Assembly (NCBI RefSeq): GCF_000015965.1
Contig: NC_009091.1
Coordinates: 1,302,001 to 1,366,000 of the forward strand
Length of the DNA: 64,000 bases
Source of the DNA: Prochlorococcus marinus str. MIT 9301
GTDB taxonomy: Bacteria; Cyanobacteriota; Cyanobacteriia; PCC-6307; Cyanobiaceae
Direction: 5' to 3'
The notes beneath the pieces are model-generated. The model was given only the letters and a program-made list of their open reading frames with translations. It was not told the origin of the DNA and ran no database searches. Positions 1-64,000 of the stretch are shown piece by piece (within the stretch, counting starts at the first letter, position 1; every line of letters begins with the position of its first letter). The position numbers and the translations under genes are program-made.

Positions 1-269
1 TTTTGTTTATTTCTATCAAAATATAAAATTTTTTTATTTTTCTCATTTTTCAAAGTTAGACCTTTTATTCTTTTGCGTGAAAAAAATTTACCCTCTATTG
101 TTAAAGGAATTGATCTATCTGATCTGATCCTTAAATTGTTATTTTTTGATATCAAAACTCTAATGATTGGTTCTCTGGATGCAAAAACACTTTCACTCTG
201 AAAAATACAAATAAATAAAATACTTATCAGGCAACATTTTCTATAGTTATTTTTAAATTTAAGTATCAC
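1..269 (-). CDS. SpoIID/LytB-domain protein, N-terminal part (cut by window edge)
   Basis: The open frame runs off the left edge and starts at a GTG at 269 on the minus strand. A hydrophobic signal-like stretch (residues about 12-27, CLISILFICIF) is followed by EPIIRVLISKNNNLRIRSD, the usual opening of SpoIID/LytB amidase-enhancer domains. In cyanobacteria such proteins are exported and thought to act on peptidoglycan. Only about 89 residues are visible, so the catalytic or stimulatory core cannot be judged. It is divergent from the ribonuclease Z gene, with about 90 bp of AT-rich shared promoter region. Family call is recognition by eye. Confidence 0.6.
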   Translation of the reverse strand, partial: MILKFKNNYRKCCLISILFICIFQSESVFASREPIIRVLISKNNNLRIRSDRSIPLTIEGKFFSRKRIKGLTLKNEKNKKILYFDRNKQ

Positions 270-357
270 TTTGTTTAAAAACAAATGCTTAATTTGCCTA
301 AGTTTGACTAAAAGTCTAAATTTAATCCAGATATAACAATAAAAATATCATAAATAA

Positions 358-1296
358 GTGAATATCACCTTCTTAGGAACAAGCTCAGGTGTCCCATCCT
401 TAACGAGAAATGTTTCTTCCCTAGCACTTAAATTATCACAGTCATCAGAAGTTTGGCTTTTTGATTGCGGAGAAGGAACGCAACATCAAATAATGAAAAG
501 CAATATTAAATCTTCACAAATCAAGAAAATATTTATTACTCATATGCATGGCGATCATATTTATGGTTTGCCTGGACTTTTAGCTACCTTAGGTTTATCA
601 GGAAATAGTGAGGGTATTCAAATTTACGGTCCCTCAGGGTTGCGAAGTTTTATAAATTCATCACTTAAAAGTAGTTTTTGCAAATTGTCTTTTCCATTAA
701 ATTTTGTGGAAGTTGAAAATTTTGCATCAGAAAATAAAATCCTATTTGAAAACAACAAAATAAAAGTAAATTGTGCCTGCCTTAAACATAAAATACCTGC
801 TTATGGTTATAGGGTGAGTGAAAAAGATAAACCAGGTATATTTGATATCAAAAAAGCAGAGTCTCTAAAAATAGCACCTGGACCAATTTATTCAGAACTG
901 CAACAAGGTAAAAAAGTCGTATTAGCGGATGGTAGGACATTCGATGGGAAAGAATTCTGTGGACCTCCTAGAAAAGGTGAAAGTTTTGTTTATTGCACAG
1001 ATACAGTGTTTAGCGAATCAGCTGTTTCACTATCAAAAAATGCCGATTTACTCGTACATGAATCGACTTTTTCAGTGGAGGATGAAAGTATGGCATACGA
1101 AAAATTACATTCCACAACAATCATGGCTGCCAAAACAGCATTATTATCTAACACAAAAAAATTAATTATTACTCATTTAAGTCCAAGATATACTAATAAA
1201 AACGCAATTACACCAAGCGATTTGCTTAAAGAGGCTCAAAAAGTTTTTCCAAATACTTACCTTGCCAAAGATTTTCTAACGGCAGAAATAAAATAA
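358..1296 (+). CDS. rnz: Ribonuclease Z (tRNA 3'-processing endonuclease)
   Basis: Metallo-beta-lactamase-fold nuclease that removes 3' trailers from tRNA precursors. The zinc motif HMHGDH is at residues about 62-67, and later ligands include the histidine of CLKHKIPAYGY, the aspartate of CTDTVF and the histidine of ITHLSPRY near the C terminus. At 312 residues it matches the short bacterial RNase Z form. The start is a GTG giving MNITFLGTSSG, the standard first strand of the fold. The encoded tRNA in this window lacks CCA, consistent with a need for 3' trimming followed by CCA addition. Confident call. Confidence 0.95.
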   Translation: MNITFLGTSSGVPSLTRNVSSLALKLSQSSEVWLFDCGEGTQHQIMKSNIKSSQIKKIFITHMHGDHIYGLPGLLATLGLSGNSEGIQIYGPSGLRSFINSSLKSSFCKLSFPLNFVEVENFASENKILFENNKIKVNCACLKHKIPAYGYRVSEKDKPGIFDIKKAESLKIAPGPIYSELQQGKKVVLADGRTFDGKEFCGPPRKGESFVYCTDTVFSESAVSLSKNADLLVHESTFSVEDESMAYEKLHSTTIMAAKTALLSNTKKLIITHLSPRYTNKNAITPSDLLKEAQKVFPNTYLAKDFLTAEIK

Positions 1297-1370
1297 ACTG
1301 CAACAGTTCGTTAGCAGGAGCGTTGTAAATGACCAACCCATGAAATAATAGTCTTAGGTTTTTCTATTTG

Positions 1371-1931
1371 ATGTCGATCGAAATGGTCTCTATTTTTTCA
1401 TCACTACATAAGTCTTGTAAAAGACTATTTATTTTTCTTCCATTAATTATTGGGTTACTTATTAATCCAATATCTGCAAATGCACTCTATCCTAGTGATC
1501 CTTCATCAGTTGACGTTCTAAAAGATGATCTTCACGGTGCTGACCTTCATAATACTGAATATGTTAAATATGATTTATCTAATCAAGATTTAGGAGAAGC
1601 TAATCTTCAAGGTGCATATATGAGTGTGACGACTGCAAAAAACTCTAGTTTTAAAGGAGCCAATATGACGGACCTTATTGCATATGCAACACGCTTTGAT
1701 AATGCCGATTTTACAGATGCAAATCTTACCAATGGCGAGCTAATGAAAAGTGTTTTTGATGGGGCAATTATTGATGGGGCAGACTTTACAGATGCAAATC
1801 TTGATCTTTCTCAGAGAAAATCATTATGTGAAAGAGCTAGTGGAACTAACTCACAAACTGGAGTTAATACAATTGATAGTCTTGAATGCACTGGCTTAAA
1901 AGGTTACATGCCACCAAAGCCAAAAGCATAA
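1371..1931 (+). CDS. Pentapeptide-repeat protein, probably thylakoid lumen
   Basis: Residues 1-37 form a signal peptide with a hydrophobic core (LFIFLPLIIGLL) ending in ANA. The mature part carries A(D/N)LXX pentapeptides (ADLHN, ANLQG, ANMTD, ADFTD-ANLTN, ADFTD-ANLDL), which fold as a right-handed quadrilateral beta helix. Two cysteines near the C terminus (SLCERAS and SLECTG) resemble those of lumenal pentapeptide proteins such as TL15/TL17. Function of those proteins is poorly defined. I chose the ATG at 1371; a TTG three bases upstream or an ATG at 1383 are alternatives. A good terminator follows at 1968-1994. Confidence 0.8.
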   Translation: MSIEMVSIFSSLHKSCKRLFIFLPLIIGLLINPISANALYPSDPSSVDVLKDDLHGADLHNTEYVKYDLSNQDLGEANLQGAYMSVTTAKNSSFKGANMTDLIAYATRFDNADFTDANLTNGELMKSVFDGAIIDGADFTDANLDLSQRKSLCERASGTNSQTGVNTIDSLECTGLKGYMPPKPKA

Positions 1932-1940
1932 TATTTAAAG

Positions 1941-2309
1941 CTAACCAATTTCAGAAGGGAAGATATTACCAGGTTCTTTTGAGCCTGGTTTTTTGCTATA
2001 CCACCATTCTTGTATATCAGAAGAAAATTTCTTTGAAAAAAGAGTTATTACTGTCTCAACAGGTTTTGATCCAGGCTCCAAAATCTGAACTGAGTAAGAT
2101 GGACATTTTCTTGAAGCCATATCAGCAACGAACCTAGACCCTATTCTTCTCCAACTAGGCTCCTTACTTCTCCAAGCAAGCCTAGAGCAGGGCCATGGTA
2201 ACTCTTCCCTATCATAAAGTCTGCAACATGGGCCAATTACCTTATAACTGTACTGACCACCATAACTTGATTGAACACTGCCAGTCTTGAAAAATTCAAA
2301 TTTATCCAT
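1941..2309 (-). CDS. Conserved-looking hypothetical protein, 122 aa
   Basis: Not a family I can name. The protein is soluble, rich in Trp, Arg and Cys (GPCCRLYDREELPWPCSRL, SWRRIGSRF), with an N-terminal FEFFKTGSVQSSYGGQYSY segment. Base and codon usage look like a real gene, and it fills the space between the pentapeptide gene and ferredoxin. Its last residues (PGSKEPG) are encoded by the inverted repeat that acts as terminator of the convergent pentapeptide gene, an unusual double use of sequence. Confidence 0.7.
   Translation of the reverse strand: MDKFEFFKTGSVQSSYGGQYSYKVIGPCCRLYDREELPWPCSRLAWRSKEPSWRRIGSRFVADMASRKCPSYSVQILEPGSKPVETVITLFSKKFSSDIQEWWYSKKPGSKEPGNIFPSEIG
1968..1994 (+). terminator. 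Intrinsic terminator of the pentapeptide gene
   Basis: Nine-pair stem ACCAGGTTC (1968-1976) with GAGCCTGGT (1981-1989), loop TTTT, followed by a run of six T. It lies 37 nt after the stop of the pentapeptide gene and inside the 3' coding end of the convergent minus-strand gene. Confidence 0.85.
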
Positions 2310-2312
2310 TCA

Positions 2313-2343
2313 CAAAAAAAAAGCCACCTTCATAGAGGGTGGC
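2313..2343 (-). terminator. Intrinsic terminator downstream of ferredoxin
   Basis: GCCACC (2323-2328) pairs with GGTGGC (2338-2343). On the minus strand the hairpin is followed by ten T (the A run at 2313-2322). It closes the ferredoxin transcription unit just before the start of the next minus-strand gene. Confidence 0.85.
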
Positions 2344-2388
2344 AGAGAAATTATCAATAATCAACTTAGAAAAGTTAAATTTTTATAA

Positions 2389-2688
2389 TTAGTACAATTC
2401 TTCCTCAGCATGAGTTGTAATTGTTACGTCAGATGTTGGATAAGCAACACAAGTAAGAACAAAACCAGCTTCTAGTTGGTCGTCATCCAAGAAACTTTGA
2501 TCAGACTGATCAACACTACCTGAAGTAACTTTTCCAGCACATGTTGAACATGCACCAGCTCTGCAGGAGTAAGGAAGGTCAATACCTTGTTCTTCAGCCG
2601 CATCGAGGATGTATTGGTCATCAGGTACCTCAATAGTTGAATTGAGACCTTCACCTTCGCTGATGAGAGTAACTTTGTAAGAAGCCAT
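2389..2688 (-). CDS. petF: Plant-type [2Fe-2S] ferredoxin
   Basis: Photosynthetic electron carrier that takes electrons from photosystem I to FNR, nitrite reductase, thioredoxin reductase and others. The cluster motif CRAGACSTC (residues about 42-50, C-x4-C-x2-C) and the fourth cysteine in VLTCVAYP are all present. At 99 residues and strongly acidic it is a normal cyanobacterial PetF. It is monocistronic, with its own terminator 46 nt downstream. Confidence 0.95.
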
Positions 2689-2822
2689 TTAAATAAAAAA
2701 TTGTTGGTAATTAATACCTATCAAATACATTTTTAACATCGATTAGGTCGATATGTGAGATTTTGAAGTAAAAAATGACACAATAAAATGTATGAAAGAG
2801 TATCTATAAGAAAAACTTATAC

Positions 2823-3734
2823 TTAGGTTGAATTGCTGGCTTTTTGCGCAGAAATGCATGCCCAATCTTTTCTAGTTGATACATCCAATAATTTCAAGTC
2901 ATGCTGAATTAATATTTTTATAATTTCATCCTTTTGTGAATTCAGAATTCCACTGAAAATGACTTCCCCATTGTTTCTCAAGCACTTATAGATATTTGGA
3001 ATCATTCCTTTTATTACTTCAGCAAGAATATTGCATAAAACAAAATCAAATTGTTCGAGTTGATTTTTTAAAATTACCTCATTAAAAGATCCCAAATATG
3101 TATTTAATTTGTTTAAATTACCGAAATTTAGTTGGAAATTAGATTTTGTTGAATTTATAGCTAAATAATCATTATCCACGGCACAAACCTCTTTAGCACC
3201 AAGTAATCTTGCGGCGACACTCAAAATCCCGCTACCGCTCCCAATATCTAATACCTTTTTATCAGAAAATAAAATATTCTCCATTTTTTCCAAGCAAAGA
3301 TAAGTTGAAGGGTGACTTCCTGTACCAAAAGCTGCTCCGGGATCAATTTTTATGATTTGTTTATCTTTAAATTTTTTATTTAGATTTATCCAACAAGGCA
3401 ATATTAAAAAATGATTTCCTACTAATTCAGGAGCCCAATATTTCTTCCAACTTGTTAACCAATCCTCCTGTTTGATAATACTCCATTCAAAAAATTTATT
3501 CTTAGGGGGATTAATGTTTAAAAGTTTGATAATTATTTTTTCAAAACTACTTCTAGAACTCTCATCCCAATCATCAATTGGAAGCCATATATTAACTTCT
3601 TTTTTATTTTCATTTTTAATTAAATATTCAAATGAAAAACTAAATATTCCCAGCTCATTTAATTTCCAAATAATAATTTCTTCAGAATCACTTTCTATCA
3701 GAAAAGTTAGTTTATACCAATCTTTAGTTTCCAT
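2823..3734 (-). CDS. prmA: Ribosomal protein L11 methyltransferase
   Basis: SAM-dependent methyltransferase that modifies ribosomal protein L11. The family signature [15 protein letters not shown] is present, followed by the SAM motif [15 protein letters not shown] and the post-motif CNILAEV (NPPY-type position). Length 303 fits PrmA. The N-terminal substrate-recognition domain is divergent and lysine/asparagine rich, as common in this AT-rich genome. It is 18 nt downstream of serA on the same strand and probably co-transcribed. Confidence 0.93.
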
Positions 3735-3752
3735 TAACTAGTTAAAGCCACT

Positions 3753-5339
3753 TCATAGAGTAACTGGATTAGCGTTGGTAATCCCATCCACTTCAATAAT
3801 GGTATCAAGTAACTTATTAGGTATTGGATCATCAATACTTAGAACCATAACAGCTTCCCCTCTTACAATTTTGCGCCCAACTTGCATTGAGGCAATATTT
3901 ACATTATTGCTACCTAATAAAGACCCCAGCTTGCCAATAATACCAGGCATATCCCTGTGCCTAGTAACCAACATATATCTGCTTGGTGATACATTAACTG
4001 GGTATTGATCAATACTAATAATTCTTAATTCCCCATCAGCAAAAATGCTTCCCGCTACGCTATGGTCGCCGTTATCTCCATAAGTGGTTAACTGAAGCGA
4101 ACCACTAGCAAATTCAGGTCTTGCCTCATCTTTATTCTCGACTACTGAAATACCTCTTGAATCTGCTTCTAGCGAAGCATTTACATAATTAATCCTATCT
4201 CCCAAAGCTTTACTTAGAAGGCCTTTTAGACTAGCTATTATTAATGGCTGAGAAGGATGTTGAACAAATTCACCTTGAAGCTTTACTTCTAGTTTCTGTA
4301 TCTGTCCACCTGAAAGCTGGCTTATAAGCAGACCCATGGTTTCAGCTAACTGCAAATGAGGTTTCAGACTATCCATAATATCAGGGCTCAAACCTGGAAT
4401 ATTTACTGCAGTTCTAGCAGATAAACCAAGCAAGACATCCCTTATTTGTTCCGCAACATCAACAGCTACATTTTCTTGTGCTTCCCGAGTAGATGCTCCT
4501 AAGTGGGGGGTAAGAATAAGATTCTTTTCAACCTTCAAAAGTGGTGAATTAGATTCCAAAGGTTCTTTAGAAAAAACATCTATTGCAGCACCTGCAATCA
4601 ATGATTGATTTAAAGCTTGTGCTAATGCCTCTTCATCAATCAAGCCTCCTCGAGCACAATTAATTAATTTTGCGCTACTTTTCATATTTTTAAGCACATC
4701 CATATTGACTAAATTCTCTGTCTCTGGTGTGCGAGGTAAATGCAAAGTTACATAATCGGATTGTTGGAATAAATCTTCTAGATCAGATAGTTTAACTTGG
4801 ATTTGTTGAGCTCTTTCAGTTGAAACAAATGGATCATATCCGCAAACTTCCATCCCTAATGCATTAGCAACTTTTGCTACATGAGCACCAATTTTCCCTA
4901 AACCTACTACACCTAATTTTTTCTTATAAAGCTCATTCCCAACGAATTTCTTTCTCTCCCATTTACCTAACAAAGTACTACTATTAGCAATTGGAATATG
5001 CCTAGATAAGGCCAACATCATAGCTATAGTATGTTCAGCCGCTGCTATTGTGTTACCCCCTGGAGAATTAACAACAAGGACTCCTTTTTGCGTAGCAGCC
5101 TTAACATCTACATTATCGACTCCAACTCCTGCTCTCCCAATGATTCTCAGTTTACTTGAAGAGTTAATAATTTCTTCGGTCACTTGAGTACCAGAGCGAA
5201 TCATTAAGGCATCATAATCTCCAATAATGGAAGCTAACTCAGAGTCTGAGATCCCTATCTTGTGATCAACCTGAGCAACTTGTGAAAGAATATCGATTCC
5301 TTTTTGATCAATTGGATCTGTAATGAGAACTTTTGTCAT
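3753..5339 (-). CDS. serA: D-3-phosphoglycerate dehydrogenase
   Basis: First step of phosphoserine/serine biosynthesis: oxidises 3-phosphoglycerate with NAD. The NAD fold motif GVVGLGKIGAHVA, the catalytic region INCARGGLIDE and the catalytic histidine in LTPHLGAST are all seen. At 528 residues it is the long form, with an allosteric substrate-binding domain and a C-terminal ACT domain (about residues 455-528, MLVTRHRDMPGIIGKLGSLL). Upstream partner of prmA. Confidence 0.96.
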   Translation of the reverse strand: MTKVLITDPIDQKGIDILSQVAQVDHKIGISDSELASIIGDYDALMIRSGTQVTEEIINSSSKLRIIGRAGVGVDNVDVKAATQKGVLVVNSPGGNTIAAAEHTIAMMLALSRHIPIANSSTLLGKWERKKFVGNELYKKKLGVVGLGKIGAHVAKVANALGMEVCGYDPFVSTERAQQIQVKLSDLEDLFQQSDYVTLHLPRTPETENLVNMDVLKNMKSSAKLINCARGGLIDEEALAQALNQSLIAGAAIDVFSKEPLESNSPLLKVEKNLILTPHLGASTREAQENVAVDVAEQIRDVLLGLSARTAVNIPGLSPDIMDSLKPHLQLAETMGLLISQLSGGQIQKLEVKLQGEFVQHPSQPLIIASLKGLLSKALGDRINYVNASLEADSRGISVVENKDEARPEFASGSLQLTTYGDNGDHSVAGSIFADGELRIISIDQYPVNVSPSRYMLVTRHRDMPGIIGKLGSLLGSNNVNIASMQVGRKIVRGEAVMVLSIDDPIPNKLLDTIIEVDGITNANPVTL

Positions 5340-5438
5340 TTAAGATTGGTTCTTTAATCTTTTACTTTAACTTAATCTATAGTGTATGTATCTTATTTTA
5401 TTAATTTGAATAACACACAAACATTTGAGGATTGAAAT

Positions 5439-6005
5439 TTGACTAAAAGTATTGTGATATTTGAAGACATTAATAAATGTATCCAGCTATTTGATGTTTT
5501 CAACGAAAAATCAGTAATGCTCTCTGAAGCTATTTTGATCCCACCAATAAGTGAGAAAATATCATCAGACGAAACAGAATTGCTAAATGCGAAAGCAAAT
5601 ATCTTATTCAAATCTCAAAATTTTGAAGATATAAGAATCTTAAATCCTAAACTTGATAGGAAGATCAGGCAAAAAGATATGAGCAGATGGCTAATGCCGT
5701 TTGGGTTTATAGCAGGAATAGCTTTTTCTAATATGACAAATTTATCTACCTTCAGCTTTCTTGGTTTAAATAACATCGGGGAATCTCTCATTGGAGGAGT
5801 ATTAGGAATGGGTTCAGGATATTTAGGAAGCATTGTCTCTTCTGCAAGTATCAACATTAATAGAAATAAAGAGTTAAGATCAATCATTAATTTTAATAAA
5901 GAGGGTAAATGGCTTGTTCTACTTGAAAATCAAATTGGAACTGAATTACCTTGGGCTTTGATAAAACAATCAGAAGCAAAAGATATAATTTTTTTAGAAG
6001 GCTAA
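5439..6005 (+). CDS. Hypothetical protein with Gly-rich membrane segments
   Basis: A 188-residue protein of unknown function, TTG start. The N-terminal 85 residues are soluble and charged. Two hydrophobic Gly/Ser-rich segments follow (LMPFGFIAGIAF and SLIGGVLGMGSGYLGSIVSSA), then a soluble tail. It ends directly before the ATG of the S4-domain gene (no gap), so the two are surely co-transcribed and perhaps translationally coupled. Confidence 0.75.
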   Translation: MTKSIVIFEDINKCIQLFDVFNEKSVMLSEAILIPPISEKISSDETELLNAKANILFKSQNFEDIRILNPKLDRKIRQKDMSRWLMPFGFIAGIAFSNMTNLSTFSFLGLNNIGESLIGGVLGMGSGYLGSIVSSASININRNKELRSIINFNKEGKWLVLLENQIGTELPWALIKQSEAKDIIFLEG

Positions 6006-6797
6006 ATGATTGACTTAAAAGAAATCTTAATAAATTCAAACTACAAAAAAGAAACTGAGGAATTAATAAATATTGCTAACTTAGCTTACAAACACTGGGA
6101 AACTTATTGGACTGGTTTTAATTCAACCTATGTTTGCGAAGAGATTTTAAAAGATTTTGAAAATTTAAATGATTTCAAATTTTTTATTTATGGTGGATTC
6201 TCCTCTTCTCAAAGATCTAGGATAGCTTGCTTTAGAGGGGATAATATTCCTGAGGAGGATGCGCTAAAAAGTAATTTTCCAGCTCAAGGAATAAAAATTA
6301 ATGGGAATTTTTTATTTGATAATGCTACTCAAGACGATTTTAGATCCCTCTTAATTAAAAATGGGGTTAATCAATTAAAAGTTGGGGATATATGGACTAT
6401 TGGCGATAGGGGAGCACAAGGGATAATTGATAATTTAGATATTGAGCATCTAGATGAAAAGATTTTTTATTTAAGAGACGTAAAAGTAAAAATTAATGTA
6501 GTAGGTATAGATGAATTACAAATACCTTCTGGAAGATCAAAAAAACTTGTCAATACAGTAGAAGCCTCAACAAGATTAGATGCTATAGCTTCAGCGGGCT
6601 TTAGGGTATCACGAACCAAAATCATTGAAAGGATAGAAAATGGAATGCTCAGATTAAATGGAAGCAAAGTTAATAAACCAACAATTAATCTAAAAATTGG
6701 CGACAAACTAGAACTTGAAAATAAAGGATTTATTGAAATTTTAAATTTAGAAATAACCAAAAGAGAACGATGGAAAGTTAAATTACTTAGAAAATGA
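6006..6797 (+). CDS. S4-domain RNA-binding protein (YlmH / photosystem II S4 type)
   Basis: The C-terminal part (about residues 180-245) is an S4 RNA-binding domain: STRLDAIASAGFRVSRTKI, then ENGMLRLNGSKVNKPT and IGDKLEL. The N-terminal 170 residues match the YlmH-type extension. Relatives are involved in ribosome quality control in Firmicutes, and the cyanobacterial forms are often labelled photosystem II S4 proteins. The exact role here is inference. Directly downstream lies tRNA-Val. Confidence 0.85.
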   Translation: MIDLKEILINSNYKKETEELINIANLAYKHWETYWTGFNSTYVCEEILKDFENLNDFKFFIYGGFSSSQRSRIACFRGDNIPEEDALKSNFPAQGIKINGNFLFDNATQDDFRSLLIKNGVNQLKVGDIWTIGDRGAQGIIDNLDIEHLDEKIFYLRDVKVKINVVGIDELQIPSGRSKKLVNTVEASTRLDAIASAGFRVSRTKIIERIENGMLRLNGSKVNKPTINLKIGDKLELENKGFIEILNLEITKRERWKVKLLRK

Positions 6798-6847
6798 AAC
6801 GCAACCTGCTATTTTCTTATAAGGGGAATAAAAAATTTCTTCAATTT

Positions 6848-6919
6848 GGGCGATTAGCTCAGTGGTAGAGCACTACCTCGACACGGTAGTGGCCACTGGT
6901 TCGAATCCAGTATCGCCCA
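6848..6919 (+). tRNA. tRNA-Val (anticodon GAC)
   Basis: A complete 72-nt cloverleaf: acceptor GGGCGAT/ATCGCCC, D-arm with AGCTCAGTGGTAGAGC, anticodon stem CTACC/GGTAG around TCGACAC (anticodon GAC), and T-arm ending GGTTCGAATCC. Discriminator base is A and no CCA is encoded. It is the only tRNA seen in the window. Nothing resembling an attachment-site duplication of its 3' end was noticed nearby. Confidence 0.96.
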
Positions 6920-6986
6920 TTAAAACTTTTGACGACTTAGGTTAGATCCACAGAAAATAATTTCATTTTTTAGATTATTCAAAAAG

Positions 6987-7604
6987 ATGAAACTTAATCA
7001 AATAATTAATCTCCATAAGGGTCTCACTGCATTTGTAGTGATAGGTCTTATGATTTTTTTTGATAATTTTACGATCGCTCCCTACGTTTATTTAGCTCTG
7101 CATGGTACTTATGGATTACTTTGGCTTTTAAAAGAAAAGATATTCCCAGATCCTTATTTTAAAGAAAAAATCAATTTTTTAACTTCAGTTACTGGTTTTA
7201 TTTTCCTTGGTAGTTACTGGGTAGCTCCCTATATTCTTATCTCATCTGAGAAATCTGTTCCAAATATTGTAATAGCTGCTTCTGTATCTATAAATATAAT
7301 TGGTGTGTTTCTACACTTTGCTAGTGATGCCCAAAAATATTTTTCTCTTAAATTAAAAAAAGATCTAATTAAAGAAGGATTTTTCGAAAATATAAGAAAT
7401 ACAAATTATTTAGGAGAAATACTAATTTATCTATCATTCGCCATCCTCTCAATGAGTTTCGTTCCATTAGTAATTCTTGCAATATTTTTCTCTATAGTTT
7501 TTCTACCAAGAATGATAAAAAAAGATAAATCGCTCTCAAAATATGATTCATTCGAAGAATACAAAAAGAAAAGTGGTCTAATATTGCCTAAATTAAATGC
7601 CTGA
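6987..7604 (+). CDS. Membrane protein, isoprenylcysteine methyltransferase / DUF1295-like
   Basis: About five membrane helices in 205 residues. The segment GFFENIRNTNYLGEILIYLS corresponds to the usual LFxxxRHPNYLGE signature of the ICMT/steroid-reductase-like family, with N-T in place of H-P. The end EYKKKSGLILPKL is also typical. Substrate is unknown. Its stop overlaps the start of the downstream flavoprotein gene by 8 nt, indicating coupling. Confidence 0.75.
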   Translation: MKLNQIINLHKGLTAFVVIGLMIFFDNFTIAPYVYLALHGTYGLLWLLKEKIFPDPYFKEKINFLTSVTGFIFLGSYWVAPYILISSEKSVPNIVIAASVSINIIGVFLHFASDAQKYFSLKLKKDLIKEGFFENIRNTNYLGEILIYLSFAILSMSFVPLVILAIFFSIVFLPRMIKKDKSLSKYDSFEEYKKKSGLILPKLNA

Positions 7605-8148
7605 TAACAACTTACCCAGTTGGAGGCAAGATTTAAAATCTTCTAGAAACAAAGAGGGCAAATCACCCTCTAATAAATGGATACAGCTTGCAACAGTCAG
7701 CGAAGAAAATGAGCCAAGATTAAGAACAGTTGTTTTCAGAGGATGGCATAAAGATAGTTCAATGATAATTTTCACAGATAGAAGAAGTGAAAAAATTGGG
7801 CATTTAAAATCCAACCCTAATGCAGAAATATTATGGTTCTTTTTGAAAACCAAATCACAATATAGATTTAAAGGAAAAATACGTGAATTAAGTGATAACA
7901 AAAATTATTGGGATTCATTATCAGAAAAATCAAAATCTTCTTGGTTTTGGGGGTCTCCTGGAGAGAAAATAAACCCAAAAGTCCAAACTACTCATGAAAG
8001 ATTATCCAATCTACCGAAGTCAGAAAATTTTGTGGTTCTTAATTTTGAAATATATTCAGTAGATCTTCTTAAATTAGAACAGCCTGTTCATAAACGATAT
8101 CTTTGGGAAAAGGTTAAAAAATGGGAAAAAGTTGAAATTAATCCTTAA
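7597..8148 (+). CDS. PNPOx-like FMN-binding flavoprotein
   Basis: A 183-residue split-barrel flavoprotein. The start (PSWRQDLKSSRNKEG...WIQLATV) and the FMN phosphate region (PRLRTVVFRGW, MIIFTDRRSEKIGHL) are as in the Alr4036/Npun_F5749-type PPOX family found throughout cyanobacteria. These proteins are related to pyridoxamine phosphate oxidase but their reaction is not established, so I give no symbol. It overlaps the upstream membrane protein gene by 8 nt. Confidence 0.85.
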   Translation: MPDNNLPSWRQDLKSSRNKEGKSPSNKWIQLATVSEENEPRLRTVVFRGWHKDSSMIIFTDRRSEKIGHLKSNPNAEILWFFLKTKSQYRFKGKIRELSDNKNYWDSLSEKSKSSWFWGSPGEKINPKVQTTHERLSNLPKSENFVVLNFEIYSVDLLKLEQPVHKRYLWEKVKKWEKVEINP

Positions 8149-8222
8149 ATATTTCTAAATTGTATATTTAGGTTGAAATACATATAGTGATCAGTCAGTT
8201 TAAAAAAAGAAGTAATATTTAT

Positions 8223-8396
8223 ATGAATTTCTCAGAAATTCCAGAAAACCCTTTCATTTTTCTATCTTGGGTAACTGCTATAGGGCTTTTTATAAGTCTT
8301 TGTGAAGCAACGATTAAGATAAAACTTGAGAAGAGAAACAGTTATAGAAAAAGGTTAGAGCTCATCAATAACCTATATCCTAAAAAGTTAGCTTGA
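8223..8396 (+). CDS. Small one-helix membrane protein, 57 aa
   Basis: The likely ATG start at 8223 gives a 57-residue protein with one hydrophobic helix (FIFLSWVTAIGLFISLC) and a basic tail (KIKLEKRNSYRKRLELINNLYPKKLA). A GTG at 8187 would add 12 residues. Its stop overlaps the 3' end of the convergent DoxX gene by 9 nt. The tail ending in a tyrosine-proline-lysine motif resembles that of the small protein at 18984 (LESLYPTNKK). Confidence 0.6.
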   Translation: MNFSEIPENPFIFLSWVTAIGLFISLCEATIKIKLEKRNSYRKRLELINNLYPKKLA

Positions 8397-8939
8397 AGTA
8401 TCTGAAAGTATGTTCGCCTGCAGAAATTGAAATAAGCCACCTTTACTTGTTTCTTCTTTAACTTCGTCTGCTTTCGATTTTTTTGAATTTGTTGAAGGAA
8501 TGATTTCCTCTTCATCTTCTGATTTCAAAATTCTGATAATGACTTCATCTAAGGAAAAAATACCGGGACCTGTTAGTGCAATTGAAGTTGCTGAAGCGAA
8601 ATATAAAAGTAAAAGCTCTAGTAAGAAAATATTAAAACCTGAAGTAACAAGTGCATGATATATAGCAACAGAAATTGTTCCAACAATTGCCAAAGCTCCG
8701 AATCTTGTTGCTAAGCCGATAATTAATAACCAACTACCTCCTATTTCTGAGAATGCCGCTATATATGATAAAAATATTGGGAATGGGAGATGTAATGGTC
8801 TTACAAAAGCATCAGCGAAATTTTCTATGTTTGCTAATTTCTCATAACCGTGATGTATAAGAACAGTTCCAGTTATAACTCTAAGAATTAATAAAGCAGT
8901 ATCTTTGCTGAACGACTTGGTAAGAATTGTTGAAAGCAC
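8388..8939 (-). CDS. DoxX-family membrane protein
   Basis: Four membrane helices with the DoxX signature at the N terminus (LILRVITGTVLIHHGYEKL) and a helix with FSEIGGSWLLIIGLATRFGALAI. A charged cytoplasmic tail of about 45 residues (SEDEEEIIPSTNSKKSK) follows. The family is linked to redox or membrane stress in other bacteria but its activity is unclear. GTG start. A second DoxX protein is at 34961. Confidence 0.85.
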   Translation of the reverse strand: MLSTILTKSFSKDTALLILRVITGTVLIHHGYEKLANIENFADAFVRPLHLPFPIFLSYIAAFSEIGGSWLLIIGLATRFGALAIVGTISVAIYHALVTSGFNIFLLELLLLYFASATSIALTGPGIFSLDEVIIRILKSEDEEEIIPSTNSKKSKADEVKEETSKGGLFQFLQANILSDTSS

Positions 8940-9082
8940 TATTAAAAAATTATCCTTAAGTAAAAATAACTAGTCACAGTATCCATCGTGGATTAAAGAG
9001 CAAAAGTCGCACCTAAATAAGTATTTATACTTACTTGCCAAAGAGGTTATTTTTCTGATTAGGAATTCAACTAAGTTAAAAA

Positions 9083-10231
9083 TTATTTTTTTGAAAAATT
9101 TTCTAATATTCTCTGATTTATTTTTGGAATATTTTCTTTAAATTTAAAAAACCCTCTTTTAGCAAATTTCCAAGCAAATAAATCTTCATCCCTCACAAGA
9201 TTAAAAATTTTTTTTTGGTGTAAATTTTTAAACTCAGTTATGAAATCATAATTTTCTCCCACTCCAGGATAAATAATATCTATTTCGTTAGTATTTTTAA
9301 AATTATTTTCCAAAGAATAAGGATCAATCTGTTCAACATTATCAAATTGCTCTAAAAATTCAGAGACCAAATCTTGTTTAAATTTCAATACAGATTCAGA
9401 CAATTTAATTTGTCTTTGTTCATTTTTTAAAAGGATAATAAATACTTTTTTATAGCTTGGAAGTAAATTTTTAAGGGTTGCAAGGTGTAGATCATTTTCA
9501 AACATAATCAGATTATCTGATTTAGGATCCATATCATTTTTATAAATCTCATCTTCAAATGGTATTTGATTAGATTCTTCAAGAAAAATTTGTTGATTAC
9601 TTATTTTTTCTACTTTAAATCTATTATTTGAAAACTTTCTGAGGTTTGATGATGAAAAAAGATATTGTTTTCCCTTCGTTTGCAATCCCCCGACCCATCT
9701 CCAGCTAAGGAGATTAGATGAAGCATCTCCATCAAAAAGATATTTAAAGAAAAACTTTGCTCCTAATTGCCATGGGAGGCCTAAATTAAATATCCAAGTA
9801 CTCGCAAACCACATTCTTGTATGATTATGCAAATAGTTGTACTGCTTTAATTCATGTACCCAAGAATTAAAATAATCTAATTCTGTATTGCCATTAATTG
9901 CACTTTCATATAACTCATAATCAAAATCGAGATTGTTTTCTGAAATAAAATTTCTCCAAACTTTAGGTCTATTTTCCATCCACCCTTTCCAGTAAACTCT
10001 CCAAAATATTTCTTCAACAAATTTAGTTGAATTTTTGATTTTGTACTTACTTTTAATATCATGAATCAGCTCATATTCCGACAATATTCTATGAGTAATG
10101 AAAGGCGATAATTTTGAAACTGAACTTTCGTTATTTGGCCCAAAATCAAAATTTCTTAATTTTGCATAATCATTGATTTTGTATTTCGCAAAATTTTCCC
10201 AGGTATTTTGAGCTTTTAATAAAAATGACAT
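9083..10231 (-). CDS. Photolyase/cryptochrome-like protein with apparently permuted domains
   Basis: Residues about 10-205 match the helical FAD-binding domain of DNA photolyases: WRVYWKGWM, HNHTRMWFAS (135-144), LPWQLGAKFFFKYLFDGDAS and SWRWVGGLQTKGK with the flavin-site residues. Photolyases normally have the Rossmann antenna domain before this. Here residues 241-270 read LIMFENDLHLATLKNL followed by KVFIILL, closely like the WFRNDLRLxDNxAL opening of that antenna domain, but at the C terminus. So the domain order appears swapped. Repair of UV pyrimidine dimers is the obvious role but not proven. It is divergent from a ligase-like gene. Confidence 0.75.
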   Translation of the reverse strand: MSFLLKAQNTWENFAKYKINDYAKLRNFDFGPNNESSVSKLSPFITHRILSEYELIHDIKSKYKIKNSTKFVEEIFWRVYWKGWMENRPKVWRNFISENNLDFDYELYESAINGNTELDYFNSWVHELKQYNYLHNHTRMWFASTWIFNLGLPWQLGAKFFFKYLFDGDASSNLLSWRWVGGLQTKGKQYLFSSSNLRKFSNNRFKVEKISNQQIFLEESNQIPFEDEIYKNDMDPKSDNLIMFENDLHLATLKNLLPSYKKVFIILLKNEQRQIKLSESVLKFKQDLVSEFLEQFDNVEQIDPYSLENNFKNTNEIDIIYPGVGENYDFITEFKNLHQKKIFNLVRDEDLFAWKFAKRGFFKFKENIPKINQRILENFSKK

Positions 10232-10414
10232 TTTCTCATAACTTTAAAAAATTTTTTTTGTATTGATGGGAATTTCAAAAATTTGGCTTTAAATTAATCC
10301 TTAAAATTTTCTATTTCACTTTTGAGTAAATATGTTTGATTAAAGTATTTAATTTAAACGTCTTATAAGTACATTTTATACTCTTAAATTGCTCTCTGCG
10401 TAGGAGGATATTTA

Positions 10415-10477
10415 GTGGTCAATTACTTTTTAGATCTAATTTTAATTTCAAATCTTTATTTAAATGATTTTTTCTAA
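10415..10477 (+). CDS. Possible 20-aa peptide with strong SD (leader of ligase-like gene?)
   Basis: GTAGGAGGATATTTA ends in a GTG that opens a 20-codon hydrophobic frame (MVNYFLDLILISNLYLNDFF, stop TAA). The SD GGAGG with a 7-nt spacer is much better than at most core genes here. It lies 30 nt before the ligase-like gene, so it could be a leader peptide, or chance. Low confidence. Confidence 0.3.
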   Translation: MVNYFLDLILISNLYLNDFF

Positions 10478-10506
10478 AAGATTTTTAAATATTTGTCAAA
10501 ATTATT

Positions 10507-11256
10507 ATGAATAATTTATTAGTGAGAGATGTTAAGTATCTAGATGAACAATACAGGATAGGTGAAGGCATAATTTCCGATGATGCATTTAAGCAACTTG
10601 AAAAGCTCTTTATTCCTGTTGATCAAGAGCCTAACTATTTTAATCAAAAAAATAATAAACTTTTGCCAAAATTAGCCAAAGAAAACTATAAAGAATTTTT
10701 GGAAAGTTTGTTAACGAAAACAAGATTAAGCATTCAACCAAAAATTGATGGCTGTGCTATTGCAATTAGATATCTAGATGGCAAGTTTAATAAAGCTATT
10801 ACAAAAAAAGGATTTGATGTCTCAAGCAAAATTAAACAAATTAAAAACGTCCCCGATTATATTCCTATCAAACGAGATTTTCAAATTAGAGGTGAACTAT
10901 ATGCTACAAACCAAGTTGCCGGCATTTCCCAAAGAATTACAAGAAAATACCTCAATGATAAGAAAGGGATTGGAGAAAGTCTCCGCTTTTGCTGTTTCCA
11001 AATACTTAATGGAAGACTTAATCAATACGAAACCCTTAACTATCTTAAAAAATGTGGCTTCAGCACCCCTGACAGTTACTTCACAAATCATACAAGCGAA
11101 ATCCAAATATATAAAAAAAATTGGTTAGAGAGAAAAATATTTGCGAAATATCCAACTAATGGGATAGTTGTAAAAATAAATAGTAGGAAATTACAGTTAC
11201 TTAGGGAGAAAAGTTTATCTCAAAATAACGAATGGCAATATGCAATTGAAAAATAA
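10507..11256 (+). CDS. Stand-alone NAD+-dependent DNA ligase adenylation domain
   Basis: A 249-residue relative of LigA limited to domain Ia (YLDEQYRIGEGIISDDAFKQLE) and the nucleotidyltransferase domain. The catalytic lysine motif KIDG (IQPKIDGCAIAI), motif III (RGELY) and motif IV-like NGIVVKIN are present, while the RGDG motif after KxDG is degenerate (ITKKGF). The OB-fold, zinc finger, HhH and BRCT domains of the normal ~670-residue ligase are missing. It might adenylate without sealing, act with a partner, or be a decayed paralogue; an intact reading frame argues against simple decay. Confidence 0.75.
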   Translation: MNNLLVRDVKYLDEQYRIGEGIISDDAFKQLEKLFIPVDQEPNYFNQKNNKLLPKLAKENYKEFLESLLTKTRLSIQPKIDGCAIAIRYLDGKFNKAITKKGFDVSSKIKQIKNVPDYIPIKRDFQIRGELYATNQVAGISQRITRKYLNDKKGIGESLRFCCFQILNGRLNQYETLNYLKKCGFSTPDSYFTNHTSEIQIYKKNWLERKIFAKYPTNGIVVKINSRKLQLLREKSLSQNNEWQYAIEK

Positions 11257-11363
11257 TATTAAATAGTACCTTCAATAAGAGCTCACGATAGTGACTTCCA
11301 GTATTTACAGTAGAAAAGTAATTAAATTTTGGTTAAATTCCAAAGCAATTTGCAGGATTACTA

Positions 11364-12293
11364 ATGACTGCCACTATTTCAAGACCTAAAATCTCTAACT
11401 GGGAAACATCTAATATTCCAAACCTTACAGGCAAAATAGCGCTAATTACTGGTGCAAATAGTGGTCTTGGATACTACACTGCAAAGGCTTTAGCAGAAAA
11501 AAATGCTCATGTTGTTATAGCTTGTAGATCACTTGAAAAAGCTAATCAAACTATCAAAAAACTTAAAGGTCTTAATCCTGAAGGATTATTTACACCTTTA
11601 GAATTAGATTTGTCAGATTTAAAAAATATTGTTGAAGTTCAGTCCAAAATTTTTGATAATTTTGAAAATTTGGATTTACTAATCAATAATGCAGGCATTA
11701 TGCATCCGCCTAAAACTCTTAGTGCCCAAGGATATGAAATACAATTTGCAGTTAATCATCTAGCTCACATGCTTTTGACTCTCAAGCTACTTCCAATTAT
11801 TGAAAAAAAAGAAGAATCTAGAATAGTTACGGTGACTTCAGGAGCACAATTTTTTGGCAAAGTCGGTTGGAAAAATCTGAAAGCCGAGAACTATTACAAC
11901 AAATGGGAATCTTACTCCAATAGCAAATTGGCAAATGTAATGTTTGCTTTGGAACTAAATGAGAACTTAAAGCACAAAAATATACTTTCTTTAGCTGCTC
12001 ACCCAGGAATTGCAAAAACAAATCTCTTTACTGCTCAAAAACCTAACCCTGGACCATTAGAAACATTCTCATTGGAATTATTTAGTCCTATTTTTCAAAC
12101 TGCTGAGATGGGTGCTTTACCTCAGCTTTTTGCAGCTACTTCACCAGACGCAAGAGGCGGTGATCATTATGGTCCTAGATTTAATTTCAGAGGTCATCCA
12201 AAACTATCCCCTACTTCTCCTTTCGCTATGAATAAAAAAGAAAGAAAAAATTTATGGGAAAAAAGCCTCGAAATTATTAATAACTTCTTATAA
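11364..12293 (+). CDS. Short-chain dehydrogenase/reductase, protochlorophyllide-reductase-like
   Basis: Classical SDR of 309 residues: cofactor motif TGANSGLG (NADP-type with following ACRSLEKA), NNAG (LLINNAGIM) and the catalytic YSNSKLANVMF (Y-x3-K). The extended C-terminal part (FSPIFQTAEMGALPQLFAAT, GGDHYGPR) is like retinol-dehydrogenase and protochlorophyllide-reductase relatives. It is shorter than true light-dependent POR, so I do not call it por. Its stop overlaps the convergent small gene by 6 nt. Confidence 0.85.
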   Translation: MTATISRPKISNWETSNIPNLTGKIALITGANSGLGYYTAKALAEKNAHVVIACRSLEKANQTIKKLKGLNPEGLFTPLELDLSDLKNIVEVQSKIFDNFENLDLLINNAGIMHPPKTLSAQGYEIQFAVNHLAHMLLTLKLLPIIEKKEESRIVTVTSGAQFFGKVGWKNLKAENYYNKWESYSNSKLANVMFALELNENLKHKNILSLAAHPGIAKTNLFTAQKPNPGPLETFSLELFSPIFQTAEMGALPQLFAATSPDARGGDHYGPRFNFRGHPKLSPTSPFAMNKKERKNLWEKSLEIINNFL

Positions 12294-12554
12294 ATTTTTC
12301 ATTTTTACTAACTTGAGAAAATACTTCAAGATATGTAATTCACTCTCTGAGAGTTTCATAAATTCTGTTAAGGCATCGTAATTTTTTTCATCAATTTTTT
12401 TTGACAATTGAATAAAACTATCATGGTTTTCATTAACGAAGCGCTCAGCAATCTGAGACGGAGTTAAACCCTTTTCAATTAATTCACCTGGAGCATTTTT
12501 CTCCCACTTTTCATAAAACCAAGAGAACCAATATTTTGCAGTATTTTCTTCCAT
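12288..12554 (-). CDS. Hypothetical protein, paralogue of the gene at 22994
   Basis: An 88-residue acidic, helical protein of unknown function. It aligns along its length with the 108-residue protein at 22994-23320: W-F-x-W near the start, G-x-(T/N)-P-x-(Q/D)-(I/V)-A-E-x-F in the middle, and (F)-(M/L)-K-L-(S/T)-E-x-E-(L/M)-H near the end. The pair define a small cyanobacterial family. No RBS is obvious. Confidence 0.7.
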   Translation of the reverse strand: MEENTAKYWFSWFYEKWEKNAPGELIEKGLTPSQIAERFVNENHDSFIQLSKKIDEKNYDALTEFMKLSESELHILKYFLKLVKMKNL

Positions 12555-12654
12555 TAATTAACTTTTCTTAGGCGAATGCTATAAATACTGAATAAAAATC
12601 TCATGATTGAATTACCCCTTAAACACAATTAATATAAATGCAATTATAAATTTA

Positions 12655-14085
12655 ATGATAGATAATCATTCAAATAAAAGAAATATTAATCTCGTAATTG
12701 GATTAGGTAAATCTGGATTTTGGGCTGCCAAGTATTTGAGAAGCATCAATAAGAGAGTAATTGTTTGGGAAAGTAAAAATGGGATAGAATTCTTAGAAAG
12801 AAAAACAGCATTAGAAGAGCTTAATATAATAGTTTCTCTAAATAAAGAATTTGTATTTGAAGAGATTCAACCTTTTGTGAAAGAGATTGAATCTGTTGTT
12901 GTAAGTCCATCAATACCTTACGACCATAAAACTATTATTGAATTAAAAAAAAAGGGAATTAAAGTAATTGGAGAAATTAATGTTGCATGGGAAATTTTAA
13001 AAGACACAAATTGGATAGGTATTACTGGCACTAATGGCAAGACTACTGTTACTCATCTACTAAGCCATATGCTCTGCGATACTGGATTATATGCTCCTTT
13101 TGCTGGAAATATTGGTACACCTTTATGTAAATATGCTCACTCCAAAAAACATGAAAAAATTGATTGGGTTGTAGCTGAATTAAGCAGTTATCAAATAGAA
13201 ATATCTCCAGAAGTAAAACCTAATATTGGAATATGGACAACCTTCACAGAAGATCATCTTGAAAGACATAAAACACTTGAAAACTATTTCAACATAAAAA
13301 AAAGCTTGTTAGAAAAATCTGATTTTAGAATTTATAATTATGACGATAAAAACCTAAGAAATCACTACACTTCGCTATCGAGAGGGGTTTGGATAACAAC
13401 TAGTTTCGATAAATCAAATTTAATTCATTGCGATTATTGGATAGATGATCAAGCATATATCGTTGAGAGAGGGAAGAAATTATTCAAACTTGAACATTTT
13501 TCTTTAAAAGGAATGCATAATCTTCAAAATCTTTTATTGGTAATTGCAGCAGCAAGAAAAGTTGGATTATCTGGCAAGAAGATTAAAGATTCTCTATCTA
13601 ATTACAAACAATTACCCCATAGGATGGAAACGATTTATAAAAACAATGATCTGGAAATCATTAATGATAGTAAAGCTACAAATTTTGACTCATCTATTGC
13701 GGGAATAAGTTCAATTGAAGGTCAAATAATAATCATTGCTGGGGGTAGATTAAAAGGGAATGAATATAGTGAGTGGATAAAAGTTTTAAAGAAAAAAGTT
13801 AAATGTGTTTTCCTTTTTGGAGAAAGCTCAAAAGTCCTAAAAATGGCGCTTATTAATGAAGGATTTAAAGAAAATATTTTTGAATTTTCTGAACTAAAAG
13901 AGCTTTTAAATTTTGTTTTTCATTATTTACAAAATAATAGGGTTGGAACATTATTATTCTCACCTTCATGCTCTAGTTTTGATCAATTTAAAAATTATGA
14001 AGAGCGTGGAGATTATTTCAAGAAACTAATAAGTGAAAAATTAAAGGTTAATAAATCCATTCTTTGTTCAAGTATCATTTCTTAA
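12655..14085 (+). CDS. murD: UDP-N-acetylmuramoyl-L-alanine--D-glutamate ligase
   Basis: Cytoplasmic step of peptidoglycan synthesis adding D-glutamate. N-terminal Rossmann motif [15 protein letters not shown] loop [13 protein letters not shown], and the Mur ligase C-terminal domain ([34 protein letters not shown] with YEERGDYF). I prefer the ATG at 12655 (476 aa) over the TTG at 12607, because it places the GLGKSG motif at the usual distance from the N terminus. Confidence 0.95.
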
Positions 14086-14170
14086 TTTCAGGTCGGTCAT
14101 CACAACCCCTTACCCTCTAGCAAATATTCACATGATTAGTTAGATTTTGACTATGAATTAACTACTAGCA

Positions 14171-14485
14171 ATGAGTGAATCTAACAATTTACCTCAAGCA
14201 ATAAGTCATAAAAAATTAAGTTATTTGATGCTTAAGGCACAAAAGGATGCTCATTTTTCTGATGAATTAGCAGGAATAGAAAGCCCCGAAAAAAGAGAAC
14301 TTGAAGAGTTAATTAACAATTGGGAAGCTTCAACTAAGAAGGTAGTCAATGAGTTATCAAAAAGAAAAGAGAATTTACTAAAAGATAAATCACCAAATTC
14401 TTTAATTGCACTTGGTGCTATGGAAGTTCACCTTAATATGGCTTTGCAAGCCTTAAATGCATTTAATAAAGGAGTTGATGGGTAA
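14171..14485 (+). CDS. Hypothetical helical protein, 104 aa
   Basis: Soluble, charged and predicted mostly helical, with no motif I can name. It starts ATG at 14171 (SESNNLPQAISHKKLSYLML) and ends QALNAFNKGVDG. It stands between murD (same strand, 85 nt upstream) and the convergent pirin gene (15 nt away). Function unknown. Confidence 0.65.
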   Translation: MSESNNLPQAISHKKLSYLMLKAQKDAHFSDELAGIESPEKRELEELINNWEASTKKVVNELSKRKENLLKDKSPNSLIALGAMEVHLNMALQALNAFNKGVDG

Positions 14486-14499
14486 AAGTAAAAGATAAA

Positions 14500-15231
14500 T
14501 CATAAGGAAGGCATCGAAAATAAGAGAAAATCTAAGTTTTTTTGAGTATCTATAGAGACATCATCATAATAATTAACTTCAAAACCCAAGCCATCTCCAG
14601 ATTCGAGAAATATATTTGAATTAGATTCTTTACTTTTTAACAAAAGATTACCTTCTATTATTTGTATCCAATTATATTTATCGATTTTTAATGGCAATTT
14701 TTTTTCTTTAATTGGCTTATATTTACAACGCCATAAAGAGATACTTTGATTTAGAAAAAGCTTATTATTTTTTCCGTCTTTGTAATTAAAAATAAGATTG
14801 TCCCACAAATTTTCATTTAATGAAATTTGATCATATCGAGGTTTGATATTTTCTTTTTGAGGGTATATCCAAATCTGGAACAACTTACAGTTCTCATTTT
14901 CTTCATTCTTCTCGCTATGAGAAATTCCAGTACCTGCAGACATAACTTGTACTTCATCTTTTTGAATTTTTCCAAGATTGTTTAAAGAGTCTCTATGAGT
15001 TATTGCTCCTTTTGTTACGACAGTAATTATTTCCATATTTGCATGAGAATGTGTATCAAATCCTGAATTAGGAGAAATAATATCTTCGTTTATAACTCTA
15101 ATTTTCCCAAAATTATCCCATTTTGGATCTCTATGTTCTGCGAAAGAAAATGAATGCATCGAATTTAGCCATTCTCTAGTCGATCTAAATCGTTCGTGCG
15201 ATTTCCTTATTTTAATTATTTTAAAAGACAT
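14500..15231 (-). CDS. Pirin-family bicupin protein
   Basis: A 243-residue pirin. The N-terminal cupin has FSFAEHRDPKWDNFG, the metal-site FDTHSHANMEIITVV (His ligands) and SAGTGISHSEKNE, the family hallmark. The second cupin (residues about 150-243) is degenerate. Some pirins act as quercetinases and others as regulators; the physiological role in picocyanobacteria is unknown. Confidence 0.88.
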   Translation of the reverse strand: MSFKIIKIRKSHERFRSTREWLNSMHSFSFAEHRDPKWDNFGKIRVINEDIISPNSGFDTHSHANMEIITVVTKGAITHRDSLNNLGKIQKDEVQVMSAGTGISHSEKNEENENCKLFQIWIYPQKENIKPRYDQISLNENLWDNLIFNYKDGKNNKLFLNQSISLWRCKYKPIKEKKLPLKIDKYNWIQIIEGNLLLKSKESNSNIFLESGDGLGFEVNYYDDVSIDTQKNLDFLLFSMPSL

Positions 15232-15318
15232 AAATAGTAAGAAATAAATATGGTGTTTTTGTGTAAATTAACTATTTTTGAAAATTATAAATTATTAAAA
15301 AGTGAAATTACTTTTTAT

Positions 15319-15447
15319 TTATTTGTTGATTTTACTTTGCGCTTTATTTGCTTTATTAATTATTTTTTTTGCTTCTTCTCTTGTAGAACATTTTTCTGCC
15401 TCAACATTCAAGTTTTTTAGTTTATTTAATTGCTTTGAAATTTTCAT
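15319..15447 (-). CDS. Small charged protein, 42 aa
   Basis: A minus-strand frame from an ATG at 15447 encoding a lysine- and asparagine-rich helical peptide (MKISKQLNKLKNLNVEAEK ... EEAKKIINKANKAQSKINK). The pattern of hydrophobic residues suggests an amphipathic helix or coiled coil. No homologue recognised. It fills part of the gap between pirin and the DUF1643 gene. Confidence 0.5.
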   Translation of the reverse strand: MKISKQLNKLKNLNVEAEKCSTREEAKKIINKANKAQSKINK

Positions 15448-15529
15448 ATTAGGTTAACTTAACAAATAGAAATTAACACATATTTAATGGAATAGCTAAA
15501 AATACTGGTTTGCATTTGAGCTTTACTAC

Positions 15530-16066
15530 CTAAAAATAAGATTGGAGGATTGAATTATCAGAACAATATAGTGGGTGTATTGGATTATCTTTGATTGTTT
15601 TCTTAATTAAAAGCGGTCCAAGAGGATTATCAAAATTATTTTTCCTAATTGAGTTATATTGCATTATTTTTTTTGATATTCTTTTATTTCTATTTAGAAA
15701 TTTACCTTTGTTACCCCAACCTAACCATAAATCACAATTTTCACTTTCAGACCAGTGTTTTAAGTTTTTATAAATATGATTATTGTTTAGATAACCCACT
15801 GGGTTTTTATGTTTAAAAAGTTTTTCTGGTTTGCTTGAAATAAGGGCAAATAAATTTATTAATTTAACTTTGCCGTAATTATTGTTTTTCGAAATTTTGA
15901 TTATCTTTCTTGTTGTGTTGTCCAAGAAAACTTCATCCGATAATGAGGGATTTAAACCAATAAAGATAATCTCTTTTTTAGATTTAGCAATCTTGTAACT
16001 TAAACTCCATCTATATAGTTTGTTAGCACTTCTTAAACAATTTCTTTCTAGAAATAAATTATTCAA
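15530..16066 (-). CDS. DUF1643-family protein
   Basis: A 178-residue member of DUF1643. The signature IFIGLNPSLSDEVFLDNTTRK is present, followed by KLINLFALISSKPEKL and the WLGWGNKGKF segment. Biochemical function is not known. TTG start at 16066, whose bases overlap the TGA stop of the upstream DUF2214 gene (4-nt overlap), so translation is probably coupled. Confidence 0.82.
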   Translation of the reverse strand: MNNLFLERNCLRSANKLYRWSLSYKIAKSKKEIIFIGLNPSLSDEVFLDNTTRKIIKISKNNNYGKVKLINLFALISSKPEKLFKHKNPVGYLNNNHIYKNLKHWSESENCDLWLGWGNKGKFLNRNKRISKKIMQYNSIRKNNFDNPLGPLLIKKTIKDNPIHPLYCSDNSILQSYF

Positions 16067-16548
16067 CCTAAACCTACACCTCTAGCCATGAGTGTTGCAA
16101 ACAAAGGTATTGTTGCAAAGCCCACTAATTCAGTAGTAATAATTAGCCTGAACCTCTTAACTAGATTTTCAGATATTTCAGGTAATTTATTCTTACTTAA
16201 TGGAATGGCCCATAAGATGTAGGTTGTTGTTGGATATAAAGAAAGTAATCCCACCAGAATGTAAAGAGAAACTTTTATCCAAAAAACAGGATTACCTGTA
16301 TAAAAATCACCTCCTTGACCAAAATACTTAACACGCAAAATCCCAGTAACCAATATTGCAACTCCTGCCAAACCATAGACCACATCTGCAATTATCATTG
16401 AAATCGTCTCATTTCTATTAAGACCTACTTTGAGAGTCAATCTTTCAAATAAAAGAGAACCGAAACACAAAATAATTCCTAAATAATGAACATATGCTAC
16501 TAATGCACTTTTAGCAATTTCACCTGTTAATAAAGTTCCTAATAACAT
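16063..16548 (-). CDS. DUF2214-family membrane protein
   Basis: A 161-residue protein with about four membrane helices (VAYVHYLGIILCFGSLLF, GLAGVAILVTGILRV, KVSLYILVGLLSLYPTTTYI, TTELVGFATIPLFATLMARG). The FERLTLK and GILRVKYFGQG motifs are as in DUF2214. Function unknown. First gene of the two-gene unit with DUF1643. Confidence 0.82.
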   Translation of the reverse strand: MLLGTLLTGEIAKSALVAYVHYLGIILCFGSLLFERLTLKVGLNRNETISMIIADVVYGLAGVAILVTGILRVKYFGQGGDFYTGNPVFWIKVSLYILVGLLSLYPTTTYILWAIPLSKNKLPEISENLVKRFRLIITTELVGFATIPLFATLMARGVGLG

Positions 16549-16636
16549 GTAGAAGTCAAAATTTATACAATCCTAACCACCAAACGAAGAATTTGTTTAG
16601 AAATAAATTTATAAGTTAAAAAGTAAGGCATTAAAT

Positions 16637-17386
16637 CTAAGACTCTAAATACCTTTTCTGGCCATCTTCAAAAAAATCCTTTTTATTCCATACTTCGATT
16701 ACATCTGGGAAATGTTTTTCCATACAATTATCACAAACCCCATGACTGAATCTAATATCACTAATTTTCGAAAGATATTTTTCTAAATGCATCCAATCGC
16801 CCTCTTTATTTTTCACTTCTCTGCAATATGAACAAACAGATAAAATACCTTCCTGTTTGTGGAAGTTAGACAATGCATCTAGCAAGTTCAATGACTTTTT
16901 TCTAAGCTCTAAAAATGAAACTATCTGCTTGGATAATAATTCCATAATATTGAATTGTTGTGTAGTTAGATTTCCTGGCTTTCTATCTATTACACAAAGA
17001 GTTCCAAGTTTATTACCATCACTATTTCTAAGGGGAAAACCTGCATAAAAACGAATCTTGGGGTCCCCTGTTACCAATGGATTATTTATAAATCTTTCAT
17101 CTTGGAAAGCATCATGAATAATTAATGGACTATTTTCTTTTATTGCATGTGTACAAAAAGACCTATCTCTTCTTGTTTCTGATATCTGAAGTCCTATTTT
17201 GGATTTAAACCATTGTTTATCTTTGTCTACCAAAGTCATTAAAGAAATAGGCACATTACAGGTTGTAGCAGCAATTTTTGTAATATCGTCATAACATGAT
17301 TCTGGCTTGGTTCCCAAAATCCTATATTCTGCTAAAGCTTTTAATCTTCTTTCCTCTTCTTCTTTTTTTGATACAAGATTCTGCAT
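16637..17386 (-). CDS. GAF-domain sensor protein with C-terminal zinc-type motif
   Basis: Residues about 25-165 form a GAF domain of the kind with RDRSFCTHAI and FYAGFPLRNSDGNKLGTLCVID. The C-terminal 60 residues carry CSYCREVKNKEGDW and FSHGVCDNCMEKHFPD, a paired CxxC module also found at the end of some response regulators and PAS/GAF proteins. No output domain such as a kinase or cyclase is present. Ligand unknown. Confidence 0.82.
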   Translation of the reverse strand: MQNLVSKKEEEERRLKALAEYRILGTKPESCYDDITKIAATTCNVPISLMTLVDKDKQWFKSKIGLQISETRRDRSFCTHAIKENSPLIIHDAFQDERFINNPLVTGDPKIRFYAGFPLRNSDGNKLGTLCVIDRKPGNLTTQQFNIMELLSKQIVSFLELRKKSLNLLDALSNFHKQEGILSVCSYCREVKNKEGDWMHLEKYLSKISDIRFSHGVCDNCMEKHFPDVIEVWNKKDFFEDGQKRYLES

Positions 17387-17505
17387 TAATCTTCACCAAT
17401 AATTAAAACTTTAAAATTAAAGTTTCTCCAAAAAATTTATTCCTTCTAATACTTAATAAAAAAAAGATAAACTTATTAATTTGTTACTTTCTGATTTATT
17501 ACTTA

Positions 17506-18750
17506 TTAATTTATTATTGATTTATTTAACTTTGAGACTGCCATCCCAGCAATCCATCCACTTGTCCAACAATGTTGAAAATTAAATCCACCAGTGATCC
17601 CATCAACATCCAAAACTTCTCCAGAAAAAAATAACCCTGGACAAATTAAGCTCTCCATACTTTTAAAATTAACCTCATTAATTTTTACGCCTCCAGAAGT
17701 AACAAATTCCTCTCCAAATGGACCTTTACCCGAAATTATATATTCATCCCTCATTAGAGTATTTATCATTTTCTCTCTTTCATCCGCCAGTAAATCAGAC
17801 CACTTTTTCTCTTTATCAATACCTATTTTCTTTAATAAAAAAATCCATAATCTTTTTGTTAATAGTGGAACAGGTCTACTATTAATGAGATTCATCTTGC
17901 CTTTGTTTAATCTTAAATGATTAATTTTTTCTTTTAACTCCTCATAACTTAAAGAAGACCATTTAACGATTAGATTAAATTTATATTTTTGGATATAAAG
18001 TTCCCTTGCGGCAATTGATGAAAGTTTTAATACTGCTGGCCCACTAAACCCCCAATGCGTTATTAATAAATCTCCTCTATTTTGAAAATTCTTATTGTTT
18101 AATTTAATTTCTATATCTATGCCCTTTATCGAAACCCCTCTACATTCATCCAAATTTGGTTCTTTTGTAGAAAAAGTAAAAAGCGATGGTACAGGTTTAA
18201 CAATGGTGTGTCCAAGATTTTGAGCTAATTTATATCCGCTTGGATTTCCTCCAGTTGAAAGAACAATATTTTTTGCAGTTACCTTTGCTTTTTTAAGACT
18301 AAAAATATTGAATATATTATCTGGAGTTTTTGAAATTTCTTTTACAAAAAATTTTGTTAATATCTCTACGTTTTTTGATAAAGCACTTTTTCTCAAACAA
18401 TCAATAACATCTGCAGAAGAATTAGACACTGGGAATACTCTTAAATCTTCCTCAATTTTTAATTTTAACCCTTTTTTATCAAACCAATCGTATACATCTC
18501 CAGCAGCAAAACGATTAAATGATTCCAAGAGCTGAATTCCACCTCTGGGGTAATTCTCAATAAGTTCATTCGGTATCCATGTCGCATTAGTGACGTTACA
18601 TCTCCCCCCTCCACTAATCCTTACTTTCTCCATAAGTTTTGAAGTTCCTTCAAGAATTATTATTCTTTTTACTCCATTTTCAGCAGCAGTTATTGCTGTC
18701 ATAAAACCGGCTGCACCGCCTCCAACAACTGCTAAATCAAAAGGTTCCAA
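17506..18750 (-). CDS. HI0933-family FAD-dependent oxidoreductase (YhiN-like)
   Basis: FAD-binding motif DLAVVGGGAAGFMTAITAAENG at the N terminus, then KVRISGGGRCNVTN, which is diagnostic of the HI0933/BaiN family, and the C-terminal LFFSGEVLDVDGITGGFNFQHCWTSG that closes the FAD site. Length 414 is normal. The reaction is not established for most members. TTG start. Confidence 0.88.
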   Translation of the reverse strand: MEPFDLAVVGGGAAGFMTAITAAENGVKRIIILEGTSKLMEKVRISGGGRCNVTNATWIPNELIENYPRGGIQLLESFNRFAAGDVYDWFDKKGLKLKIEEDLRVFPVSNSSADVIDCLRKSALSKNVEILTKFFVKEISKTPDNIFNIFSLKKAKVTAKNIVLSTGGNPSGYKLAQNLGHTIVKPVPSLFTFSTKEPNLDECRGVSIKGIDIEIKLNNKNFQNRGDLLITHWGFSGPAVLKLSSIAARELYIQKYKFNLIVKWSSLSYEELKEKINHLRLNKGKMNLINSRPVPLLTKRLWIFLLKKIGIDKEKKWSDLLADEREKMINTLMRDEYIISGKGPFGEEFVTSGGVKINEVNFKSMESLICPGLFFSGEVLDVDGITGGFNFQHCWTSGWIAGMAVSKLNKSIIN

Positions 18751-18983
18751 AAACTTATTATTTAATATGCTTCAATCTGATAATAGCAAGGAGTTATAAA
18801 GATAAATTAGTCCAAAAACCATAAAAAAATAAATATAAAACTTTAAAACTACATAATAGATAGCTACGATTAGCTAATTTTTAAATTTCTAGAAAAATCA
18901 ACACAGTCGTAATTTTTATGCTTTAAGTTAATTAAATGTGTATGTTATTTTCTTACGTTAAATATTCTGAGGCCAGTTTTCCT

Positions 18984-19172
18984 ATGACTGGTCAATATAC
19001 TGCTCTTCTTTTAATAACTTCTGTTATTTGGGTTCTACTTTGGTTTGGATATAGACAAAATAAGATTAATGATGAGATCAAGAAAAAAGAAAAAGAAGAA
19101 AGAATTAATGCGAAAGTTCAAAGAAGAAAGAAGTTAGAGAGTTTGTACCCTACTAATAAAAAAACTGTTTAA
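18984..19172 (+). CDS. Small one-helix membrane protein, 62 aa
   Basis: ATG at 18984 gives MTGQYTALLLITSVIWVLLW, one membrane helix, followed by a highly charged, probably coiled-coil tail (IKKKEKEERINAKVQRRK, ending LESLYPTNKKTV). A TTG-proximal ATG at 18936 would add 16 residues. Unknown function. Confidence 0.6.
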   Translation: MTGQYTALLLITSVIWVLLWFGYRQNKINDEIKKKEKEERINAKVQRRKKLESLYPTNKKTV

Positions 19173-19192
19173 AGTAAATTATTTTAGAAAAT

Positions 19193-19291
19193 ATGAAAAA
19201 AAATAATTTCAAATCACTAATTCAGTACTTACCTGGGATTTTTATTCTTATTTATGTATTCTTTTTAGCCTTTACTCAATTTATAAAATAA
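19193..19291 (+). CDS. Very small membrane protein, 32 aa
   Basis: ATG at 19193, 20 nt after the previous stop: a basic N terminus (MKKNNFKSLIQYL) and one helix (PGIFILIYVFFLAFTQFIK). Size and topology resemble small photosynthetic subunits but no family is recognised. Ends 21 nt before the next gene. Confidence 0.5.
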   Translation: MKKNNFKSLIQYLPGIFILIYVFFLAFTQFIK

Positions 19292-19312
19292 AATTTTTAA
19301 AAATTATTCATT

Positions 19313-20185
19313 TTGATTGGAATCCTTTCTGCTTTTGGAGCTGCTACATCTTGGACATATGCGTGCTTTATTTGGCGCTCGCAAACTCAAAAATATAAAT
19401 CAATAGATATTAATTTAATAAAAAATATAATAGCTTTTTTAATTTTTTTACCAGCTTTTATCAATCTAAGTTCTACAACTGAATTAAAAAACATATTTAT
19501 CCTACTAATTAGTGGAATAATAGGTATTGGTTTAGGTGATACTTTCTATTTAAAGTCACTACAAACAATTGGCACAAGAAAAACTTTATCTATAGAAACT
19601 CTCTCTCCGCTAATGGCAGCTTTGTCAGGGGAATTTTTTATTAATGAAAACTTAACAACTAAATCATGGTTTGGAATAATTATAGTAACTATTTCGCTAT
19701 TCATAATTCTCAGAGAAGGTAACGATTTTAAAGAGGAAAACTCCTCTTTCTCAGAAAAAAATAAGTTTAAGATTTTTGCTTTTCCTTTTTTATCAGTTTT
19801 ATGTGCTGTTCTTGGAGGTCTTTTATCAAGGATGGTTTTCCTTCAAAGCAATTTATCTCCTTTCCTTACAACTGAAATAAGATTATTAGGTGCAATAATT
19901 TTTTTGATTAGTCTAAAAGGATTTAAGATTAATTTTTTCTTGAAAAACATAGACAAAAATCAACAAAAAAGATTTTTTATTTCAATACTTCTTGGAACAA
20001 ATATAGGAATATTTTTACAACAAGTTGTGTTTAAAACCCTTCCCATAGGGATAGGATGGGCTTTATTAAGCATATCTCCAGTAATTTCTTTATTTTTTGC
20101 TAAGACTGAGGAAAGAGAAATTACCAAAAAAATAATATTTTTTACTTGTTTTTTATTTTTTGGGTTGACATTAATAATTCTTTAA
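19313..20185 (+). CDS. EamA/DMT-family permease
   Basis: A 290-residue polytopic protein with ten predicted helices in two EamA halves. Landmarks are GIGLGDTFYLKSLQTIGTRKTLSIETLSP at the end of the first repeat and LLGTNIGIFLQQVVFKTLPIGIGWALLSISPVISL in the second. Transports an unknown small solute, probably exporting. TTG start. Confidence 0.85.
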   Translation: MIGILSAFGAATSWTYACFIWRSQTQKYKSIDINLIKNIIAFLIFLPAFINLSSTTELKNIFILLISGIIGIGLGDTFYLKSLQTIGTRKTLSIETLSPLMAALSGEFFINENLTTKSWFGIIIVTISLFIILREGNDFKEENSSFSEKNKFKIFAFPFLSVLCAVLGGLLSRMVFLQSNLSPFLTTEIRLLGAIIFLISLKGFKINFFLKNIDKNQQKRFFISILLGTNIGIFLQQVVFKTLPIGIGWALLSISPVISLFFAKTEEREITKKIIFFTCFLFFGLTLIIL

Positions 20186-20262
20186 TCTCTGAGTTAATGT
20201 AAAAAATACTCATGTTAATAAAAATCAAATTAAATAAAATTACCCTATAAATACTCAAAACA

Positions 20263-20385
20263 ATGAAAACATTAAAGAAAAAGAGACTAGGCACATTGGA
20301 AGTTTATGTTATTTTTTTAAGCTGCATTTATGCAGGCTTTATGGCTTATAAATCTCTATTAAATGTTTTATTTACTTGGAATTAA
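20263..20385 (+). CDS. Small one-helix membrane protein, 40 aa
   Basis: ATG at 20263: a basic head (MKTLKKKRLGTLE) and one helix (VYVIFLSCIYAGFMAYKSLL), ending TWN. No family recognised. Its 3' end overlaps the convergent 44-aa ORF by 4 nt. Confidence 0.5.
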   Translation: MKTLKKKRLGTLEVYVIFLSCIYAGFMAYKSLLNVLFTWN

Positions 20386-20516
20386 TTAATTCTTTCTAAT
20401 GATTTAATCAATTTACCTCCATCTTGGTCATCATCATCATTTGAAGCGAAAAATAAAAAAAATATTCCTATAGAAGCTATAGATAGCGATATTGACAAAA
20501 CAGAAAGCTCATCCAT
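20382..20516 (-). CDS. Small membrane protein with acidic DDDDQDGG tail, 44 aa
   Basis: Minus-strand frame from an ATG at 20516: one helix (SISLSIASIGIFFLFFAS), then NDDDDQDGGKLIKSLERIN. The acidic segment plus GGxLI closely matches the tail of the unrelated-length protein at 21653 (DDDNNDDQDGGMLIPAY), suggesting a shared binding feature. Function unknown. Confidence 0.55.
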   Translation of the reverse strand: MDELSVLSISLSIASIGIFFLFFASNDDDDQDGGKLIKSLERIN

Positions 20517-20635
20517 AAATTAGAAATTTTTTTTATGATAAACGAAAAAAAATAAAAGACAGTAAAGAAATACACATTCTCGAAAATAAGTATTTCTTTT
20601 ATTTGTAAAATGAATAAACACATTCGAACTATTTC

Positions 20636-20911
20636 GTGAAAGTTCTAATATCTTCCCCTTGTAGTGCAAGCGTAATAATTCAGTATGGAATAAAAAGTTG
20701 GCCTATTTGGGAATGTGAGCCAAGCAAATTTCAATGGAATTACCCTGATAAGGAAATTTGCTTAATTATTGAAGGTCAAGCGAAAATAAATACCCAAAAC
20801 GGTGACATTTACGTGATTAAAGCTGGAGATCTAGTTGAGTTTCCAGCTGGACTTAACTGCGAATGGGAAGTAACCAAAACTATTAAAAAACATTATCGAT
20901 TGGGTAGCTAA
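20636..20911 (+). CDS. Small cupin-domain protein
   Basis: A 91-residue single cupin of the DUF861/EutQ type: WPIWECEPSKFQWNYPDKEICLIIEG, then GDIYVIKAGDLVEFPAGLNCEWEV. The conserved His metal ligands of classical cupins are not evident, as in many of this subgroup. GTG start. Substrate unknown. Confidence 0.8.
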   Translation: MKVLISSPCSASVIIQYGIKSWPIWECEPSKFQWNYPDKEICLIIEGQAKINTQNGDIYVIKAGDLVEFPAGLNCEWEVTKTIKKHYRLGS

Positions 20912-21002
20912 ATTTGAGAAAAAAGATTTTTTCTTCTTTACTGTTAAGTCAATGGAGATAAAATATGGTTTATAAATAATTTTTAAAAAGGAAACTCATA
21001 TT

Positions 21003-21173
21003 ATGCCTTTTACTGATCAAGAATATTTTGAGGTTATTGAAAAAAATGAAATAGTAAAAAAGGCCTTTGAAAATATTAAGCAAATTTGCATTGATTTACA
21101 AAAACAAACAAATTGTCCTGAAGAGGATCTAAAAGATTTTCTTGAATTTATTTCTAAACAATGGAATAAGTAA
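21003..21173 (+). CDS. Small acidic helical protein, 56 aa
   Basis: ATG at 21003 preceded by AAAAAGGAAAC, a moderate SD. The product (MPFTDQEYFEVIEKNEIVKK ... DFLEFISKQWNK) is acidic and probably a helical bundle fragment with two cysteines. No family recognised. Confidence 0.6.
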   Translation: MPFTDQEYFEVIEKNEIVKKAFENIKQICIDLQKQTNCPEEDLKDFLEFISKQWNK

Positions 21174-21237
21174 TAATTAAAAAGCCTTTTAAGTACTAAA
21201 TTTAAAATTTCAATTTATTTTTTTGACACAATAAGTT

Positions 21238-21369
21238 CTAATCTAATTCCTTTTTTGGTTTTGTATTTATACTGGAAGTTCCCTTAGCAGCAGAAACGAA
21301 GAAAAAGAAGCCTACAATTCCTGATATACCAAATACCGCAGCCAAAGGATCAAAAGTGAAAGAAAACAT
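21238..21369 (-). CDS. Small membrane protein, 43 aa
   Basis: The internal ATG at 21369 gives MFSFTFDPLAAVFGISGIVG with one helix running to FFFFVSAAKG and a polar tail ending KPKKELD. A start at 21420 would put 17 less hydrophobic residues in front. No family recognised, though it is the sort of single-helix protein often found in thylakoid complexes. Confidence 0.6.
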   Translation of the reverse strand: MFSFTFDPLAAVFGISGIVGFFFFVSAAKGTSSINTKPKKELD

Positions 21370-21652
21370 AGAATTTATAAAATCAAGATAAATAATAGTT
21401 TTTGAATCAAAATTGTACAATTATTGTTAAGTATAAAAAATAACAATAGCGCGATTCATTATGTCATTATTAGTTTCTCAGTAGTTTCAAGAAAATTATT
21501 ATTCAAATCGATTTTAAGAATAAAAATATCAATACATACCAATAATCTACTCGTGCAAAAGAGAAAAGTTTTTAAAAATATTTGTAGAAATATTGAATAA
21601 AACACTACCCAGAGGATCCACAATTGTTGTTTCTTTAGATTAATATCAATTT

Positions 21653-21835
21653 ATGACAGATTTTTACTCAGCTTCGTCCTCAGTAAGCCCTTTTACAGCA
21701 GTATTATGGTGCCTTTATCCAGTAGCTGTACTTGTAATTATTGAATTACTTTTGGGGGGTGGGTTTGATGATGACAATAATGACGATCAAGATGGTGGAA
21801 TGCTTATACCTGCTTACTCTAGATCAGAAGTTTAA
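21653..21835 (+). CDS. Small membrane protein with acidic DDxxQDGG tail, 60 aa
   Basis: One helix (AVLWCLYPVAVLVIIELLL) then GGGFDDDNNDDQDGGMLIPAYSRSEV. The acidic Asp-rich patch followed by GGMLIP is shared with the small protein at 20382. Topology would leave the acidic tail on one side of the membrane, perhaps binding metal or a basic partner. Function unknown. Confidence 0.7.
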   Translation: MTDFYSASSSVSPFTAVLWCLYPVAVLVIIELLLGGGFDDDNNDDQDGGMLIPAYSRSEV

Positions 21836-21873
21836 ATTTTTTAAATTAAATACTCATAAAGAATTTTATTAAA

Positions 21874-22011
21874 TTGGCCAACAATCTTGATATAACTCAT
21901 ATTTCTTTGATTACACTTACCATCCTTACGATTTTCTCTCTAACCTGGCTAGTCTTAAGAACCCTTAAGGAAGGTAGAAAAGCTTTAACAGAAGTAAACA
22001 AAGAAAGATAG
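21874..22011 (+). CDS. Small one-helix membrane protein, 45 aa
   Basis: TTG at 21874, 38 nt after the acidic-tail gene: a polar start (ANNLDITH), one long helix (ISLITLTILTIFSLTWLVL) and a basic tail RTLKEGRKALTEVNKER. Likely co-transcribed with the upstream gene. Unknown function. Confidence 0.55.
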   Translation: MANNLDITHISLITLTILTIFSLTWLVLRTLKEGRKALTEVNKER

Positions 22012-22243
22012 TGAAATAAAATAAATATTCAAAAATGTAGAATTTGATTAGATTTATAAGTTTTACTAAATAAATAGATATATTCCAAAAATTTAAAAAC
22101 TTTTCCTTCTAAAAGTTTTGGGAAATCATAAAAAACTTTAATAAATACTAGAATTCGTTTGATTGCTAAGTTAAAAAATTACCAATCTGTTGAAATCCCA
22201 TTTTTATGAACGGACCTCTTTGTTATTACTTTAATACATAAAA

Positions 22244-22339
22244 ATGCATCTAAATTCTTTACTTTATATATGTTCTATATCTTTATTCGTTTATATATTG
22301 GCGCTTTTTTGGAGAGACTTGCCAAATCAAAAAAAGTAA
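22244..22339 (+). CDS. Very small membrane protein, 31 aa
   Basis: ATG at 22244: MHLNSLLYICSISLFVYILA followed by LFWRDLPNQKK. One helix with a short basic tail, in the size class of small photosystem and cytochrome subunits, but I cannot assign it to one of them. Confidence 0.45.
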   Translation: MHLNSLLYICSISLFVYILALFWRDLPNQKK

Positions 22340-22421
22340 ATAAATAATTAATATTAAATTTATTGCTTATCAAAATAAATTGAGTTATTAATTTAATATT
22401 GGATTTAATTTTTTTATATAA

Positions 22422-22586
22422 ATGCTGAAAGAATCTTCAAATAACAATAACAAAAATATATTCTCACAGAATTCAAGTATTGCAAAAGAAAAGATGATTT
22501 GCAAAGACGGATTCTGTTCATTACCAAATCAAGATGAGATTCCAAAACAAGATTCAAATGATATGAAATTATTTGATCCTATTTAG
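22422..22586 (+). CDS. Small soluble protein, 54 aa
   Basis: ATG at 22422 opens an Asn/Ser/Lys-rich frame with a KMICKDGFCSLPNQDE segment (CxxxxxC) and end DSNDMKLFDPI. Probably disordered apart from the cysteine loop. No family recognised. Confidence 0.5.
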   Translation: MLKESSNNNNKNIFSQNSSIAKEKMICKDGFCSLPNQDEIPKQDSNDMKLFDPI

Positions 22587-22654
22587 TAAATAAATAATGT
22601 TTTGATAAATTGAAGATTATATTGATATTATTGAATTCTTTGAATTTTTAGTTT

Positions 22655-22990
22655 ATGGTTAATGACTTTTTAAAAGCATATAAAGAGTTTTGGATTAAAG
22701 CTACTGACTTCAAAGGATTCACATCTCGATCGGACTGGTGGTTAGTTCAACTAGCAAATCTTATAATTTCTTTCCTAACTATCCCAATATTTTTAAAAAC
22801 TTTTGGTTTCAATGCTTATGGAATAGTTTGCATCATGCCTCAAATAGCTATTGATATAAGAAGAATCAAAGATTTTGGAAAAGATTGGAAATGGATCTTT
22901 ATTAATTTAATACCTATCTTTGGATGGATCTTGTGGTTCATCTGGTTAGGCTTCGGTAAGACAGGTAATGGAAAAAATAAACTTATTTAG
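22655..22990 (+). CDS. DUF805-family membrane protein
   Basis: A 111-residue DUF805 protein: the N-terminal FLKAYKEFWIKATDFKGFTSRSDWWL signature, about three helices, and the conserved DIRRIKDFGKDWKW loop followed by IPIFGWILWFIWLGFGKTG. Function unknown but the family is widespread in bacterial and phage-exposed genomes. Confidence 0.85.
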   Translation: MVNDFLKAYKEFWIKATDFKGFTSRSDWWLVQLANLIISFLTIPIFLKTFGFNAYGIVCIMPQIAIDIRRIKDFGKDWKWIFINLIPIFGWILWFIWLGFGKTGNGKNKLI

Positions 22991-22993
22991 AAA

Positions 22994-23320
22994 TTAACTC
23001 TTAATTTTTTTTCTTTTTTTAAAATCTACAAATCTTATATTGTTTCTTAACTCTATTTGTTTTTCAAGAATCCTAAACACATGCATCTCGCATTCGGTTA
23101 ATTTAAGAAATTGATCAAGTTTATCTTTATCTTCTTCATCAAAATCCTCCAAAACTCCTGAAATAGCAATCCTATTTCTAAAAATAAAATCCTCTGCTAC
23201 ATCTCGTGGATTCTTTCCTGATTCGAAATCCTGAAAAGCGTCATAAGAATTCAATTCTCTCGTTAACCATACAAACCATGGTTCATTTTTATTATGTTTT
23301 TTACTTATGATTTTCTTCAT
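22994..23320 (-). CDS. Hypothetical protein, paralogue of the gene at 12288
   Basis: A 108-residue charged protein. It shares W-F-x-W-L, G-K-N-P-R-D-V-A-E-D-F and F-L-K-L-T-E-C-E-M-H with the 88-residue protein at 12288, but has an extra basic N terminus and a basic C-terminal tail (FVDFKKRKKIKS). Function unknown. Confidence 0.72.
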   Translation of the reverse strand: MKKIISKKHNKNEPWFVWLTRELNSYDAFQDFESGKNPRDVAEDFIFRNRIAISGVLEDFDEEDKDKLDQFLKLTECEMHVFRILEKQIELRNNIRFVDFKKRKKIKS

Positions 23321-23536
23321 GAAAATTTTTTACTAGTTTAATCATTATTAGTTATTCATTCTTTGACAGCTGTACAATTACTTATTTTTTTTTAAATTAA
23401 TTTAATTCAAAATAAACTTTATTTTTTTTTTACAAAATAACTAGCAAATTACCCATAAAGCTTCGTAAGGAATGAGTATTTATTACTCATTTTTTTGTTA
23501 ATGAGATAGCTAGAATTTGTTTTTAGATAAAGTACG

Positions 23537-23755
23537 TTGTCAATTCCATTTTATGACTTTCCTTCGTCTCCAATTTTAATAATTGGTGCTCTAGGCATTA
23601 CAGTTGCAATAGCAGTTTTTTTTGTCTCTTTCAAAAAATATTTCAATTCTCCTTTGAACAAAGAGCGTGCAGAAAAGAAAAAATCCTTAATTAAGGAACA
23701 AAAAGAATTAAATGAGAGATTAGAAAAAATAGATCAAGATTTGAAAAATTTATAA
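23537..23755 (+). CDS. Small membrane protein with coiled-coil tail, 72 aa
   Basis: TTG start: one helix (PILIIGALGITVAIAVFFVSF) followed by a charged heptad-like region (NKERAEKKKSLIKEQKELNERLEKIDQDLKNL), a likely coiled coil. A hairpin with a T-tract at 23479-23502 lies about 35 nt upstream. Unknown function. Confidence 0.65.
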   Translation: MSIPFYDFPSSPILIIGALGITVAIAVFFVSFKKYFNSPLNKERAEKKKSLIKEQKELNERLEKIDQDLKNL

Positions 23756-23839
23756 AAATTACTCTTAATATCAAAGAGTTAATGATCTCGGATTCAAGAC
23801 CTTATTTTTTTTAACAAGAATTTTGGTCTATAAGAAGTT

Positions 23840-23995
23840 ATGGATAAAGATCATCTTATTGAGTTAATTTCTAATAGTCTTCTTTACGAGAGCAAAAATT
23901 CTGACTCTACTAAAAATCTTAGTGACTTTAAAAATTACTTAGAAAGATTAAATCTAGATCAACTGAGAACTATGTCTAAAGAATTTATTCTTTAG
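23840..23995 (+). CDS. Small hypothetical protein, 51 aa
   Basis: ATG at 23840 with an AAGAAG-type weak SD. Sequence MDKDHLIELISNSLLYESKN ... DQLRTMSKEFIL is acidic and helical. It resembles no family I know. Codon use is like its neighbours. Confidence 0.5.
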   Translation: MDKDHLIELISNSLLYESKNSDSTKNLSDFKNYLERLNLDQLRTMSKEFIL

Positions 23996-24075
23996 TATGA
24001 TTGTAAAATATTTTATTATTTATTAAATTATCAATACTTTTTAAAAATTGTTAGTATCAAAAAAATAAGAGAAAT

Positions 24076-25182
24076 ATGCTTAAAGTCAATAGAGGTGATT
24101 TTTTAATAAAGCCATTTTTAAAAAGAAATAATATTAGAGCTTCTTATCAAATTATTTCTACCATCTTCCCAATAATTTCTATTTGGTTAATCGTACACCA
24201 AATAATAAATCATCCTTTTTCATTATTGATTAAAGGATTTCTATTGGTACCTTTTGTAGTTCTTCTAACACTATTCTCATCTAGAACATTCTCATTAATG
24301 CATGATTGCGGTCATAATTCTCTTTTTACAAAACGTAAATTAAACCGCTTCTTTGGATTTTTACTTGGCTTGGTTAATGGTATCCCTCAGAAGTCGTGGT
24401 CAATTGATCATGCATTTCATCATAGAAATAATGGAAATTGGGAAATTTATAAGGGTCCGATAGATGTTTTAAGTCTTGAAGATTATGAATCCCTTTCAAA
24501 AAGAGAGCAAATAATTTATAAAGTAAGTCGAAATTGGGTGATGCTTTTCCCTGGCGGTTTTTTTTACTTAGTTTTAAAACCTAGATTAGGACTTGTTTTT
24601 ATTATTTTTAATTTTAGTAAAGATATATTGGAAGAGACTTATATCAAAATAAAAAACAGAGAAATTTCTCAACTTCTAGCAATTAATTCGAGAGTAAAAC
24701 CACCTTTTTCTGATTATGGAGATAACTTCAGTGAGCTTTGTGAATTAATAATCAATAATATAGTAGTAATAATAGGATGGATCTTTATGAGTAAATGGTT
24801 GGGGTTAGTTTTTTTCTTATCATTTTATTCCATTGTATTAACCTTATCAGCAGCAATTTTAATATGTGTTTTTTTCGTACAACATAATTATGAGAATGCA
24901 TATGCTAAAAATACAAAAAACTGGGATCTCATCGATGGAGCGATTTTAGGTAGTAGCAATTTAGATATCCCTAATTGGCTAAATTGGTTTTTAGCAGACA
25001 TATCCTTCCACAGCATTCATCATCTGTCTGAAAGAATACCTAATTACAACTTAAGATCTTGTCATAAAGCAAACATTCATCTGCTCCAACAATCAAAGTT
25101 CTTAAAATTAAGCGATTTTTCAAACTGCTTCAAATATATTATTTGGGATAATAAAAATGAAAAATTAATTCCAATAAGTTAA
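24076..25182 (+). CDS. Membrane fatty-acid desaturase
   Basis: A 368-residue integral membrane di-iron desaturase. All three histidine boxes are visible: HDCGHNS (about residue 76), HAFHHR (about 113) and HSIHHLS near the C terminus (about 315). Four helices can be placed around them. It probably introduces double bonds into membrane lipids, which matters for cold and light adaptation, but regiospecificity cannot be read from sequence. A second desaturase of a different subtype is at 26773. Confidence 0.88.
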   Translation: MLKVNRGDFLIKPFLKRNNIRASYQIISTIFPIISIWLIVHQIINHPFSLLIKGFLLVPFVVLLTLFSSRTFSLMHDCGHNSLFTKRKLNRFFGFLLGLVNGIPQKSWSIDHAFHHRNNGNWEIYKGPIDVLSLEDYESLSKREQIIYKVSRNWVMLFPGGFFYLVLKPRLGLVFIIFNFSKDILEETYIKIKNREISQLLAINSRVKPPFSDYGDNFSELCELIINNIVVIIGWIFMSKWLGLVFFLSFYSIVLTLSAAILICVFFVQHNYENAYAKNTKNWDLIDGAILGSSNLDIPNWLNWFLADISFHSIHHLSERIPNYNLRSCHKANIHLLQQSKFLKLSDFSNCFKYIIWDNKNEKLIPIS

Positions 25183-25185
25183 TAC

Positions 25186-25338
25186 CTAATTTAACCTTCT
25201 TCTCAATTTTCTTTTTATAGGAATACTGCTGTATGCATTAGTACCAATAGATGGAGGCAAGTCATTCTTTAAAGGATGAATAAAAGCATTTGCCATACTC
25301 TCTAACATTTTCGAAAGCCAATTAATTACTGATTTCAT
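25186..25338 (-). CDS. Small basic protein, 50 aa
   Basis: Minus-strand frame from an ATG at 25338: an amphipathic N-terminal helix (MKSVINWLSKMLESMANAF) and a basic tail (IPIKRKLRRRLN). It sits tail-to-tail with the desaturase gene, 3 nt apart. Unknown function. Confidence 0.5.
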   Translation of the reverse strand: MKSVINWLSKMLESMANAFIHPLKNDLPPSIGTNAYSSIPIKRKLRRRLN

Positions 25339-25390
25339 TTGAAAATCTAAAAGTGTACTTTTTTATCATCTAACTAAATTACTTAAAAGT

Positions 25391-25416
25391 AAATCAGTCT
25401 TTATGCTGATTTTTTT
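25391..25416 (+). terminator. Intrinsic terminator
   Basis: AAATCAG (25391-25397) pairs with CTGATTT (25406-25412) and is followed by a T run. It is placed to end transcripts coming from the desaturase gene. Confidence 0.75.
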
Positions 25417-25626
25417 GGAAGATTACCTAATGTGATTACTATTAAATAGTCAAAAGTTTTTTTTCTTTTATCTTTTAAAAGAAGCGTAATACTACCTTTT
25501 CAAAGGCAAACTAGGTGAAATATTGTATTAGTAAATAATACTTATTTTTTCTGATTCACTTAATAAATTAAATTATTGAACATAATTTCATGCTATATCT
25601 CTATTCCAAATAAATTTAACAATATT

Positions 25627-25785
25627 ATGAATGATTCATTTGTTTCTACCAACCAGAACACAGAAATAGATTCTATTAATTCATATTTTGAGTGTATTAC
25701 TGAATGCAGTATTGTGGATGGTCATCAAGAATGTATTACACGTTGTTTAGAAATTCATTTAAAGGGGGGTGATCAAAATGAATAA
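25627..25785 (+). CDS. Twin-CX3C small protein, 52 aa
   Basis: The internal ATG at 25627 is preferred (an in-frame start at 25576 adds 17 unconvincing residues). The core reads YFECITECSIVDGHQECITR-C: two CX3C motifs spaced by 8 residues, followed by LEIHLKGGDQNE. Same layout as the protein at 41093. Twin CX3C helices form disulfide-linked hairpins in other protein families, which would suit an oxidised, extracytoplasmic or lumen-exposed fold, but no signal peptide is present. Confidence 0.6.
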   Translation: MNDSFVSTNQNTEIDSINSYFECITECSIVDGHQECITRCLEIHLKGGDQNE

Positions 25786-25930
25786 AAAAAATTCACCGCA
25801 AAGAAAGACAACTTTAAAATGGAACTCGAATGGAGAGCTTTCGGAAATTGATATGTTAAGAATTTTAGACAAGATATCAGCTTACGAACTTAATCAATGT
25901 GAATTAACATGCGATTCTGATCAAAAATAA
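25778..25930 (+). CDS. Small protein with CX3C end, 50 aa, coupled to the twin-CX3C gene
   Basis: ATG at 25778 overlaps the end of the twin-CX3C gene by 8 nt and has an excellent SD (AAAGGGGGGTGAT). The product is basic at the start (MNKKNSPQRKTTLKW) and ends with AYELNQCELTCDSDQK, a single CX3C motif. The overlap and the shared motif suggest that the two proteins work together. Confidence 0.6.
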   Translation: MNKKNSPQRKTTLKWNSNGELSEIDMLRILDKISAYELNQCELTCDSDQK

Positions 25931-25958
25931 GAATCTCTTTTTCAATATTTTTACCAAT

Positions 25959-25990
25959 GCTGCTTATAAAAAAGCAGCTTATGTGATTTT
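25959..25990 (+). terminator. Probable terminator of the CX3C pair
   Basis: GCTGCTT (25959-25965) pairs with AAGCAGC (25972-25978) with an A-rich loop. The T-richness after it is weak (TTATGTGATTTTTG), so this is likely but not certain. Confidence 0.55.
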
Positions 25991-26068
25991 TGTAAGATAT
26001 TAATTTTAATAAACAGATTTCAATCCAGATTTAGAACACTTTCGCAATATCTTAGGTAATTAAAAAAA

Positions 26069-26212
26069 TTAAATTTTTTTTGAACATCTATCTTTTTTTA
26101 AGAATGTTTTACTAATTTCTTTTTTTGTTAGTTGAATAGGTTTTACTAAACCTGAATCGCCATGAATTGGACAATAATAAGTCATTAGCATCCACTTTTT
26201 TTCTTCATCCAT
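26069..26212 (-). CDS. Small basic protein, 47 aa
   Basis: ATG at 26212 on the minus strand. The product has MTYYCPIHGDSGLVKPIQLT followed by a lysine-rich tail with one more cysteine. The CPxHG segment might bind a metal. No family recognised. Confidence 0.5.
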   Translation of the reverse strand: MDEEKKWMLMTYYCPIHGDSGLVKPIQLTKKEISKTFLKKDRCSKKI

Positions 26213-26400
26213 AACTAATTTCTTTTAAATAATGATTAAGTAAATAGGATGAATTATGAAAAAATTGATTTTTTTTAATGTTTTTTTCTTTTTTACTTAA
26301 TAATTTATAAAAATTTTGAACCTATTCTCACAAAATAGATATAAATACGCATGACTTAAAAAAAGAATCCTGCTATTTATAAATAAATTCAAAATTAATC

Positions 26401-26532
26401 ATGTCTCTAGAATCTATATTGATGGTAGTTGCTCCAATCTGTCTTTTTACGGTAGGTGTTATTGTTTTACCAATTTTAGTAAAGCCACGTAAACAATCTG
26501 GGTTACCTAAAAGATATATACGCGGTCTCTAA
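26401..26532 (+). CDS. Small one-helix membrane protein, 43 aa
   Basis: ATG at 26401: MSLESILMVVAPICLFTVGV continues through one membrane helix to VLPILVKPRKQSGLPKRYIRGL, a basic cytoplasmic tail. Clear gene-like composition. It looks like a membrane-complex accessory subunit but I cannot name it. Confidence 0.55.
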   Translation: MSLESILMVVAPICLFTVGVIVLPILVKPRKQSGLPKRYIRGL

Positions 26533-26772
26533 ATTAATTAAGCTTTAAAGAAGAGCAAAGACAATCAGCATTAAAAAGTAAGAAATAATTAAAAAGATTG
26601 CGATAAAAAAATAAAAAATGTTTGGAATAAATAGTTTTATTTGAAAATGAAATTAAAATCATAAATACTTTATCGAAAAAAAATTATAAATTATTTTCAT
26701 TATGCGATCCTTTGATGGATAATAGAATATATAAATTCACATTTATTTAACAAAATTCTTAACTAAAAAAAT
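26533..26772 (+). other. Gene-free AT-rich stretch before the second desaturase
   Basis: About 240 bp of AT-rich sequence with only very short frames. It presumably holds the desaturase promoter, but I could not pick a convincing -35/-10 pair. No repeat seen. Confidence 0.5.
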
Positions 26773-27939
26773 TTGAGTAATATAAATTTTTCAGGTCTTA
26801 AAGGCCAAGCGCTTGTAATAGAGGATAAAGATATTCCAAGCATGAAAGAGTTTCAGGATGTTATCCCAGATCACTACTTTAAGTGCAATACCAAAACTTC
26901 ATTGAGGTATCTTTTACAATCAGCTTTAATTCAATCATTAGTAGTTGCGATAGGGTTATCTATTCCATTTACCCCCAAAATGATCCCAATTTGGATTATT
27001 TACGCATTACTATCAGGTACCACTGCAATGGGATTTTGGGTAATTTCCCATGAATGTGGACATGGAGCATTCTCTAAAAACAAGACATTGGAATCCATAA
27101 CTGGTTATTTACTTCATTCATTACTTCTGGTGCCTTATTTTTCTTGGCAGCGTTCTCATGCTGTTCATCATCGATTTACAAATAATATAACCAATGGAGA
27201 AACTCACGTCCCTTTGGTCATTAAAGGGAATGGAGTTACAGAAAAAGTTGGAGGAGAAAAAGAATTACATTTTTCAAATTCCTTAGGTAAGAAAAATTAT
27301 GGAATTCTTCAACTTGTTTTACATCTAATATTTGGCTGGCCTGCTTATTTACTTACTGGGAGTACAGGAGGTATTAAGTATGGAACATCAAATCATTTTT
27401 GGCCAATTAAACCATTTTCCAAGGCATTATGGCCATCAATATGGGCCAGGAAAGTTTGGATATCAGATATTGGTGTAGGTTTAACATTATTGGGCATTGT
27501 TTATTTAGTTTTCAAGTATGGATTATTTCCAGTAATTGCTCTGTATTTTGGTCCTTTATTAGTGGTTAATTGTTGGCTAGTAGTTTATACATGGCTTCAT
27601 CACACAGATTCAGATGTGCCTCATATTTCAAATACCGAATTTTCCTTTATGAAAGGCGCATTTCTATCTATTGATAGGCCTTACGGTAGAATCCTTAATT
27701 TTCTTCACCATAATATAGGTTCTAGCCATGTCGTTCATCATGTATGTCCAACGATACCTCATTATCATGCAAAAAAGGCAACTATCTTAATTAAAAAAGC
27801 CTTTAAAAAAGCATATCTTTTTAATCCTGATCCAATACACAAAGCTCTATGGAATATTGCTTGCAATTGCGTTGCTGTTAAGTCAGACATCAAGAGAAGA
27901 AGATATGTATGGCAATCTTCATACAAAATGGTGGATTAA
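26773..27939 (+). CDS. Delta-12/omega-type fatty-acid desaturase (FAD2/DesA-like)
   Basis: A 388-residue membrane desaturase with boxes HECGHGAF, HAVHHRFTN and HVVHHVCP. The stretch GFWVISHECGHGAFSKNKTL...SLLLVPYFSWQRSH is strikingly like plant FAD2-type oleate desaturases (AHECGHHAFS, LLVPYFSWKYSH), and unlike the other desaturase in the window. It likely acts on oleoyl chains in membrane lipids, though omega-3 specificity cannot be excluded. TTG start. Confidence 0.85.
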   Translation: MSNINFSGLKGQALVIEDKDIPSMKEFQDVIPDHYFKCNTKTSLRYLLQSALIQSLVVAIGLSIPFTPKMIPIWIIYALLSGTTAMGFWVISHECGHGAFSKNKTLESITGYLLHSLLLVPYFSWQRSHAVHHRFTNNITNGETHVPLVIKGNGVTEKVGGEKELHFSNSLGKKNYGILQLVLHLIFGWPAYLLTGSTGGIKYGTSNHFWPIKPFSKALWPSIWARKVWISDIGVGLTLLGIVYLVFKYGLFPVIALYFGPLLVVNCWLVVYTWLHHTDSDVPHISNTEFSFMKGAFLSIDRPYGRILNFLHHNIGSSHVVHHVCPTIPHYHAKKATILIKKAFKKAYLFNPDPIHKALWNIACNCVAVKSDIKRRRYVWQSSYKMVD

Positions 27940-28056
27940 AAACAGAATAATCATCAATTTTTTATCACATTAATTTGCGCAAATCTGAAAAGAATATAAA
28001 AGAATTAGCAATAACAAATTTTTCATCTTAGAAATATTTACGATTATAAAAATTTT

Positions 28057-28218
28057 ATGAGTGGCGACAATTTGCATGGTAAACAGCCTATTAAATTCTA
28101 TTCGGAAAAAATAACACTTACAAAAGTAGAATTATTAGAAAAACAGTTGAGTTTAGGCGAAAAAATTTCAGATTTAGATCAAAAGCACAAAGAATGGAGA
28201 AAAAAACTTTCAGGTTGA
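28057..28218 (+). CDS. Small charged protein, 53 aa
   Basis: ATG at 28057: MSGDNLHGKQPIKFYSEKIT, then a heptad-like helix (KVELLEKQLSLGEKISDLDQKHKEWRKK). Probably a short coiled coil. Unknown function. Confidence 0.5.
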   Translation: MSGDNLHGKQPIKFYSEKITLTKVELLEKQLSLGEKISDLDQKHKEWRKKLSG

Positions 28219-28269
28219 TCATTTCATATGATGAATTTTAGTAACTTATTGATATTTATATTTGCCTTA

Positions 28270-28887
28270 TCAAGAAACTTTTCTGTAAATTACTGAAAAA
28301 TTATTTGCAGGCATATTAATAATATCCTCTTGAAAAAAACCATTTTTCTTACTCTCATCACAAACTTCCTCAAGATTTTTAATACCCCAAAGATCATTTT
28401 GCATTTTTAATGAATTATCGAAAAAATAATCACTTTCACTTGTGTGCTTATTACAAATTTTAAATGGCCCATACAAAATCAAAAATTGTCCCTTATTGAG
28501 TAATTTTCCTGACTCTCTAAAGAGTGCTACAGTACAAGACCATTCTGCAACATGAATCATATTTATAGAGACTATTCCATGCAAAGAATTAGCTAATTCC
28601 AATGGAATTTTCCAAGGAATTTTTTCTACATCAATCTCAAGAGGCTGGGGCATTTTCTCAGTTAAGTCTTCATACTTAATCCAAGAACTTATACTTTTTC
28701 TATGCACTAAATCTGGATCACTTGTTTGCCAGATTATTGCAGGAAAGCGTTTTTGAAAAAACACTCCATGTTCACCGCTGCCACTCCCGATTTCCAATAC
28801 TGAACCTTTTTTAATAATTTTGGATAGTACATCACCAATGCAGTCTCTATTTCTTTGAGTAGCTGGAAAAAAAAGTCTATTATCCAA
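28270..28887 (-). CDS. DUF938-family SAM-dependent methyltransferase
   Basis: A 205-residue protein with the DUF938 opening RLFFPATQRNRDCIGDVL, SAM motif VLEIGSGSGEHGVFF and the INMIHVAEW and LYGPFKICNKHTSESD segments. Substrate unknown. TTG start at 28887. Confidence 0.88.
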   Translation of the reverse strand: MDNRLFFPATQRNRDCIGDVLSKIIKKGSVLEIGSGSGEHGVFFQKRFPAIIWQTSDPDLVHRKSISSWIKYEDLTEKMPQPLEIDVEKIPWKIPLELANSLHGIVSINMIHVAEWSCTVALFRESGKLLNKGQFLILYGPFKICNKHTSESDYFFDNSLKMQNDLWGIKNLEEVCDESKKNGFFQEDIINMPANNFSVIYRKVS

Positions 28888-28941
28888 AATTAAAAAAAAA
28901 CTTGGGCGATTCAGTAAAGTGAATAGTTCTAAAATCCTGGA

Positions 28942-29052
28942 TTATTTAACCTTTCTCAATTTAGGAGTTTTAAAAAACATTATTTTAAGGCTAAAAAATA
29001 ATATTGAAATCGTTAGAGCAGGCAAGATATAAAGTATTAAATCAGAACTCAT
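28942..29052 (-). CDS. Very small membrane protein, 36 aa
   Basis: ATG at 29052 on the minus strand: MSSDLILYILPALTISILFF then a basic end (KTPKLRKVK). One helix. Unknown function. Confidence 0.5.
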   Translation of the reverse strand: MSSDLILYILPALTISILFFSLKIMFFKTPKLRKVK

Positions 29053-29190
29053 TAGGGAAGGTATCCTTCCAAAAATTAAATGCATGTAGTAAGTCGCGAA
29101 TGACATGAATTCATATATATCTAATTTATTAATAGCAATTATTTGAACTCTACAAACTACTTTTAGTCAAAATCTAAAAATTCTTATAAA

Positions 29191-29224
29191 AAGAGTCAGC
29201 CTGTATCCCTACTAGCTGACTCTT
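29191..29224. other. Perfect 10-bp hairpin, possible RNA element
   Basis: AAGAGTCAGC (29191-29200) and GCTGACTCTT (29215-29224) form a perfect stem with a 14-nt loop. On the minus strand it is followed by TTTTT (29186-29190), so it can be a terminator for a minus-strand transcript, yet no minus-strand gene lies to its right. Upstream on the plus strand the sequence GTCAAAATCTAAA resembles the leader element seen at 35811, 38898, 42311 and 44046. Confidence 0.6.
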
Positions 29225-29415
29225 AATAATATATTAATTTAAATTACTTCTAAATGAGGATATACCTCTTAAAAAAACAAGGTAAAAAGCTTACATTTTT
29301 TTTTAAATTTAAAAAATCAGTACAAAAATAAAAACACAGATAAAGTATATTTCGACACATATTTGTAGCAGTTTTAAAATTTGTTCAACAAAAAAAGGAA
29401 TAATCCCTTATTTTC

Positions 29416-29444
29416 TTTACATAACTAAATAAATATGTTATATT
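29416..29444 (+). promoter_or_regulatory. Promoter of the tandem hli genes
   Basis: -35 TTTACA (29416-29421), a 17-nt spacer and -10 TATATT (29439-29444), 22 nt before the first hli ATG. The third hli gene (minus strand at 30461) has the same -35 TTTACATAA, same spacer length and a shared TTAACAATTA after the -10. Confidence 0.7.
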
Positions 29445-29466
29445 AGTTAACAATTACCAAAAAAAA

Positions 29467-29574
29467 ATGACTCCAGAAGCAGAACGTTTTAACGGTTGGG
29501 CAGCAATGTTAGGGTTTGTTGCAGCAGTCGGTGCCTATGTCACAACAGGCCAGATAATTCCAGGCTGGTTCTAA
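29467..29574 (+). CDS. hli: High-light-inducible protein (Hli), 35 aa
   Basis: A minimal Hli: ERFNGWAAMLGFVAAVGAYV carries the ExxNGxxAMxGF chlorophyll-binding signature of the CAB/ELIP superfamily, then the TTGQIIPG motif typical of picocyanobacterial Hli proteins. Single helix in the thylakoid, protecting against excess light. Its TAA overlaps the ATG of the next hli gene (TAATG). Confidence 0.92.
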   Translation: MTPEAERFNGWAAMLGFVAAVGAYVTTGQIIPGWF

Positions 29575-29714
29575 TGAAAAATAACGAGCCAAAAATAGTA
29601 GAAAAAGAGAAAATCGTTGCTGAAAAACTTAACGGTAGATTCGCAATGTTAGGTTTTGTCGCTTTAGTTGGAGCATATTTAACTACAGGTCAAATCATCC
29701 CAGGTTTTATCTAA
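29574..29714 (+). CDS. hli: High-light-inducible protein (Hli), 46 aa
   Basis: Starts at the ATG that shares its A with the stop of the upstream hli gene. A charged N terminus (MKNNEPKIVEKEKIVAEK) precedes LNGRFAMLGFVALVGAYL and TTGQIIPGFI. The tight overlap implies translational coupling and probably a 1:1 product ratio, consistent with Hli proteins acting as dimers. Confidence 0.92.
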   Translation: MKNNEPKIVEKEKIVAEKLNGRFAMLGFVALVGAYLTTGQIIPGFI

Positions 29715-29735
29715 TATAAGTTTTCAATTTTCATA

Positions 29736-29763
29736 AAAAGCCTAATCAAAATTAGGCTTTTTT
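29736..29763 (+). terminator. Intrinsic terminator of the hli pair
   Basis: AAAAGCCTAAT (29736-29746) pairs with ATTAGGCTTTT (29751-29761), loop CAAA, with a T run. It ends the two-gene hli transcript 22 nt after the stop. Confidence 0.9.
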
Positions 29764-30050
29764 GCAAAAATTTTTTTTTGTTATTAAGGCATAACTTATG
29801 CTGAAATTGTTTTGAAAATATTTTTTTTCTAATTTATTATCTATACTCCCGGGAAACAAGTCAAACTAAATGTTATTTAGCAAAAATATGAAATAACATA
29901 ATTCTCTTCCTAAGAGGATGATGAAGTAAAAATGGTTAATATTAAAAATATATTTTAAAAAGAAATATTAATTTGATCATTTTTTCAACCTTAAGACATA
30001 AATTTATGTGTTTGTTGATGCTATCTTTATCGAGATAATTGGAGGATTTA
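29764..30050 (+). other. AT-rich intergenic stretch
   Basis: About 290 bp with no convincing gene. It has one GC-rich island (CTCCCGGGA near 29848) and short frames under ten codons. No repeat or RNA structure stands out. Confidence 0.5.
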
Positions 30051-30179
30051 ATGAGAGTAAAGCTTGAACCCGAAACAGCATTTATTGGCAAAAAGTTTGC
30101 TTATATATTTCTTGGAATAATATTTAGCTTGAATGCCATAACTTTTATTTGGTTTTTCTTATTTTCAAATTTAAAATAA
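30051..30179 (+). CDS. Small one-helix membrane protein, 42 aa
   Basis: ATG at 30051 with a strong SD (TTGGAGGATTTA, 6-nt spacer after GGAGG). MRVKLEPETAFIGKKFAYIF then a helix (LGIIFSLNAITFIWFFLF). Strong SD is unusual for this genome. Located between hli genes, so it may belong to the same stress response (inference). Confidence 0.6.
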   Translation: MRVKLEPETAFIGKKFAYIFLGIIFSLNAITFIWFFLFSNLK

Positions 30180-30254
30180 AATCTAAATTTTTTATTTACA
30201 AGCTGTAAATAATACAGCTTAAAGCAAAAATTTATGAAAACAGTTATTTATAAA

Positions 30255-30461
30255 CTAAAAAATTCCTGGAATGATCTGTCCTGTTGTTATATAAGCACCT
30301 AATAGTGCAACGAAGCCAACCATAGCCCATCTACCATTTACTTTTTCTGCATTTTGAGGATATCCATCGTAAGATACAGTTTCATCAATATAAGGCCTTG
30401 TTTCTGATGGGAACATATTCTGTCTTCCACCTGATTCTGTAGTAACTCCTGATTTTGTCAT
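30255..30461 (-). CDS. hli: High-light-inducible protein (Hli), 68 aa
   Basis: A longer Hli with a polar N-terminal arm (TESGGRQNMFPSETRPYIDE) before AEKVNGRWAMVGFVALLGAYI and TTGQIIPGIF. ATG at 30461. Its promoter (TTTACA at 30515-30510, 17-nt spacer, TACTTT at 30492-30487 on the minus strand) mirrors that of the tandem hli pair. Confidence 0.92.
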   Translation of the reverse strand: MTKSGVTTESGGRQNMFPSETRPYIDETVSYDGYPQNAEKVNGRWAMVGFVALLGAYITTGQIIPGIF

Positions 30462-30515
30462 TAAAGATAATAATAATTGTTAATTAAAGTAACACGAATA
30501 TTAACTTATGTAAAC

Positions 30516-30921
30516 CAATAGCCTCTAGAAATTTACTTGTGAGTATTTCTGGTCCAATGTGTTACAATTCTGTTCAAAAACAATGGTTAGTAATAATTTT
30601 TATTTTGATGAATCAACTTATTTATTATCAAATTTGCAGATAAATAACTAAAAATAAGCATTTATACCCACAGTAAGTAATTTTACTTAGTAAACTATTG
30701 TTAGCATTTAGGAAGTGCTTAGCTGGTTAAATCAGGTAATCTGAATTAATTAGGTCGTCATGAGCTTGCAGGTGGGATACTTGCAGGCTCTTTCAATTTT
30801 AAAAGTAAAAAAAACTAAGCATTTAAATAATTTTTGACGAATTGAATAATATCCTAAAGAAAAGAAACTAATGTCAATGTTTTTTTTATTTGCTAAATAG
30901 AAAATAGACTGAAGAAAATGT
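30516..30921. other. Gene-poor 400-bp stretch
   Basis: No convincing gene. It holds a direct repeat of CTTGCAGG (30767-30788 region) bracketed by GAGC and GCTC, which could fold into a short hairpin, and a small AAGTAA/TTACTT inverted repeat near 30673. A 64-codon minus-strand frame here (30750-30944) has no gene-like features. Confidence 0.45.
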
Positions 30922-31023
30922 ATGTCTCTAGATTTTATTCTCATTCCATCTTGTATTTTGATTATCCTTTTTCTTTTAAATCGAGAAAATATGATCTACA
31001 AAAAAAATCAAAAAGTTAAGTAA
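30922..31023 (+). CDS. Possible very small membrane protein, 33 aa
   Basis: ATG at 30922: MSLDFILIPSCILIILFLLN, then a basic tail (RENMIYKKNQKVK). Topology is like many micro-proteins here, but support is only composition. Confidence 0.35.
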   Translation: MSLDFILIPSCILIILFLLNRENMIYKKNQKVK

Positions 31024-31138
31024 GATCATATTCTAAAAAGACTGAATAATAAAGATCGAAAACTGTTTTACCGAAAATAATAATTTTAAAAAAACTACTT
31101 TAAAAAAGTTTAAAACCTTAAAGGATTTACTTGAGAAA

Positions 31139-31258
31139 CTATACCAACTTTTTTCTTAAAATTAATTTGTCCCAATATAGTTTTGCATTATTAATTTGAT
31201 TTAGTTTTTGTTGGCAGTGTACGCAATTGCATTCGTATATTAACGTTTTATTTTTCAT
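31139..31258 (-). CDS. Possible small protein with CNCVHC motif, 39 aa
   Basis: Minus-strand frame from ATG 31258. MKNKTLIYECNCVHCQQKLN has a CxCxxC arrangement that could bind zinc or a cluster, followed by a basic helix (AKLYWDKLILRKKLV). Support is limited to the motif and the frame. Confidence 0.4.
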   Translation of the reverse strand: MKNKTLIYECNCVHCQQKLNQINNAKLYWDKLILRKKLV

Positions 31259-31448
31259 GCTTTAACTGTTTTTTTTAAAGAAACCAAATTTCTTCTTTTA
31301 TTGCAAGTGTTAATAAATTTTTTTTTTGATAAATTATTGAAATTTAAATAATAAAAAGGTTTTTCTTAACTATCATTTTTATATTGGTTTCTAAATCCTC
31401 AATATTTTATAATGTTAAAAAAGACAGTAAAAAACAAATAAATTTCTT

Positions 31449-32654
31449 TTGAAACTTTCAAATCAATCACTAATAAAAAAAACTATTAATAAAATCATTT
31501 CTCCTTGGTATTTACTTCCTTTAATTGATAGATGGTTATTAGGGCAAATAATTCCTCCCATGATATTTGCAATTTCTGCTTTCACTGTCATTTCATTATC
31601 TGTTGGCGTGATGTTTGATCTTATAAGAAAAATAGTTGAATTTGGCTTACCTTTATTTCTGGCTTTAAAAGTCCTTTTTTTTAGTTTACCCAGTTTTTTA
31701 GTTTTATCATTCCCAATGGCAGTTTTGCTTTCAACATTATTAGCCTACGGAAAATTATCAAGCAATTCAGAATTGTTGGCTTTGAAATCTTTGGGTATAA
31801 AAACTTCAAGAATCATTTCTCCAGCTATTGCTCTTTCAATATTTATGACAGGATTGACTTTTTACTTTAACGATAATTTAGTTCCTGCGAGTAATAAATT
31901 AGCTGAAAAGACATTAAGAGCAGGAATAGGAAGTTCTTTTAGTGCTGAACAACGAAAAGATAATATTATGTTTTCAAGATATGGATCTAGGATAAGTTCA
32001 TCAAATAAAAAACCTACAAAAACAAATACTTTTCTTACTCATATATTTTATGCTTCATGGTATGAAAACAACATTATGGAGGGTGTTACAGTTTTAGATT
32101 TTTCTAGAGAAGATTTTCAACAAATCTTAAAGGCAAAGAATGGAGTATTTGACAAAAAAAGTTCTTCTTGGATATTTTCTGACGGGAATATTGTATCAAT
32201 TGATCCAAGCGGGCAAACTACAAATATTCAATTCCAAGAATATACTTATCCATTTGTTGAAGGTCCTATGGAGCTAGCAAAGGTGCCTAAAGATGCAAAT
32301 GAAATGACTTTAAAGCAGGCTATACAAGCAGAAAAGATTTATGAAAAAACTGGAAACTTAAAGGAGATAAGAAGAATTAAAGTCCGCATTCAAGAAAAAT
32401 TCACTCTACCTTTTGCATGCTTGGTCTTTGGATTAATAGGAAGCAGTCTAGGGTCTAAATCTAATTTAAGATCTTCAAAAAGTCAGGGATTTGGGTTGAG
32501 TGTAATTCTTATATTAATTTATTATGTAATGTCATTTTTATTTAGTTCCTTCGGAGTAAAGGGTATTTTACCTCCAATTTTTGCTGCATGGTTACCTGTC
32601 TTAATTTCTCTTGGAGGTGGAATTTATTTATTAAGAAGATCAAGTTCTTTTTGA
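31449..32654 (+). CDS. LptF/LptG-family permease (YjgP/YjgQ)
   Basis: A 401-residue inner-membrane component of an LPS-export-type ABC system. N-terminal helices with IIPPMIFAISAFTVISLSVG, the LSFPMAVLLSTLLAYGKLSSNSELLALKSLGI loop that contacts the LptB ATPase, a periplasmic beta-jellyroll region (about 165-290) and C-terminal helices. Cyanobacteria usually have one such protein. TTG start. Its ATPase partner is not in the window. Confidence 0.88.
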   Translation: MKLSNQSLIKKTINKIISPWYLLPLIDRWLLGQIIPPMIFAISAFTVISLSVGVMFDLIRKIVEFGLPLFLALKVLFFSLPSFLVLSFPMAVLLSTLLAYGKLSSNSELLALKSLGIKTSRIISPAIALSIFMTGLTFYFNDNLVPASNKLAEKTLRAGIGSSFSAEQRKDNIMFSRYGSRISSSNKKPTKTNTFLTHIFYASWYENNIMEGVTVLDFSREDFQQILKAKNGVFDKKSSSWIFSDGNIVSIDPSGQTTNIQFQEYTYPFVEGPMELAKVPKDANEMTLKQAIQAEKIYEKTGNLKEIRRIKVRIQEKFTLPFACLVFGLIGSSLGSKSNLRSSKSQGFGLSVILILIYYVMSFLFSSFGVKGILPPIFAAWLPVLISLGGGIYLLRRSSSF

Positions 32655-32719
32655 TATTTAAATCACATAAATTAAGAATGCAATACAAATTATTTTGCAA
32701 AAAATAATTTCTTAAATTT

Positions 32720-33310
32720 TTATTTCTCGTCTATTTTTTTATAACCATACCAATCAGGATGGTTGTTTTCTTCAATAATGTTATTTTCTTGAGTTAATTC
32801 TATTTCCCAAATACCTATCTTTTTTATTGGTTCACAATCATCGCAACTAATTAACATTTCTAAAGATGCAAGATCATCTTTATGCTTTTTTTTACACCCA
32901 ATAAGCCATTTAGATTTAGCTATATTTTTTGCCTCTAATTTACTTGAAGCTATAACTAATCCAAATTCATGTTTTTCCTGCATAGAAGTTGGATTGTATC
33001 CTCCAATATTGACAAACCATAAATTTTTTTTTTGAATTATTTTTTTTACTAATTGCTTTTTCCCTATTTTATTCTTTTCAACATTTATTAAATTAATCTT
33101 ATGGCCATCTATATATTGTATTTTTTTATAGCTATCAATATGCAAACCTTTTGAAGATCCAAACCAATCCTTTCTTAAAGCATCGTATGTGTCTTCAATT
33201 TTAGAGCCAACAACCCATCTAACATCATGTAATTCAATATTAGCTTTTTCTGCTCTACCCCCAAGTACAACCAAATAAAGAAAATTATTTTTTGAATTAT
33301 TCACTTTCAA
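32720..33310 (-). CDS. DUF1543-family protein with two repeats
   Basis: A 196-residue DUF1543 protein. The first repeat has YLVVLGGRAEKANIELHDVRWVVG, and a second, diverged copy has LWFVNIGGYNPTSMQEKHEFGLVIA. The duplicated fold is normal for the longer members. Function unknown. TTG start at 33310. Confidence 0.82.
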   Translation of the reverse strand: MKVNNSKNNFLYLVVLGGRAEKANIELHDVRWVVGSKIEDTYDALRKDWFGSSKGLHIDSYKKIQYIDGHKINLINVEKNKIGKKQLVKKIIQKKNLWFVNIGGYNPTSMQEKHEFGLVIASSKLEAKNIAKSKWLIGCKKKHKDDLASLEMLISCDDCEPIKKIGIWEIELTQENNIIEENNHPDWYGYKKIDEK

Positions 33311-33389
33311 TAAATCAAATTTACAAAAACTTTAATTTAAATTATAAAAATTTACTTTAAAGATTATTTCTGATAATTCAGAGATTCTG

Positions 33390-33533
33390 TTAATTAAACC
33401 AACCTTTTTTCTTTTCTTTAACTTTTGGTGAAGTCTGAATATTAGGCGCTTCGTCAACTCTACCTTTGATAATCATTAAGGGAACTATTGCCCATAGAGC
33501 TAAAAACAAAATCCAGAAAAGGTAGATGTTCAT
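33390..33533 (-). CDS. Small one-helix membrane protein, 47 aa
   Basis: ATG at 33533: MNIYLFWILFLALWAIVPLMI, then a basic, proline-containing tail (KGRVDEAPNIQTSPKVKEKKKGWFN). Unknown function. Downstream on the same strand lies the DUF1543 gene. Confidence 0.6.
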   Translation of the reverse strand: MNIYLFWILFLALWAIVPLMIIKGRVDEAPNIQTSPKVKEKKKGWFN

Positions 33534-33741
33534 AAAATTAGAAATGAATAACACAATAATAAAATTTATTAAATAAGATTCGTGAGTTTCTTTTTAAAGT
33601 TCTAATTTAAATGTATAATTGAGAATTTTTGTTTTAATTAAAGCTAAAAAAAATAATTCATAAATTTAAAACAAGTATTTGTGATACCTTCAGAATAAAA
33701 ATAATTGAAATATAAAAAATCTATAAATAAATACAAAATAA

Positions 33742-33789
33742 TTGCACTCAACAGAACCACTGCTTTGCTTCAGGAAATGTGGAGTGCAA
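33742..33789. other. Stem-loop, possible RNA element
   Basis: TTGCACTC (33742-33749) pairs with GAGTGCAA (33782-33789), with an inner CCAC/GTGG helix (33757-33760, 33779-33782 region). It lies in a 345-bp gene-free stretch upstream of the zinc-ribbon-like ORF at 33879. A TATAAT directly follows (33793-33798). Confidence 0.45.
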
Positions 33790-33878
33790 CCTTATAATGA
33801 CACGATAAAATTCTTTTCGTGAATTTTTATAAATCAAACTTTTGATTATCTAGAATAAAATCAAAAATTAAAAGATCA

Positions 33879-34034
33879 ATGAAAAAATGTGATTTATGTC
33901 ATAAGCCAGATAAAGTTCATTATAGAGTTAAATCCATAATTCATAAAGAATGGATTTTTTGTTGTAAAGAATGTTGGAATGAAACTTCTAAGCAAAATAA
34001 TTATTCCTACGGTGGAACAAGAAAGTCAAGATAA
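33879..34034 (+). CDS. Small zinc-ribbon-like protein, 51 aa
   Basis: ATG at 33879: MKKCDLCHKPDKVHYRV has CxxC, and a second half with WIFCCKECWNETSK has CCxxC, so four cysteines could chelate one zinc, like YHS or zinc-ribbon mini-domains. Basic tail. Partner unknown. Confidence 0.65.
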   Translation: MKKCDLCHKPDKVHYRVKSIIHKEWIFCCKECWNETSKQNNYSYGGTRKSR

Positions 34035-34288
34035 TAAATTTTCCTAGAAACTAATTTGAAAAATAATAATCAAATAATTAGAGGCTTAGAAATATATAAA
34101 ATTACTTTCAATAAGTACATGACAAAAAGTAAGCTAAATTTAATATCTTAAAAACAATTATTTATTCTTTATCAATTTTGGCATTTTGTTCATTTTAGGA
34201 ATTCTATTATTTTTTCTTTCGGAATCTAATACTAATAAATCAAAATAACAAATAAACCAATTATTATTTTTAAAAAAGATTTTAACTT
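34035..34288. other. Gap with a start-less open frame
   Basis: No complete gene. A minus-strand frame ending at 34158 (…RIPKMNKMPKLIKNK) stays open for about 45 codons toward 34290, but has no ATG, GTG or TTG except short internal ATGs. It may be the remnant of a small gene. Confidence 0.35.
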
Positions 34289-34765
34289 TTAAAAATAATC
34301 GTTAATTTCTTTTTTTATAGATTTATATTCGAGATTAATATCTTGAATAAATTCGTCAACTTCTTTTTTTATATTTTTATATTCATCAATTTTTTGTTTG
34401 CTTTTGTTATAGAAAATTGATTCAAATTTTCCTGGATTTGCTACCTCAATCCAATATCCTGCTAAACAATAAATTTGGTTAGGAACAAAGTTTAAAATCA
34501 ATAAATTCTTGGATTTTTTATACTGATTAATAATCTTATTAGCGAAATTACCTTTAGTTTTGTTTGTCCCAAATAGAGTAATATCTTTTGCTAAAGACTT
34601 AAAATTCTTAGATAGATTCTTACTCTTTTCAACTGAATTTCTAGAAATTATTTTTTCTAGAGAATAACAATAATCGAAAAAATTTGTATTTTCTTTTTTT
34701 GAAGGATATACAGTTATCAAGGAACTTAAAAGTAAAAAAGAAGTTAAAGTTAATTTCTTAAACAT
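34289..34765 (-). CDS. Exported protein of unknown function, 158 aa
   Basis: A signal peptide (MFKKLTLTSFLLLSSLITVY) precedes a lysine-rich, helical mature region with two cysteines (FDYCYSLEK, IYCLAGYW). Likely periplasmic. No family recognised. Its composition is like the exported proteins at 45-47 kb. Confidence 0.65.
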   Translation of the reverse strand: MFKKLTLTSFLLLSSLITVYPSKKENTNFFDYCYSLEKIISRNSVEKSKNLSKNFKSLAKDITLFGTNKTKGNFANKIINQYKKSKNLLILNFVPNQIYCLAGYWIEVANPGKFESIFYNKSKQKIDEYKNIKKEVDEFIQDINLEYKSIKKEINDYF

Positions 34766-34960
34766 TTTTAAATTATATTTACTATTACATAAATATAAAA
34801 AGACAATTCATAAATTACTCTTAATTTCCTTAAAAAAATTCACATTAATTCAAAATATTTTCTATTAATAGACTTAAACCACTTTAAGAAAACTTTAAAA
34901 GTATTTTGTACTAATTAAGTATTTATCAAATGCAATAATTTTTTTTCTTATAATAAGTTT

Positions 34961-35341
34961 ATGAAAAACTCTTTTTTGAAAAATAAAAGCATCAAATCTT
35001 TTTTAGATTTTTTTTCTAGAGTATCAATTTCAGCAATATTTATCTTAGCCATACCAGGCAAAATAAATGATTTTGAACGAACAGTTGAATATATTTCTTC
35101 AAAAGGAATTCCTGAAACAATTTCATCTATCCTTCTAGTGGCAGCAATTATATGTCTTATCTTGGGTTCTGGATTTTTCATATTTGGAGAAAAACAAAAA
35201 ATCGGTTCAGTCTTTTTATTACTATTTCTTATTCCAACAACAATAATTTTTCATTTATTCCCTTTCCATCAAAGAGCAGTATTTATTAATCTCGGATTGA
35301 CAGGTGGATTAATTATTGCTGCAATAAGGGACCCAAAATAG
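34961..35341 (+). CDS. DoxX-family membrane protein
   Basis: A 126-residue DoxX-type protein with four helices: FFSRVSISAIFILAIPGKIN, IPETISSILLVAAIICLILGSGF, IGSVFLLLFLIPTTIIFHLFPF and GLTGGLIIAAIRDPK. The end GLIIAA is typical. Function uncertain. Confidence 0.8.
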   Translation: MKNSFLKNKSIKSFLDFFSRVSISAIFILAIPGKINDFERTVEYISSKGIPETISSILLVAAIICLILGSGFFIFGEKQKIGSVFLLLFLIPTTIIFHLFPFHQRAVFINLGLTGGLIIAAIRDPK

Positions 35342-35360
35342 ATATCTTAATTTAAGAAAC

Positions 35361-35564
35361 TTAAATATTTTTTTTTCCATCTCTTAATTCTGGGAAGCAA
35401 TTCGCAATATTAATTAATTCATAAACCTCTTTGCTATCGTATTTTTTATTAGGAATTCCGCTTCCTACTTCTATGCCTCTTTCTTTCATCTTCTTTAATA
35501 TCAATTCTTGTCTTTGCATACTTGTCATCGACTTAAATCTTTTAGTTCGTTCTTCTTTATTCAC
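35361..35564 (-). CDS. Small basic hypothetical protein, 67 aa
   Basis: GTG start at 35564. MNKEERTKRFKSMTSMQRQE then a helical basic region with KERGIEVGSGIPNKKYDSKEV. No motif recognised, good coding composition. Convergent with the DoxX gene. Confidence 0.6.
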   Translation of the reverse strand: MNKEERTKRFKSMTSMQRQELILKKMKERGIEVGSGIPNKKYDSKEVYELINIANCFPELRDGKKNI

Positions 35565-35607
35565 TAGATCTTAATTTAGTTAAACTTTATTTTTATGGTT
35601 ATATCAA

Positions 35608-35730
35608 TTAGCGATTCATTAAATAAGTAAGAAAGCCAGTAAATGTAAGTAATTTAAATCCAATAAAAAAAGGCAAATATTTTTTGACTTTTTTGCCAAC
35701 GGGTAATAATTTATTTAATGAATTGATCAT
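35608..35730 (-). CDS. Small membrane protein, 40 aa
   Basis: ATG at 35730 on the minus strand: MINSLNKLLPVGKKVKKYLP, then one helix (FFIGFKLLTFTGFLTYLM). Unknown function. Confidence 0.45.
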   Translation of the reverse strand: MINSLNKLLPVGKKVKKYLPFFIGFKLLTFTGFLTYLMNR

Positions 35731-35810
35731 GATTTAAATTAAAAATCTAATTATTTTTATTATCCTAACGAATTTTTTTTAGAATTATCCTATTTAGATT
35801 TGTACATTTT

Positions 35811-35851
35811 AAACAGTAGATCTAAACTAGGAGTGTTACGTCCCTTTTTTT
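35811..35851 (+). promoter_or_regulatory. Leader element, copy A
   Basis: Contains ACAGTAGATCTAAACTAGG followed by a weak inverted repeat and a T-tract that touches the ATG of the broken NTF2-like gene. Other copies are at 36416, 38898, 42311 and 44046. Confidence 0.5.
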
Positions 35852-36239
35852 ATGAATGATAAAGAAACAATAATTTCATTATTAAATGAGTTTGCTAATC
35901 CAAAAAAAAATGGCCTCATTTTTTGTTGACAATGCGACTCCAGATTTTTTATTCATAAGACCGAGTGGTAATCCAATAGATGCAAAAGGATTCGAAAAAA
36001 TGATTACTTGTGATATAGTTCAAGAAAAGGCAGAAATAACCAAAATTCACCGATTCGAATTTTTAAACGAAAATATAGTGATGTGCATTTTTACACTAGG
36101 TTGAAATTTTACTTTCAAAGGGGAACCTAATGATGACTTACCAACAGTTACGTCAATTTTTAAAAAAGTAAATAATATTTGGAAAATTCACTGGATGCAA
36201 AGATCTAGTGGAAATTCAGATTTATCTTTATGGGATTAG
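35852..36239 (+). pseudogene. NTF2-like/SnoaL-type protein, broken by a frameshift and a stop
   Basis: Three pieces read as one ~128-residue protein. Frame 1 gives MNDKETIISLLNEFANPKK; a run of nine A at about 35910-35918 shifts the frame; frame 2 continues MASFFVDNATPDFLFIRPSG ... VMCIFTLG to a TGA at 36102; the same frame goes on NFTFKGEPNDDLPTVTSIFK ... IWKIHWMQRSSGNSDLSLWD to TAG at 36239. The last part (interrupted VxxIFKKVNNIWKIHWMQRSSG) is like NTF2/DUF4440 proteins. Two separate lesions favour a true pseudogene over a sequencing error. Confidence 0.75.
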
Positions 36240-36319
36240 CAAAGTTAATAGCTCTTTTAATAGTACTACTACTTGTAGTTAGTTCTTTTATTGGTTTTAT
36301 TATTTATTTTATAAAATAA
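36230..36319 (+). CDS. Possible very small membrane protein, 29 aa
   Basis: ATG at 36230 overlaps the end of the pseudogene by 10 nt. MGLAKLIALLIVLLLVVSSF plus IGFIIYFIK is a single hydrophobic helix. In the size range of small thylakoid subunits but not identified. Confidence 0.45.
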   Translation: MGLAKLIALLIVLLLVVSSFIGFIIYFIK

Positions 36320-36836
36320 AATAAATAAAGAATACCCAGTAAATATTTCTTTTTTTAAAAAACAATTGCTTCTTTTAAGCTAAGTAATTTGATTTTCAGG
36401 TGAAAATAAAAACTTTAGACAGACTAACGCCTATATCTAAAGCCAATAAAGCAATAAGTAAGTTACTCATTTTTTAGAACTCTCAACTATTTTTTTGTAA
36501 AGTTCCTCAGAAATAGGTTGCATAACCTTTTAAAAATCTAATTACAAATTAATTATTTTAAAATTAATTTCTCGTTACTAAATATACGAATATATGAATT
36601 TTTAAATAGGCAAAAAATATATCCACTATAAGTTCTTCTTATAAAGTATTAATAAATACTTAATCCAAAAACGTCAATAAATGTCCAAACTTTTTTAAAA
36701 AAGAAATTAGAAATCTTATTTCAAATAAATAGATCCTCTATAAGTAAGCTTTATCAACTTTTCTTCTTGTTTTCTACAATATACGAATGACTTTCCATTG
36801 AAATACATGTTTACCATGATGCAGCTCCTAAATTTG
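36320..36836. other. Gene-poor stretch with leader element copy B
   Basis: No convincing gene over 500 bp. At 36416-36476 it has TAGACAG, ATATCTAAA and then TAAGTTACTCATTTTTTA, 18 bases identical to the leader at 44072-44089. Here the T-tract is followed by GAAC instead of ATG, as if the gene behind it was lost. An 18-codon minus-strand frame (36467-36523, MQPISEELYKKIVESSKK) overlaps the element; I give it little weight. Confidence 0.5.
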
Positions 36837-36917
36837 CTCAAGTCCCCGTCCTATGGCTTGAGTCGTACTGCGGTCTATCAGATGGTAGATCGGACGATTT
36901 TGTAGTATTCACTACAA
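36837..36917. ncRNA. Candidate structured RNA with three consecutive hairpins
   Basis: Hairpin 1: CTCAAGTC (36837-36844) with GGCTTGAG (36855-36862), loop CCCGTCCTAT. Hairpin 2: TCGT (36863-36866) with ACGA (36894-36897) enclosing CGGTCTATC with GGTAGATCG (36871-36892). Hairpin 3: TTGTAGT (36900-36906) with ACTACAA (36911-36917). The GC content is well above its surroundings and there is no ORF across it. Strand is not certain and no U-tract follows. I could not match it to a named cyanobacterial sRNA. Confidence 0.55.
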
Positions 36918-37099
36918 TCTATTTATATGGTATTTATACTTAGATGTCAACAATTAATAGAAACTAAACTTAAATTTAAAAGTAGATTCGGCTCTCATAA
37001 ACTCCCGAGCAAGAATATAGAACATATAACTACGAGTAACTCCCATAAAAACTGAAACAAATGCTAGAACTACACAAATAGGGCAATGTGGGAATCCCA

Positions 37100-37273
37100 T
37101 TATTTATTATCCAATATAAATTGCAATTCAGTCTCTGCATTAAGAATATCGATTCTTCTCTTGAGGAGTTTAAAAAATTTAATTATTTTTTTCAAAATTA
37201 AACCTTCTTTAGGCATCAATAATAATATTATTCTAAGAATCAATATATCAATGAGCAAAAATACTGAATCCAT
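37100..37273 (-). CDS. Possible small membrane-associated protein, 57 aa
   Basis: Minus-strand frame from ATG 37273: a hydrophobic segment (SVFLLIDILILRIILLLM) and a basic amphipathic tail (KKIIKFFKLLKRRIDILNAE). It looks more protein-like than the plus-strand frame over the same bases (37086-37295), which I reject. Confidence 0.45.
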   Translation of the reverse strand: MDSVFLLIDILILRIILLLMPKEGLILKKIIKFFKLLKRRIDILNAETELQFILDNK

Positions 37274-37434
37274 TGATATAACAGAATTTTTGTAGCATAA
37301 TTATACAATAAACAACTCCAACATATGCTCAGATACTTTTGATCAATTAACCCATAAATGCTTATTCAAAATAAATAGAATAATTGGAGATCTTGTTACC
37401 TTGCAGTACTATTTTTCTTTTGATAAAAAAATAG

Positions 37435-37475
37435 AGCGGGCTAAAGTCCAATACTTCACGAGGATTTAGTCCGCT
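37435..37475. ncRNA. Long stable hairpin, candidate small RNA or terminator
   Basis: AGCGGGCTAAAGTCC (37435-37449) pairs with GGATTTAGTCCGCT (37462-37475): 14 pairs, one G-U and one bulged G, with a 12-nt loop (AATACTTCACGA). It is GC-rich in an AT-rich, gene-free stretch. A weaker TCTCAT/GTGAGA hairpin follows at about 37503-37533. No gene is adjacent enough to need it as a terminator. Confidence 0.55.
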
Positions 37476-37617
37476 GCCAAAAGTCAGAGATTGCAAATTT
37501 TTATCTCATAATATAAATATATGCTTTGTGAGAAAAATCTTGATTACTTAATAAATTTATTTTGTATATAGCTATTACAAAAATTATGAGTTTATTTAAA
37601 TTAGTCACTAAATCCTC

Positions 37618-37737
37618 GTGGAGAAAGCTTTAGTAAATTTATTTTACTTGTTACTAATAAGATCAGCCGAATCTCATTATGGAGAATCATTTGTATCTGT
37701 AGAAGTTCCATCTAATTCAATAAAAAGTTTTTCTTGA
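37618..37737 (+). CDS. Small protein of the SAES-YG family, copy 1, 39 aa
   Basis: GTG at 37618: MEKALVNLFYLLLIRSAESH then YGESFVSVEVPSNS. It shares (M)EKxxxNxxYxxLxxSAESxYGxSxxxxEVP with the 35-residue protein at 40682. The N-terminal half is hydrophobic and may insert in or lie on a membrane. Recurrence at two loci supports that it is real. Confidence 0.6.
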   Translation: MEKALVNLFYLLLIRSAESHYGESFVSVEVPSNSIKSFS

Positions 37738-37882
37738 TTTTAGAAAGTTTTTAATACTTAAATTCTTAGCTTTCTGAAAATTGAATAACTAATTTGAGTT
37801 AAGTTGGTTAATTATCTCTATTGCAAATAAAGATAAGGTTGTTAATCTTGCACTTAAAGAAGAAACTTAATTTCTTAAACTG

Positions 37883-38092
37883 ATGCAATTTGATCATTTA
37901 AATTTCAATGAATATGATGGCCTTATGTCAATAGAAGATTTAAGGGCTTTACGTCTTCGAAAAAAGAAAATTGAAACTGATAAGAAAGCTAGAAAGTATA
38001 TCCTGGATATAAATCAAAGATATAGAAAAATGAGTACTCGCAAAAGTAATAACTTTTTAAGGAATATGAACCCTTTTAAAAAGGCCGCATAA
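37883..38092 (+). CDS. Small basic hypothetical protein, 69 aa
   Basis: ATG at 37883. The N terminus is acidic (FDHLNFNEYDGLMSIEDL) and the rest strongly basic (RALRLRKKKIETDKKARK, RYRKMSTRKS), ending NPFKKAA. Could bind nucleic acid; no family recognised. A terminator follows at 38179. Confidence 0.6.
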   Translation: MQFDHLNFNEYDGLMSIEDLRALRLRKKKIETDKKARKYILDINQRYRKMSTRKSNNFLRNMNPFKKAA

Positions 38093-38178
38093 ATTGTTAA
38101 TCTTGATTTTGTTAATTTGTTTAACTTTGCAACTTTCAGAGTAAGATTTTAATGGTGTTTCTTTGGAAGAGTTTCACC

Positions 38179-38207
38179 AAGAGGGGTCAATTTTTGGCCC
38201 CTTCTTT
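38179..38207 (+). terminator. Intrinsic terminator
   Basis: AGGGGTC (38182-38188) pairs with GGCCCCT (38196-38202), flanked by AAG and TCTTT. It ends the 37883 gene transcript. Confidence 0.8.
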
Positions 38208-38415
38208 GCGGAGATATTTTTTAATTGAAACTCGTTATAAAATTCAAGTAATACTTTCTTAAAAGTCGAAAGTGATTTAAATCTTTTGTTTAAAGTTTTT
38301 ATTACCGCTTAATGAAAACTGTATATCTTAAAGTAAATCCTCTTATAAAAAACAAAAATTTTAGCTTATGCACCATTTCCCATAATTTATTGATTTTTTT
38401 CATTTGCGATTTTTA

Positions 38416-38619
38416 ATGGCTTCACCTACAAGTTGGGAATTCTACAAAGAAGTTGAAACTAAGATTCTATGGGTCAATATTTGTACCCAAAATTTAGAAG
38501 GAGTAGCTATTTCGATCAATAAATGGTGGAAGACAAGATATCCAGCTTACAAAATCAGAATAGTTTCCAAAAAAGAATTTGAGCTAGTAAAAATGAAAGC
38601 TGAGAAAAAGGAGCAATAA
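38416..38619 (+). CDS. Small hypothetical protein, 67 aa
   Basis: The ATG at 38416 gives MASPTSWEFYKEVETKILWV; the upstream TTG at 38404 adds four residues. Middle segment INKWWKTRYPAYKIRIVSKKEFE is basic and aromatic. No family recognised but coding composition is good. Confidence 0.6.
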   Translation: MASPTSWEFYKEVETKILWVNICTQNLEGVAISINKWWKTRYPAYKIRIVSKKEFELVKMKAEKKEQ

Positions 38620-38695
38620 AATTATTCTTTGGTAAATATTGATGCTGAATATTTAATTTTTGCAGCTATTATGAAATCAATTAATTAAGGAATAA

Positions 38696-38851
38696 ATGAA
38701 TTCTGCATTTGCAAAAGTCTCAAATTTGAAAGTTAACAGGGCTTCTAAAATAGTTATTACTCTGGCATCATCAACTTTCTTTTTGTATACCTTGGGTCAA
38801 GCACCAATTTTTAAAAATATTCTTACAGGTGCCTTCTCTTGCTCTGGCTAA
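38696..38851 (+). CDS. Small hypothetical membrane protein, 51 aa
   Basis: ATG at 38696, with AAGGAATAA just upstream. MNSAFAKVSNLKVNRASKIV then one helix (ITLASSTFFLYTLGQAPIF), ending TGAFSCSG. Unknown function. Confidence 0.5.
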   Translation: MNSAFAKVSNLKVNRASKIVITLASSTFFLYTLGQAPIFKNILTGAFSCSG

Positions 38852-38897
38852 ATAAAATACTTTTTTTATAGAAGCTAAAAAGCTAAATAGACTATGA

Positions 38898-38940
38898 TTG
38901 ACAGTCGATCTAAACTTAGAGGGATAAACCCCTCTTTTTT
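38898..38940 (+). promoter_or_regulatory. Leader element, copy C (before the micro-ORF operon)
   Basis: TTGACAGTCGATCTAAACT followed by hairpin AGAGGG (38918-38923)/CCCTCT (38930-38935) and a T-tract, ending one base before the ATG at 38942. TAAACT fits the TAnnnT -10 used in Prochlorococcus, so the RNA may begin at the hairpin. Confidence 0.6.
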
Positions 38941-38941
38941 A

Positions 38942-39001
38942 ATGTTTAATAGATTTATTGCTGAAAAGATAATGACTCTTCTTATTTCTCTTTTCAGCTG
39001 A
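38942..39001 (+). CDS. Possible 19-aa leader peptide
   Basis: ATG right after leader element C: MFNRFIAEKIMTLLISLFS, stop TGA whose last A is the A of the next ATG (TGATG). It could serve to deliver ribosomes to the downstream overlapping ORFs. Confidence 0.4.
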   Translation: MFNRFIAEKIMTLLISLFS

Positions 39002-39117
39002 TGAATATTTCTCCGCACCTATTAATTGATGCTGTGATATTAAGCGCTGCCCTTACGATAACTTTGGTATTAAGAGCAAAAGGTAATGCTGCCAGAAAAG
39101 AAAAAGAAAATAAATGA
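39001..39117 (+). CDS. Micro-ORF 1 of an overlapping operon, 38 aa
   Basis: MNISPHLLIDAVILSAALTI is one hydrophobic helix, then a basic tail (LVLRAKGNAARKEKENK). Its TGA overlaps the next ATG by 4 nt (ATGA). Membrane protein of unknown function. Confidence 0.55.
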   Translation: MNISPHLLIDAVILSAALTITLVLRAKGNAARKEKENK

Positions 39118-39254
39118 TTACAAAAGAAGAAGAAAAAGAATTTAAAAAACCTAAATTATATAGATTTTGGAACTTTCTTATTTATGGAAGTTCCATAGCT
39201 ATTGGAGTTTTCTTAATTTATTTATATTCTGCTTATATCTTTATAAATAAATGA
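39114..39254 (+). CDS. Micro-ORF 2 of an overlapping operon, 46 aa
   Basis: A charged N terminus (MITKEEEKEFKKPKLYRFWN) and one helix (FLIYGSSIAIGVFLIYLYSAY). It overlaps both neighbours by 4 nt. Its product is probably made together with the other two as parts of one small membrane complex (inference). Confidence 0.55.
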   Translation: MITKEEEKEFKKPKLYRFWNFLIYGSSIAIGVFLIYLYSAYIFINK

Positions 39255-39346
39255 CTTACATCTACGGCATAGCGATTACTTATGGGGTTGTGAGTCTTTT
39301 ATTGCTTGGTGGGTTTGCATACTTTACTTTTAAAAGGAAACGCTAA
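39251..39346 (+). CDS. Micro-ORF 3 of an overlapping operon, 31 aa
   Basis: MTYIYGIAITYGVVSLLLLG continues to GFAYFTFKRKR: one helix with a basic end. Starts at an ATGA overlap. Followed by a hairpin at 39398. Confidence 0.55.
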   Translation: MTYIYGIAITYGVVSLLLLGGFAYFTFKRKR

Positions 39347-39397
39347 TTTTTAGTATCTCTCAAATAAAAAAATCAAGAGTGCTAATACCTAAAAAAT

Positions 39398-39421
39398 AAG
39401 AGGGCATATATTTGCCCTCTT
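39398..39421. terminator. Hairpin after the micro-ORF operon
   Basis: AAGAGGGCA (39398-39406) with TGCCCTCTT (39413-39421), nine pairs. No T run follows on the plus strand, while on the minus strand it runs into ATTTTTT, so it terminates best from the right. It may still end the plus operon. Confidence 0.6.
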
Positions 39422-39458
39422 CGAGTCTTATGCACCTCGCTGTCCATAAAGTCGATGA

Positions 39459-39607
39459 AGTGCTTTTGACTCCTAAATTATTTCTACTCCTACTCAATGG
39501 AAAATGATAGTCGTGACAACCACAAAGCACTAATACTCGGGTAATAATACTCTATTAATTTCAGTTGAATCAGAGGATAATTAAGGAGTAGAGATATAGG
39601 AGGTTTT
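39459..39607 (+). promoter_or_regulatory. Structured leader that can hide a strong SD
   Basis: Helix P2: CTCCTA (39470-39475) and TCTACTCCT (39483-39491) are complementary to TAGGAG (39597-39602) and AGGAGTAGA (39584-39592), so the SD AGGAGG at 39598-39603 is in the helix. Helix P1: AGTGCTTT (39459-39466) with AAAGCACT (39524-39531). P1 and P2 interlock, so they form a pseudoknot or compete. This is what an SD-occluding riboregulator would look like. Confidence 0.5.
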
Positions 39608-39682
39608 ATGAGACTTACCACTCCGTTCACTGCCCTAAGAAATGCAACTTCAGATATTTGGAGAGTGCATGATTTCATTTAA
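39608..39682 (+). CDS. Small peptide behind the structured leader, 24 aa
   Basis: ATG 4 nt after AGGAGG. MRLTTPFTALRNATSDIWRV then HDFI. Soluble, amphipathic. Whether the peptide or the act of translation matters is unclear. A 62-codon minus-strand frame over the same bases seems a shadow. Confidence 0.45.
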   Translation: MRLTTPFTALRNATSDIWRVHDFI

Positions 39683-39855
39683 ATTACCCAAAAAAGAATT
39701 AAAAAAATATTGAGAGCAAGAATGCATTGCGCATCCTACTAATAATCATTGCAAAATTTATTGTGATTAATATTTGATCAATTTTTAGGTATTCTTACGC
39801 TTGTTTTTATATCTAATCCGTACTAAATCTCAGTTATTAAAAAGGAGGAAAGTAG

Positions 39856-39957
39856 ATGACTAATTTAAGTTTAGAAATTCTTTTTTGGACAATTTTAATT
39901 TCATATCTTGGATTAAGATTGAATCAAACTTGGAATGGTTACAGGCAACAACATTAA
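39856..39957 (+). CDS. Small membrane protein with strong SD, 33 aa
   Basis: AAAGGAGGAAAGTAG then ATG: MTNLSLEILFWTILISYLGL, one helix, and RLNQTWNGYRQQH. The MTNL(S/A)(L/I)E start is shared with the minus-strand protein at 40857. The next gene begins 9 nt downstream. Confidence 0.6.
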   Translation: MTNLSLEILFWTILISYLGLRLNQTWNGYRQQH

Positions 39958-39966
39958 GGGGGAAAA

Positions 39967-40071
39967 ATGAAACTACAAACACAATTTACTGTTCCCAAAA
40001 AAGATTTACAAGATCTTGATTACGTCAGGAAAACGCAAACTTTAGAAAAAACTTTAAAAAAATTTGCATAA
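39967..40071 (+). CDS. Small soluble protein with strong SD, 34 aa
   Basis: AAGGGGGAAAA then ATG: MKLQTQFTVPKKDLQDLDYV continuing RKTQTLEKTLKKFA. Probably a short helix. In an operon with the 33-aa membrane protein. Confidence 0.55.
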   Translation: MKLQTQFTVPKKDLQDLDYVRKTQTLEKTLKKFA

Positions 40072-40186
40072 ATTATCCATCTGAGGAAGATTGTTTAGTT
40101 TGTTGCAATTAACCAAAAATAAATAATTATTGTTTGCAAATAAATTCTAATCGTATTTGTTAATTCATTAGCGGAGAGGTTGAATT

Positions 40187-40594
40187 ATGGAATTAAAATT
40201 CTGTGCTACAACTATTTTTAGAGAAACTCCCAAAGTAACTTTTTTTGATGCAGGCTTAGATTCAACTAATGGTTGTGATGTTGTTATTCATTCAGGAGAG
40301 GCTATATCTCCTCCAGATGAATTTGAGCATGAACAGTACTATGTGCACAATCATCAAATTGATCACAATTTAGTTATTGCTGGTGAGCGAAAATTTATTT
40401 TGATAAATCCAACTCGGGACGAGCCCCATCATGTGATTTATCTAAAAAGATCTATGGGAGCACTTGAAATCCCTATCGGAACTTATCATAGGTCAATCTC
40501 TGGAAAAGAAGGGAGCATTGTTTTAAATCAACCTATCAGAGATAAATTTCTTGATTCAAAAAAAGAATTTATCCCTCATAAACTAAACAAATAA
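40187..40594 (+). CDS. Hypothetical protein, possibly cupin-like, 135 aa
   Basis: Starts MELKFCATTIFRETPKVTFF. The region DEFEHEQYYVHNHQIDHNLVIAGERKFILI and later GALEIPIGTYHRSISGKEGS resembles a beta-barrel with His clusters (HNH, HH, YHR) as in cupins, but I am not sure of the family. GAGAGGTT upstream is a fair SD. Unknown function. Confidence 0.65.
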   Translation: MELKFCATTIFRETPKVTFFDAGLDSTNGCDVVIHSGEAISPPDEFEHEQYYVHNHQIDHNLVIAGERKFILINPTRDEPHHVIYLKRSMGALEIPIGTYHRSISGKEGSIVLNQPIRDKFLDSKKEFIPHKLNK

Positions 40595-40681
40595 GGAAAT
40601 CTTAATCTCCTCAATTAAGTATTTTCTACGATGTTTTTATCTGAAATTCTGATTTGAATTAGTAAAGGTATAGATTTTCCT

Positions 40682-40789
40682 ATGGAAAAATCATTTCTGA
40701 ATTTTATTTATTGGATCTTGGTAAAGTCAGCTGAAAGTTACTACGGAGATTCATTAAAAACAGAAGTACCATATACACCTTATTTTTAG
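40682..40789 (+). CDS. Small protein of the SAES-YG family, copy 2, 35 aa
   Basis: ATG at 40682: MEKSFLNFIYWILVKSAESY then YGDSLKTEVPYTPYF. Paralogue of the 39-aa protein at 37618; conserved SAES(H/Y)YG(E/D)S and EVP. Hydrophobic first half. Confidence 0.6.
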   Translation: MEKSFLNFIYWILVKSAESYYGDSLKTEVPYTPYF

Positions 40790-40856
40790 TTTTGATGGAC
40801 CTTAACTTTTAATATTAGATTTCTGTTTAAAGAGTTATTAGTTTGGAATTAATTTA

Positions 40857-41015
40857 TCAAAAAACACAATATGGGTTACTTATAGATTCACTACAAAATA
40901 ATCTCTTACGTTGAATTTCTTTTACTGATTGTGAATAAATTTTAGCGGTAAGGATCGCTCCAAAAGTAACTAAAACTACAATTAGAAGAAGTAGCTCAAT
41001 TGCGAGGTTGGTCAT
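40857..41015 (-). CDS. Small membrane protein with strong SD, 52 aa
   Basis: On the minus strand AAGGAGGGTAATCTT precedes ATG 41015. MTNLAIELLLLIVVLVTFGA then ILTAKIYSQSVKEIQRKRLF and a cysteine-containing tail. Related at its N terminus to the protein at 39856. Last of a possible three-gene minus unit with 41260 and 41093. Confidence 0.6.
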   Translation of the reverse strand: MTNLAIELLLLIVVLVTFGAILTAKIYSQSVKEIQRKRLFCSESISNPYCVF

Positions 41016-41092
41016 AAGATTACCCTCCTTAAATTCATATAAAAACCCTACAAAGTCAAAATAGGTATTGAATAGAGTTTAAATTCCTATTT

Positions 41093-41257
41093 TTAGCAAT
41101 CGAGATTCTTTGGTACTGGACTAGGTTCACAATTTTCGACGCATTCTTCTAAAGACTTTTCAGAATTACTATTAATTTCGCAACTACGAAGACAGTCATA
41201 GAAGGCATACTTGGGGTCTAATTCATTTTTGAAGTGTTTATTTCTAAATGTATTCAT
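41093..41257 (-). CDS. Twin-CX3C small protein, 54 aa
   Basis: ATG 41257, SD AAAGGGAG. MNTFRNKHFKNELDPKYAFY then DCLRSCEINSNSEKSLEECV-ENCEPS: two CX3C motifs 12 residues apart, as in the protein at 25627 (YFECITEC...ECITRC). The first 11 residues resemble those of the upstream neighbour (MSTYKTKYFKN). Confidence 0.65.
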   Translation of the reverse strand: MNTFRNKHFKNELDPKYAFYDCLRSCEINSNSEKSLEECVENCEPSPVPKNLDC

Positions 41258-41259
41258 GA

Positions 41260-41367
41260 TTAAACTCCCTTTGATTTTTTTTCAAGTTGATTAATTAATT
41301 TATCCAACCAAAGAGTATTATTGATCTTTTTTGTGTTTTTAAAGTATTTCGTTTTGTAAGTACTCAT
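41260..41367 (-). CDS. Small basic protein, 35 aa, operon partner of twin-CX3C gene
   Basis: Minus strand, SD TTGGAGGTTTCACTTC before ATG 41367. MSTYKTKYFKNTKKINNTLW then LDKLINQLEKKSKGV. Only 2 nt separate its stop from the next start. Its opening MxTxxxKxFKN is shared with the twin-CX3C protein, suggesting an ancient duplication or a common N-terminal signal. Confidence 0.6.
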   Translation of the reverse strand: MSTYKTKYFKNTKKINNTLWLDKLINQLEKKSKGV

Positions 41368-41556
41368 GAAGTGAAACCTCCAATCAATGGAACTAATTTA
41401 ATGGTGATTATTAAAATTTCCTAGAGCAAAAATACTGATTATGAATTTAGTGAAATATTTTAAAAAAGATTATTTTATAGTCTGTATTTTAGGTATTAAA
41501 ACTCTTGCTTCTTATATAAAACAATACTAGATAACTTCTAAAAAAGGGGGTTAATT

Positions 41557-41727
41557 ATGACTTGCGGAAATCTAATTAAAAATAAAATTCAACATGCATT
41601 TGGTAGTTTGTTTGAAACGTTATCAATTGAGAGAAAACTAACTGATGCTCAAATGGAATGTATGCAATTCGGAATTTGTGATTATGCTCCAAGACAAGTT
41701 AAGAAAGTTCCCTTTTTTCATTATTAA
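41557..41727 (+). CDS. Small soluble protein with strong SD, 56 aa
   Basis: AAAAAGGGGGTTAATT then ATG. MTCGNLIKNKIQHAFGSLFE, a middle helix TLSIERKLTDAQMECMQFGI, and CDYAPRQVKKVPFFHY. Three cysteines. No family recognised. Confidence 0.6.
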   Translation: MTCGNLIKNKIQHAFGSLFETLSIERKLTDAQMECMQFGICDYAPRQVKKVPFFHY

Positions 41728-41754
41728 TCTTAATTTATTTTAAACGAAGTTCGA

Positions 41755-42063
41755 TTAGCTCCTTCTCACCCAATCAGGAGATCCACTAAACCAATCAGCA
41801 AGATCATCATTTTTGGGATCAAAATGATTTTCAGTTTCTAAACCATCAAGGCCAAGATTCTGGATAAGTCCATTTACTCCATCTGATTTTTGTTTGCCAT
41901 ATCTCCTCAAGCTATTAGCTTTCTTAAGCCATGTCCATATAGTTGAATTATGTTTTGCAAACTTTTCTACATAAATTCTTTCTTCCAATGCAACATGTTC
42001 ATCTAATGAAATCCTCTTTACGATATCCTTAATTTTTAAACGAGTCTTGTTGGTTAGAAACAT
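41755..42063 (-). CDS. Hypothetical protein, 102 aa
   Basis: A soluble, basic N-terminal half (TNKTRLKIKDIVKRISLDE, WTWLKKANSLRRYGKQKSDG) and acidic C-terminal half with FDPKNDDLADWFSGSPDWVRRS. Trp-rich. Looks like a conserved picocyanobacterial protein; function unknown. Confidence 0.7.
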   Translation of the reverse strand: MFLTNKTRLKIKDIVKRISLDEHVALEERIYVEKFAKHNSTIWTWLKKANSLRRYGKQKSDGVNGLIQNLGLDGLETENHFDPKNDDLADWFSGSPDWVRRS

Positions 42064-42310
42064 AATTCATAAAAGAAGTTAATGTTTTATAAAAGTTTTT
42101 TTTATGAATGTCTTGTCAATCTTTATTTCAAGAAAAAGTATTTTTTAGGAGCTTTTCAAGGACAAATATATTTATTTAACAACAGGTGTATTCAATTGGT
42201 AAAAAAGACTACTTAATTCGATTTATATAACTTATATAAAAACGAGTTCAATATAAGTTTATCTACATAAATTTAAGATTTAATTTATAAAATTGAATAA
42301 GGAAAATTTA
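42064..42310. other. AT-rich gap
   Basis: No gene or notable repeat in about 250 bp. It leads into leader element copy D. Confidence 0.5.
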
Positions 42311-42356
42311 CAATTACTATCGATCTAAACTAAGAGAAAAAATAACTCTTTTTTTT
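42311..42356 (+). promoter_or_regulatory. Leader element, copy D
   Basis: ACTATCGATCTAAACTAAGAG followed by a short AAGAG/CTCTT hairpin (42332-42336, 42346-42350) and eight T. It lies 27 nt before the dienelactone-hydrolase-like gene. GATCTAAACT is identical to copies A and C. Confidence 0.55.
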
Positions 42357-42382
42357 GACAAAAACTTTTTATGTAATCACAA

Positions 42383-43099
42383 ATGAAAGGTCAATGGACA
42401 AACGTTTATAGTGATGATTTACCTCTTAGATCTTGGTGGGTAGATTCAGATAGTGAGTGTGAATATATATCTATAGTTTTACCAGAGGTGTTTGGGATAA
42501 ATCACTGGATAAGGAGTTTTTCTGAAAAATTAGCCAAACAAAATGTACCTGTATTAGCCTTACCTCTTTATGGTAGAACAGCTCCAAAATTAGATTTATC
42601 ATATAGAGAAGAAGATTTGAAATTAGGAAGGCATCATAAAAATTTAACCACTTCAAAAAATATTATTAAAGATATTTCTGCAGCTCTAAATTGGGTTAAA
42701 GAAAAATATCCAAAAAAGAAAATTTCAATTGTTGGATTTTGTTTTGGGGGTCATGCAGCAGTCATAGCCTCTTCCTTAAAAGGAATAGATATTACATTTT
42801 GTTTTTATGGGGCAGGTGTAACCGCGCCAAGAAAGGATACTAATTTTGCACCTATAGATTTACTGGAAAAAGTTTCCGGCAAATTAAACTTCATATGCGG
42901 GTCTTCAGATGATTTAATTCCCTTACAAGATAGATTAGAAATAAAAAAAAGATTTAAAAAACTAGATCCGTTAGAAGAGAGATTTATTTATGTCGAAGTT
43001 AAAGGAGCTGATCATGGTTTTATGTGTGAGGAAAGAGAATCCTTCCATAAGGATGCATCATTAATAGGTTGGAATTTATTGATGAAAGAATTAAATTAA
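42383..43099 (+). CDS. Dienelactone hydrolase-family protein
   Basis: A 238-residue alpha/beta hydrolase. Nucleophile elbow GFCFGG (Cys nucleophile as in DLH), acid in FICGSSDDLIP and catalytic His in GADHGFMCEER. The N-terminal VLPEVFGINHWIRSFSEKLA is also typical. Natural substrate unknown; DLH itself opens lactone rings in aromatic degradation, an unlikely route here. Confidence 0.85.
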   Translation: MKGQWTNVYSDDLPLRSWWVDSDSECEYISIVLPEVFGINHWIRSFSEKLAKQNVPVLALPLYGRTAPKLDLSYREEDLKLGRHHKNLTTSKNIIKDISAALNWVKEKYPKKKISIVGFCFGGHAAVIASSLKGIDITFCFYGAGVTAPRKDTNFAPIDLLEKVSGKLNFICGSSDDLIPLQDRLEIKKRFKKLDPLEERFIYVEVKGADHGFMCEERESFHKDASLIGWNLLMKELN

Positions 43100-43245
43100 T
43101 AAAGTCCAAGAGAATGATTTTGATCAGTGTCTGCACTAATAATTTATAAAGATTAAATAACTTAAAAAGTCAAATCAAGTACTGACAAAAAAGAAAAAAA
43201 TAAATACTATAAGTCTAAATAATTTTCTAGAAATTCAAATTGATC

Positions 43246-43671
43246 ATGAAAAATCTATTCATAGCATTTGTTTTTGCATTAATGCTTATCAACCCTAGTA
43301 TTTCAATAGCTGCAGAATCTCCTGTTGATGTACAAGAAGTATTTGTAGGTTCTGAGACTATGGATGGAGATGCTCTTAAATACCCAAAAGGAAAAGCAGA
43401 AATAAGATTACAAAGAGTCGAGTTGTCTGAAGGAGGGATAGTTCCGCTCCACTCTCATCCAATTCCATTATTAGGCAATGTTGAGCAAGGTACGATTGTT
43501 GTCAAAAGACAAGGGATGGAAGATCTTACCTATACAGCAGGGGATACTTTTATAGTTGGTCCAAAGACACCAAAACATACAATGGGAAATGCAAAAACTG
43601 ATAACGCAATAGTTTGGTTCGCAGCAATTGGAGCAAAAGATGTTCCAATTTTAATTCCCGCTGAAGGATAA
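43246..43671 (+). CDS. Exported cupin protein
   Basis: ATG 43246 gives a clear signal peptide (MKNLFIAFVFALMLINPSIS, cleavage near IAA-ES). The mature cupin has VPLHSHPIPLLGNVEQGTIV and FIVGPKTPKHTMGNA, so His ligands for a metal are in place. Probably periplasmic. Function unknown. A terminator with stem AAGGAGC/GCTCCTT follows. Confidence 0.82.
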   Translation: MKNLFIAFVFALMLINPSISIAAESPVDVQEVFVGSETMDGDALKYPKGKAEIRLQRVELSEGGIVPLHSHPIPLLGNVEQGTIVVKRQGMEDLTYTAGDTFIVGPKTPKHTMGNAKTDNAIVWFAAIGAKDVPILIPAEG

Positions 43672-43716
43672 ATTTTAATCTTAAATCAATTTTTTTATTT
43701 ACATTCAAACTAAAAT

Positions 43717-43740
43717 AAGGAGCAGTTAGCTCCTTTTTTT
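43717..43740 (+). terminator. Terminator whose T-tract abuts the next start codon
   Basis: AAGGAGC (43717-43723) with GCTCCTT (43729-43735), loop AGTTA, then T to 43740; the next ATG is 43741. The downstream gene must be read from a promoter at or before the hairpin or by read-through. Confidence 0.8.
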
Positions 43741-44049
43741 ATGACTGCTCAAAATTTTATGAATGTTGTTCGATTTAAATTAAAGTCAGATTGTATAGAT
43801 CAGTATTTTGAAGTAATAGATAAAACAATTTTTGAGGGGATGACTCAAAGATATATCGCAAAAACTGGAGATTATGATTACTGTTTTGTTGGGATCTGGA
43901 AAAATGCAGAAGCTATTGCAGATCAAAGGCCAGCTATGATTGCTCATCTTGATGAGGTTAGAGGATTTATGGAAGAGTTATCTCCTGAACTTGGAGTTAC
44001 CGATCCCGTTTCAGGAAATATTGTTTCTAAAGTTGGTTATCATGATTGA
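43741..44049 (+). CDS. ABM-like dimeric alpha/beta-barrel protein
   Basis: A 102-residue protein: NVVRFKLKSDCIDQYFEVID, then CFVGIWKNAEAIADQRPAMI, the pattern of antibiotic-biosynthesis-monooxygenase-like (ABM) barrels. Function unknown. Starts directly after a terminator hairpin. Confidence 0.6.
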   Translation: MTAQNFMNVVRFKLKSDCIDQYFEVIDKTIFEGMTQRYIAKTGDYDYCFVGIWKNAEAIADQRPAMIAHLDEVRGFMEELSPELGVTDPVSGNIVSKVGYHD

Positions 44050-44088
44050 CAGTGTATCTAAAATTAGAAAATAAGTTACTCATTTTTT
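44046..44088 (+). promoter_or_regulatory. Leader element, copy E
   Basis: TTGACAGTGTATCTAAAAT then TAAGTTACTCATTTTTTA (44072-44089), joined directly to the ATG at 44089. The first bases overlap the stop of the ABM-like gene. The 18-base block is identical in copy B (36459-36476). Confidence 0.6.
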
Positions 44089-44541
44089 ATGCCCCCAAGC
44101 CAAAATAGTAAAAAATATGGAATTTGGGCTTGGGTAGGTGCTTTGTATAGTCCCATTATTTTTTGGGTTTTTTTTATTAATTTGCCAAAAGTAGAGTGGA
44201 AATATGTCTTTGAATCTAATAAAACAAGAGTTGCGCGCCATCATCGAAAAGCAAAAGATATTGGATTGCCTGGAATACCTTATTGGAGAAATACTGGAAC
44301 AGGAGCAATACTTTATGTAAATGAAGATGACATAGCATACGCAATGTGCGGTCCTGATTTCTCTTGTTCAGAGAAATTAAATACAAAAAAAGGTATACAT
44401 TATTTGCCTGTTGCAGGTGGGGCTAAAAGGATTAAAAGTAATGTTATATTTGCTTTAAATAGCTATTGGTGCGATAGCTACGAAATCAACAATTCTGGCA
44501 AATGTAGATCAGGTGGTTGGGTTAATGGTTCAGAGAGATAG
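44089..44541 (+). CDS. Hypothetical protein with N-terminal membrane anchor, 150 aa
   Basis: One helix near the N terminus (VGALYSPIIFWVFFINL) and a soluble domain with six cysteines, including AMCGPDFSCSEK and NSYWCDSYEINNSGKCRSGG followed by WV. The closing G-K-C-x2-G-G-W-V resembles GKCTKDGWVR at the end of the protein at 45267. Probably faces the periplasm. Unknown function. Confidence 0.65.
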   Translation: MPPSQNSKKYGIWAWVGALYSPIIFWVFFINLPKVEWKYVFESNKTRVARHHRKAKDIGLPGIPYWRNTGTGAILYVNEDDIAYAMCGPDFSCSEKLNTKKGIHYLPVAGGAKRIKSNVIFALNSYWCDSYEINNSGKCRSGGWVNGSER

Positions 44542-44625
44542 GATCCTATTTAAGAAATCTTTTAATAAAGAATATTATTGACAACTGATTTACCATTAAT
44601 GTACTTCTTGAATGCCATAATCTAG

Positions 44626-45267
44626 ATGCTTTTAAATATATTAATTGCCTCATTAATTCCTTTTGTTGTTTGGGTAATTCAAAAAATATCTGGGAATACA
44701 GGTCCTAAAGCTTCATATTTGAGAAGGAGAATATTCGCATATGGAATATTAATAATTTTTATTTTTAGCGTTATTGGTTTTATCTCTTTATTTCAAGAGG
44801 CACAAGGAAATGGAAAATCAATAGAGATATTATCAAGAGTCTTAGCAAGAGATAGTGTTTTTTGGGCGATATTATTATGGGCTGGTCTATCAAATAAACC
44901 AAATGAAGATAAAGGATTTCTTTATTCAATTTGGCAACCATATAAACCTGAATATATTGCAGATAAAAAAAAGATATCTAAATCCCAAAAGAAAATACTT
45001 AAGAATAAAGAACCAGACTTTTTAAGTGATGAAACCAAAGAGGGATGGTTGATTGATCAAAAAAATACTTGGTGTAAAAGATTTTATTTAGAGAACAATC
45101 CAAATGCAGATTTAAAACAATATGTTGTTGAGCAAACTGGTAAATTGCTTCCTAACCAACCTCCAGAAATAACAAAAGAGCTTAAATTAAAAATAAAAGA
45201 GGCAAAAGCAGATTGGAAATATTACATAAATAATGACTGGTTACCTACGGATAAGAAATGGGATTAA
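44626..45267 (+). CDS. Hypothetical membrane protein, 213 aa
   Basis: Three hydrophobic segments in the first 105 residues (LLNILIASLIPFVVWVI, IFAYGILIIFIFSVIGFISLF, VFWAILLWAGL) followed by a long charged cytoplasmic domain (KKISKSQKKILKNKEPDFL, TKEGWLIDQKNTWCKRFY). No family recognised. Its TAA shares a base with the start of the next gene (TAATG). Confidence 0.65.
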   Translation: MLLNILIASLIPFVVWVIQKISGNTGPKASYLRRRIFAYGILIIFIFSVIGFISLFQEAQGNGKSIEILSRVLARDSVFWAILLWAGLSNKPNEDKGFLYSIWQPYKPEYIADKKKISKSQKKILKNKEPDFLSDETKEGWLIDQKNTWCKRFYLENNPNADLKQYVVEQTGKLLPNQPPEITKELKLKIKEAKADWKYYINNDWLPTDKKWD

Positions 45268-45656
45268 TGAAACGCTTACTTCTTACACTTCTATTATTTG
45301 CTAGTCCTGTATTGGCAGAAAAATATACTATTTATACAACCGAAAGACCGCCAAGTTCATGGTCAGGAATAATTGATTCTGAAGGTTATTATTATTGGTT
45401 TACTAATGGTATTCCTCCTGCTGAGAAACATAAGTGCGATATTCTTTCTCAAGGATGTTGGATAAAGACCAATGAAAAAGCAGAAATTATAAGTAAAGAC
45501 ATTATCAAAGTTAATAGATATGGAACAGAAAGATACTTCTGTTCAGAAGAGCATATACAAGCTGTAAATAAAGCTAACCCTAAACCTACATATCTTCGAT
45601 ATAGTTCTCACGATCATGGATATGGAAAATGTACTAAAGATGGCTGGGTAAGATAA
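45267..45656 (+). CDS. Exported hypothetical protein, 129 aa
   Basis: ATG 45267 at a TAATG overlap. Signal peptide MKRLLLTLLLFASPVLA-EKY. Mature part has five cysteines and Tyr-rich segments (SEGYYYWFTNG, ERYFCSEEHIQAVNK, GKCTKDGWVR). Related in pattern to 44089 and 45661. Unknown function. Confidence 0.65.
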   Translation: MKRLLLTLLLFASPVLAEKYTIYTTERPPSSWSGIIDSEGYYYWFTNGIPPAEKHKCDILSQGCWIKTNEKAEIISKDIIKVNRYGTERYFCSEEHIQAVNKANPKPTYLRYSSHDHGYGKCTKDGWVR

Positions 45657-45660
45657 CGAA

Positions 45661-45975
45661 ATGAAACGCTTTTTACTCTTATGTCTTTTATTTGAATTAA
45701 TACCATCAGCTCAAGCAAGAGTAGTTTATATAATTAATTTCGGAAGAATAAATATTGAAGAAAGGTGCCAAGACGGGCAAGCAGATCATCAAGTTTGGCG
45801 TATGGATGTAAGAGGAAATATTCAAAAAATCAATTTAAAAGGACAAGGAGATAACTACTTTAAAAATCCAGAATTAATTCCAATCGATATTCGTAAAACT
45901 GACAAAGGTTATTTATGTAGTCAAAGACAACTTACTAAATCAGAAATTAAGGCATACAATAAAAAATTCAAATGA
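45661..45975 (+). CDS. Exported hypothetical protein, 104 aa
   Basis: Signal peptide MKRFLLLCLLFELIPSAQA-RVV. The part KGYLCSQRQLTKSEIKAYNK aligns by eye with ERYFCSEEHIQAVNK of the preceding gene, 4 nt upstream. Probably a diverged duplicate. Unknown function. Confidence 0.62.
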   Translation: MKRFLLLCLLFELIPSAQARVVYIINFGRINIEERCQDGQADHQVWRMDVRGNIQKINLKGQGDNYFKNPELIPIDIRKTDKGYLCSQRQLTKSEIKAYNKKFK

Positions 45976-46057
45976 TTTTTATATTTAGCTCAGTCTTGAT
46001 AGTAAAGGCAGTTCCATTTAACATCAAACAATTAATAACAATCAAAAAATTTTTACA

Positions 46058-46810
46058 GTGAAAGATTTTTTACAAAAACTTTGGAACACAAATCCGAATT
46101 TAGTTCTTGGCACTGGTTCAGTAATTATTTTGATTGGAGGATTTTCTTTTTTTAATCCTGAATTAGGGGTTTCAGACATGGGTATAGAGGAATGTTTAGA
46201 TCGATCCAACAGAGCCGATAATAGATTTACTGCTGAAAAAATATATAAAAGGTGCATTAGAAATATAAATAAAGAGCTTGCTCTTGAGAAAAAAAATGCA
46301 TTAGAGAGAAAGAAAAAAAGAGAAGAAGATAAGAAAAAAAGAGATGAAGAACTTAAAGCTCAAAAATTGGCAAACAAGAAGAAATATAAGAATTTGGTAA
46401 ATAAAAGTTTGATTTTATTTGATAACTCAGATTGGGATTTTGTATCTGATGGGAAAAATTATTATGGTTTTGCAAAAGATAAGAAAAAAATTGGAATGTA
46501 TTATGTTGTTTTTAGACGATATTTCCTTCCAAAATATGAAGAACCATTATTAACTCCAGAAAATTATTTTACTTTTAATACTTGGGATAGAAATTGGAGA
46601 AACTCAATTAAAAATTGGTTTGTTGTTGATTGTGAAAGTAGAAAAACTGCTATTGCAAGAGGAAGCAATAACTATTTTATAAAAAGTGAAGAAGACCCCC
46701 TCTCTGCTTTGAATAATATTTTAAAAATAAGTTCTTGGAATGAACCCGCTAAGAAGGGGAAAATGAATTATACCTTTACTAATTATGCTTGCACAGCAGA
46801 ACAACAATAA
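46058..46810 (+). CDS. Membrane-anchored protein with charged stalk, 250 aa
   Basis: GTG start. One helix (LVLGTGSVIILIGGFSFF), a Cys-containing segment, then a strongly charged coiled-coil stalk (KKNALERKKKREEDKKKRDE) and a C-terminal soluble domain with DSDWDF-like aromatic motifs (NSDWDFVSDGKNYYGFAKD). No family recognised. Confidence 0.62.
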   Translation: MKDFLQKLWNTNPNLVLGTGSVIILIGGFSFFNPELGVSDMGIEECLDRSNRADNRFTAEKIYKRCIRNINKELALEKKNALERKKKREEDKKKRDEELKAQKLANKKKYKNLVNKSLILFDNSDWDFVSDGKNYYGFAKDKKKIGMYYVVFRRYFLPKYEEPLLTPENYFTFNTWDRNWRNSIKNWFVVDCESRKTAIARGSNNYFIKSEEDPLSALNNILKISSWNEPAKKGKMNYTFTNYACTAEQQ

Positions 46811-46857
46811 AAAACAAATGAAGCAAATAAGACTTGTAACTATCGAGGATATTTAGA

Positions 46858-47370
46858 TTGAAAAAGTTCCTCATTCCTTTACTAGCATTTCTTTCATTAC
46901 CTATACCAATTAATGCTGAAAAGCTTTGTACATTAACTAGCGAGTTAGATAAGGATGTTGTTATCAAAATGGATGGTGAGTATTTAGGAATGTTTGGTCG
47001 CATTACCTATAAAAATAATCCAATGTATCGTATAAGTTTCTTTCATCAGAATGGGTATGGTGGACATAGATATACCATTAGTGAAGATAAAGATCCCAAT
47101 ATTTCATGGGAGGATTTTAAACACCAAAAATATCCTGGGAATGGATTGGCAGTCTTTTTTGTTGGAAATCAAGTAGCTAAAGGTACCCCTGTTGAAAAAC
47201 GTAAAAAGGGGCAGAAAAGAATGCTTATGCCAAAACTTGGACAAAATATTTGGTACATAAGAAATGAATGGGAAAGAAGAACGGAACCTGACAATTTAAA
47301 GGTAATAAGTGCCGCGGAAGGCTTCTTTAAAATTGAAGGAAAGAAATGTAAATTCCCTTATATGTGGTAA
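46858..47370 (+). CDS. Exported hypothetical protein, 170 aa
   Basis: TTG start, signal peptide MKKFLIPLLAFLSLPIPINA-EKL. Mature domain of mixed composition with IKMDGEYLGMFGRITYKNN and FFKIEGKKCKFPYMW. Last of the exported cluster, followed by a good terminator. Unknown function. Confidence 0.65.
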   Translation: MKKFLIPLLAFLSLPIPINAEKLCTLTSELDKDVVIKMDGEYLGMFGRITYKNNPMYRISFFHQNGYGGHRYTISEDKDPNISWEDFKHQKYPGNGLAVFFVGNQVAKGTPVEKRKKGQKRMLMPKLGQNIWYIRNEWERRTEPDNLKVISAAEGFFKIEGKKCKFPYMW

Positions 47371-47375
47371 TAAAA

Positions 47376-47398
47376 AAGAGAGCTTTTTAAGCTCTCTT
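47376..47398. terminator. Strong bidirectional terminator
   Basis: AAGAGAGCTT (47376-47385) with AAGCTCTCTT (47389-47398), ten pairs, loop TTT, flanked by A and T runs. It separates the exported cluster (plus) from the minus-strand element genes and is the left limit of the 47.4-51.6 kb block. Confidence 0.85.
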
Positions 47399-47427
47399 AA
47401 ATACGAAATGTTTAGGTTCGTGACTTA

Positions 47428-47613
47428 CTAACGAAGGAAGCGTTTATTTCTTCCAGATAGATCATTACCCATTTTCATGACCAATGAGATCATTAGTTGA
47501 GATTCCTGAACTAGCAAAGTTTTTAGCTCCTGATAGGTACTCCATTTAAAACTATTAATTGTTTTAGAAGTCTTTAAAAGTTTTTTTAAAACTTTTTCAG
47601 TTTCACTATCCAC
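47428..47613 (-). CDS. Hypothetical protein, 61 aa
   Basis: Helical, charged (MDSETEKVLKKLLKTSKTIN, YQELKTLLVQESQLMISLVM, ending GRNKRFLR). Starts right after the stop of the 47614 gene on the minus strand. No family recognised. Third gene of the minus unit. Confidence 0.55.
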   Translation of the reverse strand: MDSETEKVLKKLLKTSKTINSFKWSTYQELKTLLVQESQLMISLVMKMGNDLSGRNKRFLR

Positions 47614-48072
47614 TTAATCGTTAGGTATTGCATGACCATTATTGTCATCATCGCTGTTCCAAAGATGGAAAACTCTTCTTAACTTATTTATATCTAAATT
47701 AGTTAAAATTTGTTCTTTCATGACTTCGTCAAATTTTGCTTCCAGAAATTCAAATAATCTTTTTTCAAAGTTTTGAAGTCCCACAGCAATTAACTCATCA
47801 TTCTCTTCCAAGCTCTCAAGTTTTTGCATTACTAAAGAGGTTCGAAGTTGACCTTTTTCATTAGCTTTAACAACAACTTCTTTGCCAATGTATTTTTCAA
47901 CCTCTGACAAAGGAAATGATTCATTAGGAAAGAGACAAATACCGTTGAAGGAAGGCTCCCTTTTAACCCTCCCTACAGTGTATCCATTTCTCTTCCCATC
48001 ACGAATATGGTAAAGGATACCGCTAAGAATGACTGTCTCAAAGACAGGCATAATATCTGTTTTCGTTGCCAT
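47614..48072 (-). CDS. Hypothetical protein, 152 aa
   Basis: I take the ATG at 48072 (MATKTDIMPVFETVILSGIL), just after the stop of the upstream gene; a GTG at 48126 would add 18 residues and overlap it by 50 nt. The first 90 residues look beta-rich (GKRNGYTVGRVKREPSFNGI), the rest helical and acidic, ending DDDNNGHAIPND. An OB-like fold is possible but not supported by a motif. Confidence 0.55.
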   Translation of the reverse strand: MATKTDIMPVFETVILSGILYHIRDGKRNGYTVGRVKREPSFNGICLFPNESFPLSEVEKYIGKEVVVKANEKGQLRTSLVMQKLESLEENDELIAVGLQNFEKRLFEFLEAKFDEVMKEQILTNLDINKLRRVFHLWNSDDDNNGHAIPND

Positions 48073-48076
48073 CGTT

Positions 48077-48424
48077 TTATGAGGTAACGAGTCCAGAAAA
48101 AGAAGGCATTTGGTTGTTGTACTCACTTTTAAGTAAAGCTTCTTGCCAAAGCCTTGAGAACTTTCCGAGATTTTTAGAAACTAAAGTTTCATTAGCTCTT
48201 TGGTTCTGAAAGATGCGATCAAATCCTGCTTCTTTAGCATTTTTTCTCGCCATCCAGATTTCAAGAACAACTGAATCATCAAGCCGAATTCCTTGACGGG
48301 TTGCCTTTCTGATGTAAGCAGTAAAGTATTTCCTATCACCAAATTGTTTTGGTAAGAGATACTTTTTACATGCTTCTATTGTTCTAAAATCTTCCTCTAA
48401 GTATTTAGAGTGAAGAGTTGACAT
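48077..48424 (-). CDS. Hypothetical protein with a near-perfect SD, 115 aa
   Basis: The SD on the minus strand is AAAGGAGGTGA (48441-48431), an 11-base match to the 16S rRNA 3' end, 6 nt before ATG 48424. Product is basic and helical (SKYLEEDFRTIEACKKYLL, RKYFTAYIRKATRQGIRLDD, GKFSRLWQEALLK). No family recognised. First gene of a three-gene minus unit driven by the promoter at 48589. Confidence 0.65.
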   Translation of the reverse strand: MSTLHSKYLEEDFRTIEACKKYLLPKQFGDRKYFTAYIRKATRQGIRLDDSVVLEIWMARKNAKEAGFDRIFQNQRANETLVSKNLGKFSRLWQEALLKSEYNNQMPSFSGLVTS

Positions 48425-48560
48425 GAGAATTCACCTCCTTTTTTTAAATTGATATTGCTAGAGATATAGATGGTCTCTTCGAAATACTGACGCTCCATCA
48501 GAGCAGAGAACTGAGTCAACAGCTTGGTAATGGGTCTTGTCTTTCTTTGACTTAAAAATA

Positions 48561-48589
48561 AATATATACCAACTTCAATTTTTTGACAA
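48561..48589 (-). promoter_or_regulatory. Sigma-70-type promoter of the minus-strand element operon
   Basis: On the minus strand: -35 TTGTCA (48589-48584), 17-nt spacer, -10 TATATT (48566-48561). The transcript would carry a 5' UTR of about 130 nt with a CTGCTC/GAGCGTCAG-type hairpin before the very strong SD. The tandem repeat array begins 22 bp upstream of the -35. Confidence 0.65.
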
Positions 48590-48610
48590 TATTTAATTTA
48601 AAAATAGCCA

Positions 48611-48767
48611 TGGCGGGCTAATAGAGGGGAGAGTAATGGCGGGCTTATAAGGAGAAGTGACCGATCACGGGCTTATAAGGAGAGGAGTAATGACGGGTTA
48701 ATAGAGGGAGAGTAATCACGGGCTTATAAGGAGAGGAGTAATGACGGGCTAATAGAGGGAAGATTAT
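48611..48767 (+). repeat. Six-unit tandem repeat array, period 25-28 bp
   Basis: Unit starts: 48611, 48637, 48665, 48691, 48716, 48742. Type 1 units (1, 4, 6) read AT-G-(G/A)-CGGG(C/T)TAATAG-AGGG; type 2 units (2, 3, 5) read AT(G/C)(G/A)CGGGCTTATAAGG-AGAGGAGTA. On the plus strand units 4 and 6 have SD AAGGAG, 7-nt spacer, ATG-ACG-GG(T/C)-TAA-TAG; unit 1 has ATG-GCG-GGC-TAA-TAG and unit 2 ATG-GCG-GGC-TTA-TAA. A worn seventh copy (TTAGAGGGAAGGAGAATAA) is at about 48904-48922. GC content is far above the surroundings. Confidence 0.85.
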
Positions 48768-48800
48768 AAATACAACAAGTCTTCTTTAATACAACAAGCT

Positions 48801-48858
48801 TAGCTGGATATCCCTGAAAGATATCACTTCTAAGTACTACCACTAACTCTTTAACTAG
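48801..48858. repeat. 58-bp direct repeat, copy 1
   Basis: Begins TTAGCTGGATATCCCT, then GAAA, then GATATCACTTCTAA and CTACCACTAACT-like tail. Second copy at 48944-49002 differs mainly in the loop between the two GATATC halves (CCTGAAA against CCTTATT), so the GATATC/GATATC stem is kept while the loop varies. Confidence 0.8.
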
Positions 48859-48943
48859 ACTTAAAAAGTCAAACTATAACTAGGTTTAGAACGAGGGCAC
48901 CCTATTAGAGGGAAGGAGAATAAAATCTCCCTTTAAAATACTG

Positions 48944-49002
48944 TTAGCTGGATATCCCTTATTGATATCACTTCTAACTACTACCACTAACTACTTTAAC
49001 TA
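48944..49002. repeat. 58-bp direct repeat, copy 2
   Basis: TTAGCTGGATATCCCT, loop TATT, GATATCACTTCTAA, then CTACTACCACTAACTAC. Spaced 143 bp from copy 1. Stem conserved, loop changed, as expected for a structured RNA or protein-bound hairpin. Confidence 0.8.
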
Positions 49003-49100
49003 TATATATGTGATATACAAATTAGTAGTAGAGGTAGGATGAGAGGAGATAGAGAAAATATATCTGTTAAATCAATAATAATTAAACTAATAATTTTTTA

Positions 49101-50087
49101 TCACTCTATCCATCTATCTTCACCAGTAAATATAAGAACAGATCCACAATCAATAGACCCTACAGTTTGTCTATCGTAACCAACATCAACAGCATATTTA
49201 AAATTGAATATTTGAGCTTTATTTTTATCACTTAAATTCCAGCATTTTTCTTCATCAAGGAGACTAAGAGGGTAAATAATTATATCGCCTGATTTTGTGT
49301 AATATTTATTTCCTGTTTCGTCTGGATATTCTCCCGGTCCTAAAGCAGCTTTGAATATAGCGAAATATGTATCATCCTCCAATTGCAAAACATCATTTTT
49401 TTCAGGTTGCCATTTTTCCTTATTTTCATAATCATCAATAACTTCTAGAGGATCGCCAATAAAATATACGCCTTTAGGCAAACATCTTTGCTCATAAATT
49501 ATTTCTGTATATTTCTTTCCATTTTTTTGGGCTTCTTTTTGATATTTTTTGGAAGCTTTTTTAGCTAATTCATATGATGGAAAATGTTCTTCAGAATAAT
49601 TACCAGCCATGTTAGCCGCCTCAAGAAAATACCAATCTGGTGCCGGTTGTGTCCCTTTTAAAAGATAAAACTTTTCGTTTAAAAGGAGTGCATTAAACAA
49701 GCCTTTTTCTATCAGAAAATTTACAGCTAAAATACATTCTTTACAAGCAACTGCAATTGCAAGTGCTATTGGCAAAAATAAAGTGACAATATAATTTGTA
49801 CTTTGGTTAAATTTTAAAACTACAAAAGCAATAATTAATGACCACGCAATTATGTATAAAGTTTTTTTCAGTAACCCAGAAACTTTGTAGTTTTGAAGGT
49901 TAGTAAATTTAATAAATTTATTTATTCTTCCTTCACCAAAAGAGAAAGATAATCTATACACAAAAACATGAAGAAGGAAAATAAAAATGAAAGGATAAAA
50001 TTTAATATAAAAAGAATATATTAAAAGCCCTAAAGCTACAAAATCAAGAATGTCTATAGATGGAAAAAAAAGCTTTTTAAAATTCAT
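49101..50087 (-). CDS. Hypothetical membrane protein, 328 aa
   Basis: About five helices in the first 130 residues (FVALGLLIYSFYIKFYPFIF, TLYIIAWSLIIAFVVLKF, YIVTLFLPIALAIAVACKEC) followed by a soluble domain of about 200 residues with aromatic motifs (APDWYFLEAANMAGNYSEEH, GPGEYPDETGNKYYTKSG, VDVGYDRQTVGSIDCG). No family recognised. 21 nt downstream of the 50109 gene on the same strand. Confidence 0.65.
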   Translation of the reverse strand: MNFKKLFFPSIDILDFVALGLLIYSFYIKFYPFIFIFLLHVFVYRLSFSFGEGRINKFIKFTNLQNYKVSGLLKKTLYIIAWSLIIAFVVLKFNQSTNYIVTLFLPIALAIAVACKECILAVNFLIEKGLFNALLLNEKFYLLKGTQPAPDWYFLEAANMAGNYSEEHFPSYELAKKASKKYQKEAQKNGKKYTEIIYEQRCLPKGVYFIGDPLEVIDDYENKEKWQPEKNDVLQLEDDTYFAIFKAALGPGEYPDETGNKYYTKSGDIIIYPLSLLDEEKCWNLSDKNKAQIFNFKYAVDVGYDRQTVGSIDCGSVLIFTGEDRWIE

Positions 50088-50108
50088 TTGCCCAATATAT
50101 TTTTGAAA

Positions 50109-50603
50109 TTAAAACATTTGATCTGCAAGCATATTAGTACTGGTTTCTCTCGTAAAGTTTATCCCTTTTATTTCTAGTGAAGATCTGACTAATTCCCAAG
50201 CCACAAAATATCCCTTTGCTAACTCTTTCTGAGAAATTGATTTGGAGAGCGATAAGAATTCTTTTGTAATTGGATCAAGTTTAGAGAAATCTCCTTCTAT
50301 TGAAATTTCGTTAATATCTGATCCAATATTAATTTCTAAACATTTTGAGCTTAATAATAAACCAATTACAAAATTCAAACGGGTAGCCTCACTTGCCCAT
50401 TTCTCCGAATTTTTCATATTGGGAAATGGTGGATAACTATTCATAAGATTATCGGCTATTTTCTTACCAAAAGTATTTCCATCAGTAACTATAAAATCTA
50501 TCTGATCCCATCTTCTATTTAAGCCGCGTCGGATATTTTTACGAATAGTTCGAAAAATATGCCATACAACTAAACCAATAATAATAATTGCAATTATTTG
50601 CAT
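50109..50603 (-). CDS. Hypothetical protein with N-terminal anchor, 164 aa
   Basis: One helix at the N terminus (MQIIAIIIIGLVVWHIF), a basic RTIRKNIRRGLNRRW stretch, then a soluble helical domain. Probably co-expressed with the 328-residue membrane protein. Unknown function. Confidence 0.62.
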   Translation of the reverse strand: MQIIAIIIIGLVVWHIFRTIRKNIRRGLNRRWDQIDFIVTDGNTFGKKIADNLMNSYPPFPNMKNSEKWASEATRLNFVIGLLLSSKCLEINIGSDINEISIEGDFSKLDPITKEFLSLSKSISQKELAKGYFVAWELVRSSLEIKGINFTRETSTNMLADQMF

Positions 50604-50737
50604 AGTAATTTTTTAAATAAATTTCTGAAGAAGATTAAATCATTAAGAAGAACAAGGTTACCCCCATACCCCCTTCGAATTTTCAAAGAAATTTAAAAGA
50701 TTAATAACAACCTATCTAATAACTAAATAAAAAACAA

Positions 50738-51058
50738 ATGGACAGAACACAACAAATAAAAGAAGCTCACCCTTGGCTTTCCTACGACGAAGTAGTGAAG
50801 GTTCTTCTCTATCATCATCAGGGTTCAATGTGGGTACAGAACCTTCAGAGAGACAAGCTTGAGAGGTCGATGGAAGCGTTTACAAAGCTCGTTAAATCTA
50901 AGAGTATAAAAGCCCTTAAACCCTTTGTAGAGTACGTTCTAGACGTGTACTACAACGGTGTAGATGAGTATGGCAATCAGATAGAAGAATCAAGTAGAGA
51001 AGAGCCTTTCGAGCGTAGATGGGATAAAGCAAGAGCTATCCTTTTGAAGAGCAAATAA
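50738..51058 (+). CDS. Hypothetical protein, 106 aa
   Basis: Soluble, helical and basic: AHPWLSYDEVVKVLLYHHQG, ERSMEAFTKLVKSKSIKALK, then an acidic end region ESSREEPFERRWDKARAILL. GC content is somewhat higher than the flanking genes. No family recognised. It precedes the SOS-box gene by 61 nt on the same strand. Confidence 0.62.
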   Translation: MDRTQQIKEAHPWLSYDEVVKVLLYHHQGSMWVQNLQRDKLERSMEAFTKLVKSKSIKALKPFVEYVLDVYYNGVDEYGNQIEESSREEPFERRWDKARAILLKSK

Positions 51059-51063
51059 GCTTG

Positions 51064-51118
51064 TTGACTCTTGCCCTTTACCGATGCTATAAATATTAGT
51101 ACACTTGTACTATATAAT
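51064..51118 (+). promoter_or_regulatory. Promoter with exact cyanobacterial LexA-type (SOS) box
   Basis: -35 TTGACT (51064-51069), 18-nt spacer, -10 TATAAA (51088-51093). AGTACACTTGTACT (51098-51111) is an exact match to the cyanobacterial LexA consensus AGTACWNWTGTACT and would cover the start of transcription. The next ATG is at 51120. No other copy of this box was noticed in the window. Confidence 0.75.
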
Positions 51119-51119
51119 T

Positions 51120-51347
51120 ATGGAGGACTTGCAGGAATGGGATTATCTAGAGGACGAAATATTGGTAAGAAAACGACGGAAGATTTGTATTACTTGCAAT
51201 CACTTCAGGTACAGCACGACAAGTTCTTGTGTCACCATCCTTACCTGTCCCTTTCATCAAAAACTTATTCCTCAAGGAGATCATCTCATTAAAGGATGTA
51301 GATATTGGAGAGAGAACAGCAGAATATTTGCTCCAGAAGCAGCTTGA
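51120..51347 (+). CDS. SOS-box-controlled cysteine-rich protein, 75 aa
   Basis: ATG 51120 (a TTG at 51105 falls inside the LexA box and is unlikely). An acidic start (MEDLQEWDYLEDEILV), a basic patch RKRRK, then CITCNHFRYSTTSSC, CPFHQ and GCRYW: five cysteines and histidines for a zinc-binding fold. Small LexA-controlled proteins often stop cell division or aid repair, but nothing in the sequence shows which. Two more frames overlap it and are taken as shadows. Confidence 0.65.
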   Translation: MEDLQEWDYLEDEILVRKRRKICITCNHFRYSTTSSCVTILTCPFHQKLIPQGDHLIKGCRYWRENSRIFAPEAA

Positions 51348-51413
51348 GGATCTGGTACGTAGTTCTATAGAGAGAGCATTCAACCTAGTCTATGACTGGG
51401 TTTTACATGCCTA

Positions 51414-51446
51414 GCTGGTATAAATTTGACAATCTGCTGGTATAAA
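51414..51446. repeat. Direct repeat GCTGGTATAAA x2
   Basis: Two copies of GCTGGTATAAA at 51414-51424 and 51436-51446, 22 bp apart (two helical turns), just after the cysteine-rich gene. In inverted orientation relative to the doubled CCATACCAGCA at 51622. Confidence 0.7.
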
Positions 51447-51621
51447 AGACTCTCTCATTCCCTGAAAAGCATTGCAAATACAAGGTTTGTTAATTTCAAA
51501 AAAAGTTTACTTCAAGCGATCTGTTTCTATATTTTTCTAAACTTTCTTAGACCAAATATCTTCGATAAACTAAACAAAACGCTTTGGATTTAGCTGACTT
51601 TCTAAAAAAGTTAACAAAATG
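51447..51621. other. Gene-free segment between inverted repeat pairs
   Basis: No gene seen in about 175 bp. It may be the scar or boundary region of the 47.4-51.6 kb block. Confidence 0.4.
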
Positions 51622-51643
51622 CCATACCAGCACCATACCAGCA
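51622..51643. repeat. Tandem CCATACCAGCA x2
   Basis: Two head-to-tail copies of CCATACCAGCA (51622-51632 and 51633-51643), 26 nt before the EVE gene. Their reverse complement shares GCTGGTAT with the pair at 51414-51446. Confidence 0.75.
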
Positions 51644-51669
51644 GCCCTAATTCCCGCAAATTATAGACT

Positions 51670-52128
51670 ATGACTGAACCTAATTACTGGCTAATGAAAA
51701 GTGAGCCTGATGCTTACAGCATAGATACTTTAAAAAATGACGGTGTAACTTTATGGGATGGAATAAGAAATTATCAGGCTCGAAATTTTATGAGAAAAAT
51801 GAATAAAGGAGATAAAGTGTTTTTCTATCATTCGAATTGTAAACCCCCAGGTATTGTGGGACTTATGGAGGTAATAGATCTAAATATTGTTGATCCTACT
51901 CAATTTGATCAAGATTCAAAATATTTTGATCCAAAATCGAAACCTGATAATCCGAGGTGGGATTGTGTAAAAGTAGAATATAAATTTAAATCAGATAAGA
52001 TTTTAAGTTTACCTGAATTAAAGATTTTATTTAATGAGGATGAGTTATTAGTCGTAAAAAAAGGAAATAGGTTATCTATATTACCTGTCAGAAATGATAC
52101 TGCAAAAATACTACTAGAAAAAATATAA
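51670..52128 (+). CDS. EVE-domain protein
   Basis: A 152-residue EVE (DUF55) protein, a PUA-like fold that binds modified bases in nucleic acids. Signature YWLMKSEPDAYSIDTL, LWDGIRNYQARNFMRKM, GDKVFFYHSNCKPPGIVG and later PRWDCVKVEY. Complete. Modified-base target unknown. Confidence 0.9.
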   Translation: MTEPNYWLMKSEPDAYSIDTLKNDGVTLWDGIRNYQARNFMRKMNKGDKVFFYHSNCKPPGIVGLMEVIDLNIVDPTQFDQDSKYFDPKSKPDNPRWDCVKVEYKFKSDKILSLPELKILFNEDELLVVKKGNRLSILPVRNDTAKILLEKI

Positions 52129-52135
52129 AAAATTT

Positions 52136-52387
52136 TTAATCCTTAAAATTCATTGAAAACATATTGCCAATATAAAGTCTCGTTAAATCCCTATTTTGAA
52201 ATCCTTTTTGCATCAAAAATCCAGCAATAGCGGCTTGTAGTATTCTGTATTGATCCCAGTTAGGATGATCCTCCACAAATTCTTTCATAGCCTTTTGAAG
52301 ATTTTCTTGAAGTTCACATTTGAAACTTATTACTTCATCTTTATGATTTAATACTTTTGAATTTTTGTCGTAATTTAACTCTTGCAT
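52136..52387 (-). CDS. DUF2811-family protein
   Basis: An 83-residue cyanobacterial protein: ISFKCELQENLQKAMKEFVE, then HPNWDQYRILQAAIAGFLMQ-KG, as in DUF2811. Predicted all helical. Function unknown. Tail-to-tail with the EVE gene. Confidence 0.8.
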   Translation of the reverse strand: MQELNYDKNSKVLNHKDEVISFKCELQENLQKAMKEFVEDHPNWDQYRILQAAIAGFLMQKGFQNRDLTRLYIGNMFSMNFKD

Positions 52388-52700
52388 GTTGAAAAAAGTT
52401 TATTGGAATTTAATTCTACAAAATGTAGTTTTCTCCAAAATTACTGAATCGTCAACAAGCATTATTAAGAGACAGTCTCAGGTTATAGAATAATGAGAAT
52501 TCAGTCATAAATAGGGGATTCAGAAAAATCAATTTTATAAATTTAAATATTACTTAAATATAAAGATTTATATAAAATCAGAAGTTTTCCACATGGTTAA
52601 GATCATCAGATATTTTTTTTTTAAATACTGTGGAAAAGTTGTGAAAAATTTTTTTTGGGAAGGGGAAATTTTTTCAAAAATTTCCAATTTTATTTATCTT
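52388..52700. other. AT-rich gap of 313 bp
   Basis: No gene. A near-perfect inverted repeat GGAAATTTTT/AAAAATTTCC (52663-52684 region) lies just after the stop of the DUF1818 gene and may be its terminator. Confidence 0.5.
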
Positions 52701-53072
52701 TCAATCCATTGATTCCCACATGTTTTTTATTTCATAAAATAAATTTTGTGCTATTGGTATCGGCCAATACATTTCGAAGGATCTAGTTTGGTCTTGACTT
52801 TCAAAAACAAACCTTAAACTCCATTCATTTTTTTTTCCTTCTAAGTGGATATACCAAGGTAATTGTTCTAATTCTAAAGTAATAGATTCTTCATCCATTA
52901 GTTCATCTTTGATAACTAATAGTTGTTCATTAATTCTTAAGAGTAGAAGGTACAGTGAATTGAATTCACTTTTTTGTAACTCTATTGACCAATCGTCTAC
53001 ACCAATTAAAAAGCAAAATTTGCCTTTTTTTAAATCTTTAAGTAATCTCCATCTTTTTTGGTCTTTTACCAA
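52701..53072 (-). CDS. DUF1818-family protein
   Basis: A 123-residue cyanobacterial and plastid-lineage protein: GWRLLKD-like start (KRWRLLKDLKKGKFCFLIG), DDWSIELQKSEFNSLYLLLL, EQLPWYIHLEGKKNEWSLRF and a final MYWPIP. Function unknown. It starts (TTG) two bases after the rpoZ stop, so it is in one unit with rpoZ. Confidence 0.82.
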   Translation of the reverse strand: MVKDQKRWRLLKDLKKGKFCFLIGVDDWSIELQKSEFNSLYLLLLRINEQLLVIKDELMDEESITLELEQLPWYIHLEGKKNEWSLRFVFESQDQTRSFEMYWPIPIAQNLFYEIKNMWESMD

Positions 53073-53074
53073 AA

Positions 53075-53311
53075 TTAGCCTGGAAGTAAATCTGGTTGAT
53101 CTTGCTCATCACTTAGTTCAATAATTGACCTTTGAACGGGTTTAATAGTTGATTCTTCTAATAAGCCATCAAAATCATCAAAACGTCTTTGTTTAGCTCT
53201 GAAAGCAATTCTGACTGTAGTTAAATATCTATTAGTTGATTTTCTTATCAAGCTCTCACCTCTCTTTGCAAGATCATTAGAATCAATTCCTGCATTGTTA
53301 GATATGTTCAT
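53075..53311 (-). CDS. rpoZ: RNA polymerase omega subunit
   Basis: A 78-residue cyanobacterial omega: [34 protein letters not shown] matches the core helix that grips the beta' subunit, and the acidic tail is usual. Aids RNA polymerase assembly and, in cyanobacteria, sigma factor recruitment. Confidence 0.9.
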
Positions 53312-53408
53312 TAAAAAAATTTTTTACTATAAGATGTATTTTACAATTTATTCGACCATTTCAAAACATAAATTACAAAAAGAACTTAATTGATTTAAAT
53401 AATTTCAT

Positions 53409-54977
53409 ATGGAAGAAAGTTTATCTGGAACACTTGCTATCGATTTAGGGAACACTAATACTGTTGTTGCTTTTCAAGATCAAAAAGATATAAATTCTGT
53501 TTTAGTTGAAATACCAAATATTACATCATCTCCAGGAGTTGTTCCTTCAGCAGTTTGGTTTGAGGAACCTTCAAAGATTACAAAAATTGGTATTAGTGCT
53601 CTAAAAATGAGGGATAACTCAAATTCTGATTTATTTTTTCATTCGAACTTTAAAAGATTAATTGGAAATTCTATTGAAAAAATTAACCAAAAAAATATTT
53701 TAAATCCTAATGAATGTGGCGAAAAATTTTTTCAAATTTTATGGGCAAACATTCCGCAAAAGTATGAGATTAAAAGACTTGTTTTAACTGCTCCCATAGA
53801 TACATATAGGGGATACAGAGAATGGTTAGTTAACCTTTGCGAGGAAATATCTGTAGATGAAATAGCCCTTGTTGATGAGCCTACTGCGGCAAGTTTAGGA
53901 ATAAATGTACCATTTGGCTCAAAAATAATGACATTAGATATTGGAGGAAGTACAGTCGATATGAATATAGTCAAAATAGAGGGAGGAGAGGGAAAATCTG
54001 GTCCAATCGCTGAACTATTAAAATTTAAAGGTAATGATGTAAGCTCAATTTCAAAACAAAAAATAAGGTGTGCTGAAATAATTGGGAAAGCAGGTTCAAA
54101 AATTGGTGGGAAAGATATTGATCAATGGATCGTTGATTATTTTATTCCAGGTCATAACTATATTAATAATCTTTCTAAAGCAGAAAAAATAAAATGTAAA
54201 CTCAGCTCATCTGTAATCAAATATGAAACTAAATATCCAATAAAATTATTTACTGAAAAAAATAACGAAAGTGAATTTTATCTTAGTAAAGAAATATTTG
54301 AGAAAATACTCATTGAAAATAATTTTCTTAATCACCTTAACTCTTTACTAAAAGATTTATTAAATCAAGCAAGAGGTAAATTTTGCACAGTTGAAGACTT
54401 AAATGCAATAGTTTTGGTTGGTGGAGGAACTCAAATACCATTGATTAAAGAATGGATAACAAAAAAAATTCCAAAAATTCAAATAAAATCGCCACCCCCT
54501 ATTGAATCAATAGCTTTGGGAGCTTTAGCGATGACCCCGGGAGTAAAAATTAAAGATATTTTAAACAAAGGGTTATCTATAAGATTATTTAATAAAAGAG
54601 AGCAAAAACACTTTTGGCATCCTATTTTTTGCAAAGGTCAAACATGGCCAACAGAAAAACCCTTTAAACTGATCCTTCAAGCCAGTAAAAACAATCAGAA
54701 AATATTCGAAATAGTAATTGGAGAGACACAAAAAGAAAGAGCATATGATGTTATTTTCGAAAATGGATTACCAAAGTTATCAGAGATTCAAAATGAAGAA
54801 GAAATTATAAAATGGGGCAAAAAACCACTCAAAATAGTATTAAAAAATAAATCTAATATTGGAGAAGATACTTTAAAACTTTTTTTTAAAATTACGAAAA
54901 ATGCCGATTTATTGGTTAAGTGTTTTGATGTTAAAGATGAATTTTTTGGAGAATATAATTTAGGAAATATCTATTGA
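53409..54977 (+). CDS. Hsp70-family protein (DnaK-like), 522 aa
   Basis: The ATPase domain is clear: LAIDLGNTNTVVAF (phosphate 1), LVDEPTAASLGINVPFGSKIMTLDIGGSTVDM (connect and phosphate 2) and IVLVGGGTQIPLI (adenosine). It is shorter than DnaK (about 630) with a reduced, divergent C-terminal substrate region and no lid-type end. Cyanobacteria carry several such DnaK paralogues; I therefore give no dnaK symbol. Chaperone role is by homology. Confidence 0.85.
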   Translation: MEESLSGTLAIDLGNTNTVVAFQDQKDINSVLVEIPNITSSPGVVPSAVWFEEPSKITKIGISALKMRDNSNSDLFFHSNFKRLIGNSIEKINQKNILNPNECGEKFFQILWANIPQKYEIKRLVLTAPIDTYRGYREWLVNLCEEISVDEIALVDEPTAASLGINVPFGSKIMTLDIGGSTVDMNIVKIEGGEGKSGPIAELLKFKGNDVSSISKQKIRCAEIIGKAGSKIGGKDIDQWIVDYFIPGHNYINNLSKAEKIKCKLSSSVIKYETKYPIKLFTEKNNESEFYLSKEIFEKILIENNFLNHLNSLLKDLLNQARGKFCTVEDLNAIVLVGGGTQIPLIKEWITKKIPKIQIKSPPPIESIALGALAMTPGVKIKDILNKGLSIRLFNKREQKHFWHPIFCKGQTWPTEKPFKLILQASKNNQKIFEIVIGETQKERAYDVIFENGLPKLSEIQNEEEIIKWGKKPLKIVLKNKSNIGEDTLKLFFKITKNADLLVKCFDVKDEFFGEYNLGNIY

Positions 54978-54984
54978 AAGATAG

Positions 54985-55521
54985 CTATTCAAGAAAAACT
55001 CCTTCCTCATTATCAACATTATTTAAACGTAAACTAATACTTTCTATTTTACTAGTTGGTACTTTTTTGCCACAAAAATCTGGCTGAATGGGTAATTCTC
55101 TATGACCTCTATCTACCATTACTAATAACATCACCCTTTGAGGTCTGCCCCATGAATATAAAGCATCCATTGCAGCTCTAATTGTTCTACCTGTGTAAAT
55201 TACATCATCTATTAAAAGAATTTCTTTTTTCTCAATAGGAGTTGGAATATCAGCAGCTTGTATTAGTCGAGTTCCAACTCTATTTTGGTCATCTCTATAA
55301 AAAGTTGGATCAATTGTTCCTTTTCTAACTCTTAAACCTGTTCTTGAGAATAATTCCTTTGCTAGGACTTCGGTCAGAGGAATTCCTCTTGTCGGTATAC
55401 CAATCAATAAAAGGTTATCCAGTTTTTTTACTTTTTCGATAATTTCGCAAGTTAAACGCGAAATAGTTTTTCTAAGTTCAACTTCAGTAAGTATTACAAT
55501 CTTTTTTGAATTCTTGGACAT
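54985..55521 (-). CDS. pyrR: PyrR bifunctional regulator / uracil phosphoribosyltransferase
   Basis: A 178-residue PRTase: the PRPP loop ILLIDDVIYTGRTIRAAMDAL and the family RLTCEIIEK and LLLIGIPTRGIPL segments. In Firmicutes it binds pyr mRNA leaders; in cyanobacteria it may act mostly as the enzyme. Tail-to-tail with the Hsp70 gene, 7 nt apart. Confidence 0.92.
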   Translation of the reverse strand: MSKNSKKIVILTEVELRKTISRLTCEIIEKVKKLDNLLLIGIPTRGIPLTEVLAKELFSRTGLRVRKGTIDPTFYRDDQNRVGTRLIQAADIPTPIEKKEILLIDDVIYTGRTIRAAMDALYSWGRPQRVMLLVMVDRGHRELPIQPDFCGKKVPTSKIESISLRLNNVDNEEGVFLE

Positions 55522-55658
55522 GATTTATCAAGAAATAAAATTAATCTAATATTTTCATAAATTAGCAAAAGCTAACTATGTTAAATATAAATTGTTAAAG
55601 AGTAACGTTTGAAGCTAAATTTAAGATTGGATCAGTTAACAATGAATTTGATCTAAAT

Positions 55659-57281
55659 ATGTCAAAGATTAGCAGCAAAAATATAAAAAGTTTAAGTGTT
55701 CCTCAGAGCCCTGTAGTTCTTGCAATACTAGATGGTTGGGGATATCGAAAAGAAAAATCAGATAATGCTATAAAAAGTGCCAGTACACCAATCATGGACT
55801 CATTGTGGCATGCCTACCCTCATACCCTTATAAGTGCTAGCGGATCTGATGTAGGCCTCCCAGATGGTCAAATGGGCAATTCAGAGGTAGGGCACCTTAC
55901 CATTGGTTCGGGAAGAATAATACAACAAGAACTTGTAAGGATTTCAAATATTGTAAAAAATAATCAATTAGGCTTGGTCAATGAATTAAAAGAGATGGCT
56001 GCTTCATTAAAGAAAAATAATTCTACTTTGCATATCACGGGACTATGTTCTGATGGAGGAGTTCATAGTCATATTGATCATTTATTAGGTTTAATAAAAT
56101 GGGCATCTGATAATAAACTTAAAAAAGTTGCAATCCATATTATTACTGATGGTAGAGATACTCCTGCAAAAAGTGCTTTGAAATATTTAAATCAAATAGA
56201 ATCATGTATAAAAAAATATAACGTAGGCGAAATAGCTTCCATATGCGGAAGATACTGGATAATGGATAGAAATCTTTTATGGGATAGAACAGAAAAAGCA
56301 TATACTAATTTGACTGATCCAGATATTCAAATAACAAATTTTTCTCCCAAGGACTACATAGAAAAAAGTTATGCCAAAAACATAACCGATGAATTTATAG
56401 AGCCAATACGAATGTCTGAAAACTATCTTAAAGATGGAGATAGTTTAATTTGCTTTAATTTTCGTCCAGACAGAGCAAGACAAATAGTCAAAGCCCTTTC
56501 ACTCAATCAATTCTCAGACTTCGAAAGAAAAAATTATCCAAATCTAGAGTTTGTTACTTTTACTCAATATGATCCCAACTTTCCCGTTAAAGTTGCATTC
56601 CCTCCTGAATCACTCAATAATTTTATAGGCCAAATAGTTTCAGAAAACGGACTTAAACAATACAGAACTGCGGAAACTGAAAAATATCCTCACGTAACAT
56701 ACTTTTTCAATGGAGGAGTTGAAATACCCTTACCTGGAGAAGAGAGACATTTGATTCCATCTCCAAGAGTCGCAACCTATGATATGAAACCCGAAATGTC
56801 TGCTGAGGAATTAACTATTAGTTGCTCTAAAGCAATTAAAAGCGGGAATTATGCTTTTGTTGTAATCAATTTTGCCAATCCTGATATGGTTGGTCATACA
56901 GGCAACATGGATGCAACAATTAAAGCTATAGAAAAAGTAGATAAATGTATAGGTCAAATAGTTAATGCTACTGGAGAAATGGGCGGAAGCATTGTTATTA
57001 CAGCTGATCATGGTAACGCAGAGGTAATGAAAGGATCGGAAGGAGAACCATGGACAGCACACACAATAAATAAAGTTCCATTAATTTTGATTGAAGGTGA
57101 AAAAAGAAAAATACCAAATATGGGAAACGAAATTAATTTAAGAGAAAACGCGGGGCTAGCAGATATTGCTCCCACTTTATTGCAATTATTAAATCTACCA
57201 GTACCAGGAGAAATGACAGGCAAATCGCTTATTCAAGAAATTGAATTAAAGGGTTATAATAAGGTCGTTCAACACGTTTAG
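55659..57281 (+). CDS. gpmI: 2,3-bisphosphoglycerate-independent phosphoglycerate mutase
   Basis: Interconverts 3- and 2-phosphoglycerate. The phosphoserine loop [40 protein letters not shown] and the metal cluster VGHTGNMDA plus ITADHGNAE are all in place. Length 540 is a normal GpmI. secG follows after 22 nt on the same strand. Confidence 0.97.
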
Positions 57282-57303
57282 AGTAAATAAAAGTTTTTAA
57301 GCA

Positions 57304-57531
57304 ATGATTCAAATTATTAGTTGGATTTGGGTATTTTCTGGAGTTCTTCTCATTCTCTTAGTTTTACTTCATAGTCCCAAAGGTGATGGAATGGGAGGAA
57401 TAGCCGCTAGTGGAAGCTCTATGTTCAACAGCGCAAGTAGTGCAGAAGCCTCTCTAAACAAAATAACTTGGACTTTTTTAGTGATATTTTTGTCTCTAGC
57501 AATTATTCTTAGCGCTGGTTGGATTTCATAA
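57304..57531 (+). CDS. secG: Protein-export membrane protein SecG
   Basis: A 75-residue two-helix SecYEG subunit: SWIWVFSGVLLILLVLLHSP, then KGDGMGGIAASGSSMFNSAS-SAEASLNKITW and a second helix. The GDGMGG and FNSASSAE loop is diagnostic. Likely read with gpmI. Confidence 0.93.
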   Translation: MIQIISWIWVFSGVLLILLVLLHSPKGDGMGGIAASGSSMFNSASSAEASLNKITWTFLVIFLSLAIILSAGWIS

Positions 57532-57540
57532 AACTTGAAA

Positions 57541-57567
57541 AAAGGGACCATTTTGAATGATCCCTTT
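57541..57567. terminator. Terminator between secG and groEL
   Basis: AAAGGGACCATT (57541-57552) with AATGATCCCTTT (57556-57567), one mismatch, loop TTG. On the minus strand it is followed by a T run (A at 57538-57543), so it terminates groEL best and may also stop secG transcripts. Confidence 0.85.
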
Positions 57568-57596
57568 CAAAAATTTATTGCAAACTATTGTTTAGT

Positions 57597-59261
<1,665 letters not shown>

Positions 59262-59284
59262 TTAATAATTTTTAAAAAAATACT

Positions 59285-59596
59285 TTAGCTTACTACAGCT
59301 AAAATATCCTTTTCTGAGAGTAAGACATATTCATCTCCTCCCAATTTGATGTCTGTGCCAGCATATTTGCTGTACAAAACTTTATCGCCAATACTCACTT
59401 CTGGAGTTTGTCGAGAACCATCGTCATTAAGTTTGCCAGGACCAACCTGAGCAACCTCTCCAACCTGTGGTTTTTCTTTAGCTGAATCAGGCAAAAGAAT
59501 GCCCCCAGCAGTTTTTTCCTCAGATGCGGAAACTTTAATAAATATTCTATCTCCCAGTGGTTTTACTGTAGAGACTGTAAGTGAAACAGCTGCCAT
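59285..59596 (-). CDS. groS: Co-chaperonin GroES
   Basis: 103 residues: [34 protein letters not shown] (mobile loop) and [29 protein letters not shown]. 50 nt upstream of groEL. No CIRCE repeat is present upstream. A GACGC/GCGTC hairpin at 59623-59635 lies in the leader. Confidence 0.96.
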
Positions 59597-59812
59597 AAAT
59601 TAATGGAGGATCATGATTGAGACGCTTTGCGTCATAAAAATAGAAAGAGAAATTCTCTATCCGTATCATCAACAACATAATCTGCAGAGCGGCAATTAAA
59701 CCATAGTTAAACTGTGCGGGTGGCCGAACCCATTTAACGAATCGACCCATAAGGTGGTAGTATTTTCGGATTATGAGCTGTTTAAAATCAGCTATTCATC
59801 ACCAATCAATAA

Positions 59813-61276
<1,464 letters not shown>

Positions 61277-61318
61277 ATATTTGAATATAAATATTTAACC
61301 TTCAATAATCTCAAAGTA

Positions 61319-61723
61319 ATGACAATTTCCCTAAAAGTTTTAGCTCCTAATAAAAATGTTTATCAAGGCGAAGCTGAAGAAGTAATCCTTCCTAGTACTA
61401 CTGGTCAACTTGGTATACTACCTGGACATATCTCTTTAGTTACTGCTATAGATATTGGTGTTTTAAGGGTTAGAATAAATTCCCAATGGAAATCAATAGC
61501 TCTAATGGGAGGCTTCGCTGAAATTGAATCAGATGAAGTCATAGTTTTAGTAAATAATGCTGAAATTGGATCTGAGATAAATGTTCAGAATGCTGAACAA
61601 GACCTTAAAGAAGCAAAATTAGCAATAAGCAAATTTTCTGAAAATGAAAAAAATCCAGAAAAAATTAAGGCCTTGAAAGAGGTTTCGAAGGCTGAGGCTA
61701 GGATTCAAGCTGCAAAAAACTAA
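61319..61723 (+). CDS. atpC: ATP synthase F1 epsilon subunit
   Basis: 134 residues: [44 protein letters not shown] is the beta-sandwich domain, and a helical C-terminal domain ([17 protein letters not shown]) that can regulate rotation. 42 nt after atpD. Confidence 0.96.
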
Positions 61724-61726
61724 TAT

Positions 61727-62203
61727 TTAAGCGGTTCCACAAAAAGTTACTTCTGGAAACTTTAATTTAGCTTCTTCTAATTTCTTTGTTTTACCTTCTT
61801 CTTGCCAATAATTTATTACTTCAGTAGCTTTATTCAATATTTCTACTCTTTCGTTATCTGTAATCCAACCTTTATTTTCTAATTCACTTTTTAATTTTTC
61901 CCAAGCATCATCTCTTGGCCAAAAATAATAAGCAGTAAGAGGGCTTGGGCCTCCACCTACTATTTGATCAACTGCTAAAGCAACATTATCAGGCAACCAC
62001 AATACTTTAATTATGAATCTTCCTTCATCAGGTTTAGGAGTATAACCAGTAGGCACTCCATCTTCATCAATTGTGGCAGCTGCTAATACAGCTGTTGCAC
62101 CCATCATTCCTGAATTAGGTGAAGGATTTTTAGACTTTAGTGAATCACTGTTTTTTTCCTTTTTTTCTGTTGAATTTTGCTTTAACTTATCTGATGAAGA
62201 CAT
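61727..62203 (-). CDS. Plastid-specific ribosomal protein 3-like (PSRP-3/Ycf65)
   Basis: The core [49 protein letters not shown] is the unmistakable PSRP-3/Ycf65 domain, a 30S subunit protein of cyanobacteria and plastids. Here it has a Ser/Lys-rich N-terminal extension of about 60 residues (158 in total against about 100 for Ycf65). Tail-to-tail with atpC. Confidence 0.9.
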
Positions 62204-62310
62204 TCACTTAATTTGTGTTTAATAAATAATTTATCAGTTTATGGTCACATTTTGATTGATTTATTCAAAATTTCTTGATTTTAGTTATTGATACCTTTTT
62301 AAAAGGATTT

Positions 62311-62469
62311 TTATCTATCATGAGAGACTTCATAAAAATCATAAATAGTAGCTTCCAATGAATCCCAAAGATCTTTGGGAATATCGTTTTCTTCTGCGAA
62401 CATGCCAAGCTGACTAGCTAAGCCTCTTGCTTGTGAGAGTTTCGAATCATATGAATCGGGCTGGTTCAT
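62311..62469 (-). CDS. Small acidic hypothetical protein, 52 aa
   Basis: ATG 62469: MNQPDSYDSKLSQARGLASQ then LGMFAEENDIPKDLWDSLEA. Acidic helical. Looks conserved by composition (no low-complexity drift). It sits 54 nt after the pepP stop on the same strand. Unknown function. Confidence 0.65.
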   Translation of the reverse strand: MNQPDSYDSKLSQARGLASQLGMFAEENDIPKDLWDSLEATIYDFYEVSHDR

Positions 62470-62523
62470 TTTTGATCTTTAAACTTAATAAAAAATAAAT
62501 CTATTAACTTGATAAGTCAAATT

Positions 62524-63849
62524 TCAAAATTCTAAATCAGAAATTTCTTTTAGTGCAGCAATACTTAAAACTTCTGGGTTTTCATCTTTGACAAGGACAT
62601 CGTCTTCAATTCTTATCCCTATGCCTTTCCATTTCTCATCTATAGGGGGTTGTCCCTCAGGTACTGGGATCCTATCACTTATGTAGATCCCAGGTTCTAC
62701 CGTAAGAATCATTCCATTCTGTAATGGCACTTCATAGTCCCCCATTCTGTATGCTCCAACATCATGAACATCTAAACCAAGCCAATGTCCAGTTCTATGC
62801 ATGTAAAGATGTTTATAAGATTGATTCTCAATTATCTCCTCAGTACTGCCTGACAATAAACCAATTTCTTTTAATCCTTCTATAAGAATTGTTAAAGCAA
62901 CATTATGAACAAGACTAGAATTGGATCCTTTTACAGCACTTTTAATTGCATTTTTCTGCGCACTTAATACGATTTCATAGATAACTTTTTGCTCATTAGA
63001 AAATTTACCACCAATTGGAATAGTTCTTGTTATGTCTCCATTGTAATAATCAATTAGTGAGCAACCAGCATCCACTAACAATAAATCTTCCTTCTTCAAG
63101 GGCGAGTTATTTGAAGTGTAATGTAAAATACAAGCGTTATCTCCTGATGCAACAATAGAGTTATAAGCTGGTCCTCTTGCCCCTTTTTCCAGAAAAAATC
63201 CCTCTAGAAGACCCTGAATTTGTCTTTCATTTTTCTTTGATGAGATTGATTCTCTAACTAATTCATGAGCTTCTGCTGAGATTTGAATAGCCTCTCTCAT
63301 TCTTTTTATTTCAAATTCACTTTTAATTAATCTCATCTCATTTAAAAAAATTTCTGGAGATTTTATAGAATTTCCACCAATGCCTAATCTTGAGCGGTTT
63401 TCAAGTTGTTGTGAAAAAATTTCCAATATTATTTTCTCAACTGATGGATGCTTACCAATAGAAAAAACGAGTTCATCAGAACCATTTATATAGGATGGGA
63501 GTAAATCTTTTAATTCGTTTATTGAGTGAGCCTTATCAGCGTTAAACTCTTTTTCAGCACCTTCTAAACCCCATCTAAAGCCATGCCAGACTTCGCTTAT
63601 AACATCTTTAGGAGCAACAAACATAATAAATCTCTCTCCCTTGGGCTTATGCGATAAGAAAAGAGCAATTGCATCTGGCTCATCGAAACCGGTTAAATAC
63701 CAAAAATTACTATCTTGTCTAAAAGGATATTCGCAATCAGCATGATGCTTTACAAGCCTAGCACCAGGGATAATAGCAGCTTTTCCATTTAATTTATTTA
63801 GGAAGATTTCTCTTCTTTCTTCAAAAACTTTATTTTCAGGTTTAAACAT
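62524..63849 (-). CDS. pepP: Xaa-Pro aminopeptidase
   Basis: A 441-residue pita-bread metalloprotease: N-terminal creatinase-like domain (FRQDSNFWYLTGFDEPDAIA), metal ligands in LLVDAGCSLIDYYNGDITRTIP, HRTGHWLGLDVHDVGAYRMGD, LTVEPGIYI and GIRIEDDVLV. Removes N-terminal residues before proline. Confidence 0.95.
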   Translation of the reverse strand: MFKPENKVFEERREIFLNKLNGKAAIIPGARLVKHHADCEYPFRQDSNFWYLTGFDEPDAIALFLSHKPKGERFIMFVAPKDVISEVWHGFRWGLEGAEKEFNADKAHSINELKDLLPSYINGSDELVFSIGKHPSVEKIILEIFSQQLENRSRLGIGGNSIKSPEIFLNEMRLIKSEFEIKRMREAIQISAEAHELVRESISSKKNERQIQGLLEGFFLEKGARGPAYNSIVASGDNACILHYTSNNSPLKKEDLLLVDAGCSLIDYYNGDITRTIPIGGKFSNEQKVIYEIVLSAQKNAIKSAVKGSNSSLVHNVALTILIEGLKEIGLLSGSTEEIIENQSYKHLYMHRTGHWLGLDVHDVGAYRMGDYEVPLQNGMILTVEPGIYISDRIPVPEGQPPIDEKWKGIGIRIEDDVLVKDENPEVLSIAALKEISDLEF

Positions 63850-63923
63850 AGATTGTGTATTGGCGTGTTTAAAAAAAAAATGGAAGAATGAATTAATACA
63901 GATTTAGTAACTAATCTATTTTA

Positions 63924-64000
63924 ATGGAACCAAGTGTTTACGGTTTAGTTGTTCTTATAATAATTATCTTAATTGGATCAGCATGTTGTTCGGGAGTAGA
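63924..64000 (+). CDS. CNNM/DUF21 membrane protein, start only (cut by window edge)
   Basis: ATG 63924: MEPSVYGLVVLIIIILIGSA then CCSGVE. The helix followed by SAxxSGxE is the DUF21 (CNNM transporter) opening. Usually followed by CBS domains. The rest lies beyond the window. Confidence 0.55.
   Translation, partial: MEPSVYGLVVLIIIILIGSACCSGV

Follow-up and report, generated by a model that had tools for sequence, protein, structure and literature searches.

Tandem repeats in a Prochlorococcus chromosome probably collect promoters for the RNA polymerases of different podoviruses

Introduction

Promoters for the RNA polymerases of phages are known as parts of phage genomes and as laboratory tools. 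The right end of the T7 genome holds phiOR, and at phiOR and the T7 origins a promoter is placed just after the large terminase gene and followed by a structured leader, which is also the layout of the phage module described below. Host-borne elements that are read by the transcription apparatus of a helper phage are represented by the phage satellites P4/P2, PICI, PLE and PICMI, while tycheposons are known as hypervariable DNA in Prochlorococcus. For phage Syn5, the available text of one study describes a promoter of 15 bp, ATTGGGCACCCGTAA, which occurs twice per genome, once in the RNA polymerase (RNAP) gene (PMC3950665). In the Syn5 sequence record, this published promoter begins at 4929, inside the RNAP gene (4120-6459), and again at 44797, 5 nt after the stop codon of terL, the large terminase gene.

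Here, we describe an array of tandem repeats in Prochlorococcus marinus str. MIT 9301 whose units are very probably promoters for the single-subunit (T7-type) RNA polymerases of cyanopodoviruses. The window, i.e., the whole stretch of 64,000 nucleotides that was analyzed, comprises positions 1302001-1366000 of the 1641879-base genome. With Syn5 and other T7-type promoters, the units share a recognition core, an AT-rich part and, in most cases, a purine start, and their phage copies are likewise placed both behind terL and within the RNAP gene; the host units differ in that they sit in a bacterial chromosome, in tandem and with several predicted specificities. Unlike phiOR, the host module appears to be captured and duplicated, and a phage terminal repeat was not recognized beside the array.

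The differences from satellites and tycheposons lie both in content and in flanks. The array holds units for several putative RNAP specificities, no integrase lies close by, and the neighbors tested show no terminase or capsid gene. Neither an integrase nor a tRNA attachment site was found beside the element in the manner of a PICI or tycheposon: in 16 of the genomes, the contig that carries the array, which can be short, has no match to tyrosine integrases (PF00589), and in G000 such a match lies at least about 770 kb from the array. Among 16 host loci, two have a tRNA gene no farther than approximately 7 kb away, and the window's sole tRNA gene is at 6847. A natural host array combining many phage-promoter specificities was not found in searches of the open-licence literature.

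The Array and the Module Downstream

Six tandem units occupy approximately 48608-48760 in two flavors, ..ACGGGYTAATAGAGGG.. and ..ACGGGCTTATAAGGAGA.., beside AT-rich DNA (67% AT). The first-pass annotation had described six units of 25-28 bp in two flavors, and both the sequence itself and Tandem Repeats Finder (period 26, 5.6 copies; a 51-bp dimer at 97%) agree; a seventh, diverged unit follows outside the span that was then annotated (Table 1). The dismissal of a CRISPR likewise holds on layout, as there is no spacer structure. Four of the units (3-6) are exact to phage cores, and units 1, 2 and 7 are at one mismatch.

Table 1. Predicted features of the array and its downstream module, in window coordinates, with the phage contigs whose cores match those of the units.
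Feature	Position	Strand	Sequence and basis	Phage core match
Promoter unit 1	48608..48633	+	core CCATGGCGGGCT, box AATA, predicted +1 at 48624	exact: none; 1 mismatch: 4 phage contigs, incl. L078, L095, L097
Promoter unit 2	48634..48661	+	core TAATGGCGGGCT, predicted +1 at 48650	exact: none; 1 mismatch: L090, L113
Promoter unit 3	48662..48687	+	core CGATCACGGGCT, predicted +1 at 48678	exact: L089, L105, L148
Promoter unit 4	48688..48712	+	core TAATGACGGGTT, predicted +1 at 48704	exact: L107, L115
Promoter unit 5	48713..48738	+	core TAATCACGGGCT, predicted +1 at 48729	exact: L094, L110, L152
Promoter unit 6	48739..48760	+	core TAATGACGGGCT, predicted +1 at 48755	exact: L090, L113 (same core also in L113 RNAP gene)
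5' hairpin of predicted unit-6 transcript	48756..48787	+	RNA fold	
Block 1	48800..48858	+	TTAGCTGGATATC-n7-GATATCAC.. with pyrimidine tract, homologous to phage right-end element	
Remnant of phage terL 3' end	48863..48889	+	AAAAAGTCAAACTATAACTAGGTTTAG vs AAAAAGTCATACAACAACTGGGTTTAG in phage contig L083, compared by eye	
Promoter unit 7	48892..48915	+	core CGAGGGCACCCT, predicted +1 at 48908	exact: none; 1 mismatch: L079, L142
5' hairpin 2	48910..48934	+	GGGAAGGAGA-ATAAAA-TCTCCC; fold; position as in phage hairpin	
Block 2 (second right-end block copy)	48944..49003	+	similarity to phage right-end block	
Purine-rich tail	49004..49060	+	predicted pairing with block 2 pyrimidine tract	
106-aa orphan gene	50738..51058	+	genetic linkage to element; membership in element not implied	

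The key to the identity of the locus is the repeated block, which the first-pass annotation had missed. Since it is present twice downstream, the array is part of a larger element, and the second copy comes with its own unit (unit 7) and a remnant of the terL 3' end. This decayed, terL-like end, seen by eye between block 1 and unit 7, indicates that the copy derives from phage DNA. Judged from sequence similarity, it is well supported that the downstream blocks represent a putatively captured and duplicated copy of a phage right-end module in the host chromosome. The region from unit 6 onwards (48755-49060) is predicted to fold with a z of -3.14, and none of 100 shuffles was equally stable; the purine-rich tail is partly conserved in other hosts. 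A search of Rfam gave no family above cut-off at the array and two weak matches in the 5 kb searched.

Phage Counterparts of the Units

A blastn search for distant relatives of the array and its downstream DNA returned a single phage, P-GSP1 (two records), in addition to two weak matches to Vibrio phages. The P-GSP1 match is the intergenic gap adjoining the gene for DNA maturase beta (large terminase, terL). When viral contigs were scanned with the block, 39 stretches were obtained, 38 of which contain one unit, the hairpin and the block in this order; L116 was unrelated and was dropped. A second scan of viral contigs with the hairpin enlarged the set to 61 contigs. In every one of them (61/61), terL precedes the hairpin in the same orientation, and in 55 the distance from the terL end to the hairpin is within 90 nt. 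The unit core recurs once elsewhere in the genomes of both P-GSP1 and P-SSP7, and in P-SSP7 this copy is inside the RNA polymerase gene, an arrangement that agrees with the one described for Syn5.

This link between promoter and polymerase was followed in 17 phages, comprising 11 named ones and 6 of 11 long viral contigs (7 of the 11 matched in the RNAP search, the seventh being a fragment), using cores of 15-22 nt that were picked manually in the gap next to terL. In 17/17 cases, no other RNAP gene fitted a core better than that of the same phage (5 exact matches, 4 ties with the gene of a relative). Own pairs add up to 21 mismatches over all 17 phages, as compared to a mean of 6.2 mismatches for each foreign pair, and none of 20000 permutations was as good. 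For P-GSP1, NATL1A-7 and MedDCM-S45-C4, whose records are without an annotated RNAP gene, an unannotated stretch was used, and for P-SSP2 and S-TIP37 the stretch starts before the annotated gene; the pair of MedDCM-S45-C4 is weak, with 4 mismatches in 22. Three RNAP loci from IMG/VR match their cores with 0, 1 and 2 mismatches. Within the RNAP gene, the core copy is found at nt 809-815 in the six phages whose annotated gene was taken unchanged, and it encodes a short variable stretch before the residues IQGE (IQGK in P-SSP2) in 13 of the 17 phages, where it could be read. With a promoter core inside the polymerase gene, a swap of the gene would swap the promoter along with it. This core copy inside the cyanopodovirus RNAP gene lies at 6853 in L120 and at homologous places in L119, L160-L168 and L169-L174.

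The predicted transcripts of the 17 phages begin with a 5' stem-loop in which the loop is similar and the stem sequences differ yet pair. Of the nine base pairs of the block, three have both partners changed, in P-SSP7 and P-SSP2, and several are broken in the host genome G096. Of the 38 phage contigs selected by the block, 34 have the exact hairpin, while 23 kinds of core occur among them. Such a constant hairpin next to varied cores is the pattern that diversifying selection on promoter specificity would be expected to give. In phages of other clades, a terminator-like hairpin with a run of T was noticed by eye soon after the same promoter, in L118 (2815-2972) and in the terL gaps of S-RIP2, MedDCM-S45-C4, S-TIP37 and P-SSP2; the promoter of other-clade phages may thus make a short RNA.

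Host Arrays Across the Genus

The block occurs in 17 of 266 genomes of the genus, a count that takes in incomplete genomes. A longer form of the block, with up to 3 mismatches allowed, is present in 8 of 400 genomes of the family, all of the same genus (8/68), and in 0 of 332 genomes of the other genera. Three Prochlorococcus loci (those of G213, G178 and G180) were taken from the 47 stretches of a 16-mer scan of genome contigs. A profile search added G096, with a single unit and a diverged block, as well as relics without units in G181 and G209; four further profile matches (G086, G078, G279 and G280) were judged false on inspection.

In the 17 host loci, 12-mers of phage cores occur exactly at 29 of 8189 array positions and at 5 of 691876 other positions, and these 5 are themselves further units, at +92/+93 in five loci. 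In total, 72 units lie within two mismatches of a phage core and comprise 40 different 12-mers, a count that leaves out the further unit CGATAGTCCCCT at +92/+93, beyond the single block, in L129-L132 and L135, and that is not made up of independent cases, as the arrays of L126, L129-L132 and L135 are near copies. Spacings between units are 22-29 bp in 44 of 55 cases. Seven of the 72 units are doubtful (CGACTGTCAATT, a start AATAAATAAC or alike). Host starts such as GAGGGA and AGGAGA differ from the phage start GGGGAGAG, and because of this a position weight matrix built from phage sites, their start included, found few sites in the window (3 in the array region at higher cut-offs, 5 at the lowest); core matching was therefore used instead.

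The cores in host arrays fit one phage clade. Of 35 cores from phages of the block clade, 15 are found exactly in host arrays and 24 within one mismatch, as opposed to 0 of 10 cores of podoviruses from other clades within one mismatch; the phage list was drawn from contigs picked by hairpin or block and so covers phages with either of the two. With two mismatches allowed, cores of other clades give 3 matches and those of the block clade 256. The array cores and the block thus indicate one and the same clade of phages. Host arrays, read by their cores, combine several predicted phage specificities side by side.

These comparisons also bear on two readings of the repeats that the first-pass annotation had put forward. 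One took the array for tandem minicistrons that trap or count ribosomes, and its elements are indeed there: AAGGAG (48677-48682), a 7-nt spacer and ATG-ACG-GGT-TAA-TAG from 48690 at unit 4, and likewise a Shine-Dalgarno sequence, ATG and tandem stops before and in unit 6. The comparison among relatives that it had proposed shows that this layout is not kept, as 24 of the 72 host units have ATG in the core, 20 have ATG and a stop within 4 codons, and just 2 also have a perfect AAGGAG, while ATG is present in 10 of 35 phage cores. What is kept instead in the 17 host loci is the AT box (69/72 units) and a purine-rich start (65/72). The apparent Shine-Dalgarno sequence is, on the predicted start sites, the initially transcribed purine run, and ATG-ACG-GGC-TAA-TAG is the putative recognition core plus melting box; the layout is incidental, and ribosome trapping or counting has practically nothing left to recommend it. 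The other reading, that of sites for a bound protein, was right in kind, with a phage RNA polymerase, and not an initiator that binds iterons, as the most likely protein. An iteron-like origin bound by a replication protein of the host or an island would account for direct repeats of 25-28 bp adjoining AT-rich DNA; it is nevertheless hardly credible, since the units of an array differ in the core, in which phages differ too, cores match those of phages, and none of the five window proteins tested has a Rep-type Pfam match. As to the divergent promoter noted 22 bp from the array, the minus-strand TTGTCA-17-TATATT (48589-48561) exists, but the number of such sites in the region (3) is what shuffles give (mean 3.1).

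Flanks and Neighboring Genes

Most pairs of host loci have little in common outside the element, and shared flanks can part at the element: the left flank of L131 is that of L126 (-1258 to +103, 99%), and its right flank is that of L132 (-144 to +3062, 98%). On the right side, the same run of genes, including one for an EVE-like protein (named by eye), is found within 7 kb in 11 of 17 loci, and the genes on the left differ. Further phage matches by blast in host loci are mostly hli or psbA genes, besides two others.

Immediately to the left in the window, a 115-aa gene (48077-48424, minus strand) is present in 1 of 60 genomes of the genus, namely its own; by eye, it has a strong Shine-Dalgarno sequence, AAAGGAGGTGAATTC. 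In L133, the gene immediately upstream of the array encodes a Schlafen-type helicase (2111-4087; PADLOC PDC-S41, E 3.6e-263), a candidate defence protein, and a similar gene is seen in the corresponding place of L124. DnaB_C helicase-like proteins are encoded near the array in L121 (8124-9230, minus strand) and L128 (7528-8460, minus strand). The L121 protein also matches sigma-70 region 4, and in both loci a small related protein is encoded between the DnaB_C gene and the array, the L121 copy being without a Pfam match. Other matches among the 20 neighbor proteins tested are DUF6998 (L126), DUF3804 (L127), ClpS (L134) and a TPR protein (L128), with nothing above cut-off for the rest.

The 106-aa gene, or a remnant of it, is present in 16 of 17 genomes with the block vs. 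38 of 249 without it. Eight of 17 loci have it as the first downstream gene on the same strand; in the window, it is separated from the array by two genes of the opposite strand. Next to the array, G165, G231 and G267 carry a broken copy, and in genomes without the array the gene has, by eye, an apparent leader of its own. Its protein gave no match above cut-off in Pfam and none in PADLOC, and its AlphaFold model, with a mean pLDDT of 64.5, is of too low quality to be used in searches for similar folds.

Possible Functions of the Element

If the units are phage promoters, there are good grounds to expect that phage polymerases fire them during infection, and identity and firing taken jointly are probable to nearly the same degree. 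An infecting podovirus polymerase would recognize the fitting unit and transcribe rightward through blocks 1 and 2. As many units lead to one output, the element would act as an OR gate over phage specificities, the output being a structured transcript or else the captured module in the form of opened DNA. The host could thereby divert the polymerase and make a mimic of the phage right-end element, harming the phage, and the phage might escape by changing polymerase and promoter together. The exact hairpin next to 23 kinds of core suggests phages that change specificity under pressure, which speaks for an element that acts against the phage, be it as decoy, RNA mimic or tripwire, and less for a harmless one. 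Against antagonism, no consistent effector is seen downstream, the window's next gene is convergent, and few of the 20 tested neighbor proteins resemble defence proteins. An effect antagonistic to the phage, rather than a means of replication or packaging, is the function that we favor, though tentatively and at somewhat less than even odds.

The chief rival is that the element hitch-hikes, i.e., that a phage polymerase starting from the array primes replication, like at the origins of T7, and/or marks packaging, so that hypervariable DNA is spread by many podoviruses from a multi-helper origin or packaging aid. The module copies the right end of a phage, and plasmids with a T7 origin and a concatemer junction reportedly get packaged, as described by Chung and Hinkle in 1990. 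The flanks that reassort at the element, the left neighbor gene confined to its own genome and the DnaB_C proteins, which lie within 2.5 kb of the array in both loci, fit such an origin as well, and the available text of one study, according to which some host DNA is packaged by P-SSP7 (PMC7852597), counts in the same direction. However, the absence or distance of tyrosine integrase matches argues against it, host loci have no match to the terminal repeat of P-SSP7 (the repeats of block-bearing phages may differ), and the corresponding site in P-SSP7 is approximately 1.1 kb away from that repeat. Moreover, the host-type signature was found in 0 viral contigs of a collection of predicted viruses, and neither of two neighbor proteins tested was found in viral contigs. 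Hitch-hiking is, in sum, rather unlikely. That the array instead triggers a downstream gene upon infection, for instance the 106-aa protein as an alarm or toxin, is suggested by the linkage of this gene to the block and by its first position in several loci, but it is distinctly improbable given the broken copies beside the array, the intervening genes in the window, the apparent leader of the gene in array-less genomes and the weak model of its protein. A passive, functionless relic of phage recombination would agree with the patchy presence and the unit-less relics in two other genomes; we consider it very unlikely, as decay is seen in the terL remnant but many cores and the block have kept their match to phages, and as several specificities per array are beyond what one capture can give.

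Conclusion

Overall, we propose, somewhat more tentatively than antagonism itself, that this bacterial genome maintains a set of promoters, each fitted to the RNA polymerase of another lytic phage and all feeding, in the manner of an OR gate, into one imitation of the phage right end. The set would thereby sense a conserved phage enzyme and would drive the rapid co-diversification of polymerases and promoters in these marine podoviruses. This reading predicts that an array is fired only by phages whose core it contains. An antiviral or parasitic sensor of this kind would explain why a varied promoter core stands beside a near-invariant hairpin in phages, and the arrays would then be a genome-readable record of the podoviruses that a Prochlorococcus lineage meets. 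The cell may thus carry a multi-virus tripwire or a hitch-hiking device.
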